Shown here one piece after another: positions 1 to 32,831 of a stretch of 32,831 bases of DNA. This DNA comes from Nesterenkonia massiliensis. GTDB lineage: Bacteria > Actinomycetota > Actinomycetes > Actinomycetales > Micrococcaceae. The translations under genes and the position numbers were made by a program. Location: positions 240,048-272,878 of the forward strand of contig NZ_HG005168.1 in assembly GCF_000455245.1 (NCBI RefSeq), in the 5' to 3' direction. Under the pieces are notes generated by a model. That model had not been told where the DNA came from and made no database searches. It worked only from the letters and a program-made list of their open reading frames with translations. The first letter of the stretch is position 1; every line of letters starts with the position of its first letter.

Positions 1-71
1 CTTCGTCTCGGAATCGTCACAATCATCTGCGGCTACTTCACAATGCCTGCCCCGCCTGACACGGTAGGGCT

Positions 72-605
72 GTGAATCTGAGCAGACTGTCCTCCGTCCT
101 CCTCAGCGCAGCTGTCGTGCTGCTGCTGGCCTCCTGCGGGAACGCCGGTGACGCCAGCGCAGACGACAGCCCGGGCACCGATGCCCCGGGCGACGGCACC
201 GATGCCCATGTGCCCACTACTTCACCGGCGGAGCCGGATGTGACGGAACTCCCCGGCAACGAGGACGTGCCGAGCATCCCCTTCCCCGAGCAGGATGCGG
301 AACTGGTCGAAGAGATGACCGGTGAAGTCTCCGGGGCTTGGATGGAGTACGAGGTGCTCTCCGAGACGCAGCTGCGTTTTCTCTCCTGGTCTGGCAATCA
401 GGCATGTTACGGCCAACGCTATGAGCTTCAGGAGACCGCGGAAGAGGTCGCCGTGGCCATCATCACCGGCTGGCGAGCCGACGCCGCAGATGTCTGCACG
501 GAGGAAGCCCTAGCCATTGCCATCACAGTTGACCTTGAAGAACCGCTAGGGGACCGTGAGGTTGTGGAACTTGAGGACCCTGAGCTGAACACTCAGCAGC
601 CTTGA
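72..605 (+). CDS. Putative secreted lipoprotein, function unknown
   Basis: 177-residue protein with a type II signal peptide: a hydrophobic core (about residues 8-20) followed by a lipobox ending LLASC, so Cys22 should be lipidated and the protein anchored outside the membrane. A low-complexity Asp/Pro/Thr linker (residues 25-60) leads to a folded C-terminal part with two cysteines (near NQACYG and ADVCTEE) that could form a disulfide. I recognise no domain. The GTG start at 72 puts the signal peptide at the very N-terminus. It converges on xylB, with a 12-bp inverted repeat between the two stop codons. Confidence 0.75.
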   Translation: MNLSRLSSVLLSAAVVLLLASCGNAGDASADDSPGTDAPGDGTDAHVPTTSPAEPDVTELPGNEDVPSIPFPEQDAELVEEMTGEVSGAWMEYEVLSETQLRFLSWSGNQACYGQRYELQETAEEVAVAIITGWRADAADVCTEEALAIAITVDLEEPLGDREVVELEDPELNTQQP

Positions 606-606
606 G

Positions 607-672
607 CCGGATCAGGCCAGCTCCGCCACAGGTCTGATCCGGTACCGGCCTGATCCGGTACCGGCCTGATTC
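607..672. terminator. Inverted repeat plus tandem 16-mer between convergent genes
   Basis: CCGGATCAGGCC at 607-618 is the exact reverse complement of 647-658, giving a 12-bp stem with a 28-nt loop. The right half lies in a 16-bp unit (TGATCCGGTACCGGCC) present twice in tandem at 635-650 and 651-666, with a partial third copy to 672. It sits between two stop codons, so a bidirectional terminator is the simplest reading. There is no T-run. Confidence 0.5.
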
Positions 673-698
673 AGACAAGCCGGCGCGTCGTCTCAGCG

Positions 699-2162
699 TC
701 AGCTGCGCTCTGCGAACAGATGGCGGCGTGCGGCATAGGCTTCCCGCACATGCCGGGCTGGTTCGGCAGTGAAGGTCTGCACCGCTGAGGTTGTCCACTG
801 CGGGGCTGTATCAGAACCGGAGAGCACCCAGGCAGCCTGACGCGCGGCGCCGTCGGCCACGTACTCTCCGGGCTCGGGAACCTGAATCTCGCGTTCGAAG
901 ATAGCCGGCGCGATCTGTTGGACAGCCGCTGAACGGGCTGCACCACCGATGAGCTGGATGGAGTTCACCGGCACACCCAATGTGGTCATTGCCTCCAGCC
1001 CATCAGCCAGTCCGCATAACAGCCCCTCCACGGCGGCGCGAGCCACGTCCTGAGGATTCATGGAGGCTAGCGAGAGGCCGATGAAGCTGCCTGTGGCGTG
1101 TGGCAGGTTCGGGGTCCGCTCACCTTCCAGGTAGGGAATCAGGCTCAGTCCGTGGGCTCCAGGCTCAGCAGTCAGCGCCAGGTCCGCCAGGCCAGCATGG
1201 TCGACCCCCAGCATTCGAGCTGCGCCGTCGAGCACCCGCGAACCATTGAGGGTCACCGCAAGTGGAAGGAACTCGCCGGTGGCATCTGCGAAGCCGTTGA
1301 TCACCCCGGCCGGGTCCTGGATGGGCTTCGGTGAAACGGCAGACACGACGCCCGAGGTGCCGATGGAGATGGCCACATCTCCGGTGCTCATGCCCAGGCC
1401 CAGGGCTGCTGCAGCATTGTCACCAGCGCCGGGGCCCAGCACCAGGTGGCCCCAACCGCGGGCCGCGTCACCTGTTCCGGCCTGCTCAGCAGGACCCAGT
1501 ACGCGCGGCAGGATGATGCTCCGGGCCTGATCCTCGTTGATGCGGAGCGCGCGGGCCAGCAAGTCGTAGCGGTACTGTCCCTGGGCGGTGTCGTAGTAGC
1601 CGGTGCCGGAGACTTCCGAGCGGTCAGTGGTGAGGTCCTCCAGAGCCGCGGCACCAGAGAGCTGCCAGGTCAGCCAGTCATGCGGAAGTGCCACCGCAGC
1701 CACGCGCTGAGCGTTCTGCGGCTCGGAGTCGGCCAGCCAGCGCAGCTTGGTAACCGTCAGCGATGCCACAGGAACAGAGCCGGTCATCTGGGTCCAGGCG
1801 GCAGCACCACTGTTGACAGCCTCTGGGCCGGTTCCGGCGCTGTACTCGGCAATCAGTGCTGCTGCCGCATCAGCAGAGCGGGTGTCATTCCATAGCAGCG
1901 CATCACGGATGACCTCGCCGTCGGCGTCCAGCGCCACCAGCCCGTGTTGCTGACCCCCGATGGCTGCTGCGGCGACGTCGTGGAGTCCTCCGGCCTGCTC
2001 AATGGCGAGCAGCAGCGCATCCCACCACGCCTGCGGGCTGACTTCGGTGCCCTCAGGGTGTTTGGCAGATCCCTGCCGCACCAGGGCTCCAGTCTCCGCC
2101 TCGCGGATGACCACTTTGCAGGACTGGGTGGAGGAGTCGATGCCGGCTACGAGGGTCGTCAT
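699..2162 (-). CDS. xylB: Xylulokinase
   Basis: FGGY-family sugar kinase that phosphorylates D-xylulose with ATP to xylulose 5-phosphate in the cytoplasm, the second step of the isomerase pathway of xylose use. Visible marks are the N-terminal phosphate-binding loop (AGIDSSTQS), the [11 protein letters not shown] segment, WNDTRS, the second-domain [13 protein letters not shown] and [10 protein letters not shown], and [12 protein letters not shown] near the C-terminus. Start at 2162 (487 aa) is preferred over the in-frame ATG at 2177, because the AAAGGATCC ribosome site lies just before it and [11 protein letters not shown] fits the family N-terminus. It follows xylA on the same strand after about 100 bp that hold a 19-bp inverted repeat, so it is probably cotranscribed at a lower level. 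Confidence 0.93.
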
Positions 2163-2186
2163 GGTGGATCCTTTCAAGACGCAGAA

Positions 2187-2248
2187 GCTCGGGTGGACAA
2201 TTTGCTGCGCGATGAGCGCCGAAGAACGTGCAAATTGTCCACCCGAGC
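2187..2248. repeat. Perfect 19-bp inverted repeat between xylA and xylB
   Basis: The arm at 2187-2205 (GCTCGGGTGGACAATTTGC) is the exact reverse complement of 2230-2248, with a 24-nt loop. On the minus-strand transcript it forms a long hairpin after the xylA stop and before the xylB ribosome site, followed by a T-rich stretch (TTCTGCGTCTT). A partial terminator or mRNA-stabilising hairpin that makes XylA more abundant than XylB is likely. A full terminator would need a separate xylB promoter, which I do not see. Confidence 0.8.
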
Positions 2249-2263
2249 CAGGGGGATGCGAAA

Positions 2264-3445
2264 TTAGCCGATGAGGTGCTTCATCGCCAGCTGGTTCAGC
2301 TTTACGAAGCCGAAGTTCCGCTGAGCTGCCTTCTCGGCGTCGAACTCCTCGTAGGCGGACTTATCTGCTAGGAAGTCGGCGAAGGATTCGCCCTGGCCCA
2401 GAGTGGACTCCCCGAGCTCGAAGACACCGGATTCCTTGAACGCAGCCTGCACCTCAGGATCCTGGCGGTAGGTCTTGGCCTTCTCAGCCAGCAGGGTCAC
2501 CATCTCCACGTTCGCCTTCGCGGAGTCCCAGATGCCGTCGACGTAGTCGGTGCGAGAGGGCTTGTAGTCAAAGTGCAGCCAGCCGTCGTACTTCGGTCCG
2601 CCGCCGGGGAAGCCGTTGACCAGCAGGTCCACGGTGAAGAATGCGGAGGTCAGATCGCCGTGGCCGAAGACCAGGTCTTGGTCGTACTTGATGGAGCGCT
2701 GGCCGTTGAGGTCAATGTGGAACAGCTTGCCGGCCCACAGCGCCTGGGCGATGCCGTGGGTGAAGTTTAGGCCTGCCATCTGCTCGTGGCCGGTCTCCGG
2801 GTTCAGGCCGACGATGTCGCCGTTGTCCAGCTTGGCGATCAGCCCCAGCGCGTGGCCGATAGTGGGCAGGAAGATATCACCGCGGGGTTCGTTGGGCTTG
2901 GGCTCCAGTGCGACCCGGAGGTTGTAGCCCTTCTCCTTGATGTAGGCGGCCACAGTGTCGATGCCCTCGGCGTAGCGCTCATGGGCAGCGTAGAGATCCT
3001 TGGCACCGTCGTACTCGGAGCCTTCACGGCCGCCCCACATCACGAAGGTCTCGGCGCCAAACTCAGCGGCACGGTCCACATTGCGCAGCAGCTTGCGGAG
3101 GCCGAAGCGGCGGATGGAGCGGTCATTGGACGTCAGGCCACCGTCCTTGAACACCGGGTGGGAGAAGGTGTTGGTGGTGATCATCTCCACCTTCAGGCCC
3201 ACCTGGTCAGCAACGTCCTTGAACTTGGTGAAGTACTTCTCCCGCTCGGTCTCATCGGTGCCGAAGGGGGCGACGTCGTCGTCGTGGAAGGTCACGCCGG
3301 AGGCGCCGGCTTCCTTGAGCTTGGGCAGGTAATCCCACGGGTCGAAGGCCGGGCGGGACGCCTCGCCGAACTGGTCACGCGCGGTCCATCCAACAGTCCA
3401 CAGGCCGAACGAGAACTTGTATTCAGATGATGACGTCGCTGCCAT
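2264..3445 (-). CDS. xylA: Xylose isomerase
   Basis: Metal-dependent isomerase converting D-xylose to D-xylulose (and D-glucose to D-fructose). Family signatures are clear: [11 protein letters not shown] with the catalytic His/Asp, the metal-site segment [39 protein letters not shown] and [10 protein letters not shown]. The length of 393 aa fits the short actinobacterial class. I take the ATG at 3445 because AGGAG lies just upstream and [20 protein letters not shown] matches the usual N-terminus. A longer in-frame start at 3502 would add 19 unconserved residues. It is first in xylA-xylB, divergent from the ROK regulator, with a palindromic operator candidate at 3506-3520. Confidence 0.96.
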
Positions 3446-3505
3446 AGTGGTCTCCTGAAGAGTCGAGGTCAGGGCCGCCCGCTGATGTGACGCGGCCCTC
3501 AATTT

Positions 3506-3520
3506 GTTTCTAGATGAAAC
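3506..3520. promoter_or_regulatory. Candidate xyl operator (palindrome)
   Basis: GTTTC-TAGAT-GAAAC is a 15-bp palindrome with perfect 5-bp arms, in the only space between divergent xylA and the ROK regulator. ROK xylose repressors usually bind AT-rich palindromes of this kind. No convincing -35/-10 pair was identified beside it. Confidence 0.55.
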
Positions 3521-3529
3521 CTAAATGCT

Positions 3530-5008
3530 TTGGGGGATAAGATCAAGTTCGTGACGTACGCCACTTTTGACCAACCTGCTGCTGAGAATAGTGTGCCCAA
3601 GAAGAACGACGACGACGCCGCGCCCTTGCCTGGACCGGTACCTGGCCCGGGGTCCATGGCACGGCTAGGACGGCGCTCACTGACGCGTGGTCTCAGCGCC
3701 GTCAACGGCAGCGTCAACGGTCACAGTGACGCCGCTCGGCACGACTTTCAGCGTCCGCAGCGACGGGACCGCCCGGCGCACCAGGAAGCGCTGCGTCCCG
3801 GAGCCCGCCAGGAGACCTTGCGGGAAGCGAATCTGATGCTCATCACCGAGGAGATCTTCGCCTCGTCCGAGCCGCTTTCCCGCGCGGACCTGTCTATTCG
3901 GACAGGGATGACCCGCTCCACGGTGTCTCGGCTGGTTGATGATCTGCTCAGCGCAGGGATCGTGCGCGAGGGATCGCCGGTGGCGGTCCATACGCGCGGA
4001 CGTCCGGCGGTGCCGCTGACCCCAGCACGCAAGACCCTGGCCGGACTGGGCGTGGAGGTCAATGTGGATTTCACCGCCGCCCGGGCACTTGATCTCACTG
4101 GCGAGGTGCTGGCCGAGGAGATCATCGAAAGCGATCAGCGCGATTCTGACCCCGCCGAGGTACTGCCGGCTGTGGGGAGCATGGCTCTGCGGGTTGCCGC
4201 TGAGGCTGAGGCCCAGGGCGCCCGAATCATCGGGACAGTGCTGGCGATTCCCGGTCTGGTCGGCCATGACGAGCGCACCCTGATGCGCGCCCCGAACCTC
4301 GGCTGGCACGGCTTGGACCTGGTGGAGCTGCTGAGCCAGTCACAGCAGGAGGACTCTCCCGGGACCTTCGGTGGTTTCGTCTCGGCCGGCAATGAGGCGA
4401 AACTCGCTGCCCTGGCAGTGGCTCAGGAGCTCACCGCAGCCGAGGGGGAGGAGCAGACCTTCATCTATGTCTCGGCGCAGATGGGCGTGGGTTCGGCGGT
4501 GGTCATCGACGGCGTGGTGGAAGCCGGGCCGCATGGTTGGGCCGGAGAGATCGGGCATGTGGCGGTGGAGCCCTCAGGGCCGCAGTGCGGCTGCGGGGCC
4601 AGCGGCTGTCTGGAGGTCTATGCGGGCAAGCGGGCCCTGCTGCAGGCAGCGGGGCTTGACCCGCGGGCCAGTGCAGAGGATCTCGTCGGCGTCATCGAGT
4701 GGGAGGATGACGCCGGTCAGCGCGCGCGTGCTGCTATTGAACGTGCCGGTACGGCGCTGGGCGTGGCGCTCTCGGGCGCGATGAACCTGGTGGACGTCCA
4801 TGAGGTAGTGCTCGGCGGGGAGTTCGGGCCGCTCACGGACCTGCTCCGGCCCCATATTGAACACCAGCTGAAGCAGCGCGTGCTGGCGGCTGAGTGGGCC
4901 AGTGTGCGGGTGCGCGAATCAGGCACCGGAATCGCCCCGGCGGTCAGCGGCGGAGCACTGCGCGCGCTGCGCGGCGTCGTGGACGCCCCGCAGCACTGGA
5001 TTCCCTAG
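3530..5008 (+). CDS. xylR: ROK-family transcriptional regulator, probable xylose repressor
   Basis: N-terminal winged helix-turn-helix (about residues 100-150: LSRADLSIRTGMTRSTVSRL, then LLSAGIVREG and GRPAVPL), followed by a ROK sugar-kinase-like domain. That domain shows AIPGLVG, a glycine-rich turn (AQMGVGSAVVIDG), the GEIGHVAVEPSGPQC stretch and the zinc motif CGCGASGCLE. Family knowledge plus the divergent position next to xylA point to a repressor released by xylose. The start is uncertain: TTG 3530, GTG 3551, GTG 3593 and ATG 3656 are all in frame, and the first ~95 residues are low-complexity and not needed for the HTH. Use of 3530 or 3551 would place the start within 10-31 bp of the operator candidate. 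Confidence 0.85.
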   Translation: MGDKIKFVTYATFDQPAAENSVPKKNDDDAAPLPGPVPGPGSMARLGRRSLTRGLSAVNGSVNGHSDAARHDFQRPQRRDRPAHQEALRPGARQETLREANLMLITEEIFASSEPLSRADLSIRTGMTRSTVSRLVDDLLSAGIVREGSPVAVHTRGRPAVPLTPARKTLAGLGVEVNVDFTAARALDLTGEVLAEEIIESDQRDSDPAEVLPAVGSMALRVAAEAEAQGARIIGTVLAIPGLVGHDERTLMRAPNLGWHGLDLVELLSQSQQEDSPGTFGGFVSAGNEAKLAALAVAQELTAAEGEEQTFIYVSAQMGVGSAVVIDGVVEAGPHGWAGEIGHVAVEPSGPQCGCGASGCLEVYAGKRALLQAAGLDPRASAEDLVGVIEWEDDAGQRARAAIERAGTALGVALSGAMNLVDVHEVVLGGEFGPLTDLLRPHIEHQLKQRVLAAEWASVRVRESGTGIAPAVSGGALRALRGVVDAPQHWIP

Positions 5009-5103
5009 AGCGTTCGGTCAGGGCGCTGCTGCCTCGCTGGCGCTCCCAAGGGGTGCACGCGCCGTTGGCTGCCACTGCTGGTTCTACCCGGCCTTAGGCG
5101 AAA

Positions 5104-5127
5104 TACCCACCCATATATGGGCGGGTA
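5104..5127. repeat. 24-bp imperfect palindrome
   Basis: TACCC-A-CCCATATATGGG-C-GGGTA: a perfect 12-bp palindromic core (CCCATATATGGG) extended by matching 5-bp arms around one mismatch. It lies between the convergent ends of the ROK regulator and the mutarotase, so it may be part of a terminator. It runs into the tandem repeat that follows. Confidence 0.6.
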
Positions 5128-5169
5128 AAACCCGCAAGCCCGGGTAAAACCCGCAAGCCCGGGTAAAAC
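5122..5169. repeat. Tandem 19-bp repeat, 2.5 copies
   Basis: The unit CGGGTAAAACCCGCAAGCC occurs at 5122-5140 and 5141-5159, with a partial third copy from 5160 (CGGGTAAAAC). Each unit carries a small hairpin core (CGGGT-AAA-ACCCG). The CG(G/A)GTAAAACG edge resembles the arms of the 72-bp palindromic elements at 15229 and 16462, so a distant relation is possible. Confidence 0.7.
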
Positions 5170-5197
5170 GCAGGGACGCGGACTCGGCGCGAGACGC

Positions 5198-6106
5198 TTA
5201 CAGACGAATCGCTTCGATGCTGAGGCCCACCCGGAACCACTCGCCAGCTGCAAGTTCCAGGAGGTCTTCACCGGAGTTGAAGGCATTCGGCGGGCAGGTC
5301 ATCGGCTCAACTGCTACACCTGCACGGTCGATTCGTTCTCCGGTGTACACCTGCGCCCAGGGAGTATCTGCGATCATCCGCACCAGCAGCCCGGAGGGAC
5401 CGTGCAGGAGTTCGGCGAACCACGCGCCGTCGGGGAGTCCGGTGAAGGCATGGTCGATCTGACGGTTGACCAGCAGCGGACCGTTGGTCAGGTCCAGGTC
5501 ACCGGTAACTGGCCCGCGGTCCACGACCTTGCCGCTGGGTTTGGTCTTGGCTACCGTGGTGGCGGGCAGGCGCAGTCGGCAGTCCTTCAGGGGTGTATCG
5601 CCTGCGGTGAGGTAAGGGTGGAAGCCCGCGCCGAAGGGTGCTGAGCCGGCGGCGTCGTCGCCCTGGGGTGCATAACGGACCATCAGGCTCACTGAGAGGC
5701 CAAGGTCCGCTGCCACACGGTAGACCAGCACAGTCTCCAGCCGGAACGGGTAGCCCTCGGTGGCTTCGATCACTCCAGTCAGGCGCACCTCGGAGGGGCG
5801 CTGGGCGTCTACCGAGAGTTCCACGTCATAGAGCAGTCCGTGCAGCGCTGCACCGGTCTCCTCCTCGTTGACGGGTAGGGAGTATTCGGTGTCCTCGAAG
5901 ACATAGGCGGCCTTTGCCACTCGGTTGGGCCAGGGGGCCAGCACGGCACCGGCAAAGCCACCGGGGGCTGCCGTGGCAGGGACCACCAGGTTCTGGGCGT
6001 TGCCAGTGGCGGGATCCTGGCTGGTCAGCCTCAGCAACTGACCGCCGCGCAGGGCGATCTCAGCGGTGTAGCCGCCTGCGGCGATGGTGACCGATGAGGT
6101 GCTCAT
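5198..6106 (-). CDS. galM: Aldose 1-epimerase (mutarotase) family protein
   Basis: 302-residue cytoplasmic beta-sandwich epimerase that interconverts alpha and beta anomers of free aldoses. Visible family marks are the substrate-side NRVAKAAYVFE, LHGLLYDV, the catalytic-His region FGAGFHPYLT and, near the C-terminus, the catalytic-Glu region VEPMTCPPNAFNSG. The ATG at 6106 has an AAGGAG site just upstream. It lies next to the xyl genes but is separated from them by convergent xylR, so it is likely its own unit. Substrate cannot be told from sequence. Xylose or glucose is suggested by context only. Confidence 0.87.
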   Translation of the reverse strand: MSTSSVTIAAGGYTAEIALRGGQLLRLTSQDPATGNAQNLVVPATAAPGGFAGAVLAPWPNRVAKAAYVFEDTEYSLPVNEEETGAALHGLLYDVELSVDAQRPSEVRLTGVIEATEGYPFRLETVLVYRVAADLGLSVSLMVRYAPQGDDAAGSAPFGAGFHPYLTAGDTPLKDCRLRLPATTVAKTKPSGKVVDRGPVTGDLDLTNGPLLVNRQIDHAFTGLPDGAWFAELLHGPSGLLVRMIADTPWAQVYTGERIDRAGVAVEPMTCPPNAFNSGEDLLELAAGEWFRVGLSIEAIRL

Positions 6107-6243
6107 GGGATGTCTCCTTATGTCTTTGGGGGCGGCGCCGCTGATTCCGGCCAGAAACTTAAGACCTGAACGCAGCTAACACCTGCCTCAACACTAGCTA
6201 AACGCCTGGTCAGATGCCCACTCTGCAGACAATGGCATACCCG

Positions 6244-6249
6244 TAGACT
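6244..6249 (+). promoter_or_regulatory. Candidate -10 element (near-leaderless)
   Basis: TAGACT lies 9 bases before the ATG at 6259, where no Shine-Dalgarno sequence is seen. This spacing would start the transcript within a few bases of the start codon. Confidence 0.45.
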
Positions 6250-6258
6250 GAAGACACC

Positions 6259-7149
6259 ATGAATTCACCCATTGAGACTTCGAAGCAGACCCAGCAGCCA
6301 GAGTTCTCCCGGCCCGCAGCCGGCGACGGTGGCAGCTTCATCCACCAGCAGGGCAAGATGATGTTCTGCCTGGATATTGACGGCACCATCGTCAACCACG
6401 ATGGGCTCATGTCAGAAGCGGTGAAACAGGCAGGCCGCGCTGTGGTGGCAGACGGGCACACTGTGGTGATCGCCACTGGACGCTCGCTTCCTGCGGCCCT
6501 TCCAATTGTGGAGACGTTTGGTATCACTCATGGGTATGCGGTCTGCTCCAACGGTGGAGTGACGGTGCGTATTGATACCTCCCTGGAGGACGGCTACGAG
6601 ATTCTGGATCGGCGCGTCTTTGATCCAGCCCCGGCCCTGGAGGCACTGGGTGAACGGCTGCCCACGGCGCGATACGCCATTGAGACCTCAGCTGGTCAGT
6701 TCATCGCTACTGAACGTTTTGATGACATGAGCTTCGGTCTGCACGCTGAGCCCGTCAGCTTCAAGGAGATGAAGCAGGCAGAAGCTGTTCGCCTGGTGGT
6801 CAACTCCGATGACTCCACCGCACAGGACTTTGCCAAGGCCGTAGAGGAGATTGGGCTGCACGGAGTCACCTATGCAGTGGGCTGGTCCGCGTGGCTGGAC
6901 GTGTCGGCTGCCGGCGTCACCAAGGCATCCTCTCTGGAGGCTCTGCGGCAGCGTATTGGTGCCCCGCACGAGTCCACCCTGGCTTGTGGTGACGGGCGCA
7001 ATGACATCGAGATGCTGCAGTGGGCACACCGCGGTGTGGCCATGGGCCAGGCAGTCCCGGAAGTGGTGGAAGTAGCCGATGAGACCACCGGCACCGTGGA
7101 TGAGGACGGGCTGGTGTCAGTGCTTTATTCGGTGCTCGAGGCAGGCTGA
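6259..7149 (+). CDS. HAD-superfamily hydrolase, Cof/YbiV type
   Basis: Cytoplasmic phosphatase of the haloacid dehalogenase superfamily with a C2-type cap. All four motifs are visible: motif I FCLDIDGTIV (nucleophile Asp39, acid/base Asp41), motif II VIATGRSLP, motif III lysine in GVTKASSLEALRQRIG, and motif IV ACGDGRNDIEML. The substrate is probably a sugar phosphate or nucleotide but cannot be fixed. The first ~33 residues are an unconserved polar extension. The ATG pair at 6358/6361 is an alternative start that gives a standard family N-terminus, although the first ATG has a well-placed -10 element. Confidence 0.88.
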   Translation: MNSPIETSKQTQQPEFSRPAAGDGGSFIHQQGKMMFCLDIDGTIVNHDGLMSEAVKQAGRAVVADGHTVVIATGRSLPAALPIVETFGITHGYAVCSNGGVTVRIDTSLEDGYEILDRRVFDPAPALEALGERLPTARYAIETSAGQFIATERFDDMSFGLHAEPVSFKEMKQAEAVRLVVNSDDSTAQDFAKAVEEIGLHGVTYAVGWSAWLDVSAAGVTKASSLEALRQRIGAPHESTLACGDGRNDIEMLQWAHRGVAMGQAVPEVVEVADETTGTVDEDGLVSVLYSVLEAG

Positions 7150-7190
7150 GCTCACAGCAGGTTGATCCTTGAGGCGAGCCGACGACGCCG

Positions 7191-8180
7191 CTAGCCCAGC
7201 CGCTGCGCCAGCTTCTCCAGGGCCTGGACTCCCACCAGATCACCCGGGAGCATCGGCAGAGTATCCACCTGCGCCTGCGGCAGCAGTCTGCGAAGCTCGT
7301 CCAGATGCTTCTGTTCCTGCTCGGCTCGGGCGGCCAGGAATTCACCAGCATCAGCGGGGGATAGCCGGTTCACCACCAGCCCGCCCACGTGTACCCCGAG
7401 CTTGGTCAGCTGTTCATAGAGCTCCACTGATTCCAATACCGGCAGCCGCTCCGCGGTGAGAACGACGACGAAGCTGCAGCGCTTAGCGTCGGTGACCAGC
7501 TCCCGCAGTCGCTCAAACCGAGCCCGCCGTTGAGTCAGCACCTGCCGGATCCGCCGGTCCCGGTTCGCGCCGGTGCTGGAGGCCGGGTCGTCGTCGCCGT
7601 CTAATGCCCGGATAGCGGCACCGAACTTCTCCGCCTTGGACCGCCGCTGCAGCAACCCTTCGGTCCAAGCGGACATGATCTCCGGCAGCGCCAGCAGCCG
7701 GGCAGTATGCCCTGAGGGGGCGGTATCAAAGATGATCAGGTCGACGTCATCGGAGTTCTCGACCAGCTCCGCAATGCGCTCCAGGATGGCCGACTCATGT
7801 GTTCCAGGGGACTGCCGTGCCAACTGCAGATGGGCCTCCACCTGCCGGTGCAGATGCTCGGGCATAAAATCCCGCAGCGTAGCCCCTACTTCCTGCAGAT
7901 GAGCATCCAGGGTGGCACCGGGATCGATCTCCACGCCCAGAAGCACACCGGCCCCGGCGTCGTCGAGGAGCACCGGCCGATCACCTACAGGGCGCTCCCA
8001 CAGATGGCCCAGATTATGAGCCGGGTCGGTGGAGACCAGAAGAACGCGACGGCCAGCGCGGGCCTGCTGCAGAGCTAGGGCGGAGGCAGTAGAGGTCTTG
8101 CCCACCCCGCCTTTGCCGCCGATGAACAGCACCTTTCGGCTGCGCGCCAACGCAGGCAGGTTCTGTGCGCTCAGCAGCAT
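7191..8180 (-). CDS. ArsA/GET3-family ATPase
   Basis: SIMIBI-class ATPase. The deviant Walker [13 protein letters not shown] is at residues 21-32, and the switch regions are [12 protein letters not shown] and [17 protein letters not shown]. At 329 aa it has a single ATPase domain, so it would work as a homodimer. In actinobacteria such proteins are found next to the cory-CC-star gene and are not shown to pump arsenite. Here it starts inside the end of that gene (10-base overlap, 8171-8180), which implies translational coupling and joint function. No ArsB/ArsD/ArsR partner is adjacent. A role in membrane-protein or metal handling is possible but unproven. Confidence 0.88.
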
Positions 8181-8425
8181 GCCAGCCCATCGATGGGGGA
8201 GGAATCCAGGCCCTGTCGGGTATGCCAGTCATGCATGCGCTCCAGCATCTCAGGCAGCAGCTCCAACGTGGCACCGGAGGCCGGGTTGGGGACCCCGAGT
8301 GCCTCCGAAAGCACCAGCATCATGAACAGGTCCTCTTCATCACGCTTGGCCCGAGCGAAAACGCGCCGATAGGGGGCCACGTAGAAGTCACGCAGCCCCC
8401 TTTCGACACGTCTGAGAAAACCCAC
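8171..8425 (-). CDS. cory-CC-star family small protein
   Basis: 84-residue protein ending in two cysteines directly before the stop (GLACC, TGCTGCTGA), the hallmark of the actinobacterial 'cory-CC-star' family named for exactly this ending. The N-terminal half is basic ([30 protein letters not shown]) and the rest helical. The GTG start at 8425 is 7 bases after the cstA stop, and its stop overlaps the ArsA-type ATPase start. The terminal cysteine pair could bind metal or be modified. The function is not known to me. Confidence 0.85.
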
Positions 8426-8432
8426 GTTGATC

Positions 8433-10145
8433 TCAGCCGGTGGTCAGCTTCTGATCCGGGGTCAGAGCGTCATCCTCGGGCTCGGGATCCTGCTTGCGGG
8501 TGGCAAGCATGGCGACCACGGACTCCACCAGCACCCAGGTGCCAGCCACCAGGATGATGACGTTGAGCGTGAACAGCAGCCAGTTCTCCGCCTGGAAGAA
8601 GTTGCCGATCTGCACAAGTGCGGCGTAGAGGCTCATGACCAGCACGAACACCATGGGGATCAGCACCGGCAGGAACGGGCGGCGCTTGCGCAGCAGCATC
8701 ACGGTGATGATGCCCATAGTCAGCGCAGCCAGCAGCTGGTTGGTAGTGCCGAACAGCGGCCAGATGAGCATGCCGCCAGAACCATCGGCGCCCTGGGAGA
8801 AGGTCAGCGCACCAGCCACCAGCACCGCCACTGCTGTGCCGGCGTAGATGTTGATCCGGACCTTGGCGATCTCGCCGATCTCCTGGACCACAAAGCGCAT
8901 CAGGCGCACACCGGTGTCCATAGTGGTGGCGGCGAAGAGCACTGCCATGGTGGCCAGGATGGTGGCCGACAGGCTCACCGGGATGCCCAGGCCACTGTTG
9001 ACGATGGCGCCGCCGCCCTCCACGAAGACCGGCACACCACCGGCGCTGAAGGAGCTGTAGATCTCTTCCCACTGGGCAACGGTCTGGAAACCAGCGGTGC
9101 AGGCGATGATCGCGCCCAGTGCCAGCAGGCCCTCACCGACAGCACCGAAGTAACCGACGAACTTCGCATCGGTTTCGCGATCCAGCTGCTTAGAGGTGGT
9201 GCCAGTGGCCACTGTGCCGTGGAAGCCGGAGATGGCCCCGCAAGCGATGGTCACAAACAACAGCGGCACAATCGACGGCGCATCCTCGGGCAGGTTGTTG
9301 TTGATAGCCGGTGCAACCACGGTGGGAGTGGCGATCAAGGTGGCGCCGTAGAGGATGCCCAGACCGATGAACAGCTGCACACCATTGATGTAGTCACGCG
9401 GCTGCAGCAGCACCCACACCGGAAGCAGCGAGGCCACTGCGGCATAGATGAACAGCAGCACAATCCACTGGCCATTGGGGTTCAGGCCCAGGAACTCATC
9501 CGGCAGCGTCACCGGGAAGCTGTCACCGAGGACGATGAGTGCGTATAGGGCAACAACGCCCACAGCAGTCACCAGCAGCAGGTTCATCCGGAACCGGTAG
9601 ATCGCCTGGCCCACCAGCAGTGCCACGATCAGTGCACCCCAGGTGGGGATGACCGCGCCGGGCTGGGCCACCAGCAGGTTGGAGATGACGACGGCGAAGG
9701 CGCACACCACCATCAGCAGCAGCAGGAAGACAACCACCAGGAAGAGGTTGCGACCGCGCGGACCGATGTAACGGCCCGAGAGGGTGCCGATGGACTGCCC
9801 CTTATTGCGCTGGGAGGCCCACAGCGCGCCCATGTCATGCATGCCGGCGATGAAGACGGTGCCGATGGTCACCCACAGGAAGGCAGGCAGCCAGCCCCAG
9901 ATCACCGCGACGGCGGGACCCACAATGGGAGCCGCACCGGCCACGGAGGTGAAGTGGTGACCCCAGAGGACGTAACGGTTGGTGGGCACGTAGTCCACGC
10001 CGTCGTTGAATTCATGTGAAGGGGTCTTGAACTCGGCGTTGAGCTTATAGACCTTCTTTGCCAAGAATTTCGAATAGAGGAAATACCCGGTGAGCATCAT
10101 CGCAACACCGATGACTGCTAGCACCAAGGAATTGGGTGCATCCAT
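8433..10145 (-). CDS. cstA: CstA-type carbon starvation protein (peptide/pyruvate transporter)
   Basis: 570-residue polytopic membrane protein with about 15 hydrophobic segments. Family marks are the N-terminal YSKFLAKKVYKL, the NRYVLWGHHFTSVAGAAPIVGPA motif, GMHDMGALWASQRNKGQSIG, GFHGTVATGTTSKQL and the C-terminal WPLFGTTNQLLAALT. E. coli CstA and BtsT (YjiY) import peptides or pyruvate during carbon limitation, and which applies here cannot be told. The ATG at 10145 follows TTGGAGG. The gene heads a row with cory-CC-star and the ArsA-type ATPase. The large open frame on the opposite strand (8427-9548) is a shadow. Confidence 0.93.
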   Translation of the reverse strand: MDAPNSLVLAVIGVAMMLTGYFLYSKFLAKKVYKLNAEFKTPSHEFNDGVDYVPTNRYVLWGHHFTSVAGAAPIVGPAVAVIWGWLPAFLWVTIGTVFIAGMHDMGALWASQRNKGQSIGTLSGRYIGPRGRNLFLVVVFLLLLMVVCAFAVVISNLLVAQPGAVIPTWGALIVALLVGQAIYRFRMNLLLVTAVGVVALYALIVLGDSFPVTLPDEFLGLNPNGQWIVLLFIYAAVASLLPVWVLLQPRDYINGVQLFIGLGILYGATLIATPTVVAPAINNNLPEDAPSIVPLLFVTIACGAISGFHGTVATGTTSKQLDRETDAKFVGYFGAVGEGLLALGAIIACTAGFQTVAQWEEIYSSFSAGGVPVFVEGGGAIVNSGLGIPVSLSATILATMAVLFAATTMDTGVRLMRFVVQEIGEIAKVRINIYAGTAVAVLVAGALTFSQGADGSGGMLIWPLFGTTNQLLAALTMGIITVMLLRKRRPFLPVLIPMVFVLVMSLYAALVQIGNFFQAENWLLFTLNVIILVAGTWVLVESVVAMLATRKQDPEPEDDALTPDQKLTTG

Positions 10146-10181
10146 AGTGGGCCTCCAAAGAACGAGTGAGTGATTCAGCTC

Positions 10182-10187
10182 ATAATA
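10182..10187 (-). promoter_or_regulatory. Candidate -10 element for cstA
   Basis: On the minus strand the run GGATTATTATGAG contains TATTAT, about 36 bases before the cstA ATG, in an otherwise GC-rich stretch. A small inverted repeat (AGGGTG 10192-10197 / CACCCT 10210-10215) lies immediately upstream and could be an operator. No good -35 is seen. Confidence 0.4.
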
Positions 10188-10358
10188 ATCCAGGGTGAGA
10201 CGTGTGTAACACCCTCAGCCTGTGGCGCTGACCAGGTCGTCGGCGATTGTCACAGCGACTGTCCAGGTCAGTTTGGTTCTGTGGGCATAGCGCGCGCCGA
10301 ATGGTACGGCCCCAGATGCGCGGACCCATGAGTACACACTGCGAAGAGAGCTGGACCC

Positions 10359-11762
10359 ATGAGCCCTGAACACAACCGACCCACCACCGGAAGTATGCGC
10401 CCTGGGGAGGCGGCCCATTCCGCCTCCGCCACCGCAGTTCACAATCCGCTGCCTCACGCGAATCCGCTGGAAACTCTGATCATTCTGAGCGAAGTTGAAT
10501 TGCCGACGATTGCTAAGGGGCCCATCATCAGGCGCCCGAAGGTAGTGGGCGTCGTCGAGCGTCTAGGCCTGGAGGCCCGCGCGGTCAAACGCATGCAGAA
10601 GGTGAGCGAGAAATACGGCAAGGGCCCGCTGATGCTCTCGATACCGGGGATGAACATGGCCACGGTGCTGGATCCTGAGCATGTCCACCGCATTCTTGAG
10701 GAGTCTCCGGAACCCTTTGCGCCCGCGGAGATGTTGAAACGCAACGCACTGACACACTTCGAGCCGAAGTCCTCGCTGATCTCCCACGGCGGCGAACGCA
10801 CCCAGCGCCGGAAACTGAATGAGCAGGCGCTAGATCATGGGCATCCCATCCATCGAATGGCCGAGAGTTTCATGCCGGTGGTAGAGCAGGAAGCTGCCGA
10901 GCTGCTGAAAACAGTTGATGCTCAGGGCGGAGTGCTGGCCTACCCGGATTTCTTAGACGCCTGGTTCAAAGTAGTGCGCCGGGTAGTGCTTGGTGAATCC
11001 TACAGAGATGACAAGCAGCTGACGGAGCTGACCGAGAAGCTGCGTGCAGATGGAAACTGGGCGTTCTTCAAGCCGGTGGACAAGACCGGCCGCGAATCAC
11101 TTCTGCAGCAGATCAAGGCTGCCCTGGATGAGGGTGAGTCCGGCAGTATCGCTGCCTTTATGAGCAGCCTGGACATGGGCAGTGAGTCTTCGCCGGAGAA
11201 CCAGATTCCCCAGTGGCTCTTCGCATTCGACCCTGCAGGTATGGCCAGCTTCCGGACGCTGGCGCTGCTGGCCAGCCATCCTGACCGGCTCGATGCTGCC
11301 CGGCTGCAGATCGCCCAGGGGCAGGAGGAGAAGGCACCGATGCTGCCGCTGCTGCGCGCCTCGGTGCTGGAGTCGCTGCGGCTGTGGGCCACCACACCGA
11401 TGATTCTGCGCGAGACCACCCGGGACGTGGAGTTTGAGCACGGGGTGATGCCAGCGGGCACTACGGTGCTGATCTTCGCGCCCTTCTTCCACCGCGATGA
11501 GCGGCATCTGGATTTCGCCCACCGGTTCGCACCCGAGGTATGGGATAAGCCGCGCACCCGGGCTGACTGGCCGTTGGTGCCGTTCTCCGGCGGCACCGCC
11601 ATCTGCCCCGGACGGCATCTGGTCCTGCTGCTGACCTCCAATTTCTTAGCGCAGATTCTGGGCCAACGAGACGTCGAGCTGACCAGCCATACACTGGAAC
11701 CGGGGAACCTGCCGGCTCTGCTGAATAACTTCACCCTGGAGTTCGAGCTCTCCGCACTATGA
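10359..11762 (+). CDS. Cytochrome P450, atypical I-helix
   Basis: 467-residue soluble P450. The heme loop PFSGGTAICPGRHL carries the thiolate ligand Cys416, and the K-helix ExxR is ESLR (Glu338-Arg341). The PERF-like region follows. The I-helix segment FDPAGMASFRTLALLASHP (about 290-308) aligns with the usual (A/G)Gx(D/E)T(T/S), but the acid is Ala296 and the Thr is Ser297, so the normal proton-delivery pair is missing. No ferredoxin or reductase gene is adjacent. An N-terminal tail of about 40 residues is low-complexity. It may be a peroxygenase-like or redirected P450. Substrate unknown. Confidence 0.88.
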   Translation: MSPEHNRPTTGSMRPGEAAHSASATAVHNPLPHANPLETLIILSEVELPTIAKGPIIRRPKVVGVVERLGLEARAVKRMQKVSEKYGKGPLMLSIPGMNMATVLDPEHVHRILEESPEPFAPAEMLKRNALTHFEPKSSLISHGGERTQRRKLNEQALDHGHPIHRMAESFMPVVEQEAAELLKTVDAQGGVLAYPDFLDAWFKVVRRVVLGESYRDDKQLTELTEKLRADGNWAFFKPVDKTGRESLLQQIKAALDEGESGSIAAFMSSLDMGSESSPENQIPQWLFAFDPAGMASFRTLALLASHPDRLDAARLQIAQGQEEKAPMLPLLRASVLESLRLWATTPMILRETTRDVEFEHGVMPAGTTVLIFAPFFHRDERHLDFAHRFAPEVWDKPRTRADWPLVPFSGGTAICPGRHLVLLLTSNFLAQILGQRDVELTSHTLEPGNLPALLNNFTLEFELSAL

Positions 11763-11804
11763 GCTGGTTCTTCCAAAGTTCCGGTACGAGCTCTCGGCTC
11801 GGCG

Positions 11805-11810
11805 TAGGGT
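11805..11810 (+). promoter_or_regulatory. -10 element of a probable leaderless gene
   Basis: TAGGGT occupies positions -12 to -7 relative to the ATG at 11817, and there is no Shine-Dalgarno sequence. Transcription would begin at the start codon itself. Confidence 0.5.
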
Positions 11811-11816
11811 TGCTTC

Positions 11817-12563
11817 ATGGAAGAGTTCCGCCTTAACGCTGATGATCCGGGCCATTCGCTGGAGGACATCTGGCCGCCCTTTGGTCTGCGCATCGAGTCC
11901 CCGCGTCTTGTGCTGCGCCAAATCCGGGAAACTGACTTTCCGCAGTACCTCGCGGCAGCGACCTCGGGAATCAAGAACACTGACCGCAGTCCCTTCATCT
12001 CTCCCTGGGATGAGAATCCGCCCGAGGAGATGGCGAAGAACTCGCTGACCTGGCTGTGGTCCAAACGTTCGAGCATTGGGCCAGATTCTTGGTACCTGAT
12101 GCTGGCGGTCTTCAAGCGCAACGTCGACGGCTCAGAGGGCCCGCTCATCGGGATGCAGGATGCCTTCGCGGAGAACTGGCGCGTGCTGCGCACTATCGGT
12201 TCAGCCAGCTGGCTGCGCAGCGACGAGCAGGGTAACGGATACGGCAAAGAGCAGCGCGCGGCGCTGCTGATGTGGGCTTTTGACCACTTCGGCGCTGAGT
12301 ACGCCGAATCTGGCGCCTATGACTGGAACGAGGCCTCCAAACGGGTGTCCGTCTCACTGGGGTACTTCACCAGCGGGACCCGCCGCGTGGCCGATGCCTA
12401 CGGCAAGCAGGCTGAATGGGAGCTGCAGTTCCGGATGGCCAAGAACGATTTTCTGCGGCCTGCGTGGAACGTCACTGTCAGCGGCAATGAGCGTCTGAAG
12501 GACTTCATGTTGCTCAGCGACCGGCATCTCAGGGACAAGACCGGCGAATCGGCCGCTGAATAG
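11817..12563 (+). CDS. GNAT-family N-acetyltransferase
   Basis: 248-residue protein with a GNAT fold. The beta-1 region is RIESPRLVLRQIRETDFPQYL, and the acetyl-CoA loop is SDEQGNGYGKEQRAALLMWAF (Q-G-N-G-Y-G). The usual C-terminal Asn/Ser region follows (DWNEASKRVSVSLGYFTSGT). It resembles RimJ/RimL-type acetyltransferases that modify protein N-termini or small molecules, with an N-terminal extension of about 25 residues. The substrate cannot be named. It lies 54 bp downstream of the P450 but has its own apparent leaderless promoter. Confidence 0.82.
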   Translation: MEEFRLNADDPGHSLEDIWPPFGLRIESPRLVLRQIRETDFPQYLAAATSGIKNTDRSPFISPWDENPPEEMAKNSLTWLWSKRSSIGPDSWYLMLAVFKRNVDGSEGPLIGMQDAFAENWRVLRTIGSASWLRSDEQGNGYGKEQRAALLMWAFDHFGAEYAESGAYDWNEASKRVSVSLGYFTSGTRRVADAYGKQAEWELQFRMAKNDFLRPAWNVTVSGNERLKDFMLLSDRHLRDKTGESAAE

Positions 12564-12628
12564 TCCAAGCGGCAGGCGATTGTTCGCCACGCATCTGGTG
12601 TGTCAGCGGCGCGTGGAAGGATGAGCCC

Positions 12629-13828
12629 ATGCCAGTGAAGCCTGTGACTGTTTCTGCGCAGTGGGTGCGTGCCGCCGTCGTCGCCGCTCAGCTCATCCCT
12701 GATCCGGCGGGTCCGGGGGAGTACCGGGATGCTGCGGAGGTCCTGCGCGGCATCGGGCTGATACAGCTGGATCCGCTCACCAGGGTCTCCACCGCCCAGC
12801 GGTTGACCAGTTTGACCCGGCTGCCCCGGAAATATCGGGCGGAGTCAGTAGATGCTGCCCTGTGGCCTGCAGAAGCACCTGTTTCTTTCGAATCCTTCAC
12901 CAAAGTGGCCTGTGTCTTCCCGCTGCAGGATTGGCCGCTGCTGCATCTGCGCCGGCAAAAGTTCCGGGAGAAATATGCGCCAACTCTGGGGGAGTCCATC
13001 CGTGCCCAGATTATTGAGGTCGTGGGTTCACAGCCACGTGGTGTTCAGATCGGCACTATCGAAACGGCTCTGGGCTCAGCGCGCACCACCGGGTGGAACT
13101 GGTCTGAGATCAAGCAGGCAGCAGAACTCATGGTGCGCATGGGTGACCTGGTGATCACCTCTAGGCAAGGCGTGGTGCGGCTCTTTGATCTGCCTGAGCG
13201 CGCTCTGCCGCAGCAGCTGCGGGAGGCTGATCAGCTACCCCCGGATGAGTTGCGCGCTGGTCTGGCGCGCCGTGCGGCAGGAAGTCTGGCGGTGATGACC
13301 GTGGCTGATTTCGCCCACCACTATCACCTGAGCCAGACAGATGCGGCACATGGCATCGATTTGGCTGGTCTTGTTCCGGTTGCCGTAGAGGGTTGGAGGG
13401 AGACCGCCTACTGTCTGCCGCAGCTGCTGGAGGAGAACTACGACGACGCCGGACTGGGGGAGGTCAGGCAAGCTCGCCTCATCGGCACCTTCGACCCGCT
13501 GCTTCGTGACCGTGGGCGAGCACGTCGGATCTTCGATTTTGACTACACCTTCGAGGCCTATGTGCCCCGAGATAAGCGTCTATACGGACACTACGTGATG
13601 GCCGTTCTCTCAGGTGCAGAGCTGATCGGGCGTACCGACTTACAACGCGTGGGGGATGTGCTGCAGCTCAATGCCGTCTTCCCCGAGTCGGGGCGGCCGG
13701 CGCGCAGCGTCACCGCCCGGACTAAAGCAGCAGCCTCTACTCTGGCCCGGCAGCTAGGTACAGCCGTTCAGCTGCCTGGTGAGTCCGGTCAGAGCGTGAG
13801 GGTGAACAGCTCACAGACGGTGTCGTAA
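12629..13828 (+). CDS. YcaQ-like winged-helix protein (putative DNA glycosylase)
   Basis: 399-residue protein of the YcaQ/AlkX family (HTH_42, DUF1006). In E. coli and Streptomyces some members excise DNA interstrand crosslinks and alkylated bases through a Q-hydrophobic-D motif. That motif is present as Gln46-Leu47-Asp48 in GLIQLDPLTRV. The C-terminal family block is clear: GTFDPLLRDRGRARRIFDFD, then FEAYVPRDKRLYGHYVMAVL. The ATG at 12629 follows GGAAGGATGAG. The 3' end overlaps the convergent GNAT gene by 40 bp. A repair role is inferred from family and motif. Some family members may do other jobs. Confidence 0.83.
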   Translation: MPVKPVTVSAQWVRAAVVAAQLIPDPAGPGEYRDAAEVLRGIGLIQLDPLTRVSTAQRLTSLTRLPRKYRAESVDAALWPAEAPVSFESFTKVACVFPLQDWPLLHLRRQKFREKYAPTLGESIRAQIIEVVGSQPRGVQIGTIETALGSARTTGWNWSEIKQAAELMVRMGDLVITSRQGVVRLFDLPERALPQQLREADQLPPDELRAGLARRAAGSLAVMTVADFAHHYHLSQTDAAHGIDLAGLVPVAVEGWRETAYCLPQLLEENYDDAGLGEVRQARLIGTFDPLLRDRGRARRIFDFDYTFEAYVPRDKRLYGHYVMAVLSGAELIGRTDLQRVGDVLQLNAVFPESGRPARSVTARTKAAASTLARQLGTAVQLPGESGQSVRVNSSQTVS

Positions 13829-14337
13829 TAGCGCTGTGTCAGACCTGCTGAGGTCATCCCAATGCGGCGGGCCACCGCCTGAGAGGGGTGATTATCCGGA
13901 TGCGTCACCGCCACCAGATCTTGATGGCCGCAATCGCGAGCATGGGCAATGAGTTCGGTGGCAGCTTCAGCCGCGTAGCCCCGACCCCAGGCATCCGGGT
14001 GCAGATGCCAACCAATTTCCACATCTGGGGCGGCGCTGGGATCTGCCTCGCTGATGTCAGCTGAGAAGGGGATGTGCTTCAACAGCGCGAAGCCCAGCGG
14101 AGCTCCATCGGTGATGCCCTCCAGCAGCCAGGCGCCGGTCCCCGGACCGAATAGTCGGCGGTATCGCTGTATCCGATCTAGGGCTTGATCCCTAGTCGGT
14201 TGTACCTGACCTGTGCCGATGAAGCGCATCACGGCACCGCGAGAGTACATGTCCTGGACGAAGTCTGAGTCGGCTGTCACTGGTGGGCGCAGTCGCAGCC
14301 GTGGGGTGGTGATGTTCGGACCCGGTTCAGCTGCCAC
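13789..14337 (-). CDS. GNAT-family N-acetyltransferase
   Basis: 182-residue RimJ/RimL-type acetyltransferase. It has the N-terminal signature ITTPRLRLRPPVTAD, then VEIGWHLHPDAWGRGYAAEAATELIAHA with the acetyl-CoA loop (W-G-R-G-Y-A), and VTHPDNHPSQAVARRIGM at the end of the fold. Substrate unknown. Starts with GTG at 14337, divergent from the next acetyltransferase. Its last 13 codons lie antisense to the 3' end of the YcaQ-like gene. Confidence 0.83.
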   Translation of the reverse strand: MAAEPGPNITTPRLRLRPPVTADSDFVQDMYSRGAVMRFIGTGQVQPTRDQALDRIQRYRRLFGPGTGAWLLEGITDGAPLGFALLKHIPFSADISEADPSAAPDVEIGWHLHPDAWGRGYAAEAATELIAHARDCGHQDLVAVTHPDNHPSQAVARRIGMTSAGLTQRYYDTVCELFTLTL

Positions 14338-14400
14338 GCCTGCCTACTTTCCCGCTACCAATCTGAGCTTCAACCCCACTCTAGGTGGCGGCCTCCCCAG

Positions 14401-14406
14401 TAGGCT
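14401..14406 (+). promoter_or_regulatory. -10 element of a probable leaderless gene
   Basis: TAGGCT at exactly -12 to -7 from the ATG at 14413, with no ribosome site upstream. The spacing is the same as at 11805 and 20521. Confidence 0.5.
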
Positions 14407-14412
14407 GAAGCG

Positions 14413-15018
14413 ATGCAGAATGACTTGGAGTTCGCCGCCACTGAAGCGCTCAGCAACCAGTATGTCCGCTTGGAACCGCTGGGCCACCAGCACCTTGATG
14501 ATCTTATTGCGGCGGTCTCCGAGGGAGACCTCTGGCGCACCTGGTACGCCCGGGTGCCCGCACCGGAGTCCATGGCCGCAGAGATTGATCGCCGCCTAGA
14601 CCTGCAGCGTCAAGGGACGATGGCTCCATGGGCGGTGATCAACCCGCAGACAAACAAGGCAGTGGGTATGACCACCTTCATGAATATCAGTGCACCCAAC
14701 CGCGGACTGGAAATCGGCTCAACCTGGCTGGGACGCAGCGCCCAGGGGACCGCGATGAATCCTGCAGCCAAGCTGCTGTTGCTCCAGCGTGCGTTCGAGG
14801 ACTTGGACTGTCTGCGGGTGGAGTTCCGCACCCACTGGTTCAACCACCAGTCCCGGGCCGCAATCGCCAAACTGGGCGCCAAACAGGAAGCAGTGCTGCG
14901 CAACCATCAGGTCCTCCCCAACGGCACAGTCCGGGACACTGTCATCTTCTCCCTGATCAACAGTGAGTGGCCCACTGCCAAGGTCAACCTTGAGTACCGG
15001 CTCGGCCTGCGCACCTGA
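14413..15018 (+). CDS. GNAT-family N-acetyltransferase (RimL/YdaF-like)
   Basis: 201-residue acetyltransferase. It starts NQYVRLEPLGHQHLDDL and has the variant acetyl-CoA loop typical of this subgroup (GSTWLGRSAQGTAMNPAAKL, with GTxxN in place of GxG). It then shows RVEFRTHWFNHQSRAAIAKLGAKQEAVLRNH and the closing RDTVIFSLINSEW. Probably modifies an amine of a peptide, protein or antibiotic. Substrate unknown. It is followed by the remnant of another gene on the opposite strand. Confidence 0.85.
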   Translation: MQNDLEFAATEALSNQYVRLEPLGHQHLDDLIAAVSEGDLWRTWYARVPAPESMAAEIDRRLDLQRQGTMAPWAVINPQTNKAVGMTTFMNISAPNRGLEIGSTWLGRSAQGTAMNPAAKLLLLQRAFEDLDCLRVEFRTHWFNHQSRAAIAKLGAKQEAVLRNHQVLPNGTVRDTVIFSLINSEWPTAKVNLEYRLGLRT

Positions 15019-15228
15019 CTCGTTGACGCAGTCGAAAAGGTAATCAAGCACAGCCGGCAGCGTGCCTTCACCGAAGACCACGGAAGTTCCATAGCCCACC
15101 AGGAAAATAACCGGGATGGTGAGCAGCACCAGCCAATCTGCACGGGTCCCTATGCGACGTGTGGCTGCCCGTGTAGTCGGAAGCGAATGGCGTACCGCCT
15201 GTGCACGGCGCTCTGCGGCACCCCGGGC
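15019..15228 (-). pseudogene. Remnant of a membrane-protein gene
   Basis: Read on the minus strand, this interval stays open and looks coding: a basic stretch (ATRRIGTRAD) is followed by one strong hydrophobic segment (WLVLLTIPVIFLVGYG) and then TSVVFGEGTLPAVLDYLF, with G/C-rich third positions. It has no proper 5' end, since a TAA occurs just upstream inside the palindromic element. On its 3' side the frame simply runs on, antisense to the acetyltransferase gene. I read it as a fragment cut at both sides. The family is not recognised. A short live membrane protein is the less likely alternative. Confidence 0.4.
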
Positions 15229-15300
15229 CGTTTTACTCGTGGCTGTTTACTTTGCCGGCCTGGATTCGTGCGAGTAATGCAAACAGCCACGAGTAAAACG
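15229..15300. repeat. 72-bp palindromic element, copy A (perfect 20-bp arms)
   Basis: 15229-15248 (CGTTTTACTCGTGGCTGTTT) is the exact reverse complement of 15281-15300, with a 32-nt centre. A second element of exactly the same length, about 81% identical by eye (58 of 72), lies in the same orientation at 16462-16533, on the other side of the nuclease-like gene. It is a REP-like or MITE-like repeat. It could also terminate transcription of the gene at 15331, which ends 31 bp away. Confidence 0.85.
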
Positions 15301-15330
15301 AGAGACGGCGGGACGGCGCCGGCAGGCCCG

Positions 15331-16386
15331 TCACTTAAGAGACAGCCCGGCCCGGAGCAGGCGGCGTCGCAGGCGCTCCGGTTCCCGCAACTCCGCTTTG
15401 CCCCATCGCACCACCCTCCAGCCCAGTTCCTCTATTGCCTCACGCCGGAGTTTTTCCTGGAAATGCACCTCTTCGGCGCTGCGGCCCAGACGCAGGGCCT
15501 CGTCGGCATATTTGACACGCCCGTCCACCTCACCCGCGATGCGCGCCCCAGGCCAGCACATGTCCAGACGGAACGTGCCCAGATGGGTCAGCACTTCGGT
15601 CTGCAGATCAGGAGCAGGAAAGCCGAGACTGTGAAGCACAGCCCGAGACTCAGACTCCAACACGGACTCCGAACGAGCATCGGCGAAGTCCCAGACCCGA
15701 TCCCAAAACGCACTGCGCCGGGCTGACCGCAAGTACGCCCGCCAAGGCTGAATGTTCACCTTCCCCTGCCGTTTCACCGCATCAAGTACCACCACCGCAT
15801 CAGGGAACGGCATACGACTCACCGTGTCCACCAGCACAAGCTCCATCGGCTCGACGCGGTAGATTTCCGGTCCTTCCACGCTACTAAGTGCGCTGGCGGG
15901 GAGTGCCATCCAGGGTGGTTCGGTGCTGCCGTCGGCTATTTCGGCTCGCATCTGGGGGCGAGTCTTGCCCGAGGGCAGCGCAGCTTCCACCAGTTTTGTG
16001 GGGATATTCGGCCAGGTGTCAGTCAGAGCTGGGACCCGCCGCGTACCGTCTGTCCACGGGCCGGAAGACCGGACCAGCACCGCCGGCGGAAGATTCAGCA
16101 GCGGTAGCCCGTGCAGCATCAGGGCTGTCTCGTGGCAGAAGACCGGTGGACTTGGCGCCAGTGCAGTTGCGGCGGTGGCCATACGGTACCGGGTCCAGGG
16201 CGGAGCCTCCTGCCATCGCCTCCTGCTGATGTAGACACCGCGCCGTAGCCGAAGAGCCCGTCCCGATTGAGCGTAGTCGCTGAGTTGCCGACTGGTATGG
16301 ACGCCGTCGTCGCGCAGCGTTGCGAGGATGAGGCGCGCCGGGCCATCGTTAGCCTGTGCCGGCGGCCGGTTCTGGAGTGAACTCAT
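15331..16386 (-). CDS. AbiEi-like N-terminal domain fused to DUF559 (PD-(D/E)XK, Vsr-like) nuclease domain
   Basis: 351 residues. Residues 17-110 resemble the AbiEi-type winged-helix region (SRQLSDYAQSGRALRLRRGVY, then CHETALMLHGLPLL). Residues 238-350 match the DUF559 endonuclease-like fold: acidic helix ESESRAVLHSLGF (Glu246), FRLDMCWPG (Asp275), IAGEVDGRVKY (Glu286, Asp288), then KLRREAIEELGWRVVRW. So a DNA-binding domain joined to a probable nuclease. Such proteins are widespread in actinobacteria and are often annotated as antitoxin-like, yet no AbiEii toxin gene is adjacent. The gene is alone, bracketed by two copies of a 72-bp palindromic element. Its biological role is unknown. Confidence 0.8.
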   Translation of the reverse strand: MSSLQNRPPAQANDGPARLILATLRDDGVHTSRQLSDYAQSGRALRLRRGVYISRRRWQEAPPWTRYRMATAATALAPSPPVFCHETALMLHGLPLLNLPPAVLVRSSGPWTDGTRRVPALTDTWPNIPTKLVEAALPSGKTRPQMRAEIADGSTEPPWMALPASALSSVEGPEIYRVEPMELVLVDTVSRMPFPDAVVVLDAVKRQGKVNIQPWRAYLRSARRSAFWDRVWDFADARSESVLESESRAVLHSLGFPAPDLQTEVLTHLGTFRLDMCWPGARIAGEVDGRVKYADEALRLGRSAEEVHFQEKLRREAIEELGWRVVRWGKAELREPERLRRRLLRAGLSLK

Positions 16387-16461
16387 GGTTTGAAGTATTC
16401 GCCGTTTACCGCTTCAGCGGGACGGGATTATCAAATCTGTGGATAACCCGACTCTGGTCAC

Positions 16462-16533
16462 CGTTTTGCTCGTGACTGTTCACTTTGCAGGTCCGGATTC
16501 GCCCGAGTAAAGCGAATAACCCCGAGCAAAACG
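16462..16533. repeat. 72-bp palindromic element, copy B (degenerate)
   Basis: The outer arms CGTTTTGCTCG (16462-16472) and CGAGCAAAACG (16523-16533) are perfect 11-bp complements. Inside them the arms have drifted compared with copy A. The centre (ACTTTGC-GG-C-GGATTCG--CGAGTAA) is shared with copy A, and so is the total length of 72 bp. It lies 75 bp upstream of the nuclease-like gene's start. Confidence 0.8.
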
Positions 16534-16587
16534 CAGTAAACGGCAGGCGGCGTGAGAGCGGCAACAAGCGCTCCTGCGTCCAGGCGT

Positions 16588-16593
16588 TATACG
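16588..16593 (+). promoter_or_regulatory. Candidate -10 element for ppa
   Basis: TATACG lies 40 bases before the ppa GTG, which has its own strong ribosome site. No clear -35 element is visible. Confidence 0.35.
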
Positions 16594-16633
16594 CTGAGCG
16601 GTGAGTCATTGACCACTAGATCAAGGAGGAAGC

Positions 16634-17119
16634 GTGGCAATTGTCCGCGATGTGACCATCGAGATCCCCGCCGGATCCCGCGTGAAGTACGAGATCGACC
16701 ACGAGACGCACCGCCTGCGTCTGGACCGCGTGCTCTTCACTCCCATGCAGTACCCCACCCACTACGGCTACTTCGATGACACCCTCGGTGAGGACGGCGA
16801 CCCGCTGGACGCCCTGGTGTACATCCCGGATGTGGATCTCTTCCCCGGCGTTGTGGTGGAGGCCCGCCCCATCGGTGTGCTGAACATGACCGACGACGGC
16901 GGCGGAGACGCCAAGCTTGTCTGCGTCCCCGACGACAAGCGTTTCGAGGACATCCAGGACATCTCCGATCTCAACGACTTCCTGGTCAAGGAGATCGAGC
17001 ACTTCTTCACCCGCTACAAGGATCTGGAGCCCGGTAAGTGGGTCAAGATCGAAGGCTGGGCCGGCCGCGAAGAGGCTGAGGCCGAGCTGCAGCGCTCCAT
17101 CGAGCGCTTCAAGGGCTGA
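16634..17119 (+). CDS. ppa: Inorganic pyrophosphatase
   Basis: 161-residue soluble family I pyrophosphatase that hydrolyses PPi to two phosphates with Mg2+ and pulls biosynthetic reactions forward. It shows the substrate-binding region [18 protein letters not shown], the [17 protein letters not shown] stretch, the signature DGDPLDALV with metal-binding aspartates, and later DKRFEDIQD and [13 protein letters not shown]. The GTG start follows an excellent AAGGAGGAAGC site. It converges on oligopeptidase B across a strong shared terminator. Confidence 0.97.
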
Positions 17120-17137
17120 GCTACCCCTTCCACGCTC

Positions 17138-17190
17138 AAAACTTGTGGCCCCTCGCCGGATGATGTCCGGGTGAGGGGCCACAAGTCTTT
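17138..17190. terminator. Bidirectional terminator between ppa and ptrB
   Basis: Perfect 14-bp stem: ACTTGTGGCCCCTC (17141-17154) pairs with GAGGGGCCACAAGT (17173-17186). It is flanked by AAA on the left and CTTTCT on the right, so it can act for both convergent genes. Confidence 0.85.
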
Positions 17191-17197
17191 CTAAGGG

Positions 17198-19507
17198 CTA
17201 GAACCTGCGTTCAGTAGCTCCCAGCCAGTGGGCGACGAAGGCGTAGTCCCACGCACGGTCCTTCCACTGCTCATAACGACCCGAGGCTCCGCCGTGGCCA
17301 CCGTCCATCTCAATCTTCAGCACAATGGGCTCCTGAGCCTGCTGGTGCTCACGCAGCTTCTGCACCCACTTCGCCGGCTCCACATACAGCACGCGAGTGT
17401 CATGCAATGAGGTGACCGCGGCGATGGCCGGGTACTCGGTATCCCGGACATTCTCATACGGCGAGTAGGACTTCATGTACTGGTAGACCTCGGGGTCGGT
17501 GATGGGGTTGCCCCATTCCTCCCATTCCAGAGCTGACAGCGGCAGGTCGGGGTCCAGGATCGAGGTCAGGTTGTCCACAAACGGCACCTGCGCCAGGATC
17601 GCCACGTACTTCTCCGGGGCCATATTGGCCACCGCGCCCATCAGCAGACCCCCGGCAGATCCACCCAGGGCAGCCACCCGGACCGGATCTGCCCATCCGG
17701 TGTCCACCAGGTAGTCCGTAGCGGCAATGAAATCGGTGAAGGTGTTGATCTTCTTCAGCTTCTTACCGTCGTCGTACCATTTACGGCCCAGTTCACCGCC
17801 ACCGCGGATATGCGCCACCGCGAACACGACGCCACGGTCCAGCAGGCTCAGTCGGGCAATTCCGAACTGCGGGTCCATGCTGATCTCATACGAGCCATAG
17901 CCGTAGACCAGCGTCGGGTGACCACCCTCGCCGGGGGCGACGTCGCGGTGGTGCAGCACGGTCACCGGCACGTGTTCCCCGTCCGGAGCTGGGGCCCACA
18001 CCCGGGTGGCCCGGTATGCATCTAAGTCCACATCATTGACCGGAGTCTCCCGGCGCAGCAACGGCTCCACTCCGGAACCGCCGGCGGGTTCATGCGGGAT
18101 GTCGTACACCCGAGGAGGCGTCAGCCAGGAGGTATAAGAGACCCGGAACAGCGGAGCGTCGTACTCGGCCTGAGAGACAGAACAGGTGAACAGTTCCTCA
18201 TCAAACTGCGGACCGGCCAGCGAGGAGGTCTTCACTGCAGCGCCGCCATCGCGGACCTGACGGACCGTGTCCAACGGCAGCAGGTACACCGACTGGATGG
18301 TGTTCACCCGCGCTGCCACCAGAATCTGGGCGGCGGTGATCGTCACCGAATCATCCAGCTTGACGGTGTCCTCGTGCTCCAGCACTGTGCGTCCCAGGTC
18401 CAGCGATTCGTTATCGGCCTGATCCAGCAGTGCGCCAGCCGTGGTCAGTGAGACGGATTTATTCGGCCCGTGCTGGTTATGAGTAATGAGCAGCAGCCGC
18501 TCGCCGTCGAGTTCAAATGGCTCAATATTGTGCTCCAGGCCGCGGTCCTTGCCGATCAGCAGCACCGGCTGGGCACCTGGCTCGGAGAGGTCCAGAATGC
18601 GGGTCTCGTTGTATTCGGAGTTGCCCGAGTAGATGATCAGCTCGCGCTTGTCGGCCGCTAGCCATATGGCGCTCCAGAGCTGTTCATCCTCCACCTCCAG
18701 CAGCAGCCGATCCTCCTGCGCGGAGGTCCCCACGATGTGCTCGTAGAGCCGGTACGGACGCCAGGACGCATCAGCCACCAAGTAATAGGCGCGCTCACCG
18801 GTGGGATCCAAGGTGGGCCCGCCGTGAACGTTCTCCACCACTTCAGCGAGATTCTCCCCGCTCTCTAAGTCCCGGAACCGCAGCGTGTAGTGCTCATCCC
18901 CGCTAGTGTCCTCCGAATAGGCCAGCAGAGTCCCGGCATCGTTGATGCTCATCCCACCCAGGGAGTAGAACGGGTGCTGGGAGGCTTCAGCATTGGTATC
19001 GAAGTAGGTCTGCTCTCCCTCCAGCGGGACACCCGGCTCCACCTGCGGGGGAGTCCAGGCGGACAACTCGGAGGGGACAATCTCCTCAGCACCGAGTCCA
19101 CCAGCACCGCGCCCACCAGCCCCTAGTCCACCGGCACCAGTATCCAGGCCAGCCACTGCTTCCTGGACCGGCACCCGGCAGAACACCGGATGCTGCTCAC
19201 CCTCAATAGTCCGGGCGAAATACCACCACTGCCCGCGGCGCTCCGGCACGGAAAGATCGGTCTCGACCGTGCGGTGCTTGATCTCAGCGAAGATCGCCTC
19301 ACGCAGCGGCTGCTGCTCGGCAGTGACCGCCTCGGTATAGGAATTCTCGGACTCCAGGTGACTGATCACCTCAGGCGATTCCTTCTCCCGCAGCCACTCA
19401 TAGGGGTCGATGAAAGTCTCACCGTGGTGAGTCCGTTCAGTGGGGACCTGCTTGGCGCGAGGCGCCTGTGGGGTCTGCGCGGTGCTGGAGGCCGGCGTCG
19501 TCGTCAT
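17198..19507 (-). CDS. ptrB: Oligopeptidase B-type serine peptidase (S9A)
   Basis: 769-residue cytoplasmic prolyl-oligopeptidase-family enzyme. It has an N-terminal seven-bladed propeller (starting with the family motif DPYEWLREKESPEV) and a C-terminal alpha/beta hydrolase domain. The catalytic triad is visible: Ser617 in GGSAGGLLMG, Asp703 in TSLHDTRVLYVEPAKW and His738 in GGHGGASGRYEQW. The fit to S9A oligopeptidase B suggests cleavage of short peptides after basic residues. A glycine-rich insert made of GAGG(L/R) repeats, coded at about 19092-19140, lengthens a propeller loop beyond the usual ~700 aa. The start ATG follows GGGAAGCGAAG. Confidence 0.92.
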   Translation of the reverse strand: MTTTPASSTAQTPQAPRAKQVPTERTHHGETFIDPYEWLREKESPEVISHLESENSYTEAVTAEQQPLREAIFAEIKHRTVETDLSVPERRGQWWYFARTIEGEQHPVFCRVPVQEAVAGLDTGAGGLGAGGRGAGGLGAEEIVPSELSAWTPPQVEPGVPLEGEQTYFDTNAEASQHPFYSLGGMSINDAGTLLAYSEDTSGDEHYTLRFRDLESGENLAEVVENVHGGPTLDPTGERAYYLVADASWRPYRLYEHIVGTSAQEDRLLLEVEDEQLWSAIWLAADKRELIIYSGNSEYNETRILDLSEPGAQPVLLIGKDRGLEHNIEPFELDGERLLLITHNQHGPNKSVSLTTAGALLDQADNESLDLGRTVLEHEDTVKLDDSVTITAAQILVAARVNTIQSVYLLPLDTVRQVRDGGAAVKTSSLAGPQFDEELFTCSVSQAEYDAPLFRVSYTSWLTPPRVYDIPHEPAGGSGVEPLLRRETPVNDVDLDAYRATRVWAPAPDGEHVPVTVLHHRDVAPGEGGHPTLVYGYGSYEISMDPQFGIARLSLLDRGVVFAVAHIRGGGELGRKWYDDGKKLKKINTFTDFIAATDYLVDTGWADPVRVAALGGSAGGLLMGAVANMAPEKYVAILAQVPFVDNLTSILDPDLPLSALEWEEWGNPITDPEVYQYMKSYSPYENVRDTEYPAIAAVTSLHDTRVLYVEPAKWVQKLREHQQAQEPIVLKIEMDGGHGGASGRYEQWKDRAWDYAFVAHWLGATERRF
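19092..19140 (-). repeat. In-frame 15-bp tandem repeat inside ptrB
   Basis: Roughly three copies of a 15-bp unit encode GAGGL-GAGGR-GAGGL within the oligopeptidase propeller. The unit is a multiple of three, so copy-number change would keep the frame. Confidence 0.65.
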
Positions 19508-19609
19508 CTTCGCTTCCCGTCGTCGTCAGGTGGGCTGTGGGTGCCGTGCTGTCAAGCACAGTTGCTCTCATTCAATCACTGACCACTTCACGACGTCGCG
19601 GGCTTGGCG

Positions 19610-19840
19610 CTATTCCCCGGCGCGCACCACACCGGACTCATAGGCGGCGACGACGATCTGGGTCCGGTCGCGCAGGGCGGAGAAGACATACTCGTCGGCG
19701 TCGAAGGTAGTGAGCATCAAGATCCGAGGTGGTTCACCAGGCATACTGAGCACAGACCGAGCGGCGTCCAGTCCGTTGACCCGCGGCATACGGATGTCCA
19801 TCAGCACCACATCTGGGTGGGTGCGCCGGACGATGTCTGC
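19610..19840 (-). pseudogene. Internally deleted NarL/FixJ-type response regulator remnant
   Basis: The minus-strand frame begins in mid-receiver (DIVRRTHPDVVLMDIRMPRV, with the phospho-acceptor Asp), continues NGLDAARSVL and ILMLTTFDADEYVFSALR, then jumps directly to DRTQIVVAAYESGVVRAGE and a stop. The last stretch is the C-terminal helix of the LuxR-type DNA-binding domain, so the linker and nearly all of the HTH are missing. The N-terminal half of the receiver is missing too, cut at about 19840 where a desaturase fragment begins. Not functional. Confidence 0.75.
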
Positions 19841-20010
19841 ACAAGGTCCAGCCCATGGTGAAGCAGTTCTGCGCTGCGCGCGGCATCCCTTATACCGAGG
19901 CTGGCTTGGTGGAGTCCTACGGAATCGTCATCCGTTACCTCAACGAGGTGGGGCTGGGTCACGCTGACCCCATGGAGTGCCCGCTCACCGCCCAGTACCG
20001 CGCGCGCTGA
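19841..20010 (+). pseudogene. 3' remnant of a fatty-acid (acyl-CoA) desaturase gene
   Basis: The plus-strand frame KVQPMVKQFCAARGIPYTEA, then GLVESYGIVIRYLNEVGL and ADPMECPLTAQYRAR before a TGA at 20008-20010, resembles the C-terminal tail of membrane fatty-acid desaturases of this group. All histidine boxes and membrane segments are absent. It abuts the truncated response regulator back to back. An ATG at 19855 leaves a 51-codon frame, but there is no ribosome site. I read it as a decay product. Confidence 0.6.
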
Positions 20011-20111
20011 CCCCGTGGCCGTCCGGCAACGCTGGGCATGGTCCAACTCATACACTTAAACCCAGCGGAGCAGAAGTGCTCGTGCTGAGCGAAGTGTATG
20101 GGGGATGCAGG

Positions 20112-20462
20112 ATGCAAAGACCGGGAACGGCTGCTGAACAAGCGGCAATGGACCGCGATTTCCGTGAGTCGGCACCACCGCCACCCCGAGGTCATCTCAG
20201 CACATGGAAAGTGGCCGTCCTGTGGACCGCTGCAGCGTTCGGCATGATCTTCACTATGGCTTCGGCGGGTGTCTTCCTGGAGTCCATTCTGGAGGACGAT
20301 ATCGGGCAGGCCGTCACCGGTATGGGTTTTGTTGTGGTGATGATGGTGGTGACGATGGTGCTCTTCGCCTGGCTGATGAGGGTGCACCGTCGGCGTCGTC
20401 GATACAACGAAATTCTCGACGCCCATTACGCCAGCCGCTACGGTCACGACCCCAGCTTCTGA
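20112..20462 (+). CDS. Small two-helix membrane protein, unknown function
   Basis: 116-117 residue protein with a soluble polar N-terminus and two transmembrane helices (about 36-60, VAVLWTAAAFGMIFTMASAG; about 70-95, MGFVVVMMVVTMVLFAWLM). A very basic stop-transfer segment follows (RVHRRRRRYNE). I chose the ATG at 20112 because a GGGGGA/GCAGG purine run lies just upstream. The longer open frame to 19977 would run through the desaturase remnant. No domain recognised. It lies 70 bp before another envelope protein gene. Confidence 0.6.
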   Translation: MQRPGTAAEQAAMDRDFRESAPPPPRGHLSTWKVAVLWTAAAFGMIFTMASAGVFLESILEDDIGQAVTGMGFVVVMMVVTMVLFAWLMRVHRRRRRYNEILDAHYASRYGHDPSF

Positions 20463-20520
20463 GGAACCTCCAGCGTTGGTCTGCCCGGAGTTGCGCCACG
20501 GCAATAGCAGCCCCACGTCA

Positions 20521-20526
20521 TAGGCT
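20521..20526 (+). promoter_or_regulatory. -10 element of a probable leaderless gene
   Basis: TAGGCT at exactly -12 to -7 from the ATG at 20533. No Shine-Dalgarno sequence precedes that ATG. Confidence 0.5.
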
Positions 20527-20532
20527 TGAACT

Positions 20533-21177
20533 ATGAACCAGCGCCGTCGACCGTCTCCTGCCGTCTATCGCAGACGTCAGCTGGTAGCGGCACTAGTGGC
20601 GGTTTTCCTGCTCGCCCTGATCATCTGGGGTGTCACCGGGCTGGTGGGACTTTTCGCCCAGGAGGAGGATCCCTCCGAGCACCAGCAAGGGACCTCCCAG
20701 ACGCAGGACAACGACGCCGCGGCCGCGCCTTCCCCACAAGGTGAACCGGAGCCGGAAACCGAGGCGGAAGAAGTGCCGGAGGGCCAATGCGCGCCTGCCG
20801 ATATTGAGGTGGTCGCCTCCACCGATAAAGAGGCCTATTCTACGGATGAGGCACCACTGCTGGTCATGCAGATCACGCATACCGGAAACGAAGCCTGCAC
20901 CCTTGACGTGGGGACAACGCAGCAGGCTTTCCGGGTCTCCCGGGAGGGTCGCGAGATCTTCACCACTACCCAGTGCGAGCTGCGCGGTAGTTCTTTGGAG
21001 ATGGAATTTGCACCCGGGCAGATCGAACGTGCCCAGATGGTGTGGCCGCGCTCAGATTCCGCGGTGGACTGCGCTAAGCCTGCTGAACTCACCGGCGGGG
21101 AGTACCAGTTGCGGGTCTCAGTCTCTGGCATCAGCTCAGAACCACATGCCTTTGAGCTAGCAGGGGTGACCCCGTGA
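20533..21177 (+). CDS. Membrane-anchored exported protein, unknown function
   Basis: 214 residues: a short basic cytoplasmic start (MNQRRRPSP, YRRR), one transmembrane anchor (about 17-42, LVAALVAVFLLALIIWGVTG), an acidic Pro/Glu/Gln linker (45-85), and an extracellular beta-rich domain. That domain has four cysteines (GQCAP, ACTLDV, TQCELR, DCAKP) that could form two disulfides. The layout recalls single-domain immunoglobulin-like envelope proteins common in Micrococcales. I recognise no named family. The stop overlaps the next gene's GTG by 4 bases, so the two are translationally coupled. Confidence 0.75.
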   Translation: MNQRRRPSPAVYRRRQLVAALVAVFLLALIIWGVTGLVGLFAQEEDPSEHQQGTSQTQDNDAAAAPSPQGEPEPETEAEEVPEGQCAPADIEVVASTDKEAYSTDEAPLLVMQITHTGNEACTLDVGTTQQAFRVSREGREIFTTTQCELRGSSLEMEFAPGQIERAQMVWPRSDSAVDCAKPAELTGGEYQLRVSVSGISSEPHAFELAGVTP

Positions 21178-21713
21178 CCGCACAACAGCATCCAGCCGAC
21201 ACCCGCCCATTCACCGTGCGCCCGGCGCGCACCCGTGATGTCAGGTCCATTATGGAGATGGCCTCACCGCTGGTGGACAAGCGCGTGCTGGTCGCCAAGG
21301 AGGCGGTGGCCTACTACGAATCCATCCAGGAATTCCTCATCGCTGAGGATCACGACGGACAGCTGCTTGGTTTCGGGGCACTGCACGTGATGTGGGAGGA
21401 CCTGGCTGAAGTGCGCACCCTGGCATCTGATGCCAGCCACCGTGGACGCGGTATCGGTTCGGCGCTGCTGGAGGGGCTGCTGCAACGGGCCCGGTTCTTG
21501 GGTGTGCAACGAGTCTTCTGTCTGACCTTCGAGGTGGAGTTCTTCCGCCGTCACGGTTTTGTGGTGATGGAGGACCAGCGTCCGGTCGATCCAGATGTTT
21601 ACGCTGAGCTGCTGCGCTCTCCCGATGAGGGTGTGGCCGAGTTCCTGGATCTGGCTCGGGTGAAGCCCAATACCCTGGGCAACACCCGGATGATTCTGCA
21701 CCTCGATAGCTAA
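21174..21713 (+). CDS. Amino-acid N-acetyltransferase (ArgA-like, GNAT)
   Basis: 179-residue stand-alone GNAT protein resembling actinobacterial N-acetylglutamate synthases (Rv2747 type), which start arginine synthesis by acetylating glutamate. It shows VRPARTRDVRSIMEMA, an EFLIAEDHDGQLLGFGALHV core, WEDLAEVRTLASDASHRGRG leading into the acetyl-CoA loop GRGIGSALLEGLL, and VFCLTFEVEFFRRHGF. The GTG start overlaps the preceding stop by 4 bases. No other arg genes are nearby, so the assignment rests on sequence alone. Confidence 0.78.
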   Translation: MTAQQHPADTRPFTVRPARTRDVRSIMEMASPLVDKRVLVAKEAVAYYESIQEFLIAEDHDGQLLGFGALHVMWEDLAEVRTLASDASHRGRGIGSALLEGLLQRARFLGVQRVFCLTFEVEFFRRHGFVVMEDQRPVDPDVYAELLRSPDEGVAEFLDLARVKPNTLGNTRMILHLDS

Positions 21714-21731
21714 ACTGTTTAGCCCCTATCT

Positions 21732-21753
21732 GTTCACTTTGCGTTTACCTCCA
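21732..21753 (+). promoter_or_regulatory. PHO box (PhoP direct repeats) upstream of pstS
   Basis: Two adjacent 11-mers, GTTCACTTTGC and GTTTACCTCCA, match the actinobacterial PHO-box pattern G(G/T)TCAYYYR(G/C)G. A TAGCGT at 21781-21786 could be the -10, leaving a leader of about 135 nt. The leader holds a TGCACATC direct repeat (21815-21822, 21824-21831). Confidence 0.65.
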
Positions 21754-21926
21754 CGGTGACTTTCTGTCACTTGATGTGCCTAGCGTGGCATCCGGTTCGC
21801 TCAGCGCTGCAGTGTGCACATCTTGCACATCACGGCTCCGGCTTCTATCGGGCGCGAACCAATTGCAAGCACCATAGGCATCGGGCGAAAAATCAACGCC
21901 CAGGTCAAACCTCAGAGAGGGACATT

Positions 21927-23105
21927 GTGAAGGTAGCAAGCTTCGGTCGCGCAGCGGCCATTCTGTCCGTGGCATCGCTGGCACTGGTGGCATGCGGCGG
22001 TGACAACGGCAACGACGGTGAGGACACCACCACCGACGAGGCCACCACCGAGGCCACCGACAACGGCACCGAAGGCGGTGCGGAGGAAGAAGCTTCCGGC
22101 GATCTTCCCTCTGCCGCTGACATTTCCGGCAACTTCTACGGCGGCGGCGCATCCTCCCACGAGACTGCAATGCTCGAGTGGATCTCCGAGTTCGAGGGCC
22201 AGTCCGGCGGTGCAGCTGTTGAGTACGCCTCCGTGGGATCCGGCAACGGTCGCTCCGGCTTCCTGTCCGGCGAGTACCAGTTCGCTGGCTCCGACGCTGC
22301 AATGGACGAGGGCGAGTACGAGGACTCCACTAACCAGTGCGGTCCCGACGGCGCATTCCACCTGCCCACTTACATCGCACCCATCGGCGTAGCCATCAAC
22401 CTCGAAGGCGTTGACGAGAACGTCAACCTCGACGCCGACACCCTGGGCTCCATCTTCTCCGGTGAGATCACCAGCTGGGATGATGAGGCCATCGCCGAGC
22501 ACAACCCGGATCTGGACCTGCCTTCCACGAACATCACCGTGGTGCACCGCCAGGACACTTCCGGCACCACCGAGAACTTCACCGAGTACCTCGCTGCGGC
22601 ATCCTCCACCTGGGAGTGGGACGCAGACGGCGAGTGGCCTTCTGAGGCCACTGCCGAGTCCGCTGAGGGCACCGGTGGCGTGATCGGTCTGGCTTCTGAG
22701 ATCGACGGAGCCATCACCTACGCTGACGCTGGCCGTATCGACGACAACTTCGTCACTGTCAACGTTGAGGTCGGCGGCGATTACACCGAGATCTCCTCCG
22801 AGGCTGCGGCTGCAGTGGTGAGCGCCTCCGAGCCTGCTGGCGGTGGCGCCCCGAACGACATGGCCTTCGAGATCGCCCGCGATACCGAAGAGGCCGGCAC
22901 CTACCCGATCATCCAGATCGCCTACACCATCTGGTGCAACGAGTACCCCAGCCAGGACGATGCTGACTTCGCTCAGGCCTTCGCTGCCTACATCGTCTCC
23001 GAGGAAGCTCAGCAGCTTGCAGCTGATGTCGCCGGCTCTGCCCCGATCTCGGAGGAACTGCGCGAGGAAGCCCTCGAGGCAATCGGTCAGATCTCCGCTG
23101 GCTGA
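21927..23105 (+). CDS. pstS: Phosphate ABC transporter substrate-binding lipoprotein PstS
   Basis: 392-residue lipoprotein that captures phosphate outside the membrane and delivers it to PstCA. The signal peptide ends in the lipobox LALVACGG. An acidic Thr/Glu linker follows. The mature domain shows GGGASSHETAMLEWISEF, SVGSGNGRSGFLSGEYQFAGSD, the hinge PTYIAPIGVAINLEGV, LGSIFSGEITSWDD and the phosphate-binding VVHRQDTSGTTENF. The GTG at 21927 (after AGAGAGGGA) is the right start. An in-frame ATG at 21756 would place 57 foreign residues before the signal peptide. First gene of pstSCAB, under a PHO box, with a large hairpin after its stop. Confidence 0.96.
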   Translation: MKVASFGRAAAILSVASLALVACGGDNGNDGEDTTTDEATTEATDNGTEGGAEEEASGDLPSAADISGNFYGGGASSHETAMLEWISEFEGQSGGAAVEYASVGSGNGRSGFLSGEYQFAGSDAAMDEGEYEDSTNQCGPDGAFHLPTYIAPIGVAINLEGVDENVNLDADTLGSIFSGEITSWDDEAIAEHNPDLDLPSTNITVVHRQDTSGTTENFTEYLAAASSTWEWDADGEWPSEATAESAEGTGGVIGLASEIDGAITYADAGRIDDNFVTVNVEVGGDYTEISSEAAAAVVSASEPAGGGAPNDMAFEIARDTEEAGTYPIIQIAYTIWCNEYPSQDDADFAQAFAAYIVSEEAQQLAADVAGSAPISEELREEALEAIGQISAG

Positions 23106-23183
23106 TTCAGCGGGACTTATCTAAGTCCCCCGATTAAGCTGGCTTGATTCGTCAAGCCATCCTCAAATGGTGCGAGTGAAGCG

Positions 23184-23238
23184 GACGCCGGGGTCAGTGC
23201 TTCCGGGCTAATCCCGGAAGGCATGACCCCGGCGTCCG
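23184..23238 (+). terminator. Large hairpin between pstS and pstC
   Basis: GGACGCCGGGGTCA (23184-23197) pairs perfectly with 23225-23238, and inside it TTCCGGG (23202-23208) pairs with CCCGGAA (23214-23220). There is no T-run, so it is likely a partial terminator or 3'-end stabiliser that leaves more PstS than PstCAB mRNA, as is usual for binding-protein genes. Confidence 0.8.
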
Positions 23239-23310
23239 TGCCCTGCTCAGGGGAATCACTGGGCACCAGAATATTCTTTGAACCCATTGCATCTTCGTAA
23301 GGGAGAGCAC

Positions 23311-24342
23311 GTGAGCTCGGACGAGTCACAGTCATCAGGACAGACGCTCCAGACCCGTAGCGGCCGTCGTACCCGAAGCAGCGAAGCGACCGGGAACTCG
23401 CTGGCCAGCGGTGACCGGGCTGGTGCCGGCCTGGATCGAGGCTTTGCTGGGCTGGCGAGATTCGCCGGTATCGGTATTCTCATCATCCTCGCCTTCGTAG
23501 CGTTCTTCCTGGTCTACAACTCCTGGGGCGCGATTTACCACGATCAGGACGGCCAGGCAGATAGCGCAAGCTTCCATATCGGCGAATTCATCAGCCACGC
23601 CTGGCCACTGGTCATCGGTACGCTCATTGTTTCGGTGATCGCGCTGCTGATTGCGGCTCCGGTAGCCATCGGCGTCGCCCTTTACATCTCCCACTACGCA
23701 CCGCCACGTGCTTCACGCAGCATCGGCTATGTCATCGATCTGCTGGCTGCCATCCCCTCTGTGGTCTACGGCGCCTGGGGCATGACTTTCCTGGCCCCAC
23801 AGCTGGTGCCCCTGTACAACTGGCTCAACGAATATCTGGGATGGATCCCGATCTTCGGCGGATCCCCCTCACCCACCGGACGCACCATCATCACCGCTGG
23901 TGTGGTGCTCTCGGTAATGGTCCTGCCCATCATTACCTCCGTCTGCCGCGAAATCTTCATCCAGACCCCGAAGCTGCACGAAGAAGCGGCCCTGGCACTA
24001 GGTGCCACCCGGTGGGAAATGATCACTATGACGGTTCTGCCGTTCGCTCGAGGTGGCATCATCTCGGGCATCATGCTGGGCCTGGGCCGCGCACTGGGCG
24101 AAACTATGGCAGTGGTGCTGGTGCTCTCCTCCGGCCCCATCGCCTGGTCCATCATCCAATCCGGCCGCCATGACACGATCCCGTCAAATATCGCCTCGAA
24201 CTTCCCGGAGTCGCGCGAAGGCTCCGTGCACTGGCATGAACTCATTGCCATCGGCCTGGTGCTCTTCGTCATCACCCTGCTGGTGAACATGCTTGCGCGT
24301 TGGATCGTCTCCCGCCATAAGGAATTCTCAGGAGCCAACTGA
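23311..24342 (+). CDS. pstC: Phosphate ABC transporter permease PstC
   Basis: 343-residue inner-membrane permease that forms the phosphate channel with PstA. A polar N-terminus of about 45 residues precedes six transmembrane helices. The cytoplasmic EAA loop that docks on PstB is HEEAALALGATRWEMITMTV. Other family marks are IPSVVYGAWGM and GRALGETMAVVLV. The GTG at 23311 follows AAGGGAGAGCAC. An ATG at 23278 is in frame but has no ribosome site. The stop overlaps the pstA start (TGATG). Confidence 0.95.
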   Translation: MSSDESQSSGQTLQTRSGRRTRSSEATGNSLASGDRAGAGLDRGFAGLARFAGIGILIILAFVAFFLVYNSWGAIYHDQDGQADSASFHIGEFISHAWPLVIGTLIVSVIALLIAAPVAIGVALYISHYAPPRASRSIGYVIDLLAAIPSVVYGAWGMTFLAPQLVPLYNWLNEYLGWIPIFGGSPSPTGRTIITAGVVLSVMVLPIITSVCREIFIQTPKLHEEAALALGATRWEMITMTVLPFARGGIISGIMLGLGRALGETMAVVLVLSSGPIAWSIIQSGRHDTIPSNIASNFPESREGSVHWHELIAIGLVLFVITLLVNMLARWIVSRHKEFSGAN

Positions 24343-25571
24343 TGATCGAGAGCACACAGACGAAGAATCCCACCCCGGCATCAGTCCAGGGCCCGGCCGG
24401 CGGACACGAGCCGCCCCACGAGCCGGCCGCTATGCTGCGGCCCAACAGTCTTACCGGAAATATCCAGCCCCGCTGGTTCCTGCCCGCCTGCGCTGCAGTG
24501 AGCCTTCTCCTCAGCTTTGCCTTGGTAGTGCTGTTAGGCGACGCCGAAGAGTTCAGTATCAACTGGGCACTCTGGTTCGTCTTCGCAGCAGTCATCCACT
24601 TGGTCCTGGCCTATGTGATCACGCTAGTGCGCATCAACCGGCGCAAAGCCAAGGACATGTTCTGGCGAAACCTGATCTATGTAGCCTTTACTCTGGCCCT
24701 TCTGCCGCTGGTCTCGGTGATCATGTCGGTCGCCATCGTGGGCTTCCAAGGTCTGACCAACGCTGGATTCCTGACCTCGGATATGCAGGGCATCAACGCC
24801 AGCACAGATGCCGGCACCCAGGAGGGTGAGCACGGAGTCCTTGGCGGTATCCGGCATGCCATCATCGGCTCACTGGTCATCACCCTCATGGCCACCCTGG
24901 TGTCGGTGCCTATTGGTCTGCTGACCTCCATCTACCTCGTGGAGTACTCCCAGGGCGGGCCGCTCTCCCGTGCCATCACGTTCTTCGTGGATGTGATGAC
25001 CGGTATTCCCTCCATCGTGGCCGGCCTCTTCGGCGCTGCTGCGATGGCGAGCTTCCTCTCCTTCGCCGACTCACTGGGGATCCCGGTCCCGGGCCGCTCC
25101 ACCATGGGTGTCACTGCCGCCATTGCGCTGAGCGTGCTGATGATCCCCGTCGTCGTACGCACAACCGAGGAGATGCTCCGCGTGGTGCCCAATGAGCTGC
25201 GCGAAGCCTCCTACGCGCTGGGCGTGCGTAAGTGGCGGACCATCCTGAAAGTTGTCATCCCGACGGCGATCTCCGGTATTGCTGCGGGCGTGACGCTGTC
25301 GATTGCACGCGTGATCGGTGAAACCGCACCGATCCTGCTCACCGCCGGCTTCGCTACCCGCGTGAACTGGAACCCCTTCGAGGGATGGATGACCACCCTT
25401 CCGGTGTTCATCTATCAGCAGTTCACCCGACCGATGCATCCGACCTACCATGACCCGTCCTTCCAGCGTGCCTGGGCGGCGGCACTGATCCTGATCCTGA
25501 TCGTGATGGGCCTGAACCTTATTGCCCGCATTATCGCCACGATCTTCGCGCCGAAGAAAACCGGCCGCTAG
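24342..25571 (+). CDS. pstA: Phosphate ABC transporter permease PstA, long N-terminus
   Basis: 409-residue permease partner of PstC. The core is typical: YLVEYSQGGPLSRAITFFVD, the TGIPSIVAGLFG motif, the EAA loop LREASYALGVRKWRTILKVV and RVIGETAPILLTAGF. Ahead of it are about 100 residues absent from the E. coli-type protein (~296 aa): a Pro-rich polar stretch and two extra hydrophobic helices (about 45-66 and 73-97). Such longer PstA proteins occur in actinobacteria. The start is coupled to the pstC stop and follows GGAGCC. Confidence 0.94.
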   Translation: MIESTQTKNPTPASVQGPAGGHEPPHEPAAMLRPNSLTGNIQPRWFLPACAAVSLLLSFALVVLLGDAEEFSINWALWFVFAAVIHLVLAYVITLVRINRRKAKDMFWRNLIYVAFTLALLPLVSVIMSVAIVGFQGLTNAGFLTSDMQGINASTDAGTQEGEHGVLGGIRHAIIGSLVITLMATLVSVPIGLLTSIYLVEYSQGGPLSRAITFFVDVMTGIPSIVAGLFGAAAMASFLSFADSLGIPVPGRSTMGVTAAIALSVLMIPVVVRTTEEMLRVVPNELREASYALGVRKWRTILKVVIPTAISGIAAGVTLSIARVIGETAPILLTAGFATRVNWNPFEGWMTTLPVFIYQQFTRPMHPTYHDPSFQRAWAAALILILIVMGLNLIARIIATIFAPKKTGR

Positions 25572-25611
25572 AGCCCGCCGAAGCAGCTGAAGAAAGAGTG
25601 AGATAACAGAC

Positions 25612-26391
25612 ATGTCCAAGAGCATTACCGCTAAGAATCTCAACGTCTACTACGGCGACTTCCTGGCCGTGGAAGGCGTCAACATCGAGATCGCGGCTAA
25701 GTCGGTCACCGCCTTCATCGGGCCCTCCGGCTGCGGCAAGACCACCTTCCTGCGCACCCTGAACCGGATGCACGAGGTGCTGCCCGGCGCTCGCGTAGAA
25801 GGCGAGCTGCTGCTCGATGATGACAACATCTATGGATCCGGTGTGGATCCGGTGACAGTACGCACCATGGTGGGCATGGTCTTCCAGCGCCCCAACCCGT
25901 TCCCCACCATGAGCATCCGCGAGAACGTGCTGGCGGGCTACAAGCTCAACGGCGCGCGCATGAGTCGTTCCAAGGCTGATGAGATCGTGGAGACCGCGCT
26001 GCGTGGTGCCAACCTCTGGAACGAGGTCAAGGATCGCTTGGATAAGCCCGGATCAGGCCTCTCCGGTGGTCAGCAGCAGCGCCTGTGCATCGCACGCACC
26101 GTTGCGGTGAAGCCCGATGTGATCCTGATGGATGAGCCCTGCTCGGCACTTGACCCCATCTCCACTCTGGCGATCGAGGATCTGATCTCCGAGCTGAAGA
26201 AGGAGTACACGATCGTCATCGTGACCCACAATATGCAGCAGGCAGCCCGCGTTTCCGAGAAGACTGCCTTCTTCAACATCGCCGGCACCGGCAAGCCCGG
26301 CAAGATGATCGAGTACGCCGATACCACCACCATCTTCAACAACCCCTCCAACGAGCAGACCGAGCGCTACGTCTCGGGCAAGTTCGGATAA
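25612..26391 (+). CDS. pstB: Phosphate ABC transporter ATP-binding protein PstB
   Basis: 259-residue ATPase that powers PstSCA. It has Walker [18 protein letters not shown], the Q-loop in [15 protein letters not shown], signature [19 protein letters not shown], Walker [14 protein letters not shown] and H-loop [10 protein letters not shown]. The length and the NPF-P motif are specific to PstB rather than generic ABC ATPases. Last gene of the operon, followed by a terminator. No phoU gene follows directly, although a PhoU-like DUF47 gene lies in the convergent unit. Confidence 0.97.
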
Positions 26392-26409
26392 ACCGGAGGT
26401 ACCACCAAC

Positions 26410-26458
26410 GACGACGCCCCGCTGCGGCACCTGCAAAGTGCTGCGGCGGGGCGTTTCG
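26410..26458. terminator. Terminator between pstB and the pit gene
   Basis: ACGCCCCGC (26414-26422) pairs with GCGGGGCGT (26446-26454), with GACG/CGTC extending the base and TTTCGTCTT after it. It serves the pst operon and possibly the convergent Pit unit. Confidence 0.8.
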
Positions 26459-26487
26459 TCTTGCGTGCTGAGCGTCGGGCGCCGGCG

Positions 26488-27504
26488 TTAAAGCACCAGC
26501 GGTGCCATCACCAGAGTCAGTACTGCAGTGCTGAGACCGGATGCCAGCGGGGTGGCCGTCCAGAAGATGATGATGCGTCGGAACTGCCGCCAGTTGATGG
26601 TGGCGAAGCGCTGATTCGAACCTGCGCCGATAATGGCACTGGCCGAGGTCAGCGAGGTGGACAGCGGCAGAGCAAGTCCTAAGGAACCTGCAAAGAGCAG
26701 CCCGGAAGTGGTGGTGGTGGCCACCATGCCGCGCAACGGATCGATAGCCACCAAGCGGTGTCCCAGCACGTGGCCGATACGCCATCCGCCATGCAGACAC
26801 CCCGCACCGATCAGCAGGGCGAAAAGCACATACGACCAGGCCATCCACGTCTCTGGATCGGTGACCCCGGCTGCGGCCAGGGCGAGCATCAGGACAAAGG
26901 CGAAGCGCTGACCCTGCTGCAGCCCGGTCCCCATACTGGTTAAGCCCACACTAACCGACTGAACTCCGCGAGAGATGCGATTCACCTCATGGGGGTCCTC
27001 ACCGCGGGCTAATCGCACGGCGAGGAACACCAGGAGATACGCTGCACCAAAGGCCACCAGTGGGGAAAGCAGAAGAGTAAACAACGGGGTCAGCCAGGGC
27101 AGAGCAAGTACTTCTTCAGTGGCAATATCAGCCACCTGCACCGCCGCAAGGGAACCGCCCAGCAGCGCTGCCAGCAGCGCGTGGGTCGTCGATGTGGGTA
27201 CGCCTTGGAAATACGTGAAGAGGTTCCAGCCCAGCAGACTGATCAGCGCACTGAGAATCACCGCGAGGGTCAGCCCCGGGTCCATAGCAGGAAAATCGAA
27301 CCACGAGTACATGTACAGGCCCAGCGGCAGCGCCAGGAGCACACCCAGGGTGTTGAACAGGGCAGCTACTCGGGTCGCCAGCTTAGGCGTCAGCGCTCGG
27401 GTGCGCACCGGGATAGCAATGGAGTTGGGCACATCATGGAGCCCCGCCACATAAAGCGTCGGCATCATCACGACGCCGACGAGAATCATCAGAAGCAGTT
27501 CCAC
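26488..27504 (-). CDS. pit: PiT-family inorganic phosphate transporter
   Basis: 338-residue polytopic membrane protein of the PiT family, low-affinity importers of metal-phosphate by proton or sodium symport. Both family repeats are visible: the N-terminal GLHDVPNSIAIPVRTRALTP with GVPTSTTHALLAALLGG, and the C-terminal PLSTSLTSASAIIGAG. It is shorter than E. coli PitA (~500 aa), lacking the large central loop, as in other bacterial short forms. GTG start 6 bases after the DUF47 stop, so the two form an operon, convergent with pstSCAB. Confidence 0.9.
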   Translation of the reverse strand: MELLLMILVGVVMMPTLYVAGLHDVPNSIAIPVRTRALTPKLATRVAALFNTLGVLLALPLGLYMYSWFDFPAMDPGLTLAVILSALISLLGWNLFTYFQGVPTSTTHALLAALLGGSLAAVQVADIATEEVLALPWLTPLFTLLLSPLVAFGAAYLLVFLAVRLARGEDPHEVNRISRGVQSVSVGLTSMGTGLQQGQRFAFVLMLALAAAGVTDPETWMAWSYVLFALLIGAGCLHGGWRIGHVLGHRLVAIDPLRGMVATTTTSGLLFAGSLGLALPLSTSLTSASAIIGAGSNQRFATINWRQFRRIIIFWTATPLASGLSTAVLTLVMAPLVL

Positions 27505-27510
27505 CGGGTT

Positions 27511-28128
27511 CTACGACTCCCGGACAATGATGGAACCGCAGATCACGGCGACGGCCCGTTGGGCATGCACCGCGGCGAGGATCTCTTTGGCCAGCTCAGA
27601 CTGTTGCAAGGCGATATTGGGCTGGAAAGCTGAGTCAGTAGAAGTCACCCATTCCCGATGGGTGCGATTGGCCTGCTTGGACAGGCGCTGCATCTGCGCC
27701 CAGTAGTCCTCCAGGTGATCGAAGTCCTCCAGGCGGCTCATAGCTGTGGTCGTCAAGTCCACCTGCCGCGACAGCGTCTCCAGCTGGGCGTGGCTCTGCG
27801 GAGGAAGCTGCAGATGATGCCGGGTCAGGATGAAGTCACCGGCGGCGGTGACATGTTCCATGGTGCGGTTCAGCTGCTGGGAGAGGTTATAGATGTCCTC
27901 CCTTGGCAGCGGAGTCAGGAACACGCTGCGGATATGAGTCATCAGGGCGAAGTGGAGGTCCATAGTCCGGCCCTCCAGGCTCAGCAGCTCCTCTCGGTGA
28001 GCTGCACGTTCGCCGCCGGGTGTGCCCAGCAGCTGTGCGAGCAGGCCTGCACCCGCGCGGACCTGCTGTGCGATCTCAGTGAGCAGGTCCGTCGATTGGG
28101 TGTGACGCTGACGGTGAAGCGCGATCAT
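27511..28128 (-). CDS. DUF47 / PhoU-like protein
   Basis: 205-residue all-helical protein of the DUF47 (YkaA/TIGR00153) group, distantly related to PhoU and nearly always coded next to a Pit transporter, whose activity it is thought to regulate. It shows heptad-like helices with acid/His clusters (HREELLSLEGRTMDLHFALM, PREDIYNLSQQLNRTMEHV, RLEDFDHLEDYWAQMQRLSK). The ATG at 28128 has AAGGGA upstream. PHO-box-like repeats precede it at 28157-28178, suggesting phosphate control shared with pst. Confidence 0.85.
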   Translation of the reverse strand: MIALHRQRHTQSTDLLTEIAQQVRAGAGLLAQLLGTPGGERAAHREELLSLEGRTMDLHFALMTHIRSVFLTPLPREDIYNLSQQLNRTMEHVTAAGDFILTRHHLQLPPQSHAQLETLSRQVDLTTTAMSRLEDFDHLEDYWAQMQRLSKQANRTHREWVTSTDSAFQPNIALQQSELAKEILAAVHAQRAVAVICGSIIVRES

Positions 28129-28156
28129 GCAGTACTGATTCCCTTAAGCGGTGCGG

Positions 28157-28178
28157 CGAAGGTGAACAGAAAGTGACG
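28157..28178 (-). promoter_or_regulatory. PHO-box-like direct repeats upstream of DUF47-pit
   Basis: On the minus strand CGTCACTTTCT is followed directly by GTTCACCTTCG, 11-mers with the shared TCAC core of the PhoP box. A further single copy, GTTCACTTAGT, lies upstream at 28201-28211. Confidence 0.5.
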
Positions 28179-28265
28179 TACAGATGCAGAGTCTATAGCC
28201 ACTAAGTGAACAGTTCGCCGCATGTGAAAACCCCAGGTGAGGGGCGCGGGATCAGGAAAGAAGGT

Positions 28266-28351
28266 GGTGCCGGGCTGGGAACGCCTCACGGCGCGTGGCC
28301 GCTCGTAGCGGCTAAAGGTTGGAGCCCGGGGGTTACCTGCAGCCCGGCACC
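28266..28351. other. Candidate structured RNA element or complex hairpin
   Basis: GGTGCCGGGCTG (28266-28277) is the exact reverse complement of 28340-28351 and encloses 62 nt. Inside is a 5-bp hairpin (GCCGC-TCGTA-GCGGC). A segment AGCCCGG at 28323-28329 could compete with 28341-28347 for the same left arm, so two alternative folds exist. It lies in a gap without a live gene. It matches no RNA class I know. It could be a noncoding RNA, a leader element, or a relic terminator. Confidence 0.4.
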
Positions 28352-28437
28352 TGCATTCTAGTGTGGGGCCTGAGACCCGTCGCGGTCAAAGGGATGACTG
28401 CGTGAGATATCTCAACACCGGTAACGGGAATACCGGC

Positions 28438-28705
28438 TCAATCCAGAGTCCGCCGCTCTCGGTGGCGGAGCACCTGGGAAAGCACCGCCAGCACCGGGAG
28501 CTCCACCAGAGGGCCCAGCACCAGGGCGAGGGCGATGAGCGGACGATCCGGAAACGCCACGACGGCGATGCCCAGCTGTCCAATCTGGCGCTGTCCAGCG
28601 CAAGCAGATCAGCTCTGCGGCTGACCCAGCGCAGCGTCGTCGCCAGCGTCAGCGGGATGAGCAGCACGACGACGATCGCCTCCACCAGAGAATCCAAGGA
28701 CACAC
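28438..28705 (-). pseudogene. Decayed arsenite/BASS-type efflux permease remnant
   Basis: One minus-strand frame reads VSLDSLVEAIVVVLLIPLTL then ATTLRWVSRRA. At about 28575-28600 the sense shifts to another frame, [20 protein letters not shown] then [20 protein letters not shown] and RHRERRTLD, ending in a TGA at 28438. Two hydrophobic pieces of a polytopic transporter in different frames, with most of the protein missing, mean a frameshifted internal deletion. The (V)LGPLVE(L/V)PV motif suggests the ACR3/arsenic-resistance group. That naming is tentative. Confidence 0.5.
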
Positions 28706-28735
28706 TGGCGGGTGCAGACGTCCCGGCGGCAGGAA

Positions 28736-28741
28736 TAGACT
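28736..28741 (+). promoter_or_regulatory. -10 element of a probable leaderless gene
   Basis: TAGACT ends 8 bases before the ATG at 28750. No usable ribosome site exists for this gene, so leaderless or near-leaderless translation is likely. Confidence 0.45.
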
Positions 28742-28749
28742 CTGGTGCC

Positions 28750-29013
28750 ATGACTGAGCTCGCAGACCAGACCATCAAGATGTTCGGCGCCGACTGGTGC
28801 CGAGACTGCCGCCGCACCAAGGCACAGCTGGATGAACTGGGCGTTGCCTACACCTATATTGACCTGGTGGCAGAGCCCGACGCCGCCGATGTGGCCCGGG
28901 ATATCTCCGGCCGGACCAACATCCCCGTGGTGCTCTACCCGGATGCCACACACCAGGTGGAGCCCAGCAATGCCGACGTCGAGACTAAGCTGCGCGAGCT
29001 GAACCTTATCTAG
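28750..29013 (+). CDS. Glutaredoxin-family protein (mycoredoxin-like)
   Basis: 87-residue thioredoxin-fold protein: beta strand TIKMFGADWC, redox motif Cys17-Arg-Asp-Cys20, then KAQLDELGVAYTYIDL, the cis-proline loop TNIPVVLYPD and a C-terminal helix. Small actinobacterial proteins of this type reduce mixed disulfides with mycothiol. ADWCRDC resembles the common 'glutaredoxin family protein' of Micrococcales more than classic Mrx1 (CGYC). The start at 28750 gives a family-length protein. The open frame extending left to 28363 runs antisense through the efflux remnant and is spurious. Confidence 0.85.
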   Translation: MTELADQTIKMFGADWCRDCRRTKAQLDELGVAYTYIDLVAEPDAADVARDISGRTNIPVVLYPDATHQVEPSNADVETKLRELNLI

Positions 29014-29015
29014 TT

Positions 29016-29035
29016 GGTATGGGTGTAGCCATACC
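29016..29035 (+). terminator. Hairpin after the glutaredoxin gene
   Basis: GGTATGG-GTGTAG-CCATACC, a perfect 7-bp stem 3 bases after the stop codon, followed by TGTTCT. Weak T-run, but the position suits a terminator. Confidence 0.55.
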
Positions 29036-29138
29036 TGTTCTACTGAACCAACCAGCGTCACCGACCTGGTGGAATCCCAATAGCCGGAGCCTCCATCAAA
29101 CCCAGGGCGCTTCATCTCTCATCGTTCTGCCGTCCAGC

Positions 29139-29855
29139 TCAGCGTGTAAGCGCGTGCCCTGTGACAGGGGTGGTGATGCGGCCGTCGATGACTGTGACGA
29201 GATCATCCAGGGCATCGCGATGCACGAGGTCGTGGGTGACGAGAAGCGTGGCGGTGTCGCGTTCGTGAGTGAGGCCGGCGATGAGCCGCATGATCTCTGC
29301 CCCGCGCTCCTGATCCAGCGCGCTGGTCGGCTCATCGACGAGCAGCACCTCGGGTTCGTGGACGAGCCCGCGGGCGATCGCGATCCGTTGGCGTTGCCCG
29401 CCGGAGAGCTGGTGGGGGCGCTTGTCAGCATGCTCGGTGAGGCCGACCGCGTCGAGCAGTTCCTCGACACGGGCGTCGATTCTCGCGCGCCTGTTCCGGC
29501 TGGTGCCACCGCCGAGCCGGGCCATGACCTGCAGTTGCTCGCGGGCGGTGAGCGCCGGAAGCAGGTTCGACTGCTGGAAGACGATGCCGATGCGCTCACG
29601 GCGCAGTTCGGTGGCCTCGGTCTTCGAGAGCTGGGCGGCGTCGATCAAGTCCGACTCGTTCCCGATGAGGACGCCGCCGGAGTCGGGGCGGATCAGGGTC
29701 GCGGCGACGGCGAGGATGCTCGATTTGCCCGATCCGGAGGGGCCGGTGATGCCGGTGACGGTGCCGTTGTCTCCACGGAGGGTGACGTTATCGACGGCGG
29801 TGATGCGGTTGTCCCCGTCGGGGAAGGTGAGGGTGACATTCTGCAGTTCGATCAT
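29139..29855 (-). CDS. ABC transporter ATP-binding protein (LolD/MacB type)
   Basis: 238-residue ATPase with Walker A GPSGSGKSS, Q-loop IGIVFQQSNLLPALTAREQL, signature LSGGQRQRIAIARGLVHEP, Walker B VLLVDEPTSALDQ and H-loop LLVTHDLVHRD. The family partners FtsX-like permeases that extrude peptides, drugs or lipids. Its ATG overlaps the permease stop by 4 bases (ATGA), so the two are coupled. The exporter pair is divergent from a histidine kinase/response regulator pair, which probably controls it. Confidence 0.93.
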   Translation of the reverse strand: MIELQNVTLTFPDGDNRITAVDNVTLRGDNGTVTGITGPSGSGKSSILAVAATLIRPDSGGVLIGNESDLIDAAQLSKTEATELRRERIGIVFQQSNLLPALTAREQLQVMARLGGGTSRNRRARIDARVEELLDAVGLTEHADKRPHQLSGGQRQRIAIARGLVHEPEVLLVDEPTSALDQERGAEIMRLIAGLTHERDTATLLVTHDLVHRDALDDLVTVIDGRITTPVTGHALTR

Positions 29856-30943
29856 CGGTTGCTCCCGAGTGCGGTCAGGGGGTCGGCTTTGGTGACGGAG
29901 CGCAGCGCGAACGCTGCCCCGGCGAGGCCCAGGAGCGCCATCACGACGGCCGGGGCGATGGTGGTCAGCGGACTGACGATGAACGGCAGCGCCTGACCCG
30001 CGAGCGTACCGAGTCCGATCACTGCGGCGAGACCGACGCCGATCCCGGCGGCGAGTACGATGAGGGCTTGCCCGAGGGAGTCCCGCACGAGCGAACCGGT
30101 CGTGGCCCCCAATGCTTTGAGGACGGCGATGTCGCCTGCGCGTTGCATGGTCCAGACGGTGAAGAACGCGCCTACAACGAGCGCGGAGATCCCGAAGAGC
30201 ATCACGATCATCAGCCCGAGCGACCCGATCTCTGACTGGAAGGCCTCTAACGCGGTCAGACTCGCCAGTGGCGTTTCCGCGACCGTGCCCGTTTCGGAAC
30301 CAACGGACTCCCAGTCGGCGTCGCCGGTGACGGCGAGCACGGTGGCTTCACCGGTGCCGCCGACGCGCTTGCTCGCCTCGCTCCACGCGTCCGGGGTCAT
30401 GACGAGGACCGGGGTGTGGCTGTACCAGAGGTCATCGCCAACAGTGCCGACGGTGAAGTCGTTGCCGGTAATCGAGATGGTGTCGCCGACTTCGACACCG
30501 AGGTCGTCGGCAGCGCCGGATGAGAGGCCGACCTCGGTATCGGAATCCGGGGTGAGCTCGAACAGCGGGTTCGATTCGGTGTCCGGAGCGTCCAGGGGCA
30601 GTCCGAAGAGGGCGACCCCGCTCGGGTCGTCGGTACCGTTGGCCGAAGCCCGCGACTGGACGATTCCGACCGGCGTCACCGACTCGACACCGTCGGCCTG
30701 CTCCCATGCCATGACGGTGTGCTCCTCGATTGAAGAAGTAGCGAAACTCGGGTCGCTGTTCTCGGGCTGCTGCAGCACGAGACGGTCGCCCGGAAGCTGG
30801 AGCACTGAGGAGACGTTCTGGGCGGCGAGTCCACCGGTGAGGCCGGAGAGGAAGCCGACGAGCAGGGTGATCAGGGCGACAACGGCCCCGATGAGCAGGA
30901 ACCGGCCGCGGGCGAACCGCAGCTCTCTCCACGCGACGAACAC
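29852..30943 (-). CDS. ABC transporter permease, FtsX-like (MacB type)
   Basis: 363-residue membrane protein with the MacB/FtsX layout. There is one N-terminal helix (about 14-38, LLIGAVVALITLLVGFLSGL), a large extracytoplasmic domain (about 45-240, Asp/Ser/Thr-rich), and three C-terminal helices (LMIVMLFGISALVVGAFFTV, LIVLAAGIGVGLAAVIGLG, APAVVMALLGLAGAAFALRS). The cytoplasmic coupling helix is QRAGDIAVLKALGATTGSLV. I prefer the GTG at 30943, which has GAAAGG before it and gives the usual short N-terminus (FVAWRELRFARGRF). An in-frame start at 31018 would add 25 residues. Confidence 0.88.
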   Translation of the reverse strand: MFVAWRELRFARGRFLLIGAVVALITLLVGFLSGLTGGLAAQNVSSVLQLPGDRLVLQQPENSDPSFATSSIEEHTVMAWEQADGVESVTPVGIVQSRASANGTDDPSGVALFGLPLDAPDTESNPLFELTPDSDTEVGLSSGAADDLGVEVGDTISITGNDFTVGTVGDDLWYSHTPVLVMTPDAWSEASKRVGGTGEATVLAVTGDADWESVGSETGTVAETPLASLTALEAFQSEIGSLGLMIVMLFGISALVVGAFFTVWTMQRAGDIAVLKALGATTGSLVRDSLGQALIVLAAGIGVGLAAVIGLGTLAGQALPFIVSPLTTIAPAVVMALLGLAGAAFALRSVTKADPLTALGSNR

Positions 30944-31079
30944 GATGATGCCTTTCCGCTCGAACACTCTGCCCGAGCTACTCTTCAACCCTCCTTTCAA
31001 AGGGGCGTGGCCGGGCATCGCCTAAACCGTGGGATTCGCGATCAAACTTTCGGTTGATGGCGGGCGACCCCGGCTCGCA

Positions 31080-31085
31080 TAGGCT
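31080..31085 (+). promoter_or_regulatory. Candidate -10 element for the histidine kinase gene
   Basis: TAGGCT lies 9 bases before the ATG at 31095, with no Shine-Dalgarno sequence, so the transcript would carry a leader of only a few bases. Confidence 0.4.
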
Positions 31086-31094
31086 TGAGCTGTC

Positions 31095-32291
31095 ATGCCG
31101 CACTCGACCCTCACCCCGGTGTTCACCGGCCTCCGCTTCGGCCTGCACGCCCTCCTGATCGGGCTTGCAGGCTTCGCGGTCGTGCGCGCATTCGTCGTCT
31201 TCTCCCCGGTCGCAGCGTTGACGCTGCTCGTCGGGGTCTTGTTCGTCGCGGTCTACCTCGCCGGCGCATGGGCGTCGCGTTCAGGTCGCGCAGCAGGTTT
31301 GTCCGGTCACTGGTTCGCGGTCGTCTGGGTCGCCGCGCTGACCCTGTTGTGGGCGGTGCTGACGTGGTTGAGCCCCGAGGGGGCGTACCTGGTCTTCCCG
31401 CTGTTCTTCCTCTACCTCCACGTCCTGCCCGGCCCGGGCGGGGTCGCGGCGATCGTGGTCACGACCGCGTTCTCGATCCTCGCCCTGGGGCTGCATCTCG
31501 GGTTCAGCGTCGGCGGGGTCATCGGCCCCCTCGTCGGCGCCGGTGTGGCCCTCCTGATCGGACTCGCCTACCGCGCACTGCAGCGTGAAGCCGAGGAACG
31601 CGAACGACTTCTTGCCGAGCTGATCCGCACCCGGCAGCAGCTCGCCGAGACCGAACGCGAACAAGGTGCATTGGCGGAGCGGGCACGCCTCGCCCGTGAG
31701 ATCCATGACACCGTCGCTCAGGGCCTGTCCTCGATTCAGATGCTGCTGCGTGCGGCCGAACGCGACACCCCGGAGCCCGGCGCGGGCTACCTGAAGCTCG
31801 CGCGTGAGACCGCGGCCGAAAGCCTCGCCGACACCAGGCAGATCATCCGCGAGCTCACCCCTGCCCGACTCGACGACGGCCTCGCCGCCGCTCTGCGCAG
31901 GCTCGGACAGGAACAATCCGACCGCGCGTCGCTTCCTGTCGAGGTCACCGCCGAAGACCTCGATTTGCCAATGGGAACCCAGACGGCGCTGCTGCGCATC
32001 GCCCAAGGCGCACTGTCGAACGCGATCCGTCACGCCAACGCCACCCGGATCGCCATCGAGCTCGAACGTGAGGACGACGCCGTGTCACTGGTCGTACGCG
32101 ACGACGGGCAGGGCTTCGACGTGTCCTCGGCCGTCGCCGACTTACACGAGGCCGACTCCTTCGGTCTGTCAGCCATGCGCGAGCGTGTTGAACAACTTGA
32201 CGGCGCCCTCACCATCACCTCGGCACCCGGCGACGGCGCCACGGTCACCGCGCTGTTGCCACTCCCGGCGGGAAGCGGGGCGGCATCATGA
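31095..32291 (+). CDS. Sensor histidine kinase, NarL/DesK (HisKA_3) type
   Basis: 398-residue membrane kinase. Five to six transmembrane helices occupy residues 10-160 with no large extracellular loop, so it probably senses a signal within the membrane. A coiled-coil linker (163-195, Glu/Arg-rich) leads to the HisKA_3 dimerisation box REIHDTVAQGLSSIQMLL with phospho-acceptor His204. The HATPase domain shows N-box ALSNAIRHANAT, G1 VRDDGQGFD and G2 GLSAMRERVEQLDG. It overlaps the response regulator start by 4 bases and is divergent from the ABC exporter, the likely target. Confidence 0.93.
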   Translation: MPHSTLTPVFTGLRFGLHALLIGLAGFAVVRAFVVFSPVAALTLLVGVLFVAVYLAGAWASRSGRAAGLSGHWFAVVWVAALTLLWAVLTWLSPEGAYLVFPLFFLYLHVLPGPGGVAAIVVTTAFSILALGLHLGFSVGGVIGPLVGAGVALLIGLAYRALQREAEERERLLAELIRTRQQLAETEREQGALAERARLAREIHDTVAQGLSSIQMLLRAAERDTPEPGAGYLKLARETAAESLADTRQIIRELTPARLDDGLAAALRRLGQEQSDRASLPVEVTAEDLDLPMGTQTALLRIAQGALSNAIRHANATRIAIELEREDDAVSLVVRDDGQGFDVSSAVADLHEADSFGLSAMRERVEQLDGALTITSAPGDGATVTALLPLPAGSGAAS

Positions 32292-32831
32292 TCCGGATCG
32301 TGCTCGCCGACGACCACCCCGTCGTCCGGACCGGGCTCCGCGCCATGCTTGCCGGTGACCCCGACCTCAAGGTGATCGGCGAAGCCACAACTCCGGACGA
32401 CGCAGCCGCTCTCGCGGCCGAGCTCGCACCGGATGTCGTGCTGATGGATTTGCAATTCGGCGCGGAACAGACCGGAGCCGACGCAACCCGTCGCATCCGC
32501 GCTCTGCCCGCGCCTCCGGCGGTGCTGGTGCTCACGAACTACGACACCGACAGCGACATCCTCGGCGCGGTCGAAGCCGGTGCCAGCGGGTACCTCCTCA
32601 AAGACGCCCCGCCTGACGAGCTCATCGCCGCGATCCTCGCCGCCGCAGCAGGAGAGACCGCCCTCGCCCCCGCGATTGCAGGCCGCCTGCTCGCCCGAAT
32701 GCGCTCCCCGCAACCGACCCTCAGCGCCCGCGAGACCCAGGTCCTGCGGCTCGTCGCAGACGGCGCGACGAACAACGACATCGCGGCACAATTGCACATC
32801 AGCGACGCCACCGTGAAATCCCACCTCGTGC
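32288..32831 (+). CDS. Response regulator, NarL/FixJ family (partial, runs off the edge)
   Basis: Receiver domain from the ATG at 32288. It shows IVLADDHPVVRTGL (acidic pocket), phospho-acceptor Asp54 in DVVLMDLQFG, the switch Thr in VLVLTNYDTDSD, and Lys in GASGYLLKDAPPDELIAAI. The LuxR-type HTH begins at LSARETQVLRLVADGATNND and is cut by the window edge after IAAQLHISDATVKSHLV, inside the recognition helix region. It is the cognate partner of the overlapping kinase and probably activates or represses the divergent exporter genes. Confidence 0.93.
   Translation, partial: MIRIVLADDHPVVRTGLRAMLAGDPDLKVIGEATTPDDAAALAAELAPDVVLMDLQFGAEQTGADATRRIRALPAPPAVLVLTNYDTDSDILGAVEAGASGYLLKDAPPDELIAAILAAAAGETALAPAIAGRLLARMRSPQPTLSARETQVLRLVADGATNNDIAAQLHISDATVKSHLV

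Follow-up and report, generated by a model that had tools for sequence, protein, structure and literature searches.

A nuclease-like gene family bracketed by its own palindromic elements in Nesterenkonia and other Actinobacteria, a possible counterpart of the REP-RAYT partnership

A 32,831-bp stretch of the Nesterenkonia massiliensis genome (contig NZ_HG005168.1, positions 240,048 to 272,878; referred to as the window) carries a gene for a putative DNA-binding nuclease that is enclosed by two similar palindromes, and most of the related loci that were compared carry such elements as well. We consider it fairly probable that these loci are REPtron-like units, in which a DNA-binding nuclease would recognise, maintain and spread its own cognate palindromes under mainly vertical inheritance. 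To our knowledge, REP sequences and their RAYT genes are the only clear example of a bacterial gene that is coupled to a palindrome population of its own. A second case with an unrelated enzyme, if true, would mean that partnerships of this sort can evolve by convergence, would point to a function for a large and poorly annotated nuclease family, and would provide many natural protein-site pairs for learning recognition rules.

The two elements, i.e., A (15229-15300, 72 bp, the downstream palindrome, located 30 nt past the stop codon) and B (16462-16533, 72 bp, the upstream palindrome), enclose a single minus-strand gene of 351 aa (15331-16386), as the first-pass annotation of this DNA had proposed. 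Both have the same length, are palindromic and have much sequence in common. In element A, 25-nt arms that are 92% complementary surround a 22-nt loop, and their outer 20 bp pair perfectly, as had been read from the sequence at the outset; the 25-nt arms of element B are 80% complementary. The core motif CGAGTAA or CGAGCAA occurs three times per element: the right arm has two copies that start 19 bp apart, and a reversed copy is found at the left foot. More specifically, element A carries CGAGTAA at 15271-15277 and 15290-15296 (plus strand) and the reversed motif at 15233-15239 (minus strand), and element B carries CGAGTAA at 16504-16510, CGAGCAA at 16523-16529 (both plus strand) and the reversed motif at 16466-16472 (minus strand). 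The proposed homology of the two copies was borne out by local alignment of the upstream and downstream flanks of the window gene (score of 49, vs. a top score of 18 when the upstream flank was aligned to the downstream flanks of the 98 other loci described below).

A half-element pattern, allowing up to three mismatches, matched the 2.67-Mb genome four times, every time within A or B, and its reversed control yielded no match in that genome. By this search, the A/B-type element is not dispersed in the window genome. The random spread without a link to the gene that had been named as an outcome speaking against the idea was not seen. Two further hairpins lie elsewhere in the window, i.e., one at 2187-2248, between two minus-strand ORFs, with perfect 19-bp arms (GCTCGGGTGGACAATTTGC) and a 24-nt loop, and one at 23182-23238 with perfect 15-bp arms and a 27-nt loop. 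The former could represent a terminator or an orphan element belonging to some other gene of the same type.

Profile matches divide the protein into an AbiEi-like N-terminal part, a middle part and a PD-(D/E)XK/Vsr-like C-terminal part, the fold class of the latter being presumptive. The AbiEi-like region (residues 24-97; 16096-16317, minus strand), which is the presumed DNA-binding domain, is matched by PADLOC AbiEi profiles (best E-value of 1.1e-7, at residues 24-94), and a PADLOC AbiEi profile matches 73 of the 76 family proteins that were aligned; the match of the window protein to AbiEi_4 fell below Pfam's cutoff (E-value of 0.0032). The presumed nuclease core (residues 240-350; 15337-15669, minus strand) contains the columns that are invariant in the 76-protein alignment (E244, R248, Q262, D275, W278, E286, D288, G289, K292, R314, and R327), and a D...ExDG..K pattern can be read off the alignment in this part. 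These columns presumably form the active site of a nuclease.

The first-pass annotation had described the protein as an AbiEi-like domain fused to a DUF559 domain. Its AbiEi half was upheld by the PADLOC profile, but its DUF559 half was not, as the window protein has no match to Pfam DUF559 (PF04480) at an E-value of 0.01 and only three of the 76 aligned members match it at that value or better. The window protein also matched the MTES_1575 REase profile weakly (E-value of 0.22), a domain described as a Vsr-type REase domain in the part of the source available to us (PMC3710099). Among all 76 members, neither an IS200/IS605-type tyrosine (HUH) transposase nor any other transposase family was matched in Pfam and NCBIfam, and a profile search of solved structures at an E-value of 1 returned no relative.

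The window genome contains four further full family genes and one fragment, its paralogs being 36-39% identical to the window protein. The fragment is a short family-gene remnant (L009, G000:C4:114274-114510), and a distant relative (G000:C2:411571-412317) was also noted in this genome. The family is present in 28 of 30 Nesterenkonia genomes and, in a sample of 296 genomes from across the phylum, in 44 genomes and 33 of 199 genera (E-value of 1e-15 or better).

Flanking DNA was compared at 99 loci, drawn from the 80 best among 332 confirmed relatives together with the loci of the window genome and of the genus, so that close relatives were favoured (114 genes, of which 104 were unique and 99 had enough flank). 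An element was found by at least one of three criteria at 83 of these loci. The gene without elements, which the first-pass annotation had held to speak against a link, thus applies to at most 16 of the 99 loci, two of which (L035 and L040) carry motif arrays that the criteria miss. A repeat shared by the upstream and downstream flanks exceeded the 99th percentile of cross-locus pairs at 47 loci. Hairpins with a score of at least 13 were present upstream at 44 and downstream at 38 of the 99 loci, vs. 2 of 258 shifted control stretches in each case; these strong hairpins occupied both sides at 16 loci and at least one side at 66. At many of the loci listed, the second copy lies at or just past the stop codon.

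The suggested association of these nucleases with palindromes recurred at most loci of a separate phylum sample (29 loci, one per genome and without overlap with the first 99): a strong hairpin was present at 22 of them and a paired repeat at 20. At three of the 29 (L261, L264, and L273), the gene has an in-frame stop, and its longest open piece served to define the flanks. Three additional genes (L274-L276) were each accompanied by their own paired elements. Bacteria commonly have REP-like and terminator hairpins, which is an argument for regarding the window palindromes as common genomic repeats or terminators that lie beside the gene by chance. This explanation was rejected and is barely credible, given that the element exists in only two copies in the whole genome, both at the gene, and that the control stretches contained such hairpins in only 2 of 258 cases.

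The sequence of the elements depends on the type of gene that they accompany. By eye, the palindromes of the four other full family genes in the window genome are unlike A and B and unlike each other; they lie on both sides of L003 and L005 and were seen only upstream of L004 and L006, in part owing to stretches of N that adjoin L006 (near 2770-2795) and L004 (beyond the gene) and leave the elements there only partly visible. Among pairs of loci, similar elements were found in 33 of 44 with at least 60% protein identity, in 1 of 44 with 50-60% identity, and in 1 of 2057 with less than 50% identity. All protein pairs of at least 60% identity are syntenic, and element and protein similarity are both inherited, so common descent cannot be separated from coevolution. 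In one observation across different species (L230, 1499-1563 and 2768-2833, compared with L105), the element of G011 has a counterpart, 75% alike over 63 bp, near a different family gene in G029. That gene has the pair of elements, and the two proteins are only 37% identical.

The elements are about 60-75 bp long and in part of the family share an internal geometry. Since a plain k-mer count was too weak in GC-rich DNA (with loci and controls overlapping), a lag spectrum was used instead. An exact 8-mer recurred at a lag of 19 bp upstream at 29 and downstream at 19 of the 99 loci (controls of 1/258 and 0/254), the runner-up lag within the range of 10-40 bp reaching 6 and 5 loci, respectively. 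At other lags, the controls reached up to 18/258 and 9/254, foremost at multiples of three, as in coding DNA. In the phylum sample, the 19-bp lag was seen at only 4 of 29 loci. A frequent layout consists of motif, spacer, motif, loop, reversed motif, spacer and reversed motif; L061 instead has a tandem array on each side, in which GGCCACCTT copies of uniform direction follow each other every 20 bp or so. All motif copies of an element can change jointly between relatives, as in L040, which has GGTGAA where GGTGCA is found elsewhere.

Mismatches in the hairpins, read on the gene strand, comprised 28 G-T and 39 A-C cases. A hairpin acting at the RNA level is not favoured by this lack of a G-T excess, which together with the tandem arrays suggests that the elements are double-stranded DNA sites rather than RNA structures. 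In the dispersed elements of the first of two lineages described below, the arms pair in 88% of alignment cells (sliding them lowers this to 50% or less), and changes on both sides are seen in 46 cells, compared to a mean of 24 after shuffling; none of 500 shuffles, which ignore relatedness, reached 46. From this pairing and the excess of two-sided changes, the palindromy itself seems to be maintained.

A second sequence feature is shared by much of the family. In the window, a TTATCCACA box (16438-16446, minus strand) has its 5′ end 60 nt ahead of the start codon. The underlying motif, TTNTCCACA, which we take to resemble a DnaA box, occurs upstream on the gene strand at 54 of the 99 loci, on the opposite strand at 3, and in none of 267 control windows. 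Relative to the assumed start codon, 32 of its 56 occurrences begin 51-60 bp ahead and 8 begin 61-70 bp ahead; the window copy falls in the former class. In the phylum sample, only 3 of 29 loci have this motif, which makes it mainly a trait of closer relatives.

Copies of the elements were also found away from family genes. A flank query from one orthologous locus returned element-only sites in several genomes, and a covariance model (R1) was made from 30 of 31 copies extracted from G004, G012, G018, G022, G023, and G024 (L206, with its duplicated arm, was left out), several of which represent one site found in more than one species. The counts obtained with this model and with model R2 below are lower bounds, at most 150 candidates having been scored per genome, and the number of sites is about half that of the matches, as both strands of a palindrome are usually hit. 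Genomes that have the cognate gene gave at least 26 (G012), 30 (G018), 30 (G019), 26 (G022), 32 (G023), and 24 (G024) matches, vs. at least 14 (G004, with a scar), 11 (G009), and 8 (G026, like G009 with an empty site) in those without a gene at the locus, and none in the other 21 of the 30 Nesterenkonia genomes. The cognate gene of G023 has an in-frame stop, yet this genome gave the top count. The least biased comparison is that of G019 (at least 30) with G009 and G026 (at least 11 and 8), none of which contributed copies to the model. The R1 element flanks each of the six cognate genes on both sides and was not found at any of the six further family genes present in G004, G009, and G026 (L097, L098, L115, L274, L275, and L276).

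For a group of Arthrobacter genomes, model R2 was built from the gene-side elements of the same seven genomes that it then matched. It found a flanking copy in all seven of these cognate-type genomes (on one side only in G036) and at least 1-3 further copies in five of them. Of nine comparison genomes, which were picked by another gene type and not by absence of the cognate gene, seven had no match and the other two a single weak hit each (E-values of 9e-4 and 8e-3). The abundance of dispersed elements therefore follows the cognate gene in two lineages, through few independent events; no dispersal was seen in the window genome or, for its own element, in G011. Together with the confinement of element likeness to close relatives of the gene, the gene-dependent abundance in these lineages upholds the link between nuclease and flanking palindromes that had been suggested from the window.

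No family gene was found near dispersed copies within 20 plus 10 fetched surrounding stretches. According to a crude codon-position gene finder, and with some copies representing one site in several species, 18 of 40 dispersed copies lie between convergent genes, 18 between tandem genes and 2 between divergent genes, while a single copy falls inside an ORF and another at an edge. At four Nesterenkonia sites (L208, L199, L204, and L211), pairs of dispersed elements enclose an ordinary gene, which looks reductase-like by eye.

These placements bear on the possibility that the elements are operators, i.e., that an AbiEi-type regulator binds inverted repeats in its own promoter and that the dispersed copies make up its regulon. 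AbiEi proteins are reported to autoregulate via inverted repeats in the part of the source available to us (PMC7319586). The upstream element precedes the promoter region, and the AbiEi profile matches noted above extend to nearly all aligned proteins. Operators would, however, be expected before genes more often than the divergent placement of 2 in 40 copies indicates, and they leave unexplained why a second copy sits at or after the stop codon at many of the loci listed. The presumed nuclease columns are moreover invariant, and the window elements enclose no second gene. On balance, we regard operators as an unlikely explanation.

Whether the unit is gained or lost was examined at orthologous loci, as the first-pass annotation had recommended. 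At the L108 locus, the entire unit, which spans about 1.38 kb and sits between two convergent stop codons, is missing from G009 and G026. In G004, the outer arms of both elements are all that is left. By eye, no target-site duplication was apparent in this comparison, in which the flanks are about 8-18% diverged. The recommended comparison thus gave empty sites at L108 but none at the ppa locus, where only 1 of the 28 genus genomes with a ppa match has the unit upstream of that gene, the neighbours differ and no empty site can be aligned. At the dispersed pair of L208, G009 and G026 likewise retain outer arms only (by eye), and G012 retains a solo element, the enclosed gene being gone. This element-gene-element arrangement, absent as such from two genomes, is suggestive of cargo, and mobility of that cargo is not claimed. 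Loss of the palindrome centre fits a cut as well as a replication accident and does not by itself prove a role for the nuclease.

Empty sites, the single occurrence upstream of ppa and the compactness of a unit of about 1.3 kb with similar ends would also suit an insertion-sequence-like transposon with palindromic ends, of which the dispersed copies would be MITE-like derivatives. In its compact unit, similar ends and dispersed end-like elements, the family does resemble insertion sequences and MITEs. It differs from them in having no transposase match and no multiplied unit: paralogs within the window genome are too divergent to be recent copies, no units of at least 60% protein identity were found at non-syntenic loci among the 66 loci tested, and the one site examined by eye showed no target-site duplication. 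As close pairs at non-syntenic positions are missing from those 66 loci, neither transposition nor a recent jump of the unit was seen, and a transposon of this kind appears distinctly unlikely. A defence or restriction-like gene, with the flanking palindromes as maintenance or self-recognition sites, would agree with the PADLOC AbiEi profiles and with gain or loss among species; we consider it very improbable, since the gene stands alone between the elements in the window and the dispersed elements would go unexplained.

The two elements of a locus can also change in concert. Fourteen ortholog pairs have paired elements and are all syntenic on both sides. In six of them, both within-locus element similarities exceed both between-ortholog similarities; these six have 60-77% protein identity, belong to the 11 pairs below 80%, and include three that share L054. 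In the three pairs with 81-89% identity, the elements of the orthologs are not less alike than those within a locus.

To account for these observations as a REPtron-like unit, we propose that the AbiEi-like part would bind the recurrent short motif of the element, with two motifs 19 bp apart in each half and the halves face-to-face, and that the PD-(D/E)XK-like part would nick or cut at the element. Repair of the break might then copy, homogenise and occasionally erode elements, the centres of which would sometimes be deleted. As an outcome, the pair at the gene would be kept alike, extra copies would arise at a low rate between other genes in some lineages, and elements would decay once the gene is lost. 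Binding, cutting and the copying route are thus inferred activities of the family protein. The comparison of sequences itself demonstrates that gene and element are associated in a manner specific to the gene type, that some of the family has the 19-bp geometry, that element abundance depends on the gene in two lineages, and that genes have been lost, leaving empty sites and outer-arm scars.

The REPtron-like reading is supported by the association, the 19-bp geometry, the gene-dependent spread, the losses, the concerted change, the invariant columns, and the intergenic placement of dispersed copies. Several observations count against it. Spread is not universal, as the element occurs only at the gene in the window genome and in G011; no transposition was seen among the 66 loci tested; 16 of 99 loci have no element by the three criteria; and the 19-bp lag extends to just 4 of 29 phylum loci. 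In addition, the highest number of matches was found in G023, where the gene has an in-frame stop, at least 8-14 matches persist in genomes without the gene, independent co-occurrence events are few, and the three ortholog pairs of 81% identity or more show no concerted change.

A more far-reaching version is possible, and we put it forward tentatively. The family might be a second, independently evolved class of REPtron across Actinobacteria, in which private arrays would be cut as double-stranded DNA and break repair would homogenise, spread and re-invent the arrays as specificity changes. A genome could then hold several orthogonal pairs (five in the present one), and in closer relatives expression could be tied to replication via the DnaA-like box.

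Compared to known systems, the family shares with AbiE type IV toxin-antitoxin systems an N-terminal AbiEi-like domain and an inverted repeat upstream of the gene. It differs from them in its nuclease-like C-terminal part, in having elements that are also downstream and dispersed, and, in the window, in the absence of an adjacent AbiEii nucleotidyltransferase toxin gene between the elements. With DUF559, Vsr-like and REase_MTES_1575 proteins it has in common the C-terminal D...ExDG..K pattern and weak profile matches, whereas 73 of the 76 aligned members have no DUF559 match at an E-value of 0.01. No report tying DUF559, MTES_1575 or AbiEi nucleases to cognate palindromes was found in the open-access literature. 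On this literature and on the comparative evidence, the unit appears new in kind, as no known family tested contains it, though it would be REP-RAYT-like in its working.

The closest likeness is therefore to REP/REPIN-RAYT systems. In the parts of the sources available to us, RAYT genes are described as always flanked by two inverted REPs with which they coevolve, the number of REPs as dependent on the cognate RAYT gene (PMC2817692), and RAYTs as single-copy and vertically inherited (PMC8049555). As far as these accounts go, the present family has the same traits of two cognate palindromes bracketing a gene, a palindrome that is gene-specific, extra intergenic copies, a repeat abundance that tracks the cognate gene, and mainly vertical inheritance. 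It differs in its protein, which has AbiEi and weak DUF559/REase matches instead of a match to IS200/IS605 transposases, and in its elements, which are longer, are partly built of a motif repeated at 19 bp, and have the GT(A/G)G head at the palindrome foot in only 2 of 82 hairpins. Copy numbers are about 2-16 (halved model matches, and lower bounds) vs. tens to hundreds, and flanking is not universal (paired at 47 of 99 loci), in contrast to what the same account says of RAYTs (PMC2817692). With two defining molecular features lacking, namely a match to the tyrosine transposase and (in all but 2 of 82 hairpins) the GT(A/G)G head, the family is, as judged from its sequences, not a RAYT, but it appears to work like one.
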